Of a stretch of DNA of 64,000 bases, positions 1 to 64,000 are shown piece after piece. The notes below the pieces were generated by a model, which was given only the letters and a program-made list of their open reading frames with translations, was not told where the DNA came from and did not search any database. A program made the position numbers and the translations under genes. Numbering within the stretch: position 1 is the stretch's first letter; each line of letters opens with the position of its first letter. The DNA is taken from NCBI GenBank assembly GCA_029247265.1, contig JAQWLN010000132.1, forward strand, positions 1 to 64,000. Direction: 5' to 3'. This stretch comes from Fuerstiella sp. (GTDB taxonomy: Bacteria; Planctomycetota; Planctomycetia; Planctomycetales; Planctomycetaceae).

Positions 1-1068
1 ATTGCCATCGTCGTTGTCGTAGCGCAGGTCATTGACACCAGCTTCGGGTGTACCCCAGTGGACGTGCAGATTCAGCATTTCCTGCAAAGGCAGTTTGGTG
101 AAGTCTGTGTTCGGATCGACCAGCAGGTCGCTACCCGCCCGCATTGTGGCTTTGCCGAAATGAATCGGGTGATCGTGCTCGGTCGGATTTGCCCAACCCA
201 GGTAGTCGTACCATGCGTACGTTCCGATGTCACGAAAAACGGTCCGACGATGCCGTTTGCCTGCTTCTGATGAACCCCAGATGTCATTGACCAGTTCGTG
301 ATCATCGAACGTAAAGAAACTGGGGACATGGCGATGCCATTTGGCCAGCTCGATGCCGCGGGTCAGATACAGCTTGTAGTTTTCCCAGACACCAACAACG
401 GTGGGCATGATCTGGACGGCCAGAGGATAGTCTTTGAGATTCTGCGTCAGCCGCCAGGCTTCGGGCGGAAATTCTCGCAGCTCTTCATAGAGCCAGTCGC
501 CGTTCATGATGTGAAAGTGAACTTTGTCGGCCCAGTCTTTGTTCAGATGTTCGTACGTGGTTGCGCGATGTCCGCCTCCATGCAGTGGGTTCTGGTTCGC
601 ACAGGAGCCGATCTGAAATCGGAAGTTGAACAGTCCTTCCGGATTGTATTCTGCATTCCGAGTCACGTCGGCATGAGGCAGAGTTCGAAAACGCGCAGGC
701 AGACCGTGTGGCCGATCGTTGACCCAGACCTGATAGTGATAAACGGTGTCAGGCAGCAGGCCGGTGAGTTTCGCGACTCCCGTGCAGTCGTGTTCGATTG
801 TCGTCGTCGCCGGATCACTGATCTGATTCAGTTTCTTCTTTGCCGTTCCAAAGTGAACGGTGAATTTGCCAGGGTCAGACGTTCGTCCCCAGACCAGCAT
901 CGACGTTGCGGTCGGCTGGCCCAGCATTGGTCCGTGAGTCAGTCGAATAGGGTTGCGCTCAGCCCGAGCCGCCAGCGAACCGACAGCGACGACTATCAAT
1001 ACCACACTGAATAGACGCAGGCATGCACGGTGGGTTTGACGCAGAAAGCATCGACGTTCAGTTTTCAT
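1..1068 (-). CDS. PhoD-type alkaline phosphatase/phosphodiesterase, 3' end beyond window
   Basis: The minus frame is open from an ATG at 1068 to the window edge (356 codons, C-terminus missing). Residues 1-33 look like a signal peptide: a basic start, then a hydrophobic run ending in Ala-Arg-Ala. An N-terminal Fn3-like domain follows, with the PhoD-typical phrase THGPMLGQPTATSMLVWGR at about 40-58. The metallophosphatase core then begins with FQIGSCANQNP and carries the family motif FFTFDDHELVND, which supplies metal ligands. PhoD enzymes are secreted metal-dependent phosphoesterases, so a periplasmic or extracellular phosphate-scavenging role is inferred. The gene is divergent from parA. The exact substrate cannot be read from the sequence. 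Confidence 0.88.
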   Translation of the reverse strand, partial: MKTERRCFLRQTHRACLRLFSVVLIVVAVGSLAARAERNPIRLTHGPMLGQPTATSMLVWGRTSDPGKFTVHFGTAKKKLNQISDPATTTIEHDCTGVAKLTGLLPDTVYHYQVWVNDRPHGLPARFRTLPHADVTRNAEYNPEGLFNFRFQIGSCANQNPLHGGGHRATTYEHLNKDWADKVHFHIMNGDWLYEELREFPPEAWRLTQNLKDYPLAVQIMPTVVGVWENYKLYLTRGIELAKWHRHVPSFFTFDDHELVNDIWGSSEAGKRHRRTVFRDIGTYAWYDYLGWANPTEHDHPIHFGKATMRAGSDLLVDPNTDFTKLPLQEMLNLHVHWGTPEAGVNDLRYDNDDGN

Positions 1069-1412
1069 TTGTAATCCATCAGAAGGAATTGGCGTTTTTT
1101 TCTGCCGGTGAGCGACTGTACGGCTCGACTTTCGGGGCGTCAATTCACTCGCGGCAATCAGTGTCAATCGCGTGCAAAATGCATTTCGGGCAGATTCTTC
1201 CACAATTGCGACCAGACGCTCGGGCGCATTTTCTGCCTGTCGTTTGGTGGTTGGGCACTCGTCGTGCCGTTTCACGCCGACCAGATGATACCAGCCACCA
1301 AATTGCCTCAGTGTTGCTTCGTTCGGTCGCAGAGTTGTCTTCTCGTTTCCGAGGCTCCGTCGTAGATTGTGCAGCCTGATAAATTTCATTGACCGATTGC
1401 GGAACAACGGCT
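1069..1412. other. Divergent intergenic region between phoD-like gene and parA
   Basis: This 344-base stretch must hold the promoters for both divergent genes, but no convincing -35/-10 pair or operator was recognised. Short open frames on both strands have no coding character. Confidence 0.4.
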
Positions 1413-2252
1413 ATGCGCACAATTGCAGTAATGAATCAAAAAGGGGGCGTTGGCAAGACAACCAGCAGCGTCAACATTGCCGCGGCCCTTGCTCAAAGCG
1501 GCCATACCGTCTGCGTCATTGATATGGATCCGCAGGGGCATGCCTCACTGCATCTGGGGCTGGAATGTTCTGCAGCTACGCTGTCCGTTTACGACGTTTT
1601 CGCGGGACAGGCGACGGTTGATCAGTCGCGACAGCTGGTTGCGGAGAATCTCTCTGTGATTCCATCCAACATTGATCTGGCAGCTGTTGAGGTGGAACTG
1701 GCAGGCACGCAGCATCGGGAATTCATTCTGCGGGATGCGCTGCGCGACTGGCACGAGCAGAACCGGTTTGACTATGTGATCATGGACTGCCCGCCGTCGC
1801 TGGGAGTCCTGACGATCAACGCACTGTGCGCGGTGAAGGAAGTTTTGATCCCTCTGCAACCGCACTTCTTCGCTCTGCAGGGGCTATCAAAGCTGTTTGA
1901 AACGACAGCATTGGTGACCCGACGGCTGAACCGCGATCTGAAAGTGACTGGCGTGGCGCTGTGCATGTACGAATCGGGAACCCGGCTGGCGGCGGACGTT
2001 ACGGAGGATCTGCGTCATTTTCTGACGACGAGCGACGGTGATACACCGTGGGCGAACGCAAAGATCTTTCGAACTCGAATTCGTCGCAATATTAAGTTGG
2101 CCGAAGCGCCCAGTTTTGGTCAGTCGATTTTCGGCTACGCATCGAAGTGCCCGGGAGCCCGCGACTACGCTGGCCTGGCTGAAGAGCTGGCGTCCATGAC
2201 GGAACTGAGTTTGTCGGGAAATGAAGATGCAACGGTGTCAGAGGCTGCTTGA
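1413..2252 (+). CDS. ParA/Soj family ATPase (orphan)
   Basis: A deviant Walker A motif KGGVGKTT lies at residues 10-17, with the signature Lys10. DMDPQG is at 37-42 and the Walker B-like [11 protein letters not shown] is near 120. The protein is 279 aa, normal for chromosomal ParA/Soj/MinD-like ATPases. ATG 1413 is chosen over an in-frame ATG at 1389 because family members begin only a few residues before the P-loop. ParA proteins dimerise on ATP and position DNA or protein cargo on the nucleoid. No parB or parS-like site is adjacent, so this could segregate the chromosome from a split locus or position another cargo. It converges with the peroxidase pseudogene 32 bases downstream. Confidence 0.9.
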
Positions 2253-2284
2253 CCTTGCGGGTATGACGACTTCCGCGAATCAGC

Positions 2285-3438
2285 TCAACGCACGAACGGG
2301 CCCGAGAACTTTGGGTCCTTTATCAGCTCGCGATCGGTCAGTGTCTTCAGAAATGCCGTGAGGGCGACTTTTTCGCGTTCCGGCAGTGCCAGGCCCTGAG
2401 CGGAAATTTCGCTGAGTCTGGGATCCAGGTTGGGGTGGGGGCGAACGCTCCAGTTGTAGTGTTCCAACACACGATCAATTGTCGCGAATCTTCCGTCGTG
2501 CATGTACGGCTCCGTCAGTTCGATGTTTCTCAGAGACGGCGCCTTGAACGCCCCCCGATCCTTAACGACGCCCGTTCTGCCTCCGACGCCAGTATCCGAG
2601 TCGTGGATTTATCCGTCAACACCATTGACCGCGGGGCCGTCAATAAAGAAAAACGCAGACTGTCGCGTCCTTTCTGATGTCGTCGTGTCCTGCAGGTGGC
2701 ACTGCGCACACTGTCCCGCTCGAGGAATTGCTCTTTGCCGTAGTTCTCCTGGTCGGTGAAGTTGGGGAATCGATCATAGACGGAATCCACCGCCGCTCGA
2801 CCGACATCATACTTCGAACGGTACGAGACAATTGACCGGATAAACTGTGCCATCGCCTTTCCCATGCGGTCTGCTGAAACGGCGCTGCTGTTGAACGCCT
2901 TGTCGAACAGTGGAGGATAGATCTCGTCCGCCTGCAGTTGTTCGACCAGCGCGGGCAGGGTGTGTCCCATTTACACAGGATTTCTGATGGGCATCAGCGT
3001 CTGTTCTTCCAGCGTCGCCGCTCGCTCGTCCCAGAAAAACCGACCGCTGCGGTAATAGCGGGCATTAATTAAACTCATCGAATTTCGTGTTACTGGTTTG
3101 CCCTGAAATCCAATGCTCAGTGTTTTCTCGTCTGTGAAGGCCAGCTTCTGTTTGTGGCACGACGCACACGAAGTTGTACCATTGGCGGACAGAGATTTGT
3201 CGTAGAACAGAACACGGCCGAGAGTCGCCCCATGGTCGGTGATCAGATTGTGCGACGGAGTGTTGTCGTGGGTCGCTGCAATTTCACCGAAATATGGCGG
3301 CAATTCGACCTAGCTGTAGTTGAAGGGGACGGCCGGCAGGTTGATCGTTCTCTCGGCAGTGCCATCGTCGCATGCGAAGCTGCCAAATGAGAAATGAATC
3401 AGCACGAGCTGAACCGGCAGAATTGTTTTCAGAGGCAT
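2285..3438 (-). pseudogene. Dihaem cytochrome c peroxidase (MauG/CcpA type), decayed
   Basis: Reading from ATG 3438 gives a signal-peptide-like start, then the first haem motif CASCH, the peroxidase phrase PIRNPV..MGHT, a second haem motif CAQCH, and the C-terminal PSLRNIELTEPYMHDGRF. The frame is broken four times: TAG at 3312-3310 (after PFNYS), TAA at 3973-2971 minus-strand position 2973-2971 (where the family normally has Glu in NPVEMG), a one-base-deletion-type frameshift just before CAQCH near 2707, and TAA at 2611-2609. All parts are collinear and recognisable, so the gene was lost recently. The intact ancestor would have been a periplasmic enzyme reducing H2O2 or oxidising a partner. 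Several independent lesions make sequencing error unlikely. Confidence 0.9.
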
Positions 3439-3949
3439 AGACCACTCATTAAGCTGTTTCTGTGATCAGGATTCCCGCATGTTGATACCGCCTTTGCAGG
3501 ATCGGTCGTCCGTGTCGTGGACGGCTGAAAGACGGTGCGTCCGGAAATCATAGTCGTGAATCCGCCTGCGAGCCACACATTCGACAGGTGCTACCGCGCG
3601 ATGTCCGAATACGTCTGTTGCGGTAGAGTCGGGGGTAAACGACAGGGAATCGTATGGCGGCCAGGTCGGGGGGATGTTTGATTCGGACGTGTGCCACCGG
3701 ATCTGCCGGTGTTTTCGTGAGTTTCCGTGCACTGGCGAAGCCAGTGGCACACTCAAATAGAGACGGTTCGACGTGGACGAGGACGGTCTTGCCGAGTTGT
3801 CGCCGACAGTGACGAAGGTGGAGCCTGCCGATGAATAATTCCACGACTGCATCGACGCGAATTGTAGCGGTCGTGGGCAGTGACTCTTGCGCGGGGCGGT
3901 GTCCACACGGTTAAACGACAAACACGGAAGACTCTGCTACTGTTCCAGC
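3439..3949. other. Intergenic region, no confident gene
   Basis: Minus-strand frames of 98-151 codons exist (3466-3921, 3548-3844), but they overlap each other, have no recognisable domain and show no clear coding bias. The stretch may hold remains of a gene upstream of the decayed peroxidase. It contains the inverted repeat at 3727-3750. Confidence 0.4.
3727..3750. repeat. Near-perfect inverted repeat, REP-like
   Basis: The left arm GTGCACTGGC and right arm GCCAGTGGCAC pair around a GAA loop with one unpaired base. There is no T-tract, and it lies inside gene-free DNA, so a repetitive extragenic palindrome fits better than a terminator. Confidence 0.5.
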
Positions 3950-5806
3950 ATGACCGAACAATCTCAGCGAGATCCGAAAAACGAAGCCATACGCACGGCG
4001 TATTCGAGTATTAGCGCAACGTTGCTGGCGGAACGCGTTGTCAAGGGATGGTGGGAAGGCTGCCTGTCCACATCTGCGCTGTCGACCGCGACGGCAGTGA
4101 TGGCGCTGAGTATGGCCGATGAAGCCGCACGTGACGAAAGTGAATCGGCGCACTTCCGCGAACTGGTGATGGCAGGATTGCAGTGGCTGGCGGATCACCA
4201 GAACGAAGATGGCGGCTGGGGCGACACCGTTCTGAGCGTGAGCAATATCTCCACGACCATGCTGGCCAACGCCGTGTTTCATGCGACTCAACGCGTTGAT
4301 ACGTATGAGCACGTTGTCGCGGCCTCACAGCGGTATATCGATGACGCCGGTGGTGTCGACGCTGTATTGAAACGCTACGGAAAGGATAGAACCTTTTCCG
4401 TTCCCATTCTGACTCATTGCGCACTGGCGGGACGGGTGGATTGGCGGCATGTGCTTCCTCTGCCGTTCGAACTCTCGTGCATTCCAGCGAAGTTCTACGC
4501 AGCCGTGCGCCTGCCGGTCGTCAGTTACGCGCTACCTGCACTGATTGCCATCGGCCAGGTCGTCTTCAAAAAACGTGGCCACTGGAATCCTGTCGTTCGA
4601 TGGATTCGAAGGGCGGCCATCAAACAGTCGATGAGAGTGCTGGAGTCGATACAGCCGGAACACGGCGGCTTTCTGGAAGCGACACCCCTGACCAGTTTTG
4701 TATGTATGAGTCTGCTGGGTTGTCGTTTTCATGATCATCCGGTGACTCGACGCTGCCTGGAGTTCATTGTGGCATCAGTGCGTCCGGACGGCAGCTGGCC
4801 CATTGACACCAATCTCTCGACCTGGGTCACCACTCTGAGTGTCAACGCTATGGCAGGTTGCCCTTCGGTTGTAGCGGACGATGAACAAGCCATGACGCTG
4901 GACGCAGGTGATCGGCAGCGAATCCGTGAATGGCTGCTGTCTCAGCAATACAACGTTGTGCATCCCTATACAAATTCGCCCCCAGGCGGGTGGTCATGGA
5001 CGGACTTGCCGGGTGGTGTACCTGATGCTGATGATACTCCGGGTGCGATGCTGGCAATATTGAATCTTCGCTCGGGGGGCGAGCAGTATGCAGAGGAGGA
5101 AATCACGGCGTTGCAGAACGCAGCAACATGGCTTCTGAATCTGCAGAACCGCGATGGCGGCTGGCCAACGTTCTGCCGCGGCTGGGGAGCTCTGCCATTT
5201 GACCGCAGCAGCAACGACCTGACGGCTCACGTGTTGCGAGCGTTAACGCTTTGGCGGTCGCGTGTTGCGGGGATCAGCAGAGAATTTGCTGCCCGGAGCG
5301 ATGCTGCTGTTCAGCGAGGACTGGCATTTCTGTCCCGGACACAGGCTGATGACGGCAGTTGGTTGCCGCTGTGGTTCGGAAACCAGTTCAATCATGACGA
5401 TGAGAACCCATTATATGGGACGGCCAAGGTTGTGCTGGCATTGCGCGAGATTGGCCACGGTGATCAGCCATTCGCCGTTCGGGGCATCGAATGGTTGGTT
5501 AGCAATCAAAATGATGACGGGGGGTGGTCTGGTCGACGGGGACTTTCCAGTTCGACAGAGGAGACGGCTTTGGCTGTGGAGGCCCTGGCCGGCATGCCAG
5601 AAGCGGATTCCGCTGTTATTTCCGGTGCAAACTGGCTTGTTGGTCAGGTCAACGACGGATCCGTGGCGGATCCGTCCCCAATTGGTTTCTATTTTGCGAA
5701 ACTCTGGTATTTTGAACGCCTATACCCCATCATATTTGCCACAGGCGCCCTCCGCAGGTGCTTGGAGCCCAGAATAACGGTGGACGGCCACCCTCACAAA
5801 ATCTGA
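3950..5806 (+). CDS. Class II terpene cyclase of the squalene-hopene cyclase family
   Basis: The 618-aa protein has repeated QW-type motifs typical of squalene-hopene and related cyclases: [34 protein letters not shown] and QNDDGGW. The catalytic acid motif D359-A-D-D362 matches the DxDD used by class II cyclases to protonate a polyprene or epoxide. The C-terminal [12 protein letters not shown] resembles the end of hopene cyclases. Length is close to the usual 620-650 aa. ATG 3950 is chosen because the longer frame from 3887 adds a sequence unlike the family. The next gene, 104 bases downstream, makes polyprenyl diphosphates. The substrate (squalene or a linear C30-C35 prenyl chain) cannot be decided from sequence. 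Confidence 0.9.
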
Positions 5807-5910
5807 TCGTCAGCGGCCACGTTTTCCGGTACTTTCGCCCATTCGCGGGGTTAATCTGGTCAACGGCAAACGTTCCATCTTACGTAAATCCTCATCCCGT
5901 CAAGAGACAA

Positions 5911-7821
5911 ATGCGTCCGCAGGAGTCACGAGTGTCAATTGTGCCAGTCTCAGAAGCCATTCCGGCAAAAGCCGAATCGCCAGTCAAGAACGATGATTCG
6001 GATGATGATCCGCAGCCGGTTCGTAAGAAGGGCCAGCGCCGAAGCACCAGTCACCTGAAGTCTGTGCCGGAAACGCTGGAGCAGCGCGAGACGTTCAAGC
6101 GAGCGGCTGAAGAATTCGCGAAGGGGCTTGAGAAGTCTCGCGCTCTGAACAAAAATGAACTTGAGGCTCACAGTCGTACACTGCTTGACCAAATGGAATT
6201 GCCCGAGAAGTTTCTCGGCTTTGCCATGGTGATGATTGGCAACTTCTTCTGGAAACAACAGTTTCTGGCGATTCCCTTTGAACGCCGTATGTTGCTGCTG
6301 CCGCACTGCCTGAAGCATGCGGAAGGTTGTCCGGCAGAGTATTCCGAATTCGGTCTGGACTGTGAAAGTTGCGGGGCATGTTCGATCGCCGACTACAAAG
6401 TCCGTGCGGAACAACTGGGATACAAGGTGCTGGTGGCCGAAGGTTCGCCGGTTGTTTTGAAGATCATCGTCTCCGGACACATCGACGGAATTCTGGGAGT
6501 CGCCTGTCTGAACGTACTTGAGAAAGCGATCGAAAAGATTCTGATCGCTGGCGTCCCGTCGTACGCGGTGCCCCTGCATTCCGGCGATTGTATGAATACC
6601 ACGCTGGATGAATCATGGGTGTGGGATGTTCTGGACAAGTACGAACCACTGCCGGAAAAACCAACTGCCAGTTATGTCCCCCTGATGCGTGCATCGACCC
6701 GGACATTCGAAACCGACCTGGAACGCCTTCTGCCTCGTGTCCGCACAAAGAACGGAGCGAAGAAGGACAGTCCTGTGGCATTCACTGAGTCCGTCGCGTA
6801 CGACTGGCTGGCCAACGGCGGCAAACGTTTTCGACCATTCATCACACTGGCAGCCTGGCATGCGGCATCTGGTGCAGAAATGTTGACCGCGGGCGACGCC
6901 ACGCCCGAAATTCCCGACTCTGTGGCTCGAGTTGCAATGGCGATTGAAGCATTTCATAAAGCCTCTCTGGTCCATGACGACATCCAGGACGATGACCAGT
7001 TCCGCTATGGTGAAGATACACTGCATCGCCGACACGGAATCGGACAGGCGATCAACATAGGTGACCATCTGATCGGAATCGGATACCGACTGATCCACAG
7101 TTCGCGAGATCTGGATCCGGAAATTGCACTCGATATCGCTGACAATATGTCGACGGCCCACATTCGTCTCTGCGACGGGCAGGGTGCGGAAATGTCGTGG
7201 CAACAGTCGCCTGACTGGACGATCACACCTCTGGATGCTTTGCAGATTTATTCTCTGAAAACCTCACCTGCATTTCACGCGGCCTTGTACGCCGGACTGC
7301 GTCTGGCAAATCATGAGTTGGCGTCCAGTGACGCCGTCGGCTTATTCTGTCGACACGTTGGTGTCGCCTTCCAGATCCTGAACGATCTGAAGGACTGGCA
7401 GGGAGACCGGGATAATAAACTAAAAAGCGGTCAGGACGCTCTTGCGCTGCGACCTACCGTTTTGCTGGCGTTGGCATTGAAAGACGCTGATTGCGAACAG
7501 CGGAAGGTTCTGCAGGACGTGCTATCCGGAAAGTTTGATGATTTGCCGGAGGAAGTACGAGTCGACCGACTGCGAACGATATTTGACAGTTGCGACGTCT
7601 TTGAGAAAGCGGAGACGCTTGTCGAAAGGTCACAGGAACGAGCTCAGGCAATCGTCGCCGACATCAAAGATGAACGGATTCAGGCTCTGTTGCAGTTCTT
7701 CGTGGAAACAGTCCTTGTTCGTGACACGCCTCCGACAGCGGCCGAGCATCTTGACCCTGATTCCGGTGATCCGCCACCTCGCCCCTCTGTGTTTGTGCCA
7801 CTGTCGTTGGGTAGCCTTTGA
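5911..7821 (+). CDS. DUF116 domain fused to polyprenyl diphosphate synthase
   Basis: The 636-aa protein has two parts. Residues about 70-260 form a DUF116 domain with LPHCLKH near 130 and a Cys cluster CESCGAC near 150-157, suggestive of metal or Fe-S binding. Residues about 285-610 form a trans-isoprenyl diphosphate synthase with GGKRFRPF at about 303, the first Asp-rich motif DDIQDDD near 356 and a second motif in the variant form NDLKD near 491 (first Asp replaced by Asn). The synthase would elongate allylic diphosphates with isopentenyl diphosphate. ATG 5911 is preferred because upstream in-frame starts run back into the cyclase gene. Following a terpene cyclase in the same direction suggests a shared isoprenoid pathway. 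The role of DUF116 is unknown. Confidence 0.88.
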
Positions 7822-8065
7822 CGGTTTCCCCATACCCTGGCCGTTCGGCATGGACGATTATCTGGTCCGTGGCAGAACGATTAATGCACAGGCAACGGTG
7901 TCACAGCCCGCAGAACGATCGTTTCACCGGGGGCCCATCGGGCCGAGTCCAGCAACTAAAACGCACGGGGCGTGGCCCACGTAGTGAAACATCCTGCACG
8001 GGCCGAAACCTTCCTGATGGTGGTGGAGCGCCGGATGTGATCAACGTCATCTAGGCCGCACGTTG

Positions 8066-9271
8066 TTATCCGTCGATCGCGTCAGGCACGCGCGTCTCGA
8101 ACGTCAATGGTGTGGCTGAACCCGTCGGAGCGACCCTGAAGCCAACTTTGCCGTCCATGACATCCAGCAATAACTGACCGCATACATCGGCGCGCCAGCC
8201 TTCCAGAATCTTTGCTTTCCCGTTTTTTCCGGGTTCGAGGCGATGGTGTCGCACCAGTTCCGTAAGATCCTTGTTGTTGGCCACCAGCGTCTGTGAGATG
8301 TCCAGTTCTGCACAGCGGTTAGATAATGCCAGCGCGAGCAACTTGGAAATTACCTGTTCGTCCGAAGACGCTTCCTGACGTCGATTGCGGAGTTTGTCAG
8401 GAAGGTCAGCATCTGATATCTGAAGTGCGTTTCCAATCACCTCCACAATGTCGTCAAGACGCCGTTTGTACTCAGGCCGATTCATGTCACGCGTTGCCAG
8501 GGCCTTTTGTCGAGTCGTCGGCTTTCTGCGAGCAAGATCAATCAGAAGGTCGTCACGCAGAATCCTGCGAACAGGCCGATTGCGAAACGCCGCTTCTTCC
8601 TCTCGCCAGTGGGCGAGTTTCTGCACGATCGCCAGATCTCGTCGAGACAGCTTGTGAGTCCCCGAGATCCGTTGCCACGGAGCCGTAGAGTCATCGGTCA
8701 CAATATCGTCAATTAATCGCTGCATCTCGGCCTCAGCCCAGTCCAGCCGATTGTGTTTCCGTAGCCAGGAACGCTGTCGGCGCCAGATCTCCAGCACATG
8801 ATCAACGTCTTCAAGAGCGTATTTCAACTGCTCTTCAGATAGAGGGCGCCTAAGCCAGTCTGTTCGAGTTTGACTGCCGTCAACCTTCTCGCCCATCACC
8901 CGTTGAACGATGGCCGAATATGAAAGCGGGTAACTGCGACCGCGAAAACCTTCCGCAACCTGAATGTCGTAGAGCTTTCGAGGAACTTGGCCAATCTGAT
9001 AGAGACAGAAGCGAACTTCCGCCTGACCGCCATGAACCACCACTGTGGTTTCATCATCGGCCATGATTTCCCACCACGCTGCCATATCGCCGACGGAAAG
9101 CGGGTCAACAGCAACACTGCGTTCGGTAGTCGCAAACTGCAGCAGGCCGAGCTCTGGTCGATACGTGCTTTCCGACACGAATTCCGTGTCAAACGCCACG
9201 AGGCCCGACTCGCGAATATGATTGCACAGGTCGACGAAATCTTCGTGTTTGGAAATGAATGTTGTAGTCAT
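8066..9271 (-). CDS. rnd: Ribonuclease D-like 3'-5' exonuclease with HRDC domain
   Basis: This 401-aa DEDD-family exonuclease has Exo I FDTEF (D28, E30) and Exo III Y151-A-L-E-D155. The Exo II region VVVHGGQAEVRF has Glu85 where classical RNase D has Asp. The C-terminal half contains an HRDC-like region (LSRRDLAIVQKLAHWREEEA and onward) used for RNA binding. RNase D trims tRNA and other RNA 3' ends in the cytoplasm. ATG 9271 fits the family N-terminus; the open frame extends to 9403 but adds unrelated sequence. Glu is also acidic, so activity may be kept, and Glu at this place may be a subfamily trait. The gene stands alone. Confidence 0.88.
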   Translation of the reverse strand: MTTTFISKHEDFVDLCNHIRESGLVAFDTEFVSESTYRPELGLLQFATTERSVAVDPLSVGDMAAWWEIMADDETTVVVHGGQAEVRFCLYQIGQVPRKLYDIQVAEGFRGRSYPLSYSAIVQRVMGEKVDGSQTRTDWLRRPLSEEQLKYALEDVDHVLEIWRRQRSWLRKHNRLDWAEAEMQRLIDDIVTDDSTAPWQRISGTHKLSRRDLAIVQKLAHWREEEAAFRNRPVRRILRDDLLIDLARRKPTTRQKALATRDMNRPEYKRRLDDIVEVIGNALQISDADLPDKLRNRRQEASSDEQVISKLLALALSNRCAELDISQTLVANNKDLTELVRHHRLEPGKNGKAKILEGWRADVCGQLLLDVMDGKVGFRVAPTGSATPLTFETRVPDAIDG

Positions 9272-9919
9272 GAACAGAAAACGAGTTTGGCCTGAATGAA
9301 TATCAATGGAGCAGAGTTGCCGTGAGAGTAGCCGAATGGGGCGAGGTAGAGGATTCTCAGGCCGGCTTCCGCCTTTCGCAAGCCACTCGTAACGAATCCA
9401 CACTGGTCAAAGGGAATAACGCCCGTCCCGACGGTCACTGGTGTTCGTCGGGCTAATTCGCCAAACCGGAATAATACCGAGTCTGTGCACATTCCGTACA
9501 GTGCGTAAACTTTCGTCTGACGCTACCTTTTCACAAATGCAGATTTGACGTGCCCCATACTGAACCTATGTTTCTCCTGTCAACCGGACGAGAGTTCAGT
9601 CTGAGCGACCCTGCCGCACCATAGGTGTAGGCGAGTCTGAATGAAAAACACGAATTAGTAGCGCGTTAAGGAAAGCTGGGAGCTTTGAGGGGACCTTATC
9701 ACGCTGCTTTTTCGTGCGCCTTGCCTAATTGACGCCGCCCTTCCGCATGTCGATCCATATTCGGACATTAGGAACTACGCAGGCTGGGGCAGGAATTTGG
9801 ATTCTCCAGGATATTCTGTATAGGGGAAGTCTGCGGCCAACCGATGAACACTATAAGCCCGAAATGCGTCCACAGTATGCACAGTTCGGGGTGTCCTGTT
9901 GGTTCAGTTGGTTGATCCC
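9272..9919. other. Divergent intergenic region, about 650 bases
   Basis: This region lies between the minus-strand RNase D gene and the plus-strand 839-aa protein gene. No coding frame is supported. A small perfect hairpin (AAAGCT, GGG loop, AGCTTT) is at 9672-9686. A possible weak promoter-like pair (TTGGAT and TGTATA) lies near 9797-9824, but it is too weak to call. Confidence 0.35.
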
Positions 9920-12439
9920 ATGAACAGATCGTCAGATTTCCGGACGGGTGGCTTAGTACTGCTCGCATCCACAGTGATGTGTGGTGGACTCGCTATGGCG
10001 ATTGCCGTGCCATTACTCGGCGGTAACAAGGCCACGCCCACCAGACTGCATCCTCAACGGACAACCAGCGTTTCAGGACTGGTTCAGGGAAGTCCGACCT
10101 ACGCAGAGTTCTATTCAGGCGTGCGATATGTAACTCCTGTGGTGGCACCTTCTCCCGGGAAGATGCTAGCGGGCAGGTTGGGTGACGACACTGACGACCG
10201 GCTGGCTGACACGCGTACGGTGGATGGAGTTCATCGGCCCGACAATTTCGTACCGCGGTCTTCGGTTGTGTCTCGAGTTCCCGGGAATCCGATGAGGTCG
10301 CGTGCCACGCCCAGCGTAGATAGTCGCGATCCGTTTTCAGGCAGGCCAGTCACAAACAGTCCTGCCGCAACACCCAATAACGGGGCGATGCCGGCAGAGG
10401 CATTGGCCGAACGGGCGTTAAATAGACGTCCCGGATACTTGCCACAATCGACGTCCCGATATCGGTCGGGTGTTGCAGGCACACGTGTCACACAACCACC
10501 CGGTGCTGTATATGCTCCGATTACCGTTCATCCGGTCACTGCGAATGTCGACGGAGGGATTTTTGCGGATCAGTTGGCAACCATGACCAAACGGTTGGAA
10601 GAACTGCTTGAATCGAAAGATGCGGGTAAACAAGAATCGGCGCTTCCCCCTGTGGTTTCGGAAATTCGAAAAACACCACCGACCGGTCAAGGGGATATGA
10701 AGCCGGCAGTCGGTATCGCACAGACTCAGCAACTGATTCAGTTGAATCAAAGGTTGCACCAAATCTCTGAATCGTTTGAAAGGTTTCAGGACCAAACGCA
10801 ACGGACGGTGAATGAGATTTCAATGGGCGGGCGGCGGACTGAAATTGCATTTGAGGAAATCCGCCTGGCGCAGCGGAAGCTGGAATCTAAGATCGAACAG
10901 GCGCGTATGACGGAATCGTCACACGCCGGCGTGGTTCACCTGCCCTCGACGCCACAGGCAACCGTCCCCTCAATACCTGAGTCAGTGTCGTCATCTGCTG
11001 AGTTGCCGTTGACTGATGGTGCCAGTGCGTCCACTTCCGTTCCGTCGGCGTCTCGACGGGAAATTTCACCGCCGTCGATTCCATCGTTTTCACGCTTTGA
11101 GCTTCCATCGGGAGCAGCTGAGGAAGATCCCTTTTCCACGGCACAGGCTGAGTTGAGTGAAAACGTCGGTGAATTGCCTGCGAGCCCCACTGGCCCGACA
11201 TCGTTTTCGGTTGAATTCGGGACGAACGAACACGCGGCTTCGACGACGGACAGGGAGCCTCAACAGACTTCGCCCAAACACCGTCTGTTTAATTCGGATG
11301 AGTCATCGGGTGTGGCTCTGCCCAAATCTGTCATGGAGCAATGGAGGGATAGTGGGGACGCATTCCGCAATCATGAGATTTCTCCGCAGACGAACATCGA
11401 CAGGACGCATTCCGCGGGTGACAATAGTCAAACTGCATTACTGCTCGCGTACAAGGCACGTCGCCTGATGCGGGAAGCTGAAGAAGCGCTGGAGTCTGGT
11501 AATGCGGCACTCGCAAGCTCCCGAGCGCTTCAGGCCAGAAGTATAGCGAAGTCTGAAAGTTCACTGAAAGAACGTACGGTGAACCCGTCGATGGACAGCG
11601 AACCCGTGGACGGATTATTGCCGCTTCCACCGGTTGATGACGCGCAGACTGTCAATTCGGTCCAGGACGATGTTCAGGATTCGGACTACGATCATCACCG
11701 GGCGATCCGGATCGTTGAACAGGCACGCGCATCGATCGCTGCCGGAAAATTGCGAGAGGCGATGAAGATGGCTGATCAGGCCGAAGCTCTGGATTCGTCG
11801 TACGGACCTTCTGAGGACAGCCCCTCACGTGTGAGAGAAGATATTGCGTGGTTGGCGGGAGTGCGAACGCCTTCCGCAATTGTCAACAGGACTGCAGATG
11901 AACGTCAGCCGTCGAAACGTGCAGAGACAAGTAGCGTTCGGGATTCAGTCAAGGTGGCCCGAAGGGTGGAAGAGACGCCAGGGGCTGAGGTCACTCCTTT
12001 GATCGACCGCTCTGACCCCCCGGAACGAAACGTGGTGAAGCGTGTGGCATTTGAACACGTGTACAGCTTTGACCTCGCTGATATCGAGCCGGAATCAAAA
12101 TCCGGAACAGGAACGGAACGATCGCTCGACGGAGTACCGTGCAAGCAGTGTGGGAAGATCCATCCGGGCGGTGCATCTGTGCAACACGAGTCTGAGTCTG
12201 ATGTTGAGCCTGCAGGTCCGGAGGTGAGACGAAAGCTGTTCGCTCCCAACGAGGCTCGGCGATCAAATCGGCGTCAGCGGGACGAAACGGATGAGACGGG
12301 AGAGTCAGGCGGTAACGACGGAATCTGGGGTGAACCTGCATTTCCACGGCTTGACAAACAGCCTGATCAAAGCGAGCCCTCGACATTCCACCGATTGTCG
12401 TCTGCCATTCGACGGATTGGCCGGCCTGCCATTGAGTAG
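9920..12439 (+). CDS. Unknown membrane-anchored, largely disordered protein with C-terminal CxxC
   Basis: The 839-aa protein is not assigned to a family. A hydrophobic segment at about 11-35 would be a signal anchor. A low-complexity Ser/Pro/Thr-rich region follows. Residues around 220-345 contain heptad-like stretches (LTKRLEELLESK, QLIQLNQRLHQISESFERF) suggesting coiled coils. Two TPR-like helical pairs lie around 515-545 and 595-625 (LMREAEEALESGNAALASSRA; IVEQARASIAAGKLREAMKMAD). A Cys pair CKQCGKIHPGG near 740 could bind metal. The first ATG (9899) lies seven codons upstream, so the start is uncertain. A cell-envelope scaffold role is a guess. Confidence 0.6.
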   Translation: MNRSSDFRTGGLVLLASTVMCGGLAMAIAVPLLGGNKATPTRLHPQRTTSVSGLVQGSPTYAEFYSGVRYVTPVVAPSPGKMLAGRLGDDTDDRLADTRTVDGVHRPDNFVPRSSVVSRVPGNPMRSRATPSVDSRDPFSGRPVTNSPAATPNNGAMPAEALAERALNRRPGYLPQSTSRYRSGVAGTRVTQPPGAVYAPITVHPVTANVDGGIFADQLATMTKRLEELLESKDAGKQESALPPVVSEIRKTPPTGQGDMKPAVGIAQTQQLIQLNQRLHQISESFERFQDQTQRTVNEISMGGRRTEIAFEEIRLAQRKLESKIEQARMTESSHAGVVHLPSTPQATVPSIPESVSSSAELPLTDGASASTSVPSASRREISPPSIPSFSRFELPSGAAEEDPFSTAQAELSENVGELPASPTGPTSFSVEFGTNEHAASTTDREPQQTSPKHRLFNSDESSGVALPKSVMEQWRDSGDAFRNHEISPQTNIDRTHSAGDNSQTALLLAYKARRLMREAEEALESGNAALASSRALQARSIAKSESSLKERTVNPSMDSEPVDGLLPLPPVDDAQTVNSVQDDVQDSDYDHHRAIRIVEQARASIAAGKLREAMKMADQAEALDSSYGPSEDSPSRVREDIAWLAGVRTPSAIVNRTADERQPSKRAETSSVRDSVKVARRVEETPGAEVTPLIDRSDPPERNVVKRVAFEHVYSFDLADIEPESKSGTGTERSLDGVPCKQCGKIHPGGASVQHESESDVEPAGPEVRRKLFAPNEARRSNRRQRDETDETGESGGNDGIWGEPAFPRLDKQPDQSEPSTFHRLSSAIRRIGRPAIE

Positions 12440-12744
12440 CCGATTGCTGATGAGTCTCTGCGAATGATGCGATCCCGGCTGCCGTCGCTGAGGTGACACA
12501 CACGGTGTGTCGGTGCCGATCGTCCCGATGTTCGAAATCCGGTCGAGTGTTCAACGGCGTCGAGTGCGCATGCGGATAACGCCTCTCCGGATGGAGATCA
12601 GTACTGCGGACCAATATCCCGTTGAACGCAATTGCCGAGTGACCGGAAGGTGGTTCATTTGGGTGAGTTCGTGTAGGCTCATAGGCAATAAACTCTCCAT
12701 GTGTTCCCACAGAAACTGCGTCTTGCGCAGGGCTATCCATATTT
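12440..12744. other. Intergenic region with short hairpin
   Basis: No gene is supported in these 305 bases. A perfect 7-bp hairpin (GACACAC, ACG loop, GTGTGTC) at 12495-12511 follows the 839-aa protein gene by 55 bases. It lacks a T-tract, so a terminator is not certain. Confidence 0.35.
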
Positions 12745-14055
12745 ATGACCTCTTCAACCCGTCCACTGAAAGTCGCCATCATTGGCGGCGGTATGTTCTT
12801 CGATGAGATTATTGGTCAAAGCTTCAAGGATTTTATGCGTGGCGGCATTGCCGGCTCGCTGACAAGTATTGGCATGAGCCACCTGGCGCCAACGGTTGCC
12901 GGGATTGAAATTGACGTCTGTGCTGTGGGTACTCGCAGTGAGAAGAGTGGTACGGCCGGGCGTATTGTCGACTGGTTTGCACAGGAATTTCCGGACCGTT
13001 CGATCGCAGCCTGTTACGGAGACGCGGTCTGGCTGGATATTCTGAATCGTCACCAGCCGGACGTGTTGTTTGTGGCGACGCCCGACAATGTGCATGCTGA
13101 GCCAATTCTGGCAGCGCTGGCTGCCGGGGTTGATGTCGTGACTGAAAAGCCTCTGTGTCTGACGACCCAGGATGCTGATCAGATCATTGACGCGGCTGCT
13201 GAACTGCAGCGAATCGTTGCAGTGGATATGCACAAGAGATACGACCCGTTCGTACGGGAAATGATGACGAAGGCCCCAGAGCAATATGGCCCTGTCAACC
13301 GAATTCGGGCAGTACTTGAGGAGCCGCTGGAAGTCAGCACGGAGATTTTTGCGTGGGCAGAGGAAAGCAATCCGTTTGCATACGTGGGGTGTCACTGGCT
13401 GGACGTGGTGCATCACTACATGGACGTCAAGCCAGTCTCAGTGTTTGCAACGGGCCAGAAGAATCTTCTGCTGCACTGGGACGAACATCATCAGGAAATC
13501 GCCCGTCGTCGTGGCGTGGATGCAGCGTCGTTTAAGCGGCAGGGGGCCATCAATACGTGGGACAGCATGGATGTCGCTGTGACATACGACAACGGGATGA
13601 GAGGAGACTACAACAACAACTGGATTAATCCGGAAGAATTCGAAGGGGCCGTGAACCAGGAAATTGAACTCTATGGTATTTACGGTCGCGGCATTGTGGA
13701 TCAACAGGAGCGCGGCTATCGCGAGGCGATCATTGGTGACGGATCGCGAACTCGCAATCCGTCCTTCGGTGGTCGCATCAGGCACCACGGGGGTAACCTC
13801 GAAATCTTTGGCTACGGCAAGGCGTCCATCACAGCGGGCCTGCTGGCGATTATTCGGCGGCGAATTATTGGTGAATCGATGGAGGCTGTGGCAGACACCT
13901 ATCCAACAGCCGCCAGTCAGCGCGAGATTGTTCAGGTCATTGAAGCGGCATCTGTTGTTGCCGAGAAGAATTTCGAGTGTTTTCGGGAGGGGCGGGGCAC
14001 ACCTGTCACTGCGCTTCTGAACGCGGACGGATTTGACATTGTTGGCGAAAAATAG
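12745..14055 (+). CDS. Gfo/Idh/MocA-family NAD(P)-dependent oxidoreductase
   Basis: The 436-aa protein begins with a Rossmann fold (VAIIGGGMFF at about 10-19) and has the family motif EKPLC at E134-K135-P136, whose Lys contacts substrate. A GCHWLDVVHHYMD segment near 212-224 occupies the position of the conserved catalytic His region. Members oxidise or epimerise sugars, inositols and related polyols, usually in the cytoplasm. There is no Tat or Sec signal, unlike many planctomycete paralogues. The next gene is a DUF1501 protein 146 bases downstream in the same direction, but co-transcription is not clear. The substrate is unknown. No strong ribosome binding site is visible before ATG 12745. 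Confidence 0.85.
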   Translation: MTSSTRPLKVAIIGGGMFFDEIIGQSFKDFMRGGIAGSLTSIGMSHLAPTVAGIEIDVCAVGTRSEKSGTAGRIVDWFAQEFPDRSIAACYGDAVWLDILNRHQPDVLFVATPDNVHAEPILAALAAGVDVVTEKPLCLTTQDADQIIDAAAELQRIVAVDMHKRYDPFVREMMTKAPEQYGPVNRIRAVLEEPLEVSTEIFAWAEESNPFAYVGCHWLDVVHHYMDVKPVSVFATGQKNLLLHWDEHHQEIARRRGVDAASFKRQGAINTWDSMDVAVTYDNGMRGDYNNNWINPEEFEGAVNQEIELYGIYGRGIVDQQERGYREAIIGDGSRTRNPSFGGRIRHHGGNLEIFGYGKASITAGLLAIIRRRIIGESMEAVADTYPTAASQREIVQVIEAASVVAEKNFECFREGRGTPVTALLNADGFDIVGEK

Positions 14056-14201
14056 CGGTGCGGGCAAATGCGTGCCGGAATGAAACACATGCAGATCAGT
14101 GCAGAAAGGTTCACGTCGACTGCAGGCATGTGTTACAATAGATCCTCCGATTGCGACCCCTCGTTCCCAGCCTTCCAGCGCACCGCCCACAGATCGACGC
14201 C

Positions 14202-15539
14202 ATGGCACTGCCTCCACCGCCAGCTTCTGAAGTTCTGCCACGCCGGGAGGTGCTTCGCATCGGTGCTGTCAGCATTCTGGGAACGGCGACCTCCGCGGCC
14301 GAGAACGTCAGAATCTCTCCCGACGGTGGCAGTTGTATTTTCATGATGCTGCAGGGAGGGCTTAGTCAGATTGATCTATGGGATCCGAAACCGCAGGCCG
14401 TTTCTGAAATTCGAGGCCCGTTTCAGCAGATTTCCACGACCGTACCGGGGATGGAATTCGGCGAGCTAATGTCTCACTCCGCCGAAGTCGCCGGTGATTT
14501 GTGTGTCATTCGATCGATGACGCACAAGTTTACCAACCATATTGCAGGCACATACATCACCCTCACAGGATCCACAAAACAGCAGGATCGCGATCGCGAG
14601 GCACATGGGGACGATTTCCCCGGTCCCGGAGGTGTTTTGAATCAGCTGCGACCTTTGAACTCCACAGATCATGTGCCACGATGCATCTCGTTGCCAAACT
14701 GGCTCAGCATTCCCGGACCGTCTAATCGCATGCCTGGTCAGTTTGCGGGTTTCCTTGGCGGTGTGCGCGATCCGTTTCTGCTGGAGGGAGATCCGTCGAA
14801 AAAGGATTATAGTCCACTGTCGCTGTCGCTGCCGGACGGGGTTAATGGCAGTCGCATGAGCACTCGCATTGGTCTGGCTCGCCAGCTGGACTCGGCCGCA
14901 GCGTATCTTGAACGAGAGGTCAGTCAGCGGCACGACCACCTGCAGCAGGTCGCCTACGATCTGGTTGCCAGCGGCACAATTCGGAAAGCGTTGAACCTGT
15001 CTGAAGAGTCTCACGCTGTTCGTGACCGCTACGGACGTAATCGCGTCGGCCAGTCGCTGCTGTTGGCTCGACGACTGGTGGAAGCTGGAGTGCAGTTTGT
15101 TGGTTTTAACGAATTCAACCAGAAGTGGGATACTCACGGCGGGCTGGAGGGACGCTACAAACAGATCGTTCCCGAGATCGATCGTGGGTTCGCAACTCTT
15201 GTCGCTGATCTCAAAGACCGTGGCCTGCTGGATACTACAATGGTCGTCAACGCCGGTGAATTCGGTCGGACGCCACAGGTGAATAACAAAGCCGGACGGG
15301 ATCACTGGCCCAACGTTTATTCGACCGTACTGGCCGGCGGAGGGATTCGAGGCGGAATGGTCATGGGGGCCAGTGATTCGAAGGGGGCTGAAGTACTGTC
15401 TTCCCCCGTTAGTCCCGCCGATGTGCTGTCAACGATGTGGCAGTCGCTGGGCATTCCTCCGAACATCACCATCCATGACCGCCTTGCAAGGCCGATGCCG
15501 GTGTCAGAGGGTCGAGTGCTGCACGAATGCCTGTCGTAG
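14202..15539 (+). CDS. DUF1501 secreted protein (sulfatase-fold-like)
   Basis: The 445-aa protein belongs to the DUF1501 family, abundant in planctomycetes. Typical phrases are MMLQGGLSQIDLWDPKP near 50, AGEFGRTP near 350 and GRDHWPNVYSTVLAGGGIRGG. The fold is related to alkaline phosphatases and sulfatases, but the enzymatic role is not established. A weak Tat-like start (RREVLRIG) follows the chosen ATG. The start is uncertain because an in-frame GTG/ATG run begins at 14151. Unlike the copy at 46231-47655, it has no DUF1549/DUF1553 partner next to it. Confidence 0.85.
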   Translation: MALPPPPASEVLPRREVLRIGAVSILGTATSAAENVRISPDGGSCIFMMLQGGLSQIDLWDPKPQAVSEIRGPFQQISTTVPGMEFGELMSHSAEVAGDLCVIRSMTHKFTNHIAGTYITLTGSTKQQDRDREAHGDDFPGPGGVLNQLRPLNSTDHVPRCISLPNWLSIPGPSNRMPGQFAGFLGGVRDPFLLEGDPSKKDYSPLSLSLPDGVNGSRMSTRIGLARQLDSAAAYLEREVSQRHDHLQQVAYDLVASGTIRKALNLSEESHAVRDRYGRNRVGQSLLLARRLVEAGVQFVGFNEFNQKWDTHGGLEGRYKQIVPEIDRGFATLVADLKDRGLLDTTMVVNAGEFGRTPQVNNKAGRDHWPNVYSTVLAGGGIRGGMVMGASDSKGAEVLSSPVSPADVLSTMWQSLGIPPNITIHDRLARPMPVSEGRVLHECLS

Positions 15540-15566
15540 CCGCGGAAACACGCCCTGGCACATCCG

Positions 15567-16940
15567 TCACACCTCGATCGGTCCTTCCTGGCGAGCGCGG
15601 CGGTACAGCGTCTTCCATCGGTCGGATCCGTCATTCGGCAGCAGGCGAGTATCAGCTCCGGCTTCGTAGTACGGATACTTTCCCTGGTTGGCAGCTGTGA
15701 GCATGAAATTCACTTTGCCGTTGTTAGCCGTGTACATTCGACGACCGCTGCTCCACGTTGTTTCGATCAGTCGCTGCGGTTCCGGCCTCGCGTCAGGCCT
15801 GGCAACCTTTAGTTTTTCGACAGCGTCCCAGTCCACTTCGTAGCCGATGCCTGGCTGGTTTGGCACATCAGCATGTCCATTGGAAAGTCTGATGGGTGTC
15901 TTCAACAGATCGTTTTCAAACAGTTGATGGCAATTGACAGCGGGCCATCTGGCCTGCCTGAGCACGCCGCCGAAGTGCAGTGAAAACGCAGCCGTCATTC
16001 CGGCCCCGACCAGTTGCAGCCAGAACAGCATCTCCACTTCTTCGCAGAAATTTCCCGCAGCCGTCAGTTCTGAAGCTCCGTGGCCTGCGACGAAGCCGTC
16101 ACAACAACCGGACTCGACCACTTTTCGAGGAGAAGGGTTGCCGTAATGCATCGCAATCTGGACTCGTGTGGCGTCACAAATGCGTCGATTTCCCTCAACG
16201 TCGCTTTGGGGTATGGGGGTCTCGTAGATGTCGACCTGTGGATACTTGGCAATTTTTCTAATAATCGGCAGCCCCTTCTCGGCCGTCAGTAACGTGTCGT
16301 TGAAGTCCATATCGATCTTGAAATCAGTCGGCAGGTCGATCGTGGCTGTCTCAAGCTGATGATAGATATCGAACCAGGGGCGACCTTTTGTTTTGTAGGA
16401 CATGTAACCGAGGCGCAGTGCTTCCTGGCATTCGGACGCCATGTCTGCTGCGGAAGTATCGATGTTCCACCAACTTAGTGGAGTCGTACTGTGGATCCGG
16501 TGGCCGAGCAGCGCGTGTACCGGCACTCGTGCCGTTCGGCCGACAGCGTCAAACATTGCCATCTGCAGCCCGGCGCCGAGAGTATCATCCCACATCAATT
16601 CAATCGCGCTTTTGCCGATGACGCGATTGACGTCCTGTTCAGATGGCACTCCCCACGTGTAGTACAGCATCGTTTCGCCAGTGCCAACGTGACCGGATTT
16701 GAGTTCAACACGGCACAGTTCGATGTAGCGCCAGTGAGGTATTTCGCGATCCATGTTACGCCGCGGCGTGGGGCGAAACTCCAGTTTTACTGTGGTTCGG
16801 TCGACACTCACGACTTCAAAGTGTTTCTCGCTGGCGGCTGCACCGTCAGCAAAAACACCTCGACGACTGCCCGCGGCAAGAGCGGCCACCGAAAAAATAT
16901 TTGCGCTTCGCTTCAGAAACTCACGTCGATTCGCAATCAT
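15567..16940 (-). CDS. Enolase-superfamily protein (mandelate racemase/muconate cycloisomerase type), Tat-exported
   Basis: The 457-aa protein has a Tat signal NRREFLKRS at residues 4-12 followed by a hydrophobic stretch. The barrel shows K183-T-K185 (KxK base motif), IDMDFND at 209-215 and DIYETPIPQ with E240, matching the first two metal ligands. The usual third acidic ligand is not evident: QIAMHYGNP follows, with His and Asn there. The protein might use a divergent ligand set or be inactive. Superfamily members abstract alpha protons from carboxylic acids, mostly sugar acids. The gene is divergent from a creatininase-like gene with only 31 bases between start codons, so the pair likely shares a regulatory region. 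Confidence 0.82.
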   Translation of the reverse strand: MIANRREFLKRSANIFSVAALAAGSRRGVFADGAAASEKHFEVVSVDRTTVKLEFRPTPRRNMDREIPHWRYIELCRVELKSGHVGTGETMLYYTWGVPSEQDVNRVIGKSAIELMWDDTLGAGLQMAMFDAVGRTARVPVHALLGHRIHSTTPLSWWNIDTSAADMASECQEALRLGYMSYKTKGRPWFDIYHQLETATIDLPTDFKIDMDFNDTLLTAEKGLPIIRKIAKYPQVDIYETPIPQSDVEGNRRICDATRVQIAMHYGNPSPRKVVESGCCDGFVAGHGASELTAAGNFCEEVEMLFWLQLVGAGMTAAFSLHFGGVLRQARWPAVNCHQLFENDLLKTPIRLSNGHADVPNQPGIGYEVDWDAVEKLKVARPDARPEPQRLIETTWSSGRRMYTANNGKVNFMLTAANQGKYPYYEAGADTRLLPNDGSDRWKTLYRRARQEGPIEV

Positions 16941-16971
16941 TCCGGTCCTCACAGACAAAAAGGATGAAAAC

Positions 16972-17685
16972 ATGGCACAATACGACCAACTGTTGCTGCA
17001 CAAGCATAGTCGACGCGAGTTTCGAACACGAATGAACAGCGGCGAGTTGAAAGCCTGCATCATTCCCGTGGCGGCGATCGAACAGCATCTCGAACACCTG
17101 GCTATGGAACACGATTGGCGGAGCGCCAATCACATCGCGATTCAGGTGGCCAGAAAACTGTCACCATCGGTGCTGGTAGCTCAGGGTGTCATGGCAGGCA
17201 TCAGCGAGCACCACATGAAACATCCAGGTACTCTGACGCTGTCGCCGGCAACTTTCCTTGCCGTTCTGGGAGATCTGATTGACAGCGTTGTTCGTGCCGG
17301 ATTCACAAACATTCTGGTACTGAACGGACATGGCGGAAACATCGTTCCCTGCAACGGTGTCTGGGATCAGATGCTGCGACGGTTTCAGGTTAACCTTCAG
17401 TTTCTTCCGTACTGGGATGTGCTTACGTCTGAGGACGCTGAACTGCTGGAGACGAAACGGATTCCCGGTCATGCGCAGGAATTCGAAACCGCGTTTGCCC
17501 TCGCTGCGTTTCCAGACAACGTTCGCCCGGATGCCGTGTCTGATCAACCTGACCCGGAACCAGCAACGGCGACGGCAGAACCCGGCGCCGAGCTGATCGA
17601 TCGCACGGTCGAACGAGTTGCGGAGTTTGTGGAGCAAATGATCAGTGGAGAGAATACAGCCGAAATCCCCGCATTCTTCAAATGA
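16972..17685 (+). CDS. Creatininase-family amidohydrolase
   Basis: The 237-aa protein carries the creatininase metal-binding signature in the form AIEQHLEHLAMEHDW (E37, H39, H42, D48) and the LNGHGGN motif near 119-125. The family includes creatinine amidohydrolase, formamide hydrolases of riboflavin/F420 synthesis and MftE peptidases, all cytoplasmic metal-dependent hydrolases. ATG 16972 has a good Shine-Dalgarno sequence (AAAGGATG) just upstream, so the longer frame from 16753 is rejected. It is divergent from the enolase-type gene. The usual family motif has Gly-Pro-His after Glu-x-His; here Leu-Glu-His replaces it, so the substrate is unclear. Confidence 0.83.
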   Translation: MAQYDQLLLHKHSRREFRTRMNSGELKACIIPVAAIEQHLEHLAMEHDWRSANHIAIQVARKLSPSVLVAQGVMAGISEHHMKHPGTLTLSPATFLAVLGDLIDSVVRAGFTNILVLNGHGGNIVPCNGVWDQMLRRFQVNLQFLPYWDVLTSEDAELLETKRIPGHAQEFETAFALAAFPDNVRPDAVSDQPDPEPATATAEPGAELIDRTVERVAEFVEQMISGENTAEIPAFFK

Positions 17686-18057
17686 TGATCGAAGGCAGAC
17701 TATGCCATGAATCATGAGTCGACAGAGGCATGATTGAAATCGGGGCGACCGCTCGAGTGACCGTCGATTCGGCGTCGAAGACAGGCAGGATAGCTGAAAT
17801 CTCAGGCATATCGGGGATGGGGGACGTTGTTGGAAAGGCACGAGTGCATATTCGAGCAACGTGACTTCTGGCACGCATCATCGGATCAACAGCGCCAGCT
17901 TGCGTGAGCCGTGCGGTCGAACAAAGCCGATCGTTAAAACTGCCACGTAATCAGACTTCCCCGACTCACCTGGTTATTTCTGATAGCAGCCCGAATTGCG
18001 GCAGCTCATAATAGCATGAGCGTCGCTTGGGTTGCTTTGGGATGAAGGTGTCGTCTG
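17686..18057. other. Intergenic region, nothing recognised
   Basis: These 372 bases lie between two plus-strand genes. No coding frame, strong terminator or promoter pair was recognised. Confidence 0.35.
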
Positions 18058-19560
18058 ATGTTGCAGTTTCTAATTCTTATCATGTGCTGTGTCGCTGCCA
18101 CCTCAGACTTCTGCAGCACTGCCTGCAGTCAGGTTGTACAGAATCCGGTGCGTTCCGGCGTTGACGCCGCAGGGGCTCGGCCGGGACAGACCGATTTCCG
18201 ACGAATGATGCATGGCGCCCCTGGATCGGGGCATGGGGCACGTCATCGATCGGGGGTACAGGTTGTGGTGCCTGGGCCAATACCAATTCCGTCTTTAGGA
18301 CGGGGCGGCGTCTATGGACATTCGAGTGCTCAATACAGCGTTCCACAAATCGATTCGCCATCGAACATGACCGTGCGCACATATTCTTCCCGGCCAGACT
18401 CAACACATTACTCCACGCCACCAGTGCTCAATTACACTACGCCACCAGTGTACAACGACAGTCGTCATTATGACGGCAGCAGGTATCCTGCAGTGCATTA
18501 CGGTGTTTCGCCGGGGGCATATTTTCCGGGCAGTCTGCACCCTTACGATCAGGCTCGCATTGATCAGGGTCTGCCGGTTCGATATCCACCGGGCTATGGA
18601 CTGCAGGATGGCGGAAGTGTCGCTCCGGCAGTTGTGTCGCCATACGGAGGTTTATCCCGCGCGCCGATTCCGAGGCCGGCCCCTCACGTTCATCCTCGCG
18701 ATGTCCCGGTGCCCTACTCCGCTGTTCCCTCAGTGTCCGAGTATGGCATGAGCATGAGTTCCGCGTTGCCAGTGGATCGACGCCCCACTGTGGACGAATT
18801 TGCAGTCGACACGGCAGAAGGCCAGCAGGCCGAGGTTGGAGTCGTCGAACTCATTCGCAGCCTGAGAAGTCAGACGTCCGGTGATATGGATTTTCGCCGT
18901 CAGAATTACCCATCTGCTGAGACGTTCTATCGAACCGCCACTGAGACGGCACCTTCCCGACGAGCACCGTGGCTTCGCCTGGCGTGGGCGCAGCTGGCTC
19001 AGCAGCAATTCGCCGATGCCACGGTCAGTTTGAAAACGGCTCTGCACATGAACGATGACGCCGCGAAGTTCTGGATTTCGGGCGGTCTGCTGTTTGGGGA
19101 TGGTATTGATATGGCCGCAGGTGCCCAGAACGAACTGCTCTGGGAGTGGCTGCAGGAACGTCCCAATTCCACGGATCGGCTGCTGCTGACGGCTGCATTT
19201 CAACAGCTGCTCGGATATACCGGTGTGGCTCGGGAAGTGCTTGCAGTGTCTCAGCAGAACGGTTTGCCGGAAGGGCTGCACAGTGAGATGTTGAAAACGT
19301 TCGTGGACGCTAATCACGACAGAGAACTGAATGCCTTGCCAGCGTTCGCCACGCCGTTGACGACCATCGACGATGCCGACACGAAAGATGTTCCCGTTCC
19401 AGAGAACGCTGGCGTTTTGACTCTGCCCGGAGCTACCGGACCGGCCGAGCCGCCTTCAGTCCCCCTCATACCTCAGCGACTTGGTCCAGCCAGGCAGGAT
19501 TCGGAATTGCCTTCTGCCCATGTGCCCGGCATTCCGGAGCCAACGCCGATTCCTGACTGA
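18058..19560 (+). CDS. Secreted TPR-like protein of unknown function
   Basis: The 500-aa protein starts with a signal peptide (hydrophobic residues 2-22). Residues about 25-260 form a Pro/Tyr/Ser/His-rich low-complexity region with short degenerate repeats (YTTPPVYN, YSTPPVLN). Residues about 270-420 contain two or three TPR-like helix pairs, for example YPSAETFYRTATETAPSRRA and FADATVSLKTALHMNDDAA. The C-terminus is again Pro-rich. TPR regions bind proteins, so a periplasmic scaffold role is possible but not shown. It resembles other planctomycete envelope proteins only in style. The start follows a gene-free stretch and has no rival. Confidence 0.65.
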   Translation: MLQFLILIMCCVAATSDFCSTACSQVVQNPVRSGVDAAGARPGQTDFRRMMHGAPGSGHGARHRSGVQVVVPGPIPIPSLGRGGVYGHSSAQYSVPQIDSPSNMTVRTYSSRPDSTHYSTPPVLNYTTPPVYNDSRHYDGSRYPAVHYGVSPGAYFPGSLHPYDQARIDQGLPVRYPPGYGLQDGGSVAPAVVSPYGGLSRAPIPRPAPHVHPRDVPVPYSAVPSVSEYGMSMSSALPVDRRPTVDEFAVDTAEGQQAEVGVVELIRSLRSQTSGDMDFRRQNYPSAETFYRTATETAPSRRAPWLRLAWAQLAQQQFADATVSLKTALHMNDDAAKFWISGGLLFGDGIDMAAGAQNELLWEWLQERPNSTDRLLLTAAFQQLLGYTGVAREVLAVSQQNGLPEGLHSEMLKTFVDANHDRELNALPAFATPLTTIDDADTKDVPVPENAGVLTLPGATGPAEPPSVPLIPQRLGPARQDSELPSAHVPGIPEPTPIPD

Positions 19561-19910
19561 CTTGGTGTGTGGCGTCGATTTCCGACTGCTGACAGCACGT
19601 TCATCAGGGTTTTCCCCCGCCAGTACGGGCAGCCGCTCCTTCCGAATGAAACAGGTGTGACGGCTGAGGTCCGGTCGGCGATCGCGGCGCGGCACATTCT
19701 GCTGGAATGAGCTTGCCACCCGGACTCTCGTAGTCCGATAGAAACGGCATGGTTGTTCGGCAATTACTGCCGCCAACCAAGCCTGTATTCTCGAATGGAA
19801 CGAGAGCCTGTCTCAAGCCGAGTTTTTTCGGCCACTGTTACCTGTCATATCGACAACTTGCGGACGGAGCCGCGCCTCAGGATGTTCACTTTCCCACGGA
19901 GAGTACGTTG
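19561..19910. other. Intergenic region upstream of the Deg protease
   Basis: The protease frame stays open back to 19749, but that extension lacks family character. No other gene is supported, and no promoter pair is convincing. Confidence 0.35.
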
Positions 19911-21071
19911 ATGGCGCGACATACACACACAATACTGCTGGCTTCGGCCATGCTGTCACTCGGTCTTGCGGCTGGCGGCCATTTGCAGTCGCTGCAATTG
20001 ACGCGCCAGGCAAACGCCGTCAACTACAATACCACACAACCATATGGTAGTGCAGAACCGTTAATTCAAAGTGGGCAACATATTGCGCGGCTTTCTGGTG
20101 AGATTATGCCGGCTGCTGTCCACATTCAGGCCACGATGCGGAAGTCGACCGGGACAAGGGTTGAAGAAACCGGTTCCGGAGTTCTGATGCGCAGCAATAA
20201 GGTTAAGGGCCTGTTTGTCGTCACCAATAATCACGTCATCGGCACAGCTCAACTTTCCGAGATTGATCTGCGAACTCAGGACGGCCGGGAGTTTCATCCC
20301 ACTCGAGTCTATCGTGACGGCGAAACGGATATTGCTGTTCTGCAGATTCGCGACTTCGGTGCCGTCACCGGAACATGGGGTGACAGCGACGACGTGGGGA
20401 TCGGCAATTATGTTCTGGCTGTTGGAAGTCCATTCGGGCTAAGCCAATCAATTACCATGGGCATCGTGAGTGCCAAGGGCCGCCGCGACCTGACTCTGAC
20501 GGACGATCGTTCTGTCACCAATCAGGACTTCATACAAACTGATGCGGCGATCAACCCCGGAAACAGCGGCGGACCGTTGATCGACGTGCAGGGGCACGTT
20601 GTGGGCATCAATACAGCGATTGCGTCCAACAGCGGCGGAAACGAAGGTATCGGTTTCAGTATTCCCAGCAATCTCGCCCGCCATGTCTTTGAACAACTGA
20701 TCAACTACGGGCGTGTTCGCCGTGCTTATCTGGGCGTGGAACTGGATGACAATTTTGATGGTACAACGGCTCAGAGGCTGGGAATGAAGCGTGCTGTCGG
20801 TGCACGAGTCACCAAGGTCTATAAAACTCGGCAGCGAACGCCGGCTGAACTCGCAGGAGTGCGGCCGGATGATGTTATTGTCAATTTCAATGGTGTATCC
20901 GTTATTGACGAGAACCACCTGATCAACCTTGTGAGTCTGGCTGACATCGGTCAGCCCGTACAGATCGAAGTTTTCCGAGGGGGACGACGTCAGGCATTAC
21001 AGCTGAAATTGACGGATCGCGAGCATTACCAGACAGCGTTGGATGCAGGTGGGAGTTTCCTGACACGGTAG
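19911..21071 (+). CDS. Deg/HtrA-type serine protease with one PDZ domain
   Basis: The 386-aa protein has a signal sequence at residues 1-22 and a trypsin-like domain with catalytic triad H108 (TNNHVIG), D140 (ETDIAVLQ) and S219 (NPGNSGGPL). One PDZ domain occupies about 285-375 (AYLGVELDDN to the end). HtrA-type proteases remove misfolded periplasmic proteins. One PDZ domain makes it DegS-like in architecture rather than DegP-like. ATG 19911 is preferred because a purine-rich ribosome binding site (GGAGAG) lies before it and a signal peptide follows directly. A strong terminator follows at 21099-21130. Confidence 0.92.
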   Translation: MARHTHTILLASAMLSLGLAAGGHLQSLQLTRQANAVNYNTTQPYGSAEPLIQSGQHIARLSGEIMPAAVHIQATMRKSTGTRVEETGSGVLMRSNKVKGLFVVTNNHVIGTAQLSEIDLRTQDGREFHPTRVYRDGETDIAVLQIRDFGAVTGTWGDSDDVGIGNYVLAVGSPFGLSQSITMGIVSAKGRRDLTLTDDRSVTNQDFIQTDAAINPGNSGGPLIDVQGHVVGINTAIASNSGGNEGIGFSIPSNLARHVFEQLINYGRVRRAYLGVELDDNFDGTTAQRLGMKRAVGARVTKVYKTRQRTPAELAGVRPDDVIVNFNGVSVIDENHLINLVSLADIGQPVQIEVFRGGRRQALQLKLTDREHYQTALDAGGSFLTR

Positions 21072-21098
21072 CACTGCAGAAAACCCGCATTCCATCGC

Positions 21099-21130
21099 AA
21101 AAGGCGGCTCTTACGGGAGCCGCCTTTTTT
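21099..21130. terminator. Bidirectional rho-independent terminator
   Basis: GGCGGCTC and GAGCCGCC form a perfect 8-bp stem around a short TTACGG loop, flanked by an A-run on the left and TTTTTT on the right. It sits between the convergent protease and threonine synthase genes and can serve both. Confidence 0.92.
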
Positions 21131-21136
21131 CGTTTG

Positions 21137-22372
21137 TCAGCTCCATTGCTCAGCAAACGATTTGTGGCAATCGAGCGTATTGTTGGCTTCCGGAAGCGGA
21201 TACTTCAGTCCTGTGGCACAGTTGAACAGGACGCACCTGTCTTTCGGGCTGACACGCCCGGAACGCACTTCCTTTTTCCATGCGGCATATGTCGCAGCAC
21301 CTTCCGGACACATCAAAAAACCTTCTTTTTGGGCCGCTTCATTAAGACCATCGACGATTTCTTCGTCAGTGACTGCCGTCGCAAAGCCGTGACTTTCGCG
21401 GACAGCGTCCAGAATCAGGAAATCACCGACGGCCACTGGCACTCGGATTCCTGCGGCGACGGTTGCCGCATCAGGCCAGAGCTCCGCGTGTCGGGCGCCT
21501 TGTTCAAAGGCCTTGACGATCGGCGCGCACCCGGTGGCCTGCACGGCTACCATTCGAGGTAGTTTGCCCGTCAGCCAGCCGATGGCTTTCAACTCGTTAA
21601 AGGCCTTCCACATACCAATCAGGCCCGTGCCGCCTCCCGTTGGATAGAAGATGACGTCCGGAACCTCCCAGCCCAGCTGGTCTGCCAGTTCCAGCCCCAT
21701 CGTTTTTTTGCCTTCGATGCGGTAGGGCTCTTTTAATGTCGAAAAGTCAAACCAGTCCATCGTAGCGCTGCCCTCGCCGACCATTCGACCACAGTCGTTG
21801 ATCAACCCGTTGACACGCCACACCTTTGCCCCCTGAGCGGCAATTTCACGAACGTTGATCTCGGGAGTATCTTCAGGGCACAGGACGAACGTCTCGATTC
21901 CCGCCCGCGTCGCGTACGCTGCCAGAGCGGCGCCTGCATTGCCATTGGTTGGCATGGCGATTCGCGAAATGCCAAGCTCTTTGGCCATCGAAACTGCCAT
22001 ACAAAGGCCTCTGGCTTTGAACGATCCTGTAGGCAGCCGGCCTTCATCCTTAACCAGCAGTTCGCCACCTTCAGCTTCCAGTTTGTGCATACGAATCAGT
22101 GGAGTCTGGCATTCACCAAGGCTGATAATATTTTCGGTGCGACGGACAGGCAGAAATTCCCGGTAGCGCCACATGTCTGCCGGACGCTCGTGCAGATCTG
22201 ACTTTGAAACACTTTCGGCCGCGGCGTCCATGTCATATTTGACCAGCAACGGTCGCCCGGCCTTCGACAAACGATGGATCTGATCCGATTCGTAACGGCC
22301 CCCGTCCAGTCCGCATTCCAGGTGCGTCACAAAGGTAGGACGATCGGCGTTTAGATTGCTTAAACAATGCAT
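21137..22372 (-). CDS. thrC: Threonine synthase
   Basis: The 411-aa pyridoxal-phosphate enzyme converts O-phosphohomoserine to threonine in the cytoplasm. The PLP lysine is K119 in PTGSFKARG. The phosphate-binding loop TGGGTGLIG is near 245, and NGNAGAALAAYA near 144-155 is the Asn-Gly-Asn segment that contacts the cofactor. The N-terminal part before about residue 85 carries HLECGLDGGRYES, close to the short Cys-containing leader of many type II threonine synthases. It is monocistronic, ending at the shared terminator. Other fold-type II enzymes (cystathionine beta-synthase, threonine dehydratase) fit less well because of length and the loop sequences. Confidence 0.9.
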   Translation of the reverse strand: MHCLSNLNADRPTFVTHLECGLDGGRYESDQIHRLSKAGRPLLVKYDMDAAAESVSKSDLHERPADMWRYREFLPVRRTENIISLGECQTPLIRMHKLEAEGGELLVKDEGRLPTGSFKARGLCMAVSMAKELGISRIAMPTNGNAGAALAAYATRAGIETFVLCPEDTPEINVREIAAQGAKVWRVNGLINDCGRMVGEGSATMDWFDFSTLKEPYRIEGKKTMGLELADQLGWEVPDVIFYPTGGGTGLIGMWKAFNELKAIGWLTGKLPRMVAVQATGCAPIVKAFEQGARHAELWPDAATVAAGIRVPVAVGDFLILDAVRESHGFATAVTDEEIVDGLNEAAQKEGFLMCPEGAATYAAWKKEVRSGRVSPKDRCVLFNCATGLKYPLPEANNTLDCHKSFAEQWS

Positions 22373-22563
22373 ATCTGAACTTCTTTACAAAGTGGTAATT
22401 CACAGCGGTCTTTGGCAGACTGAGAAGCGTACTGATATGTCAGCAGTAAATCCAAGGAGTAGGTGGTCACGAGGTCGTAGTTCGGCGGTCGGCCTGATTT
22501 CGTGAAGGGCCGCTTCCGCTGATGAGAGGCGACACACGCTCAATTTGCCAACGGAGAAAGCGA

Positions 22564-24048
22564 ATGAAGGTTCTGCAATTCGCGGTAGTCGTTGTCGTCT
22601 TCCTTGGGCCCTCTCGGTTTTCGCCGGAAGCGTGGGCTGAGGCCACGACCAGCGCTCGCCCTAATATCCTGGTTATTCTGGCAGATGATTTGGGGTATGG
22701 GGATCTTGGCTGCTACGGAGGCAGCGAGCTGAAGACCCCACGCATCGATGCCTTTGCCGCTGCCGGCCTCAAATTGACAGATTGCTACGCGGCTCACCCG
22801 AACTGCTCGCCGTCGCGAGCCGGGATGATGACCGGACGGACACCATTTCGTGTCGGCATCTACAATTGGATCCCGATGTATTCTCCCATGCATGTGAAGC
22901 GCTCTGAGATCACAGTTGCGACACTGCTTCGAAATTCGGGATATGACACGTGCCACGTTGGTAAGTGGCATCTCAACGGTGACTTCAACATGCCGACACA
23001 ATCCCAGCCGTGGGATCACGGATTCAATCACTGGTTTTCTACCCAGAACAACGCCCTTCCCAGCCACCGCAATCCGAATAACTTCGTCCGCAACGGCCAG
23101 CCGGTCGGACCGTTGACGGGATATTCCGCCCAGCTGGTGGCCGCCGAAGGCCAGGCTTGGCTGCGTTCCGGAAGAAATACAAACCAACCGTTCTTTATGT
23201 TTGCCTGTTTTCATGAACCGCATGAACCAATCGCCTCTGCGAAACAGTTCACCGACCTGTACCCGTCTGACGATCCCTCCTATTCCGCACATCATGGCAA
23301 CATCAGTCAACTGGATGCCGGAGTGGGCGCCCTGCTCGATTGTCTGGAGGAACTGAAACTCGCCGAAAACACGTTCGTGTTCGTGACCAGCGACAACGAT
23401 CCCGCAATCACCGGCATCCACCCTCATGGTTCAGCCGGACCGCTGCGCGACAGGAAAGGAGCTATTTACGATGGAGGGATTCGTGTGCCAGGTATTATTC
23501 GATGGCCCGGTCACACAAGGCAGGGAACCACCAGTGCGGAGCCCATCTCGGGGCTGGATGTTCTGCCAACGCTGTGTGAACTGGCAGGGGCCAAACTGCC
23601 GAACGATCGCGTCCTTGACGGTACCAGTTTTCTGCCAGCACTCGAAGGAGAAAAAATACTACGTCAGCGTCCGTTGTACTGGCAGTTCAATCGCGCAAGA
23701 GCCGATGCGAAGGTTGCGATTCGTGACGGCGACTGGAAACTGGTCGCCAGTCTGAATACTCCCGATCCGAAGCCAAGCGGCGGAATTCCTGCCGGGGAAA
23801 TGCAGCTGATTAAGATGGCAGCATTGACCAACCTGCCTCTTTACAACCTGCGATCAGACATTGCCGAGGCAATCGACGTGGCGGCAGATAACGAAGCGAT
23901 GTTTATTGCGATGAGTGCGACAATGCGGGAGCTGTATCGCGAGGTACAGTCCGCAGCGCGACACTGGGCCAAGTGGGAATGGCCTCGATACGAATCGAAG
24001 CTGATCCAATGGCCTATATACTGGCTCAATCGCGAAAAGAACAAATAG
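22564..24048 (+). CDS. Type I sulfatase, secreted
   Basis: The 494-aa protein has a signal peptide (about 1-24). The sulfatase start PNILVILADDLGYGDLGCYGG provides the metal-binding Asp pair. The formylglycine motif is C81-S-P-S-R85; Cys81 would be oxidised to formylglycine by a maturation enzyme not seen in this window. Further family phrases are HVGKWHL and TSDNDPAI. Sulfatases remove sulfate esters from polysaccharides or small molecules and are highly expanded in marine planctomycetes. The start ATG 22564 has GGAG upstream. It is convergent with the RimI-like gene; only three bases separate them. Confidence 0.93.
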   Translation: MKVLQFAVVVVVFLGPSRFSPEAWAEATTSARPNILVILADDLGYGDLGCYGGSELKTPRIDAFAAAGLKLTDCYAAHPNCSPSRAGMMTGRTPFRVGIYNWIPMYSPMHVKRSEITVATLLRNSGYDTCHVGKWHLNGDFNMPTQSQPWDHGFNHWFSTQNNALPSHRNPNNFVRNGQPVGPLTGYSAQLVAAEGQAWLRSGRNTNQPFFMFACFHEPHEPIASAKQFTDLYPSDDPSYSAHHGNISQLDAGVGALLDCLEELKLAENTFVFVTSDNDPAITGIHPHGSAGPLRDRKGAIYDGGIRVPGIIRWPGHTRQGTTSAEPISGLDVLPTLCELAGAKLPNDRVLDGTSFLPALEGEKILRQRPLYWQFNRARADAKVAIRDGDWKLVASLNTPDPKPSGGIPAGEMQLIKMAALTNLPLYNLRSDIAEAIDVAADNEAMFIAMSATMRELYREVQSAARHWAKWEWPRYESKLIQWPIYWLNREKNK

Positions 24049-24051
24049 CAA

Positions 24052-24606
24052 TCAGGCGGCGTCGTAATCCGCAAGGCGATTGCTGGGAGCAAACGCTTCG
24101 TTACTTCGCAACGAATAACGCATGTAGTATGCATCTTCCAGCGTGTCATCGTAGTGATTTCTCAGTACGGACAAAGCGCGAAAGTTACAGTCGGCGAAAA
24201 ACAGCTGAGCATCAAGGTTTGTTTCACGAACCTCAAGCACGATTTCGCGACGGCGCTGCTGCGACAGTTTGTCGACCAGGCGCTGGACCATCTGGCCGCC
24301 CACACCCTGCCGACGAATGTTCGGTGAAACGGCGAAGTTAAGAATTCGGAGCATCGACTGGTGCAGTTCATAGATCATGAACCCAACGATTTCATGGTCC
24401 AGTTCTGCTACCGTGCCGATGCAGTTTCGTTGTCGTAGACAACAGAGAAACTCTTCTTCGGTCCATGGGAATTCGAAGCTGGAGCGTTCGATCGCCAGTA
24501 CTTCGTCCATGTCACGTCGAATCAACCAACGGATTTGAGTGCGCAATGCCTCATCATCCGTGGAAGTTTCAGTATCAAACTGTTCTTTAGTTCGCTTCAA
24601 CCCCAT
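24052..24606 (-). CDS. RimI-like GNAT N-acetyltransferase
   Basis: The 184-aa protein is a GNAT acetyltransferase. Residues about 30-165 hold the fold, with the acetyl-CoA loop RRQGVGG near 100-106 and LEVRETNLDAQLFFADCNF, close to RimI, which acetylates the N-terminus of ribosomal protein S18. ATG 24606 is chosen because GGAGG lies at proper spacing before it; the ATG at 24618 would place this Shine-Dalgarno inside the gene. The N-terminal 25 residues are longer than in E. coli RimI. Other small GNAT substrates are possible. Confidence 0.85.
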   Translation of the reverse strand: MGLKRTKEQFDTETSTDDEALRTQIRWLIRRDMDEVLAIERSSFEFPWTEEEFLCCLRQRNCIGTVAELDHEIVGFMIYELHQSMLRILNFAVSPNIRRQGVGGQMVQRLVDKLSQQRRREIVLEVRETNLDAQLFFADCNFRALSVLRNHYDDTLEDAYYMRYSLRSNEAFAPSNRLADYDAA

Positions 24607-25084
24607 CACGGCCTCCATGCCGAACTGTATTGAAGAGTGCTGTGGGACCTCTGTTCCCGCAACACTTCGATCTGCGTAAGTATTTATTTCGACTGCAGGC
24701 TAGCAAATCTGCCACCTTCGCGTCCATGGTAATCGTTGTTCAGTCGTCCAACTGTCCAAATGACATCAGAATCATCGGCTCCGGGCGCAGATCCTGCCAT
24801 TTAGAGGTGGTGTGGAGTTCTATTTGCTGCAGAATGGTGATTCAGTGAGATTTGCTCGATGGCTGGCGGTCTGCATTGCGGATCGTCGATTTCGGCTCAT
24901 TTTTGGCTGTGGAGCGAGAATGTTTGAACGCCGGACGATTGTTCGTAGAATCAATTTCGGCCGTTCCCAAAGGGAGAACGGGCTGTTGCGGGTTATCCCC
25001 ATCGTGGCAGTTCACTGTTGAATTTTGTTTCCTTACTCCAAACGTGGACCGCAATTCTTCGTCCAGAAGGCTGAACCAGAGAGT
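24607..25084. other. Divergent intergenic region
   Basis: Several frames of 60-87 codons overlap on both strands, but none has a recognisable motif or ribosome binding site. No promoter or structured element was recognised. Confidence 0.35.
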
Positions 25085-25966
25085 ATGTTGACACCCGCAC
25101 TTCACGAGACTGCAGGACTGCTGCGGGGACAGACGGTCGCCGTACCTCGGATTCTATCTGCGCTCTTGCTGATGTTCTTCAGTGTTACGCAGGGCCAAGA
25201 ATTGAAGCCGACACCATCGGTTCCGACGGAGTCGCCTGCGGTTGTCGATGACGCCGCCCCATCTTCCGATGATCCACAAAAGGATGATCAGCCCGCCGCG
25301 GAAGACCTGCTGGCAGAGTCCATTGAGCACACCTGGAAACAATTTTCTTCCCAGGAAAACGTGGCACTTGGAGACGTCTGGAAGATTGTTGACGTTGAAA
25401 ACGAAAAGTACCTGAAGTGCGTGGGAGAGCCGAAGGGGTTTCTGTACACAAAAAAGAAATTTTCAGATTTCGAGCTGACATTGGAATGGAAGTACGTTTC
25501 TGATCCGAACGGGAATAGCGGAGTTCTTGTGTATACACAGGACGAATTACGACTGTGGCCGGTATCGATGCAGGTTCAATTGCATCAGCCGAAAGCTGGT
25601 TCTGTATTTCCAAGCGACGGGGCTAAGGGGACATCCAGCGACGTCGCCAGTCTGGCACACGCGGTTGGGAAATGGAATACCTGCCGCATCGTCAGCCAGA
25701 ACGGTCGTCTGTCAGTCCAGATTAATGGCAAGAATGCCGCAGAGGTTGCGGGATGCGACCCGGCGAAGGGTTACATCGCCATTCAATGCGAAGGGTCAGA
25801 AACATTGTTTCGCCGACTCCGCGTTCGCGACCTGTCCCCCGTAGCCGACGCCGTCACCGAGGATATTCCCGCTGCAAAGCCAGGCAAGACGGAAGCTGCA
25901 TCCCCGGAAATCAGGTCGACCGACAGTGCCAAGTCTCTGCAATCCAGCGACCAGACTTCCGGATAG
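25085..25966 (+). CDS. DUF1080 (concanavalin-like) secreted protein
   Basis: The 293-aa protein has a hydrophobic signal segment at about 18-36 and a disordered acidic linker (about 40-80). A DUF1080 domain follows (about 95-250): WKIVDVENEKYLKCVG, LTLEWKYVSDPNGNSGVLVY, and GYIAIQCEGSETLFRRLRVRDL. DUF1080 is a beta-sandwich of the LamG/glycosidase-like class and is often found in planctomycete polysaccharide loci. It differs from the longer copy at 31253 by its linker and disordered C-terminus. The start is uncertain: ATG 25085 gives the better leader; the open frame begins at 25025. Confidence 0.8.
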   Translation: MLTPALHETAGLLRGQTVAVPRILSALLLMFFSVTQGQELKPTPSVPTESPAVVDDAAPSSDDPQKDDQPAAEDLLAESIEHTWKQFSSQENVALGDVWKIVDVENEKYLKCVGEPKGFLYTKKKFSDFELTLEWKYVSDPNGNSGVLVYTQDELRLWPVSMQVQLHQPKAGSVFPSDGAKGTSSDVASLAHAVGKWNTCRIVSQNGRLSVQINGKNAAEVAGCDPAKGYIAIQCEGSETLFRRLRVRDLSPVADAVTEDIPAAKPGKTEAASPEIRSTDSAKSLQSSDQTSG

Positions 25967-26104
25967 CTCAGCAGGATATTCGGCATTGCCGATTTTTCTG
26001 TCCGTAAGATGTGTGTTGCGGCAACTGGTGGTGTGTGTTTGGCACCTGCTGCCTGTCAACGATGGTCGGGCATGCCGGTTCTGTCGTGCTTAACGTTGCA
26101 ATTT

Positions 26105-26620
26105 ATGACCCCGCAAGTCCTTTATCTGGAAAATGAAAGCTGGCTGCGGACCGTCGTGCGCAGTCGCATCAGCGAACCCGAGGCAGTCGAAGATATCATG
26201 CAGAACATCGCGATGGCCCTTGTACGTCAGCGGGAGTCTCTGGGGGAACTTAATCGAGCAGGGGCGTGGTTATACCAGGTGGCTGTCAGGCAGGTGCTGA
26301 TGTATCGCCGCACACGCGGTCGGCGGCGTCGGTTTGAGGACCGTCTGCTGCAGCAGGCCGACACCCTGACAACAAGCGGGAAGGCACCTGGCCCGGCGGA
26401 GAGCCTGTTGGCCGCAGAGAAAACGGAACAGGTTCAGGGTGCGTTGCGGGAGCTAAATGAACTGGATCGGCAGATTCTGATGCTGAAATATGCGGAGGGC
26501 TGGTCGTACCGGCAACTGTCTGAGCATCTGGGTGTGAAGGAAGACACTGTCGAGTATAGATTGATGAAGGCAAGGAAGAACCTTCGGCGGCTGCTGGCCG
26601 GATTCGTGGCGGAGGCTTAG
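26105..26620 (+). CDS. ECF RNA polymerase sigma factor
   Basis: The 171-aa protein has sigma region 2 at about 12-75 (EAVEDIMQNIAMALVRQ, AWLYQVAVRQVLMYRR) and region 4 at about 110-165 (LDRQILMLKYAEGWSYRQLSEHLGVKEDTVEYRLMKARKNLRR). The helix-turn-helix is clear. ATG 26105 is chosen because family members start about here; the frame from 26009 adds a Cys-rich stretch of no similarity. The gene is followed after 6 bases by a membrane protein with the usual form of an anti-sigma factor, then by a PDZ protein, so the three genes form a likely operon. Confidence 0.9.
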   Translation: MTPQVLYLENESWLRTVVRSRISEPEAVEDIMQNIAMALVRQRESLGELNRAGAWLYQVAVRQVLMYRRTRGRRRRFEDRLLQQADTLTTSGKAPGPAESLLAAEKTEQVQGALRELNELDRQILMLKYAEGWSYRQLSEHLGVKEDTVEYRLMKARKNLRRLLAGFVAEA

Positions 26621-26626
26621 GGCACA

Positions 26627-27292
26627 ATGACAGAGCATGACGAACTACTGGTTCAACGCTGCGTCGATGGAGAAATTTCGGCGGAGCAGCGAGCTGAACT
26701 GATACAGCAACTGGATGCCGGACCTGACGGATGGAAAGTGCTGGCCTGCGCTTATATGGAGGATCAGCTGGTCGCGAGGGGAGTCGCACACCCGCAGCTC
26801 ACTGTCGAGCCGGATTCAAGTGCGCCTCAGTTACTGCGGCAGAGTGAGAAGCCGCACTGGTTTCATCATCCGCTGATGTCTGTGGCGTTGTCTGCCTGTG
26901 TTGCTTTTCTGGGCGGTGTCCTGATTTCACGTGAGATTTCGGTTGGTGAAAATGTACCGAATGTCGGCGTGGTGTCAGCGGCGTCGAATCAGAAGTCGGG
27001 ATCAGGTGACTCAAGCGCGCCGACGGCACTGGTGGCAGGTCAGCCGGATTATCGTCTGCGGCTGGAAGCGGACGGTGAGACCTCGCGGGAGCTGCCTGTT
27101 TACGATGATGCGACCAAGTTTATGTCGGATTTCGAACGGTACCGGCAACAGATAAGACAGTCGTTGCGAGACGATGCTCATGTGCTTGACAATCGTGGCA
27201 GCCGGATTCAGTTGATGCAGCTTCGGTTGGATGACGGACGCCTGATTGTGATTCCATTTGAAGAAACTCCTATTTTGCCTCGGTTACAGTAG
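26627..27292 (+). CDS. Putative anti-sigma factor, single-pass membrane protein
   Basis: The 221-aa protein has a cytoplasmic N-terminal part (about 1-80) starting with ELLVQRCVDGEISAEQRAEL, which resembles the helical start of zinc-less anti-sigma domains. One membrane segment lies at about 82-104 (PLMSVALSACVAFLGGVLI). An extracytoplasmic C-terminal part follows. The HxxxCxxC zinc motif of ZAS-type anti-sigma factors is absent. Position directly after an ECF sigma gene is the main evidence for its role. It would hold the sigma factor at the membrane until a signal arrives. Confidence 0.7.
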   Translation: MTEHDELLVQRCVDGEISAEQRAELIQQLDAGPDGWKVLACAYMEDQLVARGVAHPQLTVEPDSSAPQLLRQSEKPHWFHHPLMSVALSACVAFLGGVLISREISVGENVPNVGVVSAASNQKSGSGDSSAPTALVAGQPDYRLRLEADGETSRELPVYDDATKFMSDFERYRQQIRQSLRDDAHVLDNRGSRIQLMQLRLDDGRLIVIPFEETPILPRLQ

Positions 27293-27321
27293 TTGCTTAT
27301 TGAATGAAAGGAATACAGACA

Positions 27322-28338
27322 ATGAAGCCAACGACCATGTCCGTTTTGCTGTTCGCCGGTATGTCGATACCGCTTGTGGCACACGCAGATGAAGATCCCA
27401 CGAAGAAAACGACGACGAAAAATCGAACCGTCAAAGTTCTTGTTCAGTCGTCGTCTGAGCAGAAAGATGATGCCGCCCCGAAGACTTCAGTGAAGGGGCG
27501 AATTGTGATCGTAGGGCCGGACGGAGAACGTCAGGAGTATGATCTTGGTGAGTCCCTGCCAGATGGCCTCAACGTCAATCTCGGAGACGTCCCGCACCAG
27601 CATGCCCACGCGCACACTGTGGGTGGCGAACCACGTCATATGATCGGCATCATGTGTGAACCGGCCGGCCGGTTGTTGCGGCGGCATCTCAAACTTACCG
27701 ACCAGGGGCTTCTGGCCAGTAATGTTGCAGAGGGATTGCCGGCGGCTGCGGCGGGAATTCAACAGGATGATATTCTGCTGGCAGTCGGAGAACAGAAGCT
27801 GAACGTAGTTCTGGATCTGGTCAACGTTGTGTCGGCGTCTGAAGGCAAAGAACTCACGATCGAACTGCTGCGTGATGGAGAACGAATTTCCATCGGCGTG
27901 ATTCCCCGTGAGTTGACCGGGGCGGAAATGAAACAAGTGCTGTCGCCGCTCACCTTTCTTCACCGGCACAGTGCTGACACAGAGAAAAAAGAGGGTGCAC
28001 ATGTCGTTTCTGAGATTCGACATGTTGCAGGCGACGATTTTTCGCCTCATGTCGTTCTTCGTAGATTCGGCCCGGGCATGCGTCTGGATCATTCGGCCGG
28101 GCTGCATGAGGGAAAGCACATTCTGCACCTGATCAAACGTATGGCGGAAGAGCAGGATTCCGACGCTGATGTTGAAGTGGACATTGCTGCAAATGGTGGT
28201 GCGGAAGCACATGGCCATGCGGAAGCATCGTCAGTCCACCACGAAATTACGTTGAAGGTTCTGCGAGCACAAGTGGAGCAGCTGCGCCAGCAGATGGCCA
28301 CCATCGAAAAACAGCTTGAGAAGGCGGATGCCGAGTAG
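27322..28338 (+). CDS. Secreted PDZ-domain protein with C-terminal coiled coil
   Basis: The 338-aa protein has a signal peptide (about 1-22 after ATG 27322). A PDZ-like domain lies at about 105-190 (MIGIMCEPAGRLLRRHLKL, GLPAAAAGIQQDDILLAVGEQKL). A His-rich stretch (HQHAHAHTVGGE) precedes it and another (AHGHAEASSVHH) lies near 290-300. The C-terminal helix LKVLRAQVEQLRQQMATIEKQLEKAD is a coiled coil. There is no protease domain. The gene follows the putative anti-sigma gene in the same direction, so it may sense or present envelope damage to the sigma system. An ATG six codons earlier (27304) is possible; 27322 has GGAA upstream. Confidence 0.75.
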   Translation: MKPTTMSVLLFAGMSIPLVAHADEDPTKKTTTKNRTVKVLVQSSSEQKDDAAPKTSVKGRIVIVGPDGERQEYDLGESLPDGLNVNLGDVPHQHAHAHTVGGEPRHMIGIMCEPAGRLLRRHLKLTDQGLLASNVAEGLPAAAAGIQQDDILLAVGEQKLNVVLDLVNVVSASEGKELTIELLRDGERISIGVIPRELTGAEMKQVLSPLTFLHRHSADTEKKEGAHVVSEIRHVAGDDFSPHVVLRRFGPGMRLDHSAGLHEGKHILHLIKRMAEEQDSDADVEVDIAANGGAEAHGHAEASSVHHEITLKVLRAQVEQLRQQMATIEKQLEKADAE

Positions 28339-28783
28339 TCGCTGAGGTCAAAAGATTCGACAGGTGCCGTCCTGGTTGCACCGCAAAACGTAAAGAGCGT
28401 TATTTCCCTGTCTTCTTTGGGACGCGAGTGACGCTCTTTTTTCTTGACTCAGTCGTTTCGCTGCGTGAGCAACGTCCGTGGATTCGTGACGTCACAGAGG
28501 TGCACGTGCAGGTCGACGGGGCGGTGGTTAAATGACAGCAGCATTCGCTGTCGTACAGCTTCGTGCCAAGCTGTGACCACCATCAACAATCGCACCGTCG
28601 ATCGGCATCGACTGTGGGGCAGTGAATCCGGGCGGCTTCAGTTCATTCATTGGCCGTCGATACCGCGTCGATACCTTTTCGCCCCGGTTTCCGGTAAAAC
28701 GGAAGCTCTGCCTGGGGCGTATTGTGACGGAACTTATATGCGGCCCCGTTCAACTGCTGGATTCCGCTTTTCGGAGAAGCTCG
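28339..28783. other. Intergenic region with terminator
   Basis: Apart from the terminator at 28391-28443, the stretch holds no supported gene. The sulfatase frame extends back to 28622, but that part is not sulfatase-like. Confidence 0.4.
28391..28443 (+). terminator. Rho-independent terminator with long loop
   Basis: AAAGAGCGT pairs with ACGCTCTTT (9 bp), followed by a T-run. An inner TCCC/GGGA pairing can shorten the 30-base loop. It lies about 50 bases after the PDZ gene and ends the sigma/anti-sigma/PDZ operon. Confidence 0.82.
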
Positions 28784-30265
28784 GTGCGTCGACGACAACT
28801 ACTACTTGTGATTGTGGTGACTCTGTTCTGCCACTGTAGCGGCAATCATTCATCGTTCTCTGCCGACCGCAGGCCCAATATTCTGTGGATCGTCGGTGAA
28901 AACCTGAAGCTGGATCTGGGCTGTTACGGCGCGCAGAACGTCAAAACACCGAATCTGGACGCTCTGGCGGCTGACGGAGTTCGATTCACCCGCGTGTTCT
29001 CGACATCTCCCGTCTGTGCTCCCAGCCGTTCTGCATTTATGACGGGGATGTATCAGACGACGACGGACATGCACCACATGCGGTCACACCGCGATGACGA
29101 CTATCGGCTGCCGGAGGGTGTTCGTCCGTTGACTCATCGCCTGAAGGATGTGGGGTATCGGACCGCTAATGTCGTGAAGATCGGTGAGAGGACCGTTGGT
29201 ACCGGCAAGCTGGACCTGAACTTCGTCAACGAAGGTCCGGTGTACGACACCAACGAATGGAGTGGACTGAAGGACAGTCAGCCGTTCTTCGCTCAGATCA
29301 ACACTCCGGAAATCGAATACGATATCTACGATCGCAGGACCGTTGAAAAACCTCGAGTCAAGTGGGTCGGGGAAGAATGGCATGAGAAGATTGCCACGCC
29401 CGAGAACGTTTCACCGCCGCCGTACTATCCTGACCATCGGCTGGTCCGTGAAGAGTGGGCTCGTTATCTGAATTCGGTTTCAGGCATGGACGTTCGCATC
29501 GGCTGGATTCTTGATCAGCTGAAGAAGGATGGCGTTGCTGATGACACCATCGTGATGTTCTTCGGCGACAACGGCCGACTGGAAGCCAGAGGGATTCACT
29601 GGTGCTGGGACACCGGGTTGCACGTGCCCATGATTATTCACTGGCCGAAGAATTTTCCACAGCCGTCGCAGTATCAACCAGGTTCTGTTAATGACGATGT
29701 CATCAGCCTGCTGGACATCACTGCCACGACGCTGGGATTTGCCGGCATTACTCCGCCTGCTGGCATGCAGAGTCGAAAGTTCATGGGCAAAGAAGTTGGT
29801 CCGCCACGAACCTACGCATTTGGTGCTCGAGACCGTATCGATGAAACCGAAAATCGAATCCGTTCCGTGCGCGGCGAACGTTATCACTATCTTCGTAACT
29901 ACCAGCCCAAACAGGGATTCGCGTCGCTGAATCGATACAAGGAAAAGTGCTTCATGGTGAAGCCGCTGATGCGGCAGTTGCATGCTGATGGAAAACTTCA
30001 CGGGCCACCTGCCGAACTAATGCGAGATCTTCCGGCAGAACAGTTGTACGACACGCAGGCCGATCCTCACGAAATCCACAATATTGCGGCCTCAACTGCC
30101 CCGAAACACAGGGCGGCCCTGTTGCGCATGCGAGCGGCGCTGCAGACATGGATTGCAGAAACCGGCGACCGAGGTGAATTTATCGAGCCTCGCGAAGTCT
30201 TCGCACCGTTCGAAAAGGAAATGCACGACTGGTTCGGCACTCCGGAATGGTACAGCGGGAAGTGA
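28784..30265 (+). CDS. Type I sulfatase, secreted
   Basis: The 493-aa protein begins at GTG 28784, selected by GGAG seven bases upstream, and then has a signal peptide rich in Leu/Val (about 5-24). RPNILWIVGENLKLDLGCYG is the sulfatase start, where Glu-Asn replaces the common Asp-Asp. The formylglycine motif is C78-A-P-S-R82. FFGDNGR near 265 supplies further metal ligands. Enzymes of this arylsulfatase/heparan-sulfatase-like subgroup hydrolyse sulfate esters on glycans outside the cytoplasm. The sugar isomerase gene begins 43 bases downstream, suggesting a catabolic operon. Confidence 0.92.
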   Translation: MRRRQLLLVIVVTLFCHCSGNHSSFSADRRPNILWIVGENLKLDLGCYGAQNVKTPNLDALAADGVRFTRVFSTSPVCAPSRSAFMTGMYQTTTDMHHMRSHRDDDYRLPEGVRPLTHRLKDVGYRTANVVKIGERTVGTGKLDLNFVNEGPVYDTNEWSGLKDSQPFFAQINTPEIEYDIYDRRTVEKPRVKWVGEEWHEKIATPENVSPPPYYPDHRLVREEWARYLNSVSGMDVRIGWILDQLKKDGVADDTIVMFFGDNGRLEARGIHWCWDTGLHVPMIIHWPKNFPQPSQYQPGSVNDDVISLLDITATTLGFAGITPPAGMQSRKFMGKEVGPPRTYAFGARDRIDETENRIRSVRGERYHYLRNYQPKQGFASLNRYKEKCFMVKPLMRQLHADGKLHGPPAELMRDLPAEQLYDTQADPHEIHNIAASTAPKHRAALLRMRAALQTWIAETGDRGEFIEPREVFAPFEKEMHDWFGTPEWYSGK

Positions 30266-30308
30266 CGTTCACGCAGTCGTGCAACAGGCGTCGAGCAGGA
30301 AACGAAGC

Positions 30309-31256
30309 ATGGAAACAACTCCACGACCCCGCCGGGAATTCCTTCGCAGTGCATCTGCCAGCCTGGTAGGTACTGCGATCATGGGATCTGAATCGTTGTC
30401 GCAGGGCGGCCAGAAGGCGGCGCGTAAACAGACCGAGTTTCAACTCGCGTGTATGACGTTGCCGTACTCCGGATTTCCGCTCAACCGCGCCCTCAGCGGT
30501 ATTGCGGCGGCAGGCTACAGCTTTGTCGCCTGGGGAACGTCTCATCAGGAAACGCCTGGTGGAAAGCGAATCCCCGTGATGCTTACAGATGCACCGCCCG
30601 AAAAGGCACGTGAACTGGCAAGCCGGTGCCGCGACACGGGGCTGGAGCCGTTGATGATGTTTTCGACGGTCTATCCTGAAGCTGAGGACGGACTGACGAT
30701 CCTGGCACACCGAATCAAGCAGGCGGCTGCGGCCGGCATCGGCCAGGTACTGACATTCGGTCACACAAAAGGTGGGAATCGTAAGTTGTGGGTCGAACGA
30801 TTCAGGAAACTCGGACCGATCGCACGCGATCACGGAGTATTGCTGGTCGTCAAACAGCACGGCGGTTCCACCGGAACCGGGCAGGCGTGTGCGGAAATCA
30901 TTCGAGAAGTGGACGATGATGGCATTCGGGTCAATTACGACGCCGGAAACGTGATGGACTACCTGAATGTGGACCCGATACCGGACATTCAAAAATGCGC
31001 GGATGTTGTGCGCAGCTTCTGTATGAAGGATCATCGCAACTGGCCGAAAGATCAGGACTGTGGTCCGGGATTTGGTGAGATCGACCATTACCGGCTGTTG
31101 CACCCTGTGGCCTTCACCGGGCGGAAAATGCCTCTGTGCTGCGAGAATATCTTTGCGCCACTGGTCGACCGTCCGAAATCGCCCGAGGGCATTGATCTGC
31201 TGGCTGGCCAGGTACGCGAGTATCTGCAGGCCGTCATTCAGGGAGTGCAGGCGTGA
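30309..31256 (+). CDS. Sugar phosphate isomerase/epimerase-like TIM barrel, Tat-exported
   Basis: The 315-aa protein has a Tat signal RREFLRSAS at about 8-16. An AP-endonuclease-2-type TIM barrel follows: LACMTLPYSGFPLNRALSGIAAAGY, GVLLVVKQHG, GIRVNYDAGNVMDY and SFCMKDHRNW, which place the metal-binding Glu/Asp/His positions of xylose-isomerase-like enzymes. Members isomerise or epimerise sugars or dehydrate inosose. The stop overlaps the next gene's GTG start (GTGA), indicating translational coupling with the DUF1080 protein. Confidence 0.85.
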   Translation: METTPRPRREFLRSASASLVGTAIMGSESLSQGGQKAARKQTEFQLACMTLPYSGFPLNRALSGIAAAGYSFVAWGTSHQETPGGKRIPVMLTDAPPEKARELASRCRDTGLEPLMMFSTVYPEAEDGLTILAHRIKQAAAAGIGQVLTFGHTKGGNRKLWVERFRKLGPIARDHGVLLVVKQHGGSTGTGQACAEIIREVDDDGIRVNYDAGNVMDYLNVDPIPDIQKCADVVRSFCMKDHRNWPKDQDCGPGFGEIDHYRLLHPVAFTGRKMPLCCENIFAPLVDRPKSPEGIDLLAGQVREYLQAVIQGVQA

Positions 31257-32143
31257 GAGGCTACACGTTCGTCGTGCTCATTCCTGAGCTGCTTCTTGTT
31301 GGCGCGTTGGTTCTGATTGCTCCAGCATGCTGCGGACAAGACGAAGGCAGAGACATTGTCATTGTGCCGCACAAAGAAGTGATTCACCCGTTCAACAGCA
31401 CAGATCTGAGCGGATTCACCACGTGGCTGCAGTTGACCGGGGCGAAGGATCCCGCTTCAGATTATCGTGTTACTGACGGGATGATTCATGTTGGCGGACG
31501 CGGTATGGGGTACCTTGCCACCGTCGACAGCTACCGTGACTATCATCTGTCCGTTGAATACAAATGGGGAGAACGCACGGATGGATCCGGTAATGTCCGG
31601 AATTCCGGAATCCTGCTGCATGCCACCGGACCTCCGGGAAACGCCCGGGGAATCTGGATGGCGTCTATTGAATGTCAGCTGGCACAGGGCTGCGAAGGCG
31701 ACATTATCTGCATTCGTGGTAATGACAAAGACGGTAATACGATACCAGTTTCGTTCATCAGTGATACTCGAATGGCTAATGACGGCCGAACGCGCTGGCA
31801 CCGGAATGGCTTAAAAACCGCTTATGCCGGCAAGCAGTTCTGGTGGTCAAATCATGAAGTAGGTTTTCAGGAGCGGTTGGACACTCGCGGCGCCGACGAT
31901 GTTGCCAGTCCACTGGGAGAATGGACGAAGGTCGAGTGCATCTGTGATGGGGCCAGGATCACCATCAAAATCAATGGAACCATCGTCAACGAATGTTACG
32001 ACGTTTATCCGACGGCCGGGCGGATTCTGCTGGAGAACGAAAAGAACGAAGTTCTGTTTCGAAATCTAGAACTCCGACCACTTAAGCCACTCAGGCTTCG
32101 CGGGCGTGCAGAAGACTCGGACAGACACTCAGCAGGTCAGTGA
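31253..32143 (+). CDS. DUF1080 domain protein, secreted
   Basis: The 296-aa protein starts with GTG overlapping the previous stop by four bases. It has a signal peptide ending near ACCGQ (about 1-28); the Cys there could alternatively mark a lipoprotein. The DUF1080 beta-sandwich spans about 45-285, with HPFNSTDLSGFTTWL, GYLATVDSYRDYHLSVEYKWG and TVNECYDVYPTAGRILLENEKNE-like phrases. The domain is usually considered a glycan hydrolase or binding domain in planctomycetes. Coupling to a sugar isomerase and a sulfatase supports a role in glycan breakdown. The last 20 residues are Arg-rich and likely not part of the fold. Confidence 0.85.
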   Translation: MRGYTFVVLIPELLLVGALVLIAPACCGQDEGRDIVIVPHKEVIHPFNSTDLSGFTTWLQLTGAKDPASDYRVTDGMIHVGGRGMGYLATVDSYRDYHLSVEYKWGERTDGSGNVRNSGILLHATGPPGNARGIWMASIECQLAQGCEGDIICIRGNDKDGNTIPVSFISDTRMANDGRTRWHRNGLKTAYAGKQFWWSNHEVGFQERLDTRGADDVASPLGEWTKVECICDGARITIKINGTIVNECYDVYPTAGRILLENEKNEVLFRNLELRPLKPLRLRGRAEDSDRHSAGQ

Positions 32144-32356
32144 CGGACGGCACCGCCTCGAATGCGACGCGAGTGAACATTTGAACGCTGGGTTTTCAGG
32201 GGTGTTGTCCGGGTTCACAGCTTCCATTGTCGTTTGTCACCAGCAGGTACATCGTTCAGAATGTCTGAATCGGCAGTCAAACGTTAATGCTGCCGGTAAC
32301 TCCCAAACGACAAATCGACGTCCCGCCCCATCCGAACCGGAATTCCGCAGACCCAG

Positions 32357-35311
32357 ATGAGAAAATTTCACCGCGACACTTGCCTCACCATCTTTGTATT
32401 ACAGCTGGCCATTATTGGGCAGCTTCCATTATTCGCCGATGAAAACAGCGGCACGGTCAAACCGATCGTTGCGTGGACCTTTGACGACGGTGTGGACGGC
32501 TGTACGCCGCTGAACCAGACACAGCTGAGTGCAGCGGACGGCGCACTGCATGTGGTCGGCGAGGGTGGCGATCCTAACTTCGTCATACCAGCTGCCGGCG
32601 GCGTGGCAGGGTGGAAAAAAATTGTCATTCGCGCCCGATTCCGTGGGCGACTGTCCTCACAGGTCTTCTGGACAACGGACGCCCAGCCCAACACCAGTGA
32701 AAAGAATTCGGTACGATTTCGAATGAAGCCGGGTGGAAAGAACTGGACGGAACAAATCGTCTTCTTTCACACAACTTCCTCTTTGAAGACAATTCGATTT
32801 GATCCGCATGACGGGGCATTCGAAATGGATATCGATTCGGCGGCTGTTTTTGACAGTGGCCCGCCGCCGGCCGATCCGGCAACTAACCCTGCCGGATTCA
32901 AAACGATTCCCGGGTTTCACGTGGAATTGTTGTACTCGGTGCCAATGCAGCCTCAGGGTTCCTGGGTCAGCATGACGGTGGACCCGAAAGGTCGGCTGAT
33001 TGTCTGTGACCAGTACGGTAGCCTGCACCGAGTGACACCAAAGCCGCCCGGTGAACCCGGCGTGGCCAGTGTCGAACCACTTTCCGTCAAAATCGGGTCG
33101 GCCCAGGGACTGCTGTACGCGTTCGATAGTCTGTATGTCATGGTCAGCAGCGGAGACGCCAGCGGATTGTATCGCGTCACCGATAGCGACGGTGATGATC
33201 AGTTTGACACAGTGAAACAACTTCAGAAACTGTCCGGAGCCCTCGGCGAACATGGCCCCCATGCTATTGCGCTCAGTCCCGACGGCAAGTCCCTGTACGT
33301 TGTCGCGGGCAACAATACGGTTCTGCCGGAACGAGTGGAAACGTTTCGGTCACCGAAGAACTGGGCGGAAGATCAATTGCTGCCCCGCGATCCCTGCTCG
33401 AACGGTCATAACACCGACCGCATGGCGCCTGGAGGCTGGGTCTGTCGAGTCGCACCGGATGGATCAGAATGGGAACTGGTGTCTGCCGGATTTCGCAATC
33501 CCTATGACATCGCCTTCAACAGGGACGGCGAGTTATTCACCTATGATGCCGATATGGAAATGGACGTCGGCACTCCGTGGTACCGGCCAACTCGTGTTTG
33601 TCACGTGGTCAGCGGAGGCGAATTCGGCTGGCGCTGGGGTACGGGAAAATGGCCATCCTACTCGCCGGACAGTTTGCCGTCCGTCGCCGATATTGGGTTG
33701 GGGTCGCCGACAGGCGTGGCGTTTGGCTATGGCACGGATTTCCCCTCGAAATATCAGGATGCGCTGTATGTCTGTGACTGGACGTATGGACGAATGTTCG
33801 CTGTGCACCTGACCCCGAAGGGCGCTTCGTATACCGGACGACTGGAAGAATTCATTACCGGAACTCCCCTGCCCCTCACCGACATCGTGGTCAACCCCGT
33901 GGATCGGGCGATGTACTTCACAATCGGTGGCCGAAGAACGCAGTCCGGTCTGTACCGCGTGACATGGACCGGAGACCGATCCAGCCCAGGTTTGAACACC
34001 GGCAAAGACATTGAAGCTGCCAGGCTGCGATCGCTTAGAACAGACCTTGAGGCGCTTCACGTGGCGCCTGATCCTGACGCGCTGGATCGCATTTGGACGA
34101 ATCTGGAACACGAAGACCGCCATGTTCGATTTGCCGCCCGGATCGCACTGGAGCATCTCGATTCGCAACTCTGGGCATCGCGTGCGTTGAATGAATCAAA
34201 GTCGGATGTTGCCATCGGTTCCCTGTTGGCACTCAGTCGCACCGCTGGCGACGACAATAAGGACGCAATCGTTGACGCTCTGATCGGACTGACCCGAAAG
34301 CCTTTGAATGATCGGCAGCGTGTTGATCTTCTGAGAACACTCGGCGTCACATTCGCCCGGCACGGTCGGCCGGATCAGCAGGCCGCCGCGCAACTGATTG
34401 AAGTTCTTGAACCCCAGGTGCCGGCAAAATCCACAGCGTTGAATCACGAACTCTGCCGCATGCTGGTGTATCTGAAATCGGACCGAATCGTGTCGGATGC
34501 CGTTCAGCTGATGGCAGCATCCGTGACTCAGGAGGATCTGCTGGCGTATGGCATGATGCTGCGAGTAGCAGAACACGGATGGACGGACGTGGCTCGCCGA
34601 GCGTACTTTTCGCTGCTGAACAAGATAGAAGCGGGAGCCGCGACGGCCGACTATGTGGGTGGAGGACACCTGCAGATTTACACGCAGCGTTTTCGAGATG
34701 CCGCAGTGGAACGCCTGTCCGAGACTCATCGTAAGCTGTTGAATGACGTGGTGAACGCGACGCTGCCCAGCACCGTTCCCACCGGCTCGCCGACTCCGCG
34801 ACCGTTCGTCCGCAACTGGACCAGCGCCGACCTGCTGCCGGAACTGGATCGCGTTGGCAGCGGTCGATCGTTCAAGAATGGACAGAATATGTTCACGATT
34901 GCCAATTGCGTTCAGTGCCATCGCTTCAACAATATTGGCGGGATTCTGGGCCCTGATATTACCGGCGCAGCCAAACGCTACAGCCGAGCCGTCATGGTGC
35001 GAGAGATTCTGGAACCATCGGCGCAAATTTCGGACCAGTTTCGTACCCAAATGATTCTTACTGATGCCGGACTTATCTATGAAGGCCGCATCATCAATCG
35101 CGGTGATGCAGGCATTACCGTGGCTGCCGACCCGAAGCGGCCGGCATCTGTGGTCCAGATTTCCAGGGAAAATATTGACGAGTTGATTCCGTCCAAAGTT
35201 TCGATGATGCCGAAAGACCTGCTGAATACGCTGGCATTGGACGACGTTCTGGACCTGCTGGCGTTTATCGAAGCGGCAGGTGATTCGGGGCATGCAAACT
35301 TCCGCAAGTGA
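32357..35311 (+). CDS. PVC-type haem-binding dehydrogenase-like protein
   Basis: The 984-aa secreted protein has a signal peptide (about 1-28). A carbohydrate-binding-like domain lies at about 35-170. A membrane-bound-dehydrogenase-type beta-propeller (about 185-545) includes GFHVELLYSVP and FRNPYDIAFNRDGELFTYDADME. A helical HEAT-like region (about 560-800) follows. The C-terminal PVC haem domain has C851-V-Q-C-H855 and the axial region GPDITGAAKRYS. This architecture occurs widely in Planctomycetes and Verrucomicrobia and probably couples oxidation of a sugar or alcohol to cytochrome. Its electron acceptor is not in the window. It follows the DUF1080 gene by 213 bases. Confidence 0.9.
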   Translation: MRKFHRDTCLTIFVLQLAIIGQLPLFADENSGTVKPIVAWTFDDGVDGCTPLNQTQLSAADGALHVVGEGGDPNFVIPAAGGVAGWKKIVIRARFRGRLSSQVFWTTDAQPNTSEKNSVRFRMKPGGKNWTEQIVFFHTTSSLKTIRFDPHDGAFEMDIDSAAVFDSGPPPADPATNPAGFKTIPGFHVELLYSVPMQPQGSWVSMTVDPKGRLIVCDQYGSLHRVTPKPPGEPGVASVEPLSVKIGSAQGLLYAFDSLYVMVSSGDASGLYRVTDSDGDDQFDTVKQLQKLSGALGEHGPHAIALSPDGKSLYVVAGNNTVLPERVETFRSPKNWAEDQLLPRDPCSNGHNTDRMAPGGWVCRVAPDGSEWELVSAGFRNPYDIAFNRDGELFTYDADMEMDVGTPWYRPTRVCHVVSGGEFGWRWGTGKWPSYSPDSLPSVADIGLGSPTGVAFGYGTDFPSKYQDALYVCDWTYGRMFAVHLTPKGASYTGRLEEFITGTPLPLTDIVVNPVDRAMYFTIGGRRTQSGLYRVTWTGDRSSPGLNTGKDIEAARLRSLRTDLEALHVAPDPDALDRIWTNLEHEDRHVRFAARIALEHLDSQLWASRALNESKSDVAIGSLLALSRTAGDDNKDAIVDALIGLTRKPLNDRQRVDLLRTLGVTFARHGRPDQQAAAQLIEVLEPQVPAKSTALNHELCRMLVYLKSDRIVSDAVQLMAASVTQEDLLAYGMMLRVAEHGWTDVARRAYFSLLNKIEAGAATADYVGGGHLQIYTQRFRDAAVERLSETHRKLLNDVVNATLPSTVPTGSPTPRPFVRNWTSADLLPELDRVGSGRSFKNGQNMFTIANCVQCHRFNNIGGILGPDITGAAKRYSRAVMVREILEPSAQISDQFRTQMILTDAGLIYEGRIINRGDAGITVAADPKRPASVVQISRENIDELIPSKVSMMPKDLLNTLALDDVLDLLAFIEAAGDSGHANFRK

Positions 35312-35356
35312 CAGCGACGTCCGACTGATATCCATAGATGGACCACGGAGAAATTG

Positions 35357-35764
35357 ATGCCTGCCACCGATCGAGAACCTGACGGCGACATGTTGCTGCG
35401 TACGCTGGCAATGCCCGCTGATACCAATCCGAACGGCGATATCTTTGGCGGATGGATCATGTCGCAAATGGATATTGGCGGAGGAATTCTGGCCAAAGAA
35501 ATCGCTGGCGGACGCATTGTGACCGTTGCCGTCGACGGTATGACTTTTCACCATCCGGTGAAGGTCGGTGATGTGGTTTGTTGCTATGGCACGTGCACTC
35601 GTGTGGGGACCACATCGATGACTATCAAGCTTGAGGTGTGGGTGAAGCCGGTGCTGCGGGAATCAGAGATTGGACGTCACTGTGTTACCGAAGCGGTCTT
35701 CACCTATGTGGCCATCGACCAACATGGCGGACCCCGGAAAGTTCCAGTCGCAAACGCGGAATGA
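35357..35764 (+). CDS. Acyl-CoA thioesterase (YciA-like hotdog fold)
   Basis: The 135-aa protein matches YciA/acyl-CoA thioester hydrolases: LAMPADTNPNGDIFGGWIMSQMDIGGG near 16-40 includes the catalytic Asp region of this hotdog family, and TVAVDGMTFHHPVKVGDVVCCYG follows. It hydrolyses short or medium acyl-CoA in the cytoplasm. ATG 35357 has GGAG upstream; the TTG one codon earlier is less likely. It begins 45 bases after the PVC dehydrogenase but is functionally unrelated to it. Confidence 0.9.
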   Translation: MPATDREPDGDMLLRTLAMPADTNPNGDIFGGWIMSQMDIGGGILAKEIAGGRIVTVAVDGMTFHHPVKVGDVVCCYGTCTRVGTTSMTIKLEVWVKPVLRESEIGRHCVTEAVFTYVAIDQHGGPRKVPVANAE

Positions 35765-36100
35765 CCACAGCAGCATGAAGTTATGTCCACACTTACACCT
35801 GGTCAGGGATTAGTGAGTTGGTGTGGCTTGTTCGCGTTTGCCCCACGAATCGTTCGTGCCTTCAGCGGTCGCAAGCGATGTTGCGGAGACCCAACAGCGA
35901 CATCGATCCTGCGGAATCACTCCATGTGGACTGTGACTATGAGGGGGAAAACCCTGACGGCGCGCTTGAGCCGGAATCGTGTGCTAAGTACTCTCAATGG
36001 CTATATTCTGCTCAAACTCCCCCATTTCAGGTTTATGGCCCCCAAACCTGTCCCTGCCTCCAGTACTCACCGCGACGAGAACAGAAAAGAAGTTGACTCA
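35765..36100. other. Intergenic region before a kinase fragment
   Basis: An open frame from 35783 runs into the kinase fragment, but its first 106 codons have no kinase-like or other recognisable character. No promoter was recognised. Confidence 0.35.
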
Positions 36101-37528
36101 ATGATTGGGAAAACCGTTGGCCATTACCGGGTCGTCTCCAAAATTGGTGCCGGTGGAATGGGCGAAGTATTCCTAGCCGAGGATACACGGCTGGGGAGTT
36201 CAACCGCAGCTTAAAGAACGACACGTGCTGGTCGTGAATCCCGATCAACCGATATCAGCTGACACAGCAGCACTGACGTTCAGCATTCGACAGAACCACT
36301 TTAACGAGGCCCATCCTCAGGGGCTGCTACTCGGTCGTTTTCGTCTGTCGGCCAGCAGTCAGCCTGGTGCTTTTCAGCATGAAGCCGGCCACTTCGCTGC
36401 GGTGAAGATGCAACAGCCGCTGCTGAAACTGGCCGCGGCCTACGCTCTGACGAGAACAGAACTCGATCTGGTCAGGCTGACGGCCGGCCAACCGGCTCTG
36501 GCAACAAGGACCGCTCAGGCACTTGCTGACGAGGGGCTCAAAGCCAACAGACTGGCTTGCGAGCAGAAGCACTCGGCAAGCTGCAGCAGTGGGAAACGGC
36601 TGATGCGGACTGGGAACATGCGTTCTCGCTGCAGCCGAAAAACGAAACGCTCCGTCAGCGCTGGCTGGATTCACTGAGCGATGGCGAACGCTGGCCACAG
36701 ATTGCTGGTTACTACAGCGCGTCACTGGACGACATGGAAGAAGGCACGGCCAGCTATGCACCTCGCTATCAACTGATCCAGGAAATCATTCGCCGTGGGG
36801 ATGGAACCTTTGCGGCTCTGCAGACCGTTCGTCCACAGGATGGATTATTGCAGCTTTCACTGGCGCGAGACGCAGTGCTGCGTGACGACTGGGAAACAGC
36901 CGTCGAACTCTACCCCAAACAATTCCAGCCGGTAGCGGTGCCTGAAGACGGATTCGAATTGACTGCGGCATTGCTGATGGCAGGCCGCACTGCTGACTAC
37001 CAGACTTACCTGAAGCAGGTTGCTGATGTCGTCAGTGACAGTATCAGTGATGACGACACACCGGGATTTGTCATGGGCCGCATGGCCGCATTGTCTGCAG
37101 AACAGGTTGTTCCGTGGGCAGACGTCGTGGCCTGGGCTGAACCGGCGGCACTTGACGAGGGAGCGGGCTGGCATACACATGCTGCGGCCATGGCGAATCT
37201 GCGGGCCGGGAACCTGGATCGTGCGCAAGAGTGGGTGTTGAAATCTAATTCCACGGGATGGAATCGGGGATTGATCGGGCTGGATTTTTGTCTGCTGAAT
37301 ATTGCTCAGGGTGACATCGACGCGGCTCGCAGGCATCTGCAGCGGGCACATGAGTGGCGCGCTAATCGGGAAGCCGCCAAACAGAACGGATACTGGAGCC
37401 AGCAGGCGATCGACTGGCTGGAATTCAGCGTCCTGCTGCGGGAGTGTGAGGCTCTACTCGACACCGGCGCAGGCCCTGGGGCCGACGAGAAGAAGCCTGT
37501 AGAAACGGACACACCGGCCGAGCCGTAG
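36101..37528 (+). pseudogene. Ser/Thr protein kinase with internal deletion and frameshift
   Basis: MIGKTVGHYRVVSKIGAGGM at 36101 begins a PknB-type kinase N-lobe with its glycine loop. It stops being kinase-like after EDTRLG (about 36190), and the frame ends at TAA 36212. In another frame a C-terminal region appears at once (VNPDQPIS, LTFSIRQNHF, LGRFRLSAS), of the kind planctomycetes carry after the kinase domain. A second frameshift near 36550 links this to a TPR-rich region (LQQWETADADWEHAF and further repeats to 37528). The catalytic loop, activation segment and membrane segment are missing, so most of the kinase was deleted. The distal 323-codon TPR frame could still be translated alone from TTG 36557, but no strong ribosome site supports this. 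Confidence 0.8.
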
Positions 37529-37541
37529 TCCGAATCCATTC

Positions 37542-37582
37542 GGGCAGACAATAAGTAAAGCTGCCCCGCGATCGGAATCGCG
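37542..37582. repeat. Two adjacent short hairpins
   Basis: GGGCAG/CTGCCC (37542-37566, 13-base loop) is followed by a perfect CGCGAT-CGGA-ATCGCG hairpin (37567-37582). There is no T-run. They follow the kinase remnant by 14 bases and may end transcription or be incidental. Confidence 0.35.
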
Positions 37583-37790
37583 ACTCCGCGTCAACGAGTT
37601 CATCCGCCGTCCCGGCGGCTTGACGATAAACCGTGGCTGTTAGCATCTTCCGCCGATTCGTTTTGCCCGAAAAATCCCAAACTGTTCTTCTTTGCGCGCC
37701 CTGATTCAGCAGTGCCGTCGCCGTAGATGTTGGGAACGTCCCCCCCCGAATACAATTTGCCTCTACATCTACAACCGGAAGAGCGACGTC

Positions 37791-38303
37791 ATGCCATCAT
37801 TTAGAACCTTTGTTGCTGTATGGAGTTGTGTCATACTCGCCAGTGCCGCCGCCCGGGCGGCCACGCCCACCGACGGCACAACGAAGGCCCGCGAATTCTA
37901 GGGGGCACTGGCCAACGGGGACCTGCAGTCACTCCGGTCGTTCTACGCCCCGAAAGTCACCTTAAAGGCCGGCAGCGAGTTGCTCAAACCGCGGTGGGCG
38001 CTTGATCCAGACGCCGACCGCCAAAAGGATCTGACCGTCGAACGCGAGAAGCTGCTGGTGGGTTACGAACGATTGATCGCCGGAGCCGGACGCGAGAGGT
38101 GGAAGGCGTTGTTCAGCAGAATTGACGCGGAACAAATTACGTCAGTCGCCGCTAAGGAAAAGGATAATCCGTTTACCTGTGTCCAGCCGGGGGACACGCT
38201 GTTGACTGTCGCAACGGGCCCCGGCGACGACAAACTGGTCTTTGTGCTTCGCCGAGACAATAATGGGCTTTGGCAGGTCGTGGCCGAAGCAATTGACTAT
38301 TAA
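37791..38303 (+). pseudogene. Small secreted NTF2/SnoaL-like protein interrupted by one amber codon
   Basis: The frame runs from ATG 37791 to TAA 38303 (170 codons) with a single in-frame TAG at codon 37 (37899-37901). A signal peptide is at about 1-24. After the TAG, GALANGDLQSLRSFYAPKVTLKAGSELL and the later LVFVLRRDNNGLWQVVAEAIDY look like an NTF2-like fold. TAG follows AREF and would be explained by a TGG-to-TAG change. The sigma gene begins 31 bases downstream. Naming the fold is tentative. If the amber is not read through, the product would be a bare signal peptide. Confidence 0.6.
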
Positions 38304-38334
38304 GATGGTCTCAGCCCTTGAACGGATCATCATC

Positions 38335-38862
38335 ATGAACCACGCCGCCGAGAATCTTGAAGACGTCGTCGAACGCTACCGCCAGTATCTGGTGATGCTC
38401 GCCGACCGACAACTGGATTCCCGTCTGCGTGGTAAGCTGGATGCTTCGGATGTCGTGCAGCAGACTCTGCTGGAAGCTCATCAGAACTACGAGCAGTTCC
38501 GCGGCACGCATGAGGAGGAAATGATCGCCTGGCTGCGAAAGATTCTGGCGCACAATCTATTGGACGCTGTCCGCGGACTGCGTCGTGAAAAACGTGACGT
38601 GGATCGGGAACAATCCATCGAAGCGGCGATTGAACAGTCAAGGCCCAGCCAGAAGCTGGCGCGACAGGAAGAGGCGCTGCAGCTGGAGGACACGATGGCT
38701 GAACTGCCGGAAGTTCAGCGAGAAGCATTGATTCTGAAGAATTGGCATGGCTGGACCATTGCTGAAATCGGCCAGCACATGGGACGCAGTTCCACGGCGG
38801 TCGACGGACTGCTGAAGCGAGCACTCAAACAACTTCGCCAACAACTCATAGAATCGGAGTAG
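38335..38862 (+). CDS. ECF RNA polymerase sigma factor, kinase-linked type
   Basis: The 175-aa protein has sigma region 2 at about 10-75 (LDASDVVQQTLLEAHQNYEQFRG, EMIAWLRKILAHNLLDAVRG) and region 4 at about 118-170 (LPEVQREALILKNWHGWTIAEIGQHMGRSSTAVDGLLKRALKQLR). This kind of ECF factor is typically encoded beside a membrane Ser/Thr kinase in planctomycetes, exactly as here: the kinase ATG is 4 bases after the sigma stop. The start is uncertain; ATG 38305 also lies in frame. The frame is intact although the partner kinase is broken. Confidence 0.9.
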   Translation: MNHAAENLEDVVERYRQYLVMLADRQLDSRLRGKLDASDVVQQTLLEAHQNYEQFRGTHEEEMIAWLRKILAHNLLDAVRGLRREKRDVDREQSIEAAIEQSRPSQKLARQEEALQLEDTMAELPEVQREALILKNWHGWTIAEIGQHMGRSSTAVDGLLKRALKQLRQQLIESE

Positions 38863-38866
38863 ACCA

Positions 38867-40579
38867 ATGGTCAACAGAACGCCGTCTGCAGATGAACGAG
38901 ACGAGATACTGAACCAGGTGTTGGTTCAGTATTTTGATGCCCGCGACTCGGGCCGAGGTCCGACACGCGACGAACTGCTGGCCATGCATCCGGAGTTAAT
39001 CGGTGACCCGAATCTGCCCGGGCAAATCGATGATTTTCTGAATGACCAGCAGCTGTTCGATCGATTTTCGGATGCTCTTGCGGTGACGAATATCGCCGCA
39101 GAAAACGATACGGCCAGCTGTCAGGACAATGCGACGCCCGCCCCCTTTGCTTTACCTGCCACGGATCACAGGCGGCGAGCGGGTACGTTAAAGCCGGGAA
39201 CGCTGTTCGGTGATTATGAACTGGTCGAAGAAATCGCCCGTGGCGGCATGGGAGTTGTCTACAAAGCACGACAGGTCAAGCTTGATCGGATCGTTGCGCT
39301 CAAAATGATCCTGACCGGACAGTTTACGTCCCGAGACGATCTGCGCCGCCTTCAGACAGAAGCAAAGCTGGCGGCCAACCTGCGACACGCGAACATCGTT
39401 GCCGTCCACAATGTGGGCGAGCATGACGAGCAGGCCTAGTTTTCTATGCAGTACATTGAAGGTCAGAGTCTGGCCGAAGTGATACGCGACGAGGCGCTCC
39501 CGCCAGGGCGCGCGGCGCAATACATCGCCACCGTCGCTGACGCCGTACACTATGCTCATGAAAAGAGCACACTGCACCGCGATCTGAAGCCGGCGAATAT
39601 CCTGGTCGACACCGACGATCAGCCACACGTCACTGACTTTGGTCTGGCCAGGCAAATTCAGACGAATCAGCAACTCACCGCCTCAGGCGCCATCCTTGGC
39701 ACGCCCAGCTACATGTCCCCCGAGCAGGCGCTGGGGAAGAATGAGCAGATTGATCGCACGACCGATGTCTACTCTCTGGGAGCCACACTCTATCATCTCC
39801 TGACCGGCCGACCGCCAGTGCAAGGAGACAGCCCATTAGATACGCTGCGTCAGGTGACCGACGAACGGCCGACGCCACCACGTCGAATCAATGACCAGGT
39901 TCCCCGAGACGTGGAGAAAATCTGTCTAAAGTGCCTGGGAAAAGAGCCCGCCGCGCGCTACGCCACGGCTCGTGAACTGGCTGACGATTTGCGTCGCTTT
40001 CTGCATGGCGAACCTGTTCATGCTCGTCCGATCAGATTGCCGGCTCGAGCCCTGCGGTGGACAATGCAGCATCCCTGGCGAGTGCTGGTGTCGCTCTTCA
40101 TGCTGGGTGTTGTGGCGTCGGGTGTGGATGGTTATCTTGACGCCGCCCACCTGGCCTATCTGGACAGCTTGGAGATTCGTTACGTTGTCGAACCGAGGAA
40201 TGGCCGGTTAACAACAACATTGGGCGAAAACGTCACGATCATTTACGAAGGATTGGAAGACGTGGATCTCATGGGCAGCTCCTCCGGCTCATTCACCGGA
40301 GGTGGCGGGCTGAATGCGAACGTGGTGATGAAAGGCAGAGCGGTCAGTGGCAATGGGACGAACGGCGTGCCGGGAATCAGCAGGCTGACGGTCAACGGGC
40401 ACAACGTTCGACTGTTCGATCACGGCCGAAAGCTATTGGTCGACTCTCCCCGAAGCGGTGGGACAACCTATTTTCCGGGGTATAGGCGCCAACATCTCAC
40501 GTTTACTGTAGTGCCCGATGGCAGTCATACGGTACGGCGGAAGGACCTGCCGCCAGAAACTACGTCCATCGCACAGTAA
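38867..40579 (+). pseudogene. Membrane Ser/Thr protein kinase with single in-frame amber codon
   Basis: The frame from ATG 38867 to 40579 has 570 codons with one TAG at codon 191 (39437-39439). Before it lie the Gly loop IARGGMGVVYKA and the ATP lysine in IVALKM. After it lie MQYIEG, HRDLKPAN near 237, DFGLA and GTPSYMSPEQALG. TAG occupies the residue before FSMQYIEG, where the family normally has Tyr, so TAC or TAT probably became TAG. A membrane segment is at about 405-425 and a small beta-rich C-terminal domain follows. With the stop obeyed, only the N-lobe would be made. A restart at ATG 39446 would give an inactive C-lobe. Everything else is intact, so loss must be recent, or the stop is suppressed. 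Confidence 0.85.
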
Positions 40580-40595
40580 CGATACGCGGTTTCAA

Positions 40596-40673
40596 TACAA
40601 GCACACAGCGCCAGCAGGTGAATTGTCGTTCTGCTTCTGTGTTTGATTCACTCGCTCGCGCTTCGTGCTTGTA
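40596..40673. repeat. Inverted pair of a 29-nt element (REP/BIME-like) between convergent genes
   Basis: The arm at 40596-40624 begins TACAAGCAC and contains AGCGC and GTGAAT. The other arm (40645-40673) is its inverted copy, with 23 of 29 positions identical by my alignment. Folded, it gives stems of 9, 5 and 6 bp with two internal loops and a roughly 20-base apical loop. It sits between the stops of the kinase (40579) and the candidate selenoprotein (40688). It may act as a bidirectional transcription end or be a mobile repetitive palindrome. No other copy was seen in this window. Confidence 0.65.
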
Positions 40674-40687
40674 CAATGAAACAATTT

Positions 40688-41833
40688 CTACGGAAGATAG
40701 CCCTTCAGCCAGCCTCTGGATCCCTGAGGCGGAATGGCATCAGCGATGTCGTTGCCGTCTGCCAGCGTGAAGGAAATGGCCAGGGGGAACTCTCCTGGCG
40801 GGGCACCACGTGTGTATCGCCCGTCGCCAGCGAACTTACCGCTGGCAACCATGTTCCATGCGATAACTTTTCCAGCTTCTGTCTGCAGTTCTCCCAGCAG
40901 GTCAACGGAATAGCGGCGGTCGCCTGACGCTGTGCTTAATTCGGCGTGACCTTTTACAACGGTGCCATTGATTTCGAAACTTGATGTTGCAATTTCGCTG
41001 TCACGCCACATCGGCGGTTCGCCTCGCGTGTTGTCAACCAGGTGAAATCTGGCAATCCGGTGGGCCAGGGACTTAGGAAAACGTCCTGCCGCGAGCGACG
41101 TATGTTCGGCCCGGGACACCCACAGGTTGTCTCGCGACAATGCAGTCTGAAAGATCTGCTTCATGGCATCTTCCGTTTCCTCATAACCGCCCATGACCCT
41201 GGCCTGCACTCGCACGATCAGGCCACCGGCTGGTGGCGCCAGATTGTATCGCGGGTCCTCACGTTCGATGTTGATCTGGGCTGTCGCCGCGGGACGGAAT
41301 TGCAGCATGGCCTGCTGCAACATCTCCTTCACTCGTTCCGGCGTTCTGTTGTTCGTATAACCCAGAGAGGTGCCGTCAGCGGACGCCATGTACAGGCCCT
41401 GAGTCGTCCCGTTCTCGAAGTTGTGTCGCGGGCCCTGACTGGCGATCTGACGGTAAAAGTCTCCCTCGGCATCTTTCTGTCGGCGTTGATACCACTGGTC
41501 AATCGCCACAGGCACCGCGCGTGTCTTTAGAAATGTGACGATGTCTTTGTCTGCAAATGTCGACTCACGGTCGATTACACCATTGTTTCAGGTGCAGCCC
41601 AGCGGGTGTCCGTCCATAGCCCATATGAACAGGGGCTTGTTCTGTTTGGCGGCAATCTGCTGAGCATCCAGGACTGAGGTTTTCCAGGGCACTGTCCGCC
41701 ACAAGGCATCTTTCGAAGGCTGCAGCTCTGCATGAAGTCTGCGGAATTCCTTTTCTGTCAGATCGGCGGCCTGTGCCGCAGCGATCGGGCAGATTGTGAC
41801 CAGGGCAATTGTGAAGAAGTTTGTACGAAACAT
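40688..41833 (-). CDS. Candidate selenoprotein: secreted thioredoxin-like protein with in-frame TGA
   Basis: From ATG 41833 (ribosome site AAAGGA seven bases upstream) the frame runs to 40688, 381 sense codons including one TGA at codon 82 (41590-41588). Residues 1-23 are a signal peptide. WRTVPWKTSVLDAQQIAAKQNKPLF looks like the start of a thioredoxin-type fold, and the TGA falls in FIWAMDGHPLGCT-(TGA)-NNGVIDR, giving a C80-T-U82 redox motif. The long C-terminal part (LIVRVQARVMGGYEE, FHLVDNTRGEPPMW, AFTLADGNDIADAIPPQGSRG by pattern) is intact, which argues against decay. A hairpin at 41584-41556 fits a bacterial SECIS. I cannot name the family. The alternative is a nonsense mutation, as in neighbouring genes. 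No sel genes are in the window. Confidence 0.65.
41556..41584 (-). promoter_or_regulatory. Possible bacterial SECIS hairpin downstream of the in-frame TGA
   Basis: In the mRNA sense, UCGAC (41574-41570) pairs with GUCGA (41564-41560) around the loop CGUGA. AAUG (41584-41581) pairs with CAUU (41559-41556), leaving a six-base bulge. The loop starts 18 nucleotides after the UGA, and G is its second base. Known bacterial SECIS elements have a G in the first two loop bases and a UGA-to-loop distance of about 16-37 nt, so the geometry fits. The stem is short and could arise by chance. Confidence 0.5.
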
Positions 41834-42163
41834 GATCTGTCCTTTCGTAAAGGCTCTGGTAGTTCAGATTTCGGCACACGCTCCGGTCAGCGCTGAGCAG
41901 ACCACAGAGCCGTGATTGCCACTGAAATGGTATCAGAAACGGGTGCTGGCGTATTTGACATGCGGCCGATCCCAGCGGTTACCTGATGTTCACAATATGA
42001 TTGTCTATTCGTAATCGGCCGGAAACCCCGCCTTTTTGTTAGCCGTCTTTAGACACAGGTCGCATTGATGCTCACGTTTCGTCGCTGCATCAGGTAATCT
42101 TCCAGGATGTTCGTTGCCAGAACGAATCCACGTGTAGGCACCGACCGAAAGACCAGTCTAAGA
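41834..42163. other. Divergent intergenic region
   Basis: This region lies between the candidate selenoprotein and the first GTPase. The GTPase frame is open back to 42107. No promoter pair, operator or other gene was recognised. Confidence 0.35.
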
Positions 42164-44209
42164 ATGACTTCCGGCTCCGAATCCACCGAATTTCAGGACA
42201 TCGCCTCTGCGACGCGGCGTCTGTACGATGTCGTGCAGACGCTGCAGGATAAGGCGGAGTTTCTGCAACCTGCCGCCCTCGATGGCCAGGAGTGGTTTGA
42301 GCTGCTGCGTCAAAAACTGGTGCCTCAGCTTGGCGAAGATCCCTGGCTGGTGGCTGCGGTGGTCGGCGGGACGAATATCGGGAAGAGCGTCACCTTCAAT
42401 CATCTTGCAGGCAGCCAGGCCAGTGCGACCAGTCCCCTGGCGTCAGGTACGAAGCACCCGGTGTGCCTGGTACCGTCGGGGTTTTCGGAACGTCACGATC
42501 TTCAGGCGGTGTTTCCGGACTTTGCTCTGCATGAGTGGACGGCCGCGGGATCGGCTCTGGAAGAATCAGACGAACATAATCTGTACTGGCAGACATCGCC
42601 CGACTTGCCATCGACGCTGCTGGTGCTGGATACGCCGGATATTGACAGTGATGCCCGAGTCAACTGGGTACGGGCGGATGCGGTGCGTCGTAGTGCTGAT
42701 GTTCTGATTGCCGTGCTGACACAGCAGAAATACAACGACGCTGCCGTAAAGGAGTTTTTCCGCAAAGCCGGTGCGGAGGACAAGGCGGTACTGGTTGTCT
42801 TTAATCAGTGTCTGCTGCCGGATGACGAGCAGTACTGGCCGGTGTGGCTTAATACCTTTTGCAGTGAAACCGGAATTCAACCAGATGCCGTCTATCTGGC
42901 GCCAGCCGATCGCCGCGCCGCCGAGGCACTGGAGTTGCCGTTTTATGAACGGCCGTGGCCTGTTCATACTGGCTGGGGCCCCGACAGCGTCGGCGTGAAT
43001 TCGTCGCCTCGAAACCTGAACCAGGACCTGTCACGACTGAAGTTTCGCGAAATCCGAATTCGCACTCTGCGCGGCTCACTGAAGCAGGTGCTGGATACGA
43101 CAGACGGCGTTCCTCGGCATCTGAAGCAACTGAGACTCGCCAGCGACGAGCTTGCTACGGCGTCAAAGCGACTTTCCAGCGATGCGGTGCTGAAAATTCG
43201 AGACTGGCCGTCGCCACCGAACGCTTCGTTTGTGGAGGAAATTCGAATCTGGTGGAAAGCTCGCCAGCAGGGGTGGGCGAAGAAGATCAACACTTTCTAC
43301 GACACGGTTGGCACGGGCATTACCTGGCCATTCAAGAAGGCTCGCAATGCGATTCAGGGAGAACCCGTTCCACCAATCGACAAGTATCGCGAAGCCGAGT
43401 GGTCCGCCATTCTGACGACTGTCGAAGAACTGTTTGACAAACTGCAGTGGATGGCTGAAAGCGGTAATCGAATGATCAAACCGCAGGTCGAAGCTGTGCT
43501 GCAGGCCTCGACACGGACTCAGCTGATCCAGACACTCAAGAAGCATCACGCCAGCGTTGACTTTGATGCCGAGCTAAAAAGCATGATTGCCACTGAGATG
43601 GCGTCATTCAGTGAAGACAGTCCGCAGCTGTTTGAATTTTACCGTCAACTGCACAACGTATCAGCGGCCGTGCGCCCAATGACCAGCGTCGTGTTGTTCA
43701 GTCTGGGAATGGGGCCGGCCGGAGAAGCTGTTGCTCCCCTTGTGGCGGGCGCCGCGGCGAATGCAGTGGTTCATGTCGTGGCCGACGTCGCCGGAGGCAC
43801 CACCGCTGCCGTTGCTGGCGAAGCCGCTTTGTCCACCGTTGCGGGCCAGGGATCCGGCATGCTGCAGGCGTGGTTTCATCGTCTGCACACCGTGTTTACG
43901 CAGTGCCGAGTGGATTGGCTGACGAATCTGATACGCGAAGAGTTGCTGGGCAATCTTCCGGAGCAAATGCAGGCTGCGGCGAATCTGCCTTCTTCGTCCG
44001 AGTATCAGGAAGTGACAGCGGCTGTCGATCAACTGGCTGAACTAATTCAGCTGGTGGCGGACACACCTGCATCAGTCGCCGCGCTGAACGACGATTCAAC
44101 GGTCTCTGGCGTGAACGCTGATTCAACAACGGACGGCATCGTTGCCGAAGACACCGCCGCAACTCTTCCGATTCAACGCAATGCGACGCAGGAATCCACC
44201 GAATCATGA
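42164..44209 (+). CDS. Large P-loop GTPase, dynamin-like, first of a pair
   Basis: The 681-aa protein has a P-loop GGTNIGKS at 68-75 and a G3-like DTPDID near 158. The G4 position reads NQCL instead of the canonical N/TKxD, so nucleotide specificity is uncertain. Helical regions at about 280-500 are charged, and a Gly/Ala-rich hydrophobic stretch (LGMGPAGEAVAPLVAGAAANAVVHVVADVAGG) near 517-550 could insert in or line a membrane, as in bacterial dynamin-like proteins. Its stop overlaps the start of the next GTPase (ATGA), so the two are coupled and may form a heteromer. ATG 42164 is chosen; 42107 is an in-frame alternative. Function unknown. Confidence 0.75.
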   Translation: MTSGSESTEFQDIASATRRLYDVVQTLQDKAEFLQPAALDGQEWFELLRQKLVPQLGEDPWLVAAVVGGTNIGKSVTFNHLAGSQASATSPLASGTKHPVCLVPSGFSERHDLQAVFPDFALHEWTAAGSALEESDEHNLYWQTSPDLPSTLLVLDTPDIDSDARVNWVRADAVRRSADVLIAVLTQQKYNDAAVKEFFRKAGAEDKAVLVVFNQCLLPDDEQYWPVWLNTFCSETGIQPDAVYLAPADRRAAEALELPFYERPWPVHTGWGPDSVGVNSSPRNLNQDLSRLKFREIRIRTLRGSLKQVLDTTDGVPRHLKQLRLASDELATASKRLSSDAVLKIRDWPSPPNASFVEEIRIWWKARQQGWAKKINTFYDTVGTGITWPFKKARNAIQGEPVPPIDKYREAEWSAILTTVEELFDKLQWMAESGNRMIKPQVEAVLQASTRTQLIQTLKKHHASVDFDAELKSMIATEMASFSEDSPQLFEFYRQLHNVSAAVRPMTSVVLFSLGMGPAGEAVAPLVAGAAANAVVHVVADVAGGTTAAVAGEAALSTVAGQGSGMLQAWFHRLHTVFTQCRVDWLTNLIREELLGNLPEQMQAAANLPSSSEYQEVTAAVDQLAELIQLVADTPASVAALNDDSTVSGVNADSTTDGIVAEDTAATLPIQRNATQESTES

Positions 44210-46050
44210 CAGCGCACGAACAGTTGGAACATCTTGCTCTGCTGGCCGAAGTCGATGACCTGACGGACCGACTGTCACGGTGGATCGACGATTGCCCGGA
44301 TTGGCAGACTGCTCACCGTGCCAGAGCCCTGTTGAAACGGTTGCTGGAGCGAGTTCACACGCTGCGATTTCGCCTGGAAACACCGCTGGTTGTGGCGACC
44401 TTCGGTGGCACCGGCACTGGGAAAAGTTCACTGGTCAACGCTTTGGTGGGACGCGAGGTCACAACAGTCGGACGCGAACGGCCGACAACGACCACTCCGA
44501 TTCTGCTGGTGCATCCTGATATTGAACCTGAGGCGCTGGAACTGGATTTATCGGCGTTCAATGTGAAACGAGTTGACGCGCCGGTGCTGCGTGACATCGT
44601 TGTGATTGACTGCCCGGACCCGGATACCAGTGAAACATCGGCCACGGGAAGCAACCTGGCAATCCTTCGCGAGATCGTTCCGCACTGCGACGTGCTGCTG
44701 TACACATCAACGCAGCAAAAATACAAGAACGCACGCGTCATTGATGAGCTGATTGATGTGGCCAGTGGCTGTCGGCTGGTGTTCGTGCAGACGCACGCAG
44801 AACTGGACTCGGACATTCGTGATGACTGGAAGAAATTTCTTTCTTCCGACTACGAAGTTCCGGAGATGTTCTTCGTCGATTCGGTCAAGGCGCTGCAGGA
44901 GCAACAGGGGGATCATCGTCCTTCCGGCGACTTTGGGCGACTTCTGGATCTGCTCAGCAGCCAGTTGGGCGCGGCTCGCCGAGTGGAAATTCGTCGGGCC
45001 AATCTGATTGACCTGCTTCAGGAAGCGCTGGCTCACTGTCGATCGGACTATGACGCCAACCTGCCGAAGGTTCAGGAACTGATCGAAACCCTGGAGCAGC
45101 AGAGAGTCCGCCTGAAAGAAACGCTCACCGGACAGCTGTGCGACGAACTGCTGGTCAATCGAACTCTGTGGGAACGCAGACTGCTGAGTTCTGTGACCGA
45201 CATGTGGGGCTTCAGTCCTTTTTCTGCAGTGCTGCGACTGTACAACGGGCTGGGAGCGTTCATTGCGTCGTTCACGTTCTTTCGAGCTCGAACGTCCGCG
45301 CAGATGGCTTTGATTGGCGCGGTGCAGGGAGCACGCTGGGTCAAGTCACGAGCGAAAGAGAATGAAGCCGAATCGACGCTGGAACGTCTGTCAACATTCG
45401 GCATTAATGACCAGCAACTGCAGGAAAGTCGGCTGGTGATCTCCGGACACATTCATACCGCCGGAATCGACTACGCCATGTCCGATGATCGACGAGACCT
45501 GAGTGAACTGCGTCGGCAAGCTGCCGCACTGGAAGGAGAGTTTCTTGGCGACGCCGGCCGGGCGGTTGACGAAGTCATCGAAGAACTGGCGGCCGCCAGC
45601 GGCGGATGGCTGACACGAGTGTGGTACGAGGTTCTGTTTCTGGCATACATCGTGTTTCTACTGGGACGCGTCGGCTACAACTTCTTCTGGTCTTCATTTC
45701 TTGGTCCGATTGTCAGCGGCTCGAATTCTCATGAGCCGTTGCTGGAGGTCGACTTCTACATCCCCGCTCTGATTTTTCTGGTGATCTGGTCGGGCTTTCT
45801 GGTGACGACGTTTACCTGGGGACTGCGTCGAGGTCTGACCAGTCGGATACAGAAGTTCGCTCAGTCCATGGCTGAATCGAGATTACTGCATGGATTATTT
45901 CCCAATCTGGAAGAAACATGTCGATACGTCGTCCGCGACGATCAGCAACTGACCACACTCCTGGATCAGACAACCTCGTTTCGCCGCCATATCGCGGATC
46001 CTTCAGTCGGCTTCCTCGGCGGGCGACGGGAAGAACCGGCAGAATCATGA
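44206..46050 (+). CDS. Membrane-associated P-loop GTPase, second of a pair
   Basis: The 614-aa protein has a P-loop GGTGTGKSS at 67-75, a switch region with TTTTPILL near 104 and a G3-like DCPDPD near 144. A possible G4 is QTHAELD near 200. A helical region follows, and two hydrophobic segments lie near 470-495 (YEVLFLAYIVFLLGRVGYNFF) and 520-545 (FYIPALIFLVIWSGFLVTTFTWG), so the C-terminus is in the membrane. It overlaps the upstream GTPase by four bases. Era/dynamin-type mechanics at a membrane are plausible; paired bacterial dynamins act together in membrane remodelling. Direct evidence for the function is lacking. Confidence 0.78.
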   Translation: MTAHEQLEHLALLAEVDDLTDRLSRWIDDCPDWQTAHRARALLKRLLERVHTLRFRLETPLVVATFGGTGTGKSSLVNALVGREVTTVGRERPTTTTPILLVHPDIEPEALELDLSAFNVKRVDAPVLRDIVVIDCPDPDTSETSATGSNLAILREIVPHCDVLLYTSTQQKYKNARVIDELIDVASGCRLVFVQTHAELDSDIRDDWKKFLSSDYEVPEMFFVDSVKALQEQQGDHRPSGDFGRLLDLLSSQLGAARRVEIRRANLIDLLQEALAHCRSDYDANLPKVQELIETLEQQRVRLKETLTGQLCDELLVNRTLWERRLLSSVTDMWGFSPFSAVLRLYNGLGAFIASFTFFRARTSAQMALIGAVQGARWVKSRAKENEAESTLERLSTFGINDQQLQESRLVISGHIHTAGIDYAMSDDRRDLSELRRQAAALEGEFLGDAGRAVDEVIEELAAASGGWLTRVWYEVLFLAYIVFLLGRVGYNFFWSSFLGPIVSGSNSHEPLLEVDFYIPALIFLVIWSGFLVTTFTWGLRRGLTSRIQKFAQSMAESRLLHGLFPNLEETCRYVVRDDQQLTTLLDQTTSFRRHIADPSVGFLGGRREEPAES

Positions 46051-46195
46051 TACGGAGTGTGCTCGAATCAAACGCCACCAGTTTGCGTCCCATACAAGTT
46101 CAATTCGCCAGCGAGAAGTAGGCCGGCATCCAGGAGCTACAGCGACGCAGCTCCGGCAATGGCTTCAATGTGGATGTGAGATTATACTGCGGGAT

Positions 46196-46232
46196 GCCGG
46201 AACAGCGCTTCGCTCGGTCCGGCCTTCCTTTT
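46196..46232 (+). terminator. Probable terminator after the GTPase pair
   Basis: GCCGGA and TCCGGC form an outer stem, and AGCG-CTT-CGCT forms an inner hairpin, followed by the pyrimidine-rich tail CTTCCTTTT. It lies between the convergent GTPase and DUF1501 genes. Confidence 0.55.
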
Positions 46233-47655
46233 ACGACAGGATGTCATGCAGCACATTGCCGTGCACATCGGTCAGTCTCATGTCTCGTCCGCTGTAGCGG
46301 TACGTGAGTTTTTCGTGGTTGATGCCTAGTTGGTGCAGAACCGTGGCCCACAGGTCGTACACCGTGCATTTGTCTTCGACGGCGTGGTAACCGAGTTCGT
46401 ACGTCGCACCATAAGCCGTGCCGCCCTTCACTCCGCCGCCAGCGAGCCACACACTGAAACCGAACGGGTTGTGATCCCGTCCGTTGCTGCCCTGTGAAAA
46501 CGGAGTTCGACCAAACTCACCCGCCCAAACGATCAGCGTTTCCTCCAGCAGGCCGCGTTCTCGCAGGTCGCCGATCAAAGCTGCAATCGGCTGGTCGATC
46601 TGAAAACCCATGGCACCGTGACCTTTTTCAAGATCGCCGTGCTGGTCCCACGGGTTCGCGGCGCCACCGGCTCCGATACCTTTTGTCAGACAGCTTAATT
46701 CGATGAAACGTACGTCACGTTCAATCAAACGGCGAGCCAGCAGACACTGGCGTGCATAGGCAGCTTTCGTCGGGTCCTCTGAATCCAATCCGTACCGTTG
46801 GTGAGTTTCTTTGGTTTCGCCCGAGATGTCACAGAGTTCCGGGACTGATGATTGCATGCGGAACGCGGTTTCGTAATTTCGAATGGCTGCCTCGACTTGC
46901 GCGTCGCCGGACGATGCGGAAAGAAATTCGTTGTCGAATGTTTTCGCAAAGTCCAGACGCTGGCGTTGTGCGGTTGCTGTGTTGAGTGCTCGAATGTTGC
47001 GGATGGCTTCTGGTTTGTCGGCCCGCAGGATCGATCCCTGATGCTGCGCTGGCAGGAATCCGTTGCTGAACAGACTGACTCCGCCATGAGGTGGAACGGC
47101 GTTTCCACTTTGCAGCACGACATATCCGGGCAGGTTTTTGTTCTCGCTGCCTAATCCATAGGCGCACCAGGCACCGGCACTCGGGAAGCCCATGAACGGG
47201 AATCCCGAATGCATGAAAAAGTTCCCCTGTGCGTGCTCGTTCACCGGTGTGGTGATGGACCGCACGACTGCCAGTTCGTCGGCAACCGAGGCCAGTTGCG
47301 GAAACATGCTGCTGATCTCCAGCCCGCTTTCGCCCGAAGGCGTAAAGTCGAACGGACTGGCCATGATGTTGCCGTTATTGTTGAACTGAGTTCGCTCAAT
47401 GGTCACGGGCATCGGCTTGCCGTGCAGGTCCTTCAACTTTGGCTTGGGATCGAACGAATCGACATGGGAAACGCCGCCCGACATGAAGCAAAAAATGACC
47501 CGCTTCGCTTTCGGTTCGTGATGAGTCTGCTGCAGTCCGGCGCCCGCTGGAAGTTCAGTGGAATCTGCGAGTGCGGAATCGTTCATCAGTCCGGCCAGCG
47601 CAACGGCGCCAAAACCGGTGGAGCTGCGTTCCAGAAAATCTCGGCGAGACGTCAT
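46231..47655 (-). CDS. DUF1501 secreted protein, Tat signal
   Basis: The 474-aa protein has a Tat signal [12 protein letters not shown] at 3-14. Family motifs include [18 protein letters not shown] near 60, [31 protein letters not shown] by pattern near 385-410, and the C-terminal [17 protein letters not shown]. It follows the DUF1549/DUF1553 gene by 40 bases, and that pair is one of the most repeated two-gene units in planctomycetes; the product likely acts with it in the periplasm. ATG 47655 gives the proper Tat leader. An ATG at 47706 would overlap the upstream gene. The catalytic role of the family is unknown. Confidence 0.9.
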
Positions 47656-47695
47656 GCATCGGCCTATGCCGGCTGCTGAGCCATCAACGCGTCTG

Positions 47696-50600
47696 TCACT
47701 GAACATATATGAATTCCTTGAATGTGAAGAGTGCCTGAGCCAGTTCGCTCCACAGTACGGCATCGTTGACGGTCGGCGGAACGGGCCCCAGTTCCTGTAC
47801 TTTGGTTTCCAGCGATTTCACCGAAGCGGAAAGACGTTTAACGGTGTCGCGATCGTCAGGCGATAACTCGGCCAGTACTCGGCTTTGCGGAACGAACGAC
47901 GGGGCTACTCCGGAAGTCGCTGCGATTTCTTCTGCAGAAAGTGCTCGATCGTAAAGCTGTGCTCGGATCACTCTTCCGGCCAGCATTCGGTTGCCGCCGG
48001 CCGGAAGATGCCGGATTCCAAAACTGATGATCGCCTCACCCGCCTTGAATTCGAACGGACCGCTGCTCTTGTATGGCTTGCCGTAGGGAAGACCGTTGCG
48101 GTAGCCGACGATGCGTCCGTCCGGGTGGTACGAAATCGCCACGTGAACCGGTTGTTCCATGGCTTCCTGTTCCTGCGGTGCATTGAACGACTGCGTACGA
48201 GCGAAGCCGTTGCTGCCCGCCATCCATTGCCGCGGATCGCGTTCACCGAAAACAATCGAATCGAACATCACACCATTGGGTGTCTGTATCGTCATTACGC
48301 CACCGCCACGTTGATTTAGATTGTCCAGCTGTACCCATGCTTCCAGCGTCTTTGCTTTCAGGGTCTGTTGCAATGGCTGCGTTACGACATGACCGCCACG
48401 ATTGACGAGCAGCGCGCCGTCCCTGATATGGGCGCCGGATCGCAGTTCGGAGTCTGCTGAGCCCACAAGGTCGTCCGCAGATTCGTCGAATTCCCAGCGG
48501 CCGACGGGTTGTGGCAGATTTGCCTTTCGCTTTGATGCGTCATTCTCAGCTTCATGTAACAGTCGTTCTCGAGCGGGCGACGTGATGTTGTGAATGCTGT
48601 CGCGGTGATCTGCAATTTCCTTTTTCAGCGAGGCAAGTTGTTCACGCTGCAGTTCGATGCGCTGTCGCGATGCGACCAGATAATCCTGTACTCGGTCGAC
48701 TTCTGCTGCAGTGGCCGCTCGACCAAATGCCGAAAGAAACATTTTGCTGACGCGCTGCTCATTCGACCTGAGCGATGTATCAGTCAGCAGGCGACCCGCC
48801 CATGCTTCTGCATATGCGGCCGTACGCGGGTCATTCATCATGGTCAGAGACTGAGCGGGCACATTGGTGACATCGCGCCGTCCAACGGCAGTAAACGGTT
48901 CGGGAAAATCAAATGCCCGCAGAAATGGGTCGAGTGCATTGCGGCGCACTCGCATATATACGCTGCGGCGCCCTGAGCCTCCGTCAACCGGCGGGCCTGC
49001 CAGTCGGTGCTCGATCTTCCCCGAGACCGTCAGCAACTGATCGCGAATGGCTTCGGCTTCCATGCGTCGTACGTTGGCATGTGTCAGCAATCGGTTGTCA
49101 GGATCAATTTCCAGCGAATCCGGCGGTGTGCTTGAGGACAGCTGCCACGTTCTGGATGTTACGATGTGGCGGATGAGTTGCTTCAGCGACCAGCCATCTT
49201 CCACGAATCGCGTCGCCAGCCAGTCCAGCAGTTCCGGGTGACTGGGCTGATCGCCAAGTCTCCCAAGGTTGTCGGGGGTGCTGACGATGCCTCGCCCGAA
49301 CAGGTGGTGCCAGACACGATTAACAATCACACGTCGTGTCAGTGGATTGTCTTCTCGCAACATGTCTTCTGCCAGTTCAAGGCGACCGCTCAACGTCGAT
49401 TGATATGGCCTGGCGTCAATCGCTTCCAGGAATCGTCGCGGAACGTCCTGCTGCGGTAGTTTGTGATTGCCCCGCTCGAATAGTGGTTGATTCGTTGCAT
49501 ATGTCTCTTCGAGGCCCGGGACGCGAGTCGGTTCGGGAATCTGTTCTTCAAGCCGACGATAGTCGTCAATCAAAGGCTGGACAGAAGGCATGGCGTCCAG
49601 ACGATTCGGCAGCAGCCTTTGTCGGAGACAGGCATCCAGCAGCAGCGCCTGAGCATCCGAGGCTGTGTTGTTCTTCCATGCGCTGATCGATGTGTGAACT
49701 GCCGTGACATAAATTGAGGCGATATCGGCCAGTGACGATGGTGCCAGGCCATCTGCTGCTGCGAACACCGGCGCTAAAAATTCCGAGAACTCTGTAGGTG
49801 CTGGCTCTCCCTTCTTCAGCAGCAGGGCTTCTCGAACGGCAAACCATGATCGCGGCTGGTTCGTGACCAGCAGAGGAGCGTCATTGGCTGTCGTCAGCTC
49901 AATGTGAACATCGTCGCCACTCCAGTAGGCCAGATCAAATCTTTGCCAGCGCCATTGATCTGACAGCTTCGCGACCGGGTACACCGTGCCTCCGCGAGGG
50001 TAGTCCTGCACGACGTATCGCACAGTGGCCCCAGCACTGCCCGCAACGCGAACCCACAGATCGCCTTTTTCAGTAAGCGCCAGATCGTCGGACGTCAGTC
50101 TGCCTGCATGTTTGGCGGAAATCGCGTGGGAGTAAACGGCACCGGGGTAAATACCGGTCAGGGCCATGTTGCCCGTGGACGCAATCGCGAATCCACCTGC
50201 GGTATGTGGCCGTAAGGGCATTCCCCCCCCAGTCGCGAACCATTCTGCATAGTCGTTCTGGTCTGCCAGATTCCAGCGTTTCAAAGCGACGCGCCGTTGT
50301 TGTTCCTGCCACACGGCGTTCTGCTGCTGGAAAGACTGAATTTGCTGTCGCCATGTGTGCGCCAGATCACCGCCGTCGGCTGCGGCCTTCTGACTAACGA
50401 ACACCGGATGCAATACCGCATCAGTTTTTTTCGCCTGCTTCCACGGTCCGTCATCCGCGGCGATTCGCTCCGCCAGAGTCCTCAGGGACTTCTGCCATTC
50501 CCCGGCGATCGCGGAACGAATCTGTGGCTTGAGCGCCGTGAGTTCCGCCCGATTCCGATTCAATCGGTCCGGTAGATCAATGACATTTCGTCCCGGGCGA

Positions 50601-51859
50601 CACGATCCCAGAATTCCGAACAGCGCGTAATAATCCTTCTGGCTGATTGCATCGAACTTGTGGTCATGGCAGCGAGCACAGGACACGGTCAGTCCCAGGA
50701 ACGCCTTGCTGAAAGCGTTGATCTGGTCATCAATAAATCGCACTTTCTCATCCAGAGCGTCCGTTGGAGCGAAGCCGTGAAAGACCATCCGCCAATGAGC
50801 CGGACCGATGGCTGATTCGTTGATCCCCAGTTCTTCGTTGATCCGCGGCGACTGAAGCAGGTCGCCGGCGACGTGTTCTCGCACCAGCTGATCGAATGGA
50901 ATATCTGCGTTCAGCGCGCGAATCATGTAATCTCGATACCTCCAGGCCCCGGCAATTGCAGGATCACCTTCGCTGCCGTGGGATTCGGCATAACGAATCC
51001 AGTCCATCCAGTGCCGTGCCCAGCGTTCGCCAAATCGTGGGCTGGTCAGAAGTTCGTCCACCAGCTGACCAACGACATCTTCGCGATTCTGTTCTGACGC
51101 TGTCGCAATACGTGCTGTCCAATCGGCGGCTTCCTGACTGTTCGGTGGCAATCCGGTCAGATTGAAGTACAGACGACGGACCAGCGTTGCCGGTGGGGCA
51201 GAATCGGCAGCAGTCAGACCAGCGGCGTGACGCTTATCTTCCACGAATCGATCAACGGGATGCTGTGACCAGTCATGATTGTCGACGGTGGGCGGGGCCG
51301 GGCTCCGGACCGGCTGGAAACTCCACCATTTTTTTCGCCTTCGCAGCGTGGCGTCCCATGACGTGGCGGCTGCCAGTTCCTCAGCAGACGGAGCCTGGTC
51401 ACGGGGATCGGCAGCGCCGTCCGAAATCCATTTCTCGAAGTCTGCAATCACTCGATCGTCCAGCTTGGGACCGTTCTGTGGCATTTCCAGCCCCTCGACC
51501 TCGTGCCGCAGAATCGCCAGCAGCCGACTTTTTGAGGGTTCACCTGGCATCACGATCGGACCACCATCGCCCCCCTTCAACAGCGCGGCGCGGTGATCGA
51601 CAGACAATTCGCCTTCCGCAGCGTCCCCGCTGTTGTGGCATTCATAACAGTGCTCGACCAGCACCGGGCGGATGCGCGACTCAAAGAACTCAAGTTGCTC
51701 CTGAGAAGGTTCGGCGGCCAGCCCTGACACAGAAAGCAACAGTCCAAGAAGGGCGCCACCCGACAGAGTGCCGGCGCATGTCTGAGGTGGATTACTGTCA
51801 GGACGATAACGTGGCCAGTTGACGGCTCGGGAAATCATGTTGTGGTTCATCAGTCGCAT
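47696..51859 (-). CDS. DUF1549/DUF1553 protein with cytochrome c-type and LamG-like domains
   Basis: The 1387-aa secreted protein has a leader with a hydrophobic segment (about 32-48), then a planctomycete cytochrome c-type domain with C71-Y-E-C-H75. DUF1549 (about 180-400) contains [11 protein letters not shown] and [12 protein letters not shown], a second haem-type CxxCH. A beta-rich insertion (about 520-680) and DUF1553 (about 840-1090, [18 protein letters not shown]) follow. A LamG-like domain (about 1145-1310) is placed inside the C-terminal region. It is the usual partner of DUF1501. A role in oxidation or degradation of polymers is inferred from the family, not shown. The exact start among ATGs 51859, 51850 and 51838 is open. 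Confidence 0.9.
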
Positions 51860-52074
51860 TCATCACGGCAGGTCAGGTCATATGCCAGCTCTGGACGGTA
51901 GACGCGGAGGACGGCGATGTCAATTAGATGCTGTTGCCCGAAAGTACCATCGGCATTACCGTCGCCAAATTCGGTTTGTGCTGGGGGCCCGCCCCAGCTG
52001 CGCTGAGGATTCGTTTCGGTCATTTCCGAAAGTCGAACGTCCGTGACATCTGTCAGGTCGTGCGCGGTTGCCAT
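51850..52074 (-). pseudogene. Short frame with dockerin-like phrase, possible remnant
   Basis: The 74-codon frame contains GDGNADGTFGQQHLIDI, resembling the calcium-binding repeat of dockerin-type C-termini in planctomycete extracellular proteins. The rest shows no domain, there is no ribosome site, and it begins 12 bases after the stop of the 713-aa gene. It may be the last exonless remnant of a lost gene, or chance. Confidence 0.25.
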
Positions 52075-52086
52075 GGTGCAGTATTA

Positions 52087-54228
52087 TTACGACGGTGGGC
52101 GATGTCCCGTTTCGACATCAGGTCCGGAGTTGGACATTATCGCCAACAGCGGTGCGAACGTTTTGTCATATCCGCCGCCAGTCAGTGAGCCACTGACGAA
52201 CATCGCATCGGCCGAAAAATCGACACCCCATTCGCCGCCCTGAATTTCGCAGTCGTCGATCAGGAAGCCCTTGCGCCGGGAAGCGTCGATTGCACCAGCA
52301 TGTTGCCACACAACGCCATGCGTTTCAAGGCATAGCAAAGTGCGGTGCTGTCGGCCGTCGTCGTGCCTGAGCCCGAACAGCACGGCGCCGTCGTGTTCTT
52401 CGGCGACGCCGGAATGCTGAAGTTCGATCTGCGTATACGTGAAGGCCAGTGTTTCACCCGATGTCATCGCGGCCAGGATCTGCTGTACGGCCGCAGGTGG
52501 TAATTTCTTCATGCTGACGTGGTCGTCAGTACATGCGGCGAGTCGTTTCTGAAACGTTGTGTCAAGCAGAGCCAGAGCTTCGTCATGTGTGCGACGAAAA
52601 TAGGCAGCGGTTTCCAGCAGAAGCTCCTGGATGTTCCGGTCGCAGCCTTGCGATGCCACAGCGCACTTCATCAACGCTGCCAGAAAATCGTCGGTGGTTG
52701 GAGCGGCCGGATCCAGGTTGGGAGGTTCGAAGACAGCTTCAGCGGACAGTTCTGTCAGGCTGTTAAGCAATGTTGTTCGCCTGTGGAGCGGTACATTATT
52801 CATCAGTTGCGTATCGGCGACGAGCACTGAGGCGGCGTCAGCGGGCACATTCAGCACGGCGGTCAGAAAGCTTTGGATGGACGTCAGTGACTGTTCGGCC
52901 TGTTCCTCAAGGGACGTGCGTTGTGCCTTTCCGGACAGACTGAGTTTCAGGTCGAATCGAGTCTCCAGATCATCCTGCCATGCGATTCGATATTCTTCGG
53001 CGCCGTGAATATACTGGCCGAAAAACGTTTCCAGTTTGGTGGCGATTTCCTCACGTTCTGTACGGGACAGCATAGCCGGATCTTCAATTCGCAAACCGGC
53101 CGAGCGGTGTCCGGCGATGCAGCGGTACAGGTAGATGCGGTCATATTCACTGCAGAGCGGTAACGCAGTGACTTCGCGCAGAGCCTGGCTGAGAGATTCC
53201 CGCGACACCGGAAACTGGTGCAGCAACTCTGTCAGTTCCGTGCCGAAGATCCATGCGGCATCGCGCTGACGAAACCCCGGTCCGTAAATATTGGAAACCT
53301 CGGCGCCAATCACCGTGACGACATCATGGAGCATCGCGACGGCCTGTCGGTCAACCATGTTTTCGACAACGTGTTGGGCGCCGCGGCGACCGAGTTCTGT
53401 GGCTACCCACCATGCACCAAGTGTCACGGGATTCATACCGGCAGCCATACGACCGGCGTAAGCACCGCGAGTGACGTATTTCAGCCATGGTGCGACCTGC
53501 TGATAGGCGCCGTACCCCTGAACGGCCTTCTGGATATAACCGTACATCTCATTGATGTTGTAACGTTTGATGTCCACGGGAAGTTGTTCCAGCAGCACCA
53601 GCATGTGCAGGCAGATTCGACTTGCAGATCGGGCCAGATCTTCGAAACTCGTTTCCAGCAGCGGATTGTCGCTTTCCGGTGAGTAAACCATTGCGACGCG
53701 CTGAATGAGTCCCAGAACGTCTGTTCGGATTGCGTCGGCATCGATCTTCCCTGCTGCACTGTACCCGTTCTGCCGGATTTTCTCGTAGACGCGCTCGGCT
53801 TCGGCTTCCAGCAGCGTCCGCACTCTTCGGTCCGCCTCAGATAAGCGCAGCGTCGTCTGGACGTCATTGCTTTTGGTCTTCTGCGGCGCGGGGTATTCGC
53901 TGAATTCCTGAAACCGAATGGTCTGTTCTGCCAGGGTTCGTTCCCGGTCTGCCAGTCGCTCAGCAAAGGCCTGCAACTCTTCCGTTTCCGCCTGCCGCCA
54001 CGACTCAAACTCTGATCGTTCGTCTACTGACTGTTCCTGCAGGGGATGTGCCTCAGCGACATGACCGGGACGCATGAACACGACACTGCTGCCGGACAAT
54101 GCCGCGCCAAGCAGAATGCCGCTGAGCCAGTATTTGCTCTGAGGGTCTGCCAGGACGGCAAAAGTCACCACAATTCCCACGCCGGCCGTCACCAGAACGA
54201 TCGCCATCCCATGCCGTTTTGATGTCAT
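52087..54228 (-). CDS. Unknown membrane-anchored protein with coiled coil
   Basis: The 713-aa protein is not assigned to a family. Two hydrophobic segments lie at about 8-27 and 33-52 (MAIVLVTAGVGIVVTFAVLA; YWLSGILLGAALSGSSVVFM), so the N-terminus is in the membrane. A charged coiled-coil-like region at about 70-105 follows (ESWRQAETEELQAFAERLADRERTLAEQ by pattern). A helical middle part contains RGAYAGRMAAGMNPVTLGAWW near 265-285, a short amphipathic or membrane-touching stretch. A beta-rich C-terminal domain at about 600-700 ends in a Gly-rich tail. No P-loop is present. It lies about 2 kb from the GTPase pair across the DUF1501/DUF1549 block. Its role is unknown. Confidence 0.65.
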   Translation of the reverse strand: MTSKRHGMAIVLVTAGVGIVVTFAVLADPQSKYWLSGILLGAALSGSSVVFMRPGHVAEAHPLQEQSVDERSEFESWRQAETEELQAFAERLADRERTLAEQTIRFQEFSEYPAPQKTKSNDVQTTLRLSEADRRVRTLLEAEAERVYEKIRQNGYSAAGKIDADAIRTDVLGLIQRVAMVYSPESDNPLLETSFEDLARSASRICLHMLVLLEQLPVDIKRYNINEMYGYIQKAVQGYGAYQQVAPWLKYVTRGAYAGRMAAGMNPVTLGAWWVATELGRRGAQHVVENMVDRQAVAMLHDVVTVIGAEVSNIYGPGFRQRDAAWIFGTELTELLHQFPVSRESLSQALREVTALPLCSEYDRIYLYRCIAGHRSAGLRIEDPAMLSRTEREEIATKLETFFGQYIHGAEEYRIAWQDDLETRFDLKLSLSGKAQRTSLEEQAEQSLTSIQSFLTAVLNVPADAASVLVADTQLMNNVPLHRRTTLLNSLTELSAEAVFEPPNLDPAAPTTDDFLAALMKCAVASQGCDRNIQELLLETAAYFRRTHDEALALLDTTFQKRLAACTDDHVSMKKLPPAAVQQILAAMTSGETLAFTYTQIELQHSGVAEEHDGAVLFGLRHDDGRQHRTLLCLETHGVVWQHAGAIDASRRKGFLIDDCEIQGGEWGVDFSADAMFVSGSLTGGGYDKTFAPLLAIMSNSGPDVETGHRPPS

Positions 54229-55148
54229 AAACTACTTTCCTGATGCCACTTGCTGTGGTGTGCAGCGTATCTTGGCTGTTTTTTTGTGTCTACTTCGGCA
54301 ATGTGTAACGAATTGCGTCTGGGCAGTTGATCACCATTTCCGTAACCGGGAAGGCAAATTTTCACAGACGGTCTGCATTCCGACCGGTGTCTACGCCTGC
54401 GTTTGGCGTAGGGAGCGGCCGCGCCAGAATCCCGCCTTCGCAGGGAATCTGTTGAGTTGACGCCTCTGATGGACACAATTGTGACGTCTGATCGGATTGT
54501 TGTCGTCCATTCGACAACAACAGAACGCTCGTTCGGTTGAGCTGAGGTGGTCGTCGGCTTAGGTTCAGGCCAATGAACGCTTGTTATCTGTCACGATTAT
54601 GAGAAAATCCACCGGGCCTCGTAATACTGGGTGGCTTACACAGCAAAGTACGGAAAATGAGCAGTCCGGTATTTCAGGTCAAAACCCAGCGTTTTTGTTG
54701 GGGCAGGAAACAGGAATGAAGTTGTCTGGTCGCCAAATTCACAAGCATTTTGAACGGTATTCGCGCAATGGCAGTGTCATTCACGCGTTTCCGAGCTTGT
54801 TGCGCCGGCAGTTGAAAACAGATGCGGCATGGCCGCAACGAGATTCAAGCGACCGCTTGAAGGAACAAAGTGACTCCCGCGAGTCGCTGCTATGGAGGCA
54901 ACGACAACACGTTTTACCTCGGAAGAGGTCAAAACCACGTGTTGGTTCTTCGAAAGCAGCGGCGACGGCCGGGTCCACGTAAGCCACCGTCTAACGCAAC
55001 AACAGACGTGTGGTAAACGACTTCGGGTGGCGAAGTCGTCGCGCACGCCGTGCCGGTCCGGTTGACTCGGCAGCGAGTTACGGGGTTCTCCCGGCAGGGT
55101 CGCCGACATTCGTCATCAAGCGACTGAGCAGAATCAGAGAGAAACAAA
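54229..55148. other. Long intergenic region, 920 bases, several hairpins
   Basis: No convincing gene: the largest frame (54581-54982) is Ser/Arg/Gln-rich without motif. Hairpins are CTACGCC/GGCGTAG at 54391-54411 and the perfect TTCAAGCG-AC-CGCTTGAA at 54844-54861, followed by an imperfect GTGACTC/GAGTCGC pair at 54871-54890. It must contain the gltB promoter, but no clear -35/-10 pair or nitrogen-control site was found. Confidence 0.4.
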
Positions 55149-58100
55149 ATGGAAGACATTCGAGGCAACGAGTATCCACGAGCGATGCGTCCTTCGTTCG
55201 GGGCTCCGGAGGCCACGGGGCTGTACGACCCGGCCAACGAAACTGAAAACTGTGGTGTTGGTTTTGTCGCCCACATCAAGGGCCAGCGTTCCCGGTCCAT
55301 CATCACAGACGCAGATCGCATATTGCGCCATATGGATCATCGTGGCGCCTGTGGTTGCGAAGAGAACACCGGTGACGGCGCCGGCATGCTGACGGGGTTG
55401 CCCAACAGCTTTCTGAAGCGTGTTGCTAAAGAAGATAGCGGCATCGATCTGCCGGAGGCCGGTGACTACGGCGCAGGAATTGTCTTTCTACCGCAGGACG
55501 AGGCTCAGCGAGCCACGTGCAAGTCGACGGTCGAAGAACTGATCACTCAGCAGGGACAGACACTGCTGGGTTGGCGCAAACTACCCGTTGACTTTGACGG
55601 TGCCGACATCGGTAAAACTGCTCGCGATTTTGCTCCCCACATGGAAATGCTGTTTGTGGGTGCAGCCGACGGGCTGGACGCCGAAGCACTGGAACGGCAG
55701 TTGTTCGTGATTCGCAAGCTGGCCAGTCACAAGTTGCGCAACAGCGACATGTCCGAGGCCCTGTCGTTTTATGTGTGTTCTCTGTCGACGAAACTGATCA
55801 TTTACAAGGGCATGCTGACGTCTTTTCAGGTGCTGCCTTTCTTCAAAGATTTGCAGGCGGAAGACTACACCAGCCACCTTGCGATGGTTCACAGTCGTTT
55901 TGCCACGAACACGTTCCCCAGCTGGGACCGAGCTCAACCATTGCGATTCATGTCGCACAATGGCGAGATCAACACCGTTAAGGGCAACAGCAACTGGATG
56001 AACGCGCGTCAGGGCATCATGGAGAGCGAACTCTGGGGAGACGATCTGCAGAAGCTGTTTCCGATCGTTGAACCTCACACTTCAGATTCCGGCTGCTTCG
56101 ACAACGCTCTGGAAATGCTGTACCACAGCGGACGTACGCTGCAGGAGGTCGTCATGATGATGATTCCCGAAGCGTGGCAGAATCACAGCACGATGCCGGA
56201 AGATAAGCGTGCGTTTTACGAGTATTACAGCTCTCTGCAGGAACCATGGGACGGTCCGGCATCGGTGTCATTTACTGACGGGCATTACATCGGCGCCACT
56301 CTGGACCGTAACGGTCTGCGTCCCAGCCGCTACTATGTGACGAAGGATGACCGCGTCGTCATGGCCAGCGAAGTCGGTGTGCTGGACATCGAACCCGACA
56401 ATGTTGCGTATAAGGGGCGCCTGCAGCCGGGCCGCATGTTCCTGGTTGACTTTGAGGAAGGCCGCATCATTGATGACGGCGAACTAAAGTCCGACGTGGC
56501 GTCTCGACGGCCTTATCGCGAGTGGCTGGAGCAGGAAAGAATCCTGCTGTCCGATATTCCGGCTGGCAGCAAGCCGAAATACTATCACAGCCAGGAGCTG
56601 TTCAGCCGCATGCAGGCTTTCGGTTACACCACCGAGACCATGCAGTTTATGCTGATTCCACTGATGCAGGCGAAGAAGGATCCGATCGGTTCGATGGGTA
56701 ACGACGCCGCTCTGGCGTGTCTCAGCGATCAGGCTCGCATGCCTTACGACTACTTCCGCCAGCTGTTTGCTCAGGTGACGAATCCCGCCATCGATTCGAT
56801 TCGGGAAGAGGTCATCATGTCGCTGGAATGTTACATCGGTCCGGAAGGGAACCTGCTGGACACCACGGACAAACAGTGTCATCGGCTTGCTCTGCCGCAT
56901 CCGATTCTCAGCAATCAGGAAATGGCAAACCTGAAGGACATGGATCATCGTGGCTGGCGGTCCAAAGTGATCGACACGACTTATGCAAAGTCGGACGGTC
57001 CGGATGGTCTGCAGCCGGCGTTAAAACGCATTTGTGATGAAGCTCGCCAGGCAATTAAGGATGGTTTCAGTGTAATCGTGCTGTCCGACCGTGCTGTTGG
57101 TCCGGACAGAATTCCGGTCAGTTCGCTGCTGGCGACCGGAGCGGTACATCATCATTTGGTGCGTCACGAGGAACGGACTCAGATCGGCATCGTGGTGGAA
57201 TCCGGTGAAGCTCGCGAGGTCCACCATTTCTGTCTGCTGATCGGGTACGGAGCTGACGCGGTCAATCCGTACATGGCCATCTACGCTCTGCGCCAGGCAG
57301 TTGTAGAAGGCAAGATTTCCGCAGACTTCACCGGCCAGAAGATCGTACAGGTCTATCGGTTGGGTGTTGCCAAAGGCATGCTGAAAGTGATGGCCAAGAT
57401 GGGCATCAGCACGCTGGCCAGTTACAAGGGCGCTCAGATATTTGAAGCCGTTGGCTTGTCCAGTGACGTCGTCGATTTGTGCTTCGCCGGGACCGCCAGC
57501 CGCATCAAGGGCGTCGGCTTTGACGTTCTGGCTCAGGAAGCGTTGATTCGGCACCACGTTGGCTATCCTGAAAACCCAGACAGCGTCACTCAGGAACTTA
57601 CCAATCCCGGTCTGTTCCACTGGCGGCGTAATGGCGAAAAGCACGCGTGGAATCCCCACACCATTGGTCGCATTCAGCAGGCGGCTCGCACCGGCGACAG
57701 GAATGCGTACAAGGATTTCAGCAATCTGATCAACAGTGAGACCACGCGAGCCTGCCATCTGCGCGGTCTGCTGAAGTTCAAAGACGGCAATTCCATTCCG
57801 CTGAGTGAAGTTGAACCAGCCAGCGAGATTGTGAAACGCTTTTGCACAGGGGCTATGAGTTTCGGGTCAATATCGGCCGAATCTCATGAGACTCTGGCGA
57901 TCGCGATGAATCGCCTGGGCGGCAAGAGCAATACCGGCGAAGGTGGCGAACGCTACGCTCGATTCACTCCGGACGAAAACGGAGATCTGAGACGTTCGGC
58001 CATCAAGCAGGTGGCCAGCGGTCGCTTCGGTGTGACATCGTGGTATCTGACCAACAGTGATGAATTGCAGATCAAAATCTCGCAGGGCGCGAAGCCTGGC

Positions 58101-59726
58101 GAAGGTGGTGAACTGCCTGGTCATAAGGTGGACAAGGTTATCGCGGAAACCCGTTTGTCAACACGCGGTGTGGGACTGATCAGTCCGCCACCACATCATG
58201 ATATTTATTCCATCGAAGACCTTTCTCAGCTGATTTACGATCTGAAGAATGCCAACCGCCGTGCCAGGATCAGCGTGAAACTGGTGTCTGAGGTCGGCGT
58301 CGGAACAGTTGCGTCGGGGGTGGCCAAAGGGCATGCCGACAACATACTGATCTCCGGCAGTGAAGGCGGTACGGGAGCGTCACCGCTGACAAGTATCAAG
58401 CACGCCGGTCTACCCTGGGAACTGGGCATCGCGGAAACTCATCAGACTCTGGTGATGAACGATCTGCGCAGCCGAGTTCGACTGCAGACGGATGGTCAGC
58501 TGAAGACTGGTCGAGACGTCGCGATAGCAACGTTGCTGGGGGCCGAAGAATACGGCTTCAGCACTGCTCCGTTGATCACGGTGGGCTGCATTATGATGAG
58601 AAAATGCCACCTGAATACGTGCCCTGTGGGGATCGCCACACAGGACCCGGAACTGCGTAAGAAGTTCGCCGGCAAGCCGGAACACGTCGTCAACTACCTG
58701 TTCATGGTCGCCGAGGAAACTCGCGAGTTCATGGCGGAACTGGGTTTTCGCACGATCAACGAAATGGTCGGTCGCTGCGATATGCTGGAAGTGGACCGTG
58801 AGGTCGCGCATTGGAAAGCGAAAAATATCGACCTGACGCCAATTCTGACACTGGCCGAAAAACCACACGAAAATGTGAAGACCTACTGCACCATCGATCA
58901 GAAGCACGGACTGGAAGAAGTCCGTGACATGGAGCTGTTGCAGAAATGCAAAGCAGCGATCGAGAAGAAGCAGCGAGTACGGGTCGACACACACATTCAG
59001 AACATCGACCGTGCTTTTGGCACGATTCTAAGCAACGAGGTCAGCAGGGCTCACGGACCGGACGGATTGCCTGATGGCACGATTCACATCAAGGCCAACG
59101 GTTCGGCCGGCCAAAGTGTGGGCGCCTGGAGCACAAAGGGCGTAATGATCGAAGTGGAAGGTGACGCCAACGATTATGCCGGCAAGGGCCTGTCGGGCGG
59201 CCAGTTGATCATCTATCCGCCGAAGGACAGCACGTTCACACCCGCTGACAATATCATCATCGGTAACGTGGCTTTGTACGGTGCGACCAGTGGAGAAGCC
59301 TATTTTCGTGGCGTCGCAGCAGAACGATTCTGTGTGCGTAATTCCGGGGCTCACGCTGTGATCGAAGGGGTTGGTGATCATGGTTGCGAGTACATGACCG
59401 GTGGACGAGCTGTCATTCTGGGTCCTACCGGCCGGAACTTTGCGGCCGGGATGTCTGGTGGTGTTGCCTATGTGCTGGATCCTGACGACAAGTTCCTCGT
59501 GAACTGTAATCTGGAAACAGTCGCTCTTGAGAAAGTAGAAGCAGCGGAAGACGTGGCCGAGCTGAAGACTCTGATCGAAAATCATCAACAGCACACCGGT
59601 TCCGAAACCGCTCGTAAGATATTGAGCGACTGGGACACGGCCATCACGAACTTCGTGAAGGTCATGCCGGTGGACTACAAACGAGCGTTGAAGGAAATCG
59701 AAGAAGAAGAGGCGGCGGCAAGCTAG
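55149..59726 (+). CDS. gltB: Glutamate synthase (NADPH/ferredoxin type) large subunit
   Basis: The 1525-aa protein has an N-terminal propeptide of 34 residues, then the catalytic C35-G-V-G-F of the class II glutaminase domain (about 35-440). The central and FMN-binding synthase domains follow (about 480-1250), with the Fe-S ligands C1147, C1153 and C1158 in a CIMMRKCHLNTC pattern. The C-terminal beta-helix (about 1280-1500) is GXGXG-rich. The enzyme makes two glutamates from glutamine and 2-oxoglutarate, the main ammonium-assimilation route with glutamine synthetase. The gltD gene follows 174 bases later. ATG 55149 has GAGAGAAA upstream. The length is typical. Confidence 0.97.
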   Translation: MEDIRGNEYPRAMRPSFGAPEATGLYDPANETENCGVGFVAHIKGQRSRSIITDADRILRHMDHRGACGCEENTGDGAGMLTGLPNSFLKRVAKEDSGIDLPEAGDYGAGIVFLPQDEAQRATCKSTVEELITQQGQTLLGWRKLPVDFDGADIGKTARDFAPHMEMLFVGAADGLDAEALERQLFVIRKLASHKLRNSDMSEALSFYVCSLSTKLIIYKGMLTSFQVLPFFKDLQAEDYTSHLAMVHSRFATNTFPSWDRAQPLRFMSHNGEINTVKGNSNWMNARQGIMESELWGDDLQKLFPIVEPHTSDSGCFDNALEMLYHSGRTLQEVVMMMIPEAWQNHSTMPEDKRAFYEYYSSLQEPWDGPASVSFTDGHYIGATLDRNGLRPSRYYVTKDDRVVMASEVGVLDIEPDNVAYKGRLQPGRMFLVDFEEGRIIDDGELKSDVASRRPYREWLEQERILLSDIPAGSKPKYYHSQELFSRMQAFGYTTETMQFMLIPLMQAKKDPIGSMGNDAALACLSDQARMPYDYFRQLFAQVTNPAIDSIREEVIMSLECYIGPEGNLLDTTDKQCHRLALPHPILSNQEMANLKDMDHRGWRSKVIDTTYAKSDGPDGLQPALKRICDEARQAIKDGFSVIVLSDRAVGPDRIPVSSLLATGAVHHHLVRHEERTQIGIVVESGEAREVHHFCLLIGYGADAVNPYMAIYALRQAVVEGKISADFTGQKIVQVYRLGVAKGMLKVMAKMGISTLASYKGAQIFEAVGLSSDVVDLCFAGTASRIKGVGFDVLAQEALIRHHVGYPENPDSVTQELTNPGLFHWRRNGEKHAWNPHTIGRIQQAARTGDRNAYKDFSNLINSETTRACHLRGLLKFKDGNSIPLSEVEPASEIVKRFCTGAMSFGSISAESHETLAIAMNRLGGKSNTGEGGERYARFTPDENGDLRRSAIKQVASGRFGVTSWYLTNSDELQIKISQGAKPGEGGELPGHKVDKVIAETRLSTRGVGLISPPPHHDIYSIEDLSQLIYDLKNANRRARISVKLVSEVGVGTVASGVAKGHADNILISGSEGGTGASPLTSIKHAGLPWELGIAETHQTLVMNDLRSRVRLQTDGQLKTGRDVAIATLLGAEEYGFSTAPLITVGCIMMRKCHLNTCPVGIATQDPELRKKFAGKPEHVVNYLFMVAEETREFMAELGFRTINEMVGRCDMLEVDREVAHWKAKNIDLTPILTLAEKPHENVKTYCTIDQKHGLEEVRDMELLQKCKAAIEKKQRVRVDTHIQNIDRAFGTILSNEVSRAHGPDGLPDGTIHIKANGSAGQSVGAWSTKGVMIEVEGDANDYAGKGLSGGQLIIYPPKDSTFTPADNIIIGNVALYGATSGEAYFRGVAAERFCVRNSGAHAVIEGVGDHGCEYMTGGRAVILGPTGRNFAAGMSGGVAYVLDPDDKFLVNCNLETVALEKVEAAEDVAELKTLIENHQQHTGSETARKILSDWDTAITNFVKVMPVDYKRALKEIEEEEAAAS

Positions 59727-59900
59727 GTCCATGTTGCTGTCAGTCGGGGTGAAATCCGACACAGAACTCTTACCTGGATCAGGTCTGAACGGCTGTCAGC
59801 ATTGATGACCCTCGGCCCGATGTTCGAAAACATCAGCGGAACACAGTATGTCTGACGACGATCGTCAGGCCTGGTAAACGACGAGACGAAAGACTGAGAA

Positions 59901-61400
59901 ATGGGTAAGCCAACCGGCTTCAAGGAATTTGCACGACAGATCCCTCACGATCGAGACCCGTTGCTGCGGATTCTGGACTGGAATGAGTTTCACGAGCACA
60001 TGCCGGTCGATGACCTGCAGGCGCAGGGAGCTCGCTGCATGGATTGTGGCGTACCGTTCTGTCACACCGGCGAAATGATGGCCAATATGGCGTCCGGCTG
60101 CCCCGTGAATAATCTGATTCCTGAATGGAACGACCTGGTCTACAACGGACGCTGGAAAGAAGCACTGGACCGTTTGCACCTGACCAACAACTTTCCTGAA
60201 TTCACTGGTCGAGTCTGTCCGGCTCCGTGCGAAGGTTCCTGTTGTCTGGGCGTAAACGAACCCCCGGTCACGATCAAGAACATCGAGTGTTCCATCATTG
60301 ATCACGGTTTCGAACACGGCTGGGTTGTTCCCGAACCTCCCGACGTTCGTACCGGCAAGCGGATCGCCGTTGTCGGTTCAGGTCCGGCCGGTCTGGCCTG
60401 TGCGGCTCAGCTGAATAAGGCCGGGCACACCGTCACCGTCTACGAAAAGGACGACCGCGTTGGTGGATTGCTGATGTACGGCATTCCCAACATGAAGCTG
60501 GACAAGAAGGCCGTCGTGGATCGTCGCGTTAAGCTGCTGAAAGAAGAGGGGATTACGTTCGTTACGAACACCGCTGTAGGAACGGACATCTCGGCAGAAA
60601 AATTGAAGAAAGAATTCGATGCTGTCGTGCTGGCCGTCGGAGCCACTCGACCGCGTGACCTGCCCCTGCCCGGCCGAGATCTCAACGGCGTCCATTTTGC
60701 AATGGATTTCCTGCGGCCGAATACTCGAAGTCTGCTGGATTCCAATCATGAAGACGGCAACTATATCACCGCCAAGGACAAGAATGTGGTCGTCATTGGC
60801 GGAGGTGATACGGGCACGGACTGTCTGGGTACGTCTGTCCGTCACGGCTGCAAAAGCATCGTCAATTTCGAAATCGTGGAACGACCGCCGACAGAACGTC
60901 CGTCGAACAATCCATGGCCGCAGTGGCCTCGAGTCTTTCGAGTGGATTACGGTCACGAAGAGGCGGCTGCAAAATTCGGCCGAGACCCTCGGGAGTTCTG
61001 CGCGTCGACCATTGAATTCGTCGACGATGGCAACGGCAACATCAAGTCTGTGAAGTCCTGTGAAGTGGACTGGCAGAAGATCACCGAGGGCGGTCCACCG
61101 TTTACTCCGATCCCCGGTACCGAAAAGGAATATCCCGCCGATCTGGTGCTGCTGGCGATGGGGTTCCTGGGCCCCGAAGGTGGCCCCGCGGAACAACTGG
61201 GTGTCGACATCACCGAAGGCCGCGGTGGCATGACATGGTTCAAGGCGGAACACGAAAAGTACACGACCAGCGTGGACAACGTGTTCGTGGCTGGCGACTG
61301 TCGTCGCGGTCAAAGCCTGATTGTCTGGGCCATCAACGAAGGCCGCGGCTGTGCCCGCGAAGTCGACCGTCATCTGATGGGCACGACAGATCTGCCGTAA
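59901..61400 (+). CDS. gltD: Glutamate synthase small subunit
   Basis: The 499-aa protein supplies electrons to GltB. N-terminal Fe-S motifs include C46-M-D-C49-G-V-P-F-C54, C67 and [10 protein letters not shown] near 110-119. The FAD-binding [13 protein letters not shown] is near 158-170, and a second Rossmann motif [11 protein letters not shown] near 302-312 binds [17 protein letters not shown] near 455 is the C-terminal FAD region. It acts with gltB in the cytoplasm, and the two genes are in the usual order. It is also related to small subunits of dihydropyrimidine dehydrogenase, but the context settles the assignment. Confidence 0.96.
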
Positions 61401-61559
61401 TACCGCCGGTCTTGTGGTGCTTTGCTTTCATGCGCTGATCCCCCGCGGTTTTCGTGCGGCCTCAACGGCAGGTTCCGAAGGGCAGCCGCGATTGATGCGG
61501 ACGTTCGTCTCGATTCATGGTTGAGGCGATAGGGACGGACGGGCAGCAAACTGGTTGTT

Positions 61560-62706
61560 TCAAAGCACGGCAACGAGCCGTGGCTGCAGGGTATCGACCG
61601 ATACCGATGAAAAAGGCAACTCGCGGTGGCAATAGCTGGCGGATGAGAGGTCGTAGCCCACCAGTCCGCGATTGGCGAGAGCGTCCAGTACCATTTGGAT
61701 CTCGTTGGCAGGAACGTTAAGTTGGTCCGACAGAACTTTAGGATCGATTCCCGCCTGGCCGTTGAGTTGGGCTTTGACTTGATCCAGGACATTTTGCCAC
61801 GACGAGTCGGCAAGCGATTCGAGCACCTGTTCTTCGCCGGAGAAGCCGCGATACATCCCTGGGCTTAACGCGATGAAGAACCGGCAAGATCCCAAATCAA
61901 CGCTCCAGCCACTCACGCCCGAAACACGGTCTGTATAGACAGAGACGTTGCCGCGTACCAGTCTCAAAAGTGGTTCGATCGATCGATCGCAGTCGTTCCG
62001 TCCCCACGATCTTCACGGCAGAGTCGGTTTGACGAGTTGTCAAGCGCAACGACGTTCCTGATGGAACAGCCCAAACGGATTCGGAACGAGCAGCGTTCCG
62101 GAGGAGTCCTCGAACAAAACGCAGCATCTGACTAGTGGGCAGCGTGAGGGATTCTCCCGCTTTGGAGAGGTAGGCTTGCACCTCGCAAAATCCACGTAAC
62201 CATCGAATGGGAAGTTTGGCCTTCTTTTCAATGAACTGATCATCGTCTGTTTTCAGCGAAAGTGATTTTGATCCGACCGAAAGACGAACCTGGCTGCCAG
62301 CTCGAAGTTTGGCGAGACCATTTCGCAACGGTTCGTTGATGTCGACGTTGGCGGTTCCGCGGCCGAGAATGGGTTCGTTGAATGCAGTGGGGCCAAATAG
62401 GCACTGAACGTACACGCCGCCGCAGCCGCTAAACCCTTCGAATCGCAGGCCATCAGGTCCGCACGTCACAACGGGATCGAGCGAACCGGTGCCCTGCAGG
62501 TCGTAATGCGTTCGCACGATGTTTACGAGGCAGAGGATCGTTTCGGCAAACAGCGCTGGGGCGGCGAGCGGGGAATCGAAGAAATACGGACTGTCCTCGC
62601 CATTGGACGTCGCCAATTTTAGCGGCGTTGGCGCCGATTGCGTCTCGACGATTTGACTCGACTGTTGATAGCGATAACAAAATTCGATGGCGGTTGGGCT
62701 CGTCAT
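61560..62706 (-). pseudogene. SWIM zinc-finger-family protein, frameshifted and truncated
   Basis: The first frame (from ATG 62706) shows family phrases: VTCGPDGLRFEGFSGCGGVYV, NVDINEPLRNGLAKLR and KLPIRWLRGFCEVQAYLSK. The second frame continues with LSPGMYRGFSGEEQVLESL and HRELPFSSVSVDTLQPRL. They are joined near 61980 at a run of TCGA repeats (61975-61989): removing one 4-base unit restores a continuous frame (RSI-EPLLRLVRGN). The gene also ends after LQPRLVAVL, without the CxC...CxH SWIM motif that should follow. The two lesions indicate a dead gene, unless slippage at the tetranucleotide run gives rare full frame. The original function is not known; SWIM domains bind DNA or proteins. Confidence 0.78.
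61975..61989. repeat. TCGA tetranucleotide run at the frameshift
   Basis: Nearly four tandem TCGA units. One extra unit relative to an in-frame gene explains the frameshift in the SWIM-family gene. Confidence 0.7.
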
Positions 62707-62897
62707 TTCTCGGCTAGCAGTCCCATGAACGAAAGAATCCAGGTGGATGTTGGAGGCATGAAGACTTTCTGCTTACAGACGTCGACGAATGGCTCCTGAA
62801 CGGATGGGAACTGAAAACTGCACTGATACGAAATTTGAATTCCAGTGCCAGGCCAGCCGTAGAAGTTGATTCCGCCTCATCGTAGAGAGACGATTTT

Positions 62898-62938
62898 CCG
62901 CGTTGCCACGGCAACACAATGTGGCCATGGCAACGCGG
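62898..62938. repeat. 11-bp perfect inverted repeat with nested palindromes
   Basis: CCGCGTTGCCA and TGGCAACGCGG flank a 19-base centre. GTTGCC-AC-GGCAAC inside it gives an alternative hairpin. GTTGCC-type motifs recur nearby (for example 62991-63000). Confidence 0.6.
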
Positions 62939-63191
62939 GGATTCTTTTTGAATCTGCCGTTTTTCTGGGACGATCTGTGGGAATGCTGCCTGGCAACGAG
63001 CAAACGTCGGGGCGCTGTTATCTATCGGCCGTAGGCTGTAGCAAATTCGGCTGCGGAGAAACGCATCTACAACCAGGGAACTCGGAAAGGAGAACACGCA
63101 TCTTTGGATACATCATCGCCGTTGTTCTCGTGACGCCAGCGTTTGACCAGAATGTGTCGAAAAGCAGGAATCGGAAATGTGAATCACCGGC

Positions 63192-63216
63192 ACGGCGTCG
63201 CGAGCCGCGACGCCGT
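63192..63216. repeat. 11-bp perfect hairpin
   Basis: ACGGCGTCGCG and CGCGACGCCGT pair around the 3-base loop AGC. There is no T-run. It is a strong stem in gene-free DNA. Confidence 0.6.
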
Positions 63217-63742
63217 TCTCGGGCGTTGATCAGTGAATCCGGGACGTGCTGGATCGCAAAACATGACTTGATTTTGCAACTGGTACGCATCGTCCCCATG
63301 AAGAGTGTTTTCATGAGATAACCGGAATCCATCCGAGAATGTGTGCAGCCGGTCTGCCCCCTCTTCTGTGACCAAACCCTGAGTTTACGACTCAAAGTCT
63401 GTTCGCGGTTAGCGGGGTAGGTCAGTTCTCCCCCCAGACTTCCGGTATTCCCTTCAGGAATGATCTCACGGCGGAATCGTGGTTCACACTCGAACAGAAG
63501 AACACGCTGTTGGCGGAGCGGGTCGATGAGACAGCGGGGGATGGAGAATGTACTATTCGCTGTGTCGGTCGGCTTGATGATGAAGCAAAACGACCCGGAG
63601 TGAAACGGGACCGCTTCCCGAGGATTGTGGGAACACTATTGGTGGCGCTGCCTGCACTACAAGCGTGAGACCGGCCTGAACACAACAGTTACCCATGGCG
63701 GTGCAGTCAGCTCAAGGGACACAAGACGATCGGAAGTGTCGG

Positions 63743-64000
63743 CTATTTCTTCTTTTTACTGCCGCGAATCCTGGAACCTTTTGGCTTTGGTGCCGGTTTC
63801 GAATTGACCGCAGGTTTCGAACGCTCCGCCGCTCGCGCAGCGCGCTGCTGAGCCGCCACGCCCTTGCGTTCTGCGGTGGCCGCTTTGCGCTGCTCAGCCT
63901 TGACCTGAGCAGGCTTCGGTTGCGACGCGGCCTTCTGAGACGTGGCTTTCGTGTGTGGAACTGTGGCAGCACGTTTCGCAGGCGATCGGGAATCCAGAAG
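63743..64000 (-). CDS. C-terminal end of an unknown gene with Lys/Ala-rich basic tail
   Basis: The minus frame is open from the window edge to TAG 63745-63743 (85 residues visible). The composition is Ala, Lys, Gln, Arg and Pro, with AEQRKAATAERKGVAAQQRA and the end KPKGSRIRGSKKKK. Such tails occur on RNA-binding proteins and DEAD-box helicases, but the body of the protein lies outside, so no function can be assigned. The even codon use and lack of stops support coding. Confidence 0.6.
   Translation of the reverse strand, partial: LLDSRSPAKRAATVPHTKATSQKAASQPKPAQVKAEQRKAATAERKGVAAQQRAARAAERSKPAVNSKPAPKPKGSRIRGSKKKK

Follow-up and report, generated by a model that had tools for sequence, protein, structure and literature searches.

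A gene on the minus strand of the window, by which we mean the whole 64,000-nt stretch of a Fuerstiella sp. contig that was analyzed, is interrupted by an in-frame TGA, which raises the question of whether this codon terminates translation or encodes selenocysteine (Sec). The gene (40688..41833) codes for 381 residues when TGA codon 82 (41588..41590, read from 41590 to 41588) is taken as Sec; it ends in TAG, and homologues match it along its entire length. Reading the sequence by eye, we found a Shine-Dalgarno-like AAAGGA 5′ of the ATG (41840..41845) and a probable signal peptide in residues 1-22 (41768..41833), with a hydrophobic core and a cleavage-like site, AQA-AD; residues 1-20 of this region have low pLDDT in the AlphaFold2 model. 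Translation of 40688-41833 confirmed that the TGA is the single internal stop and that it lies two residues past Cys80 in GHPLGCT-U-NNG, as a preliminary description of this DNA had stated, so that the redox motif Cys80-Thr81-Sec82 occupies 41588..41596. The same description had predicted that ordinary gene calling would split the gene, and the table-11 listing of open reading frames indeed divides it into the two expected fragments, 41588-41833 (81 aa) and 40688-41515 (275 aa).

Homologues were found in 97 of the 392 sampled Planctomycetota genomes (E 1e-8 or better; window genome included), and from a scan of genome contigs we kept 80 of 87 confirmed loci, with titles naming Planctomycetota, Verrucomicrobia and a few other groups. 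The nearest relative, L052, is titled Fuerstiella sp., is 80% identical and has the same TGA. When the loci were searched with tblastn, 110 of the 112 HSPs spanned codon 82, and all 110 carried TGA, never TAA or TAG, while Cys80 was present in 109/109 HSPs that span it. A wider HMM set, which adds 52 stretches made up of 11 matches listed without a stop and a hand-chosen spread of distant ones, had TGA at codon 82 in 152/160 rows, Ser in six, Asp in one, Pro in one and Cys in none; some of these rows are one gene reached twice, the number of distinct downstream 75-mers being 148. Both the query and the HMM bore Cys at codon 82, so the search favored Cys forms. Among homologues of bacterial selenoproteins, Cys in place of Sec is usual, though not obligatory. 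The expectation that homologues would have Cys or TGA at this codon held for TGA, whereas the alternatives turned out to be Ser, Asp and Pro, with no Cys in the family. Among the 152 Sec members, the Cys is placed as CxU in 134, as CU in eight and as UxxC in one, with no nearby Cys in nine; the Cys at −2 is therefore absent in 18. Two further samples agree: the 288 genomes taken around a Verrucomicrobiia-titled locus gave two matches, one from the central genome, each with one TGA, and of 29 genomes in one class, largely overlapping the 392, 22 had a match and every listed match contained one TGA. One member (L111, strain K23_9) comes from a complete chromosome record.

Several loci deserve separate mention. 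L165, L167, L168, L170 and L171 form a subfamily with an IDRP....RCU motif, in which Cys immediately precedes Sec, and with its own hairpin 18 nt past the UGA. Tandem TGA-bearing paralogues lie on one contig in L040 (1513-2616 and 2609-3775). L110 has one more in-frame stop and L131 has its frame broken, either of which may reflect decay or assembly error, and the family matches of G013 and G022 contain an additional TAG.

Sec insertion requires dedicated factors, which the preliminary description proposed to look for, and selA, selB, selD and the gene for tRNA-Sec are all present in the window genome (G000; 6.53 Mb, 280 contigs, 90.5% complete). SelB scored 315.6 bits and tRNA-Sec 73.4 bits, both above cut-off, SelA scored 520.7 bits, and the tRNA, whose anticodon is UCA according to ARAGORN, follows SelD (264 bits) at a distance of about 140 nt. 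Using a threshold of E 1e-60 or better in the same 392 genomes, we found SelA in 242: in 86 of the 90 genomes with a TGA form versus 156 of the 302 others (Fisher p about 1e-16, relatedness ignored). The 90 are genomes in which a listed match contains a single internal TGA, the position of this codon being checked for members of the HMM set; from the 97 family-positive genomes, G082 and G119 were dropped, as their matches miss codon 82, and five carrying only non-TGA forms, two of which have SelA, were set aside. The TGA-form genomes without a SelA match (G164, G214, G264 and G280) are all drafts of 480-990 contigs, and 20 of the 21 genomes behind the named loci, which were selected from the 80, have SelA. 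In the draft G280 (L210, L217-L228) 13 matches to the family reached E 1e-6, 12 of them with one TGA, and there was no SelA match; the contig bearing selA may be missing. Conversely, G307, from the same genus as the window genome, has SelA and no family match, so another factor presumably maintains the Sec machinery there.

Just past the TGA lies the core hairpin UCGAC-CGUGA-GUCGA (41560..41574, minus strand), in which a 5-bp stem (41574-41570 with 41564-41560) closes a loop (41569-41565) that begins 18 nt past the UGA and, as had been described, has G at its second position. The energy of the hairpin in the window, −7.5 kcal/mol for a 51-nt stretch and −7.3 for the constrained window, just reaches or just misses the energy rule, and single-sequence folding was discarded as SECIS evidence (z = 0.18; 105 of 200 shuffles folded at least equally well). 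The claim of a SECIS-like hairpin draws its support instead from covariation and synonymous constraint across homologues, and not from folding energy. In a close set of 93 distinct homologues with Asp-Arg at codons 88-89, 89 have all five stem pairs and four have four of the five, and the G at loop position 2 is present in all. When synonymous codons were redrawn using each gene's own usage, full pairing had a mean of 16.5% and a maximum of 30.1% over 200 rounds. Codons 87 and 91 covary at their third positions (C-G, T-A, G-C and G-T; stem pair 18-30), and codons 88 and 90 do likewise (C-G and T-A; stem pair 21-27). On a FastTree tree built with the columns of the site excluded, the state of these pairs changed five times and twice, respectively; among independent comparisons across supported branches, both partners had changed in 4/4 and 2/2 cases, which is too few for a sign test. 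Codon 89 is CGT (89 sequences) or CGG (four), meaning that the loop G is followed by U or G, and this usage in the close homologues matches the preference of the bacterial SECIS model for G-U or G-G in the loop, as given in the available text of PMC13188914. For distant members we required a stem of at least 5 bp whose loop opens with G-G or G-U, 18-31 nt past the UGA. Such a stem is present in 40 of 46 (null mean 38%, maximum 54%, 100 rounds), including L145, for which the folding energy is positive, and no hairpin was found by these rules in the other six.

These observations allow the competing readings of codon 82 to be weighed. If the TGA were an ordinary stop, the locus would be a pseudogene, a pair of neighboring coding pieces or an artifact of assembly; without Sec the open reading frame does divide into two fragments, and the in-frame TAG of the neighboring kinase gene indicates that damage or errors do occur in this assembly. 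However, the same TGA is found in the separate, 80%-identical L052 and in every covering match, conservation of the hairpin extends to synonymous sites, and dN/dS against L052 is 0.106 before the TGA (codons 1-81) and 0.101 after it (codons 83-381). Such strong purifying selection past the TGA agrees with the earlier remark that the downstream part is well kept. The homologues have already refuted this explanation, and we give it a negligible probability. That the TGA is read as some other amino acid, through a genome-wide change of code or near-cognate readthrough, is also very improbable. Readthrough alone would likewise hold the downstream frame under selection, but the true terminators vary among members, with TGA in some and TAA or TAG in others, and L026 and L070, for example, terminate at a TGA and still have the one at codon 82. 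Since members use TGA both as a stop and at this codon, TGA is not reassigned as a whole; moreover, tRNA-Sec(UCA), SelA, SelB and SelD are present and the hairpin obeys the bacterial SECIS rules. Judging from the sequences, the "stop" at codon 82 almost certainly encodes selenocysteine.

We then asked what becomes of the family where Sec is absent. Using the family alignment as query, we searched the 150 genomes that had no SelA match, split into two lists of 75; 10 and 7 genomes, respectively, matched at E 1e-6. The long matches that covered the site were TGA forms in the drafts G214, G264 and G280 and Ser and Pro forms in G097, G174 and G296. L204, L214 and L215 are ordinary WCxPC thioredoxins, the first Cys of which aligns to the Sec column in weak, short matches; L201, L202 and L213 have at that column a Cys that is either single or of CxC type and match over the N-terminal part only (E 3e-11, 1e-9 and 2e-13, respectively); and a few weak, short matches have neither Cys nor TGA there. 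Owing to the Cys found on the Sec column in these distant partial matches, we dropped the absolute claim that there is no Cys homologue: distant Cys relatives exist, and the family proper is without a Cys form in this sample. L206, L207, L209, L216 and L226-L228 belong to a distant subfamily with TGA at or beside the aligned site, in motifs that include CUTNARIARTVLFSNP and CUAAGxxxRTVTFSD, and are probably more uncatalogued selenoproteins.

The eight non-Sec members have lost more than Sec. Cys80 is found in none of them, and neither is Gln145 (codon at 41399..41401, minus strand), which is present in 145/149 Sec members and is, of the conserved residues, the one whose presence follows that of Sec most closely. 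All eight keep Trp50, Pro67, Trp71, Gly75, Pro77, Arg89 and Gly154. The tree has four changes between Sec and non-Sec states, so these eight members represent few independent events.

To place the protein structurally we used AlphaFold2 and Foldseek. The full model (pLDDT 92.6, pTM 0.88) comprises a thioredoxin-fold domain at residues about 27-178 (41300..41755) and a beta-rich C-terminal domain at residues about 205-380 (40694..41221). The whole-length model gave only weak Foldseek matches, mostly to beta-barrels (best E 0.01), so the N-terminal domain was folded by itself (pLDDT 94.0). In the PDB this domain matched 3f9u (E 1.6e-4), 3ira (3.9e-4), 7tkv, a Thioredox_DsbH domain (1.9e-3), the ERp18 structure 1sen (3.9e-3) and the DsbH structure 2ju5 (8.8e-3), and also AGR2/AGR3. 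The C-terminal beta domain found weak Foldseek matches only, none of them confident, and a sequence search of the PDB found nothing below E 0.1. In the model, the redox residue begins the active-site helix, Sec82 standing directly before helix 83-90; the CxxC active site is absent, and by our reading of the alignment the place of the cis-Pro seems to be held by Gln145-Gly146. The N-terminal domain is thus predicted to be a DsbH-type thioredoxin fold. The "thioredoxin-type start" seen in the preliminary description is borne out by fold prediction, although the protein reaches no curated family cut-off. Its broader interpretation, a Sec-containing secreted redox family, is supported as well: neither of the findings that it named as contrary, a genome without Sec machinery and homologues with unrelated sense codons at codon 82 under relaxed downstream selection, was what we obtained. 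We consider it very likely that this is a secreted, Sec-containing redox family with a thioredoxin fold.

The gene neighborhood was rejected as a guide to function, since it is mostly unconserved among the loci. Neighbors that recur in some loci are sulfatase-like and DUF1501-like proteins (from a reading of their starts), PSD1 and LRR proteins (from Pfam). In eight of 110 loci, the family gene adjoins one for a fusion of SelD with a pyridine-nucleotide oxidoreductase domain, with SelA beyond it in six. These loci (L093, L094, L100, L104, L108, L110, L116 and L129, grouped by BLAST, with Pfam run on L110 and L108) have titles naming Rhodopirellula, Rubripirellula, Planctomycetaceae and Planctomycetota, and the arrangement looks like that of one lineage. 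In seven loci with Verrucomicrobia-type titles (L060, L062, L064, L065, L069, L078 and L087), a squalene-hopene-cyclase-like repeat protein (Pfam on L065) is encoded directly downstream; the starts of six of the seven contain a CxxCH (heme c-like) motif, and this protein is a possible functional partner. In the window, a pair of GTPase/dynamin-like proteins (Pfam MMR_HSR1 and Dynamin_N) is encoded side by side (42107-46050, plus strand), divergent from the selenoprotein gene. On its other side, an ECF-type sigma factor gene (38242-38862) is followed by a serine/threonine kinase gene (38867-40579, plus strand) whose TAG at 39437-39439, within the kinase domain, may represent decay, error or strain variation.

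From the machinery, the element and the conservation of the codon we infer Sec insertion at UGA-82: SelB-GTP carrying Sec-tRNA(Sec) would bind the hairpin just 3′ of the UGA, and Sec would be inserted without termination. The protein would be exported, probably to the periplasm, and its predicted thioredoxin-fold domain would set Sec82 ahead of the active-site helix, at the position of the nucleophilic Cys in thioredoxin. There Sec82 may attack a disulfide or a peroxide-type substrate, with Cys80 resolving it through a CxU selenenylsulfide. Gln145, together with Arg270 and His264 of the beta-rich C-terminal domain, would complete the site, these three residues being assigned to it because they appear to be lost together with Sec. 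The protein is therefore most likely a periplasmic selenol oxidoreductase working by a Cys80-Sec82 selenenylsulfide cycle, with which disulfide and peroxide substrates are both compatible; within the redox family, we lean toward a thiol-disulfide oxidoreductase.

The active set of glutathione peroxidase (GPX) is Sec-Gln-Trp-Asn, and a peroxidase, in which Sec82 would reduce peroxide and Gln145 would act with a conserved Trp and Asn in a GPX-like manner, is a variant compatible with the Sec part of our best explanation. Such a role is suggested by Gln145 being, after Sec itself, the column tied most strongly to Sec and by the conservation of Trp71 and Asn84. Nevertheless, Trp71 is kept in 8/8 non-Sec members and therefore is not Sec-specific, and the 50 Foldseek matches listed include DsbH, ERp18, AGR and thioredoxin folds but no GPX, and we regard a peroxidase as rather unlikely, while still worth considering. 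Sec might also ligate a metal or metalloid (Hg, As or Cu) rather than undergo redox cycling, and would be kept at codon 82 all the same. Sec in SaoB, SaoC and UXX-star may bind metal, according to the available part of PMC13188914, and CU replaces CxU in eight of the 152 Sec members; against this stand the predicted thioredoxin fold with Sec just ahead of the active-site helix and the lack of any metal-resistance gene among the seven recurrent neighbor families (Pfam, one member each). Metal binding seems improbable to us, and the selenenylsulfide oxidoreductase remains the preferred reading.

Finally, we compared the protein with catalogued families. No NCBIfam model (June 2026) matched the window protein at an E limit of 10 (the HMMER filters discard most matches weaker than about 0.1), and annotation that relies on these models would therefore miss the family. 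Pfam gave nothing above cut-off, PF03190 reaching 12.4 bits against a cut-off of 27 (E 0.15), and there was no match to the family in PHROGs or in plasmids. The Thioredoxin_7 (PF13899), Thioredox_DsbH (PF03190) and DsbH/ERp18/AGR2 types share the predicted N-terminal fold, and PF13899 matches 3 of 33 members and PF03190 matches 2, all weakly (best E 8e-4 and 1e-3, respectively); the family differs from them in having CxU instead of CxxC, Sec, and a long beta-rich C-terminal domain. NF041383 (VPGUxxT thioredoxin-like; best E 0.006 in 4/33 diverse members) and NF041199 (Trx7/PDZ (seleno)protein; E 0.09 in 1/33) match weakly and are, as here, thioredoxin-like groups that include selenoproteins, but their Sec motifs are VPGU and CxxU, respectively, and that of the window protein is HPLGCTU. 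CxU selenoproteins catalogued in the available text of PMC13188914 comprise Sec.1 thioredoxin-like (PF13192), ferredoxin-thioredoxin reductase (NF041072), rhodanese form 3 (NF041203) and UshA-like (NF041198) proteins. These share a Cys two residues ahead of Sec, but their models do not match the window protein. The 119-family selenoprotein table of 2026 in that available text has no entry that we recognized as matching by motif or by Pfam or NCBIfam model, and the term "planctomyc" does not occur in the same text (PMC13188914). Two planctomycetes have been reported to have selenoproteins, in a list that sits in the supplement (PMC4807772); seven marine selenoprotein families are each listed with Cys homologues in the portion available of PMC2398784. 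None of the families in the accessible text of PMC9312934 was recognized as the present one, and the terms searched for are absent from that of PMC9402790. The family is new to the catalogues checked and likely absent from print. It is of a known kind, a thioredoxin-fold bacterial selenoprotein, and is distinguished by unusually strict use of Sec, with no Cys form in the family proper.

It is conceivable, although we put it forward tentatively, that the family is the best-conserved part of a large secreted superfamily, mostly uncatalogued, with Sec-strict catalysis and a Sec-Gln site unlike that of other thioredoxin-fold oxidoreductases. Such a superfamily would span CxU, CU, UxxC and Cys-less sites in Planctomycetota and on Verrucomicrobia-titled contigs, and would have been missed because search methods depend on Cys homologues; lineages leaving Sec would have moved to Ser, Asp or Pro, losing Cys80 and Gln145 as well and keeping no Cys enzyme. 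The deep-Sep method may overlook selenoproteins without Cys homologues, as stated in the available text of PMC12013277; the family fits this blind spot, and so more such families may exist. A family common among planctomycetes, yet unseen by NCBIfam models, offers natural data on the loss of Sec, in which the replacement is Ser, Asp or Pro and not Cys, and its motif and hairpin ease the annotation of further members.
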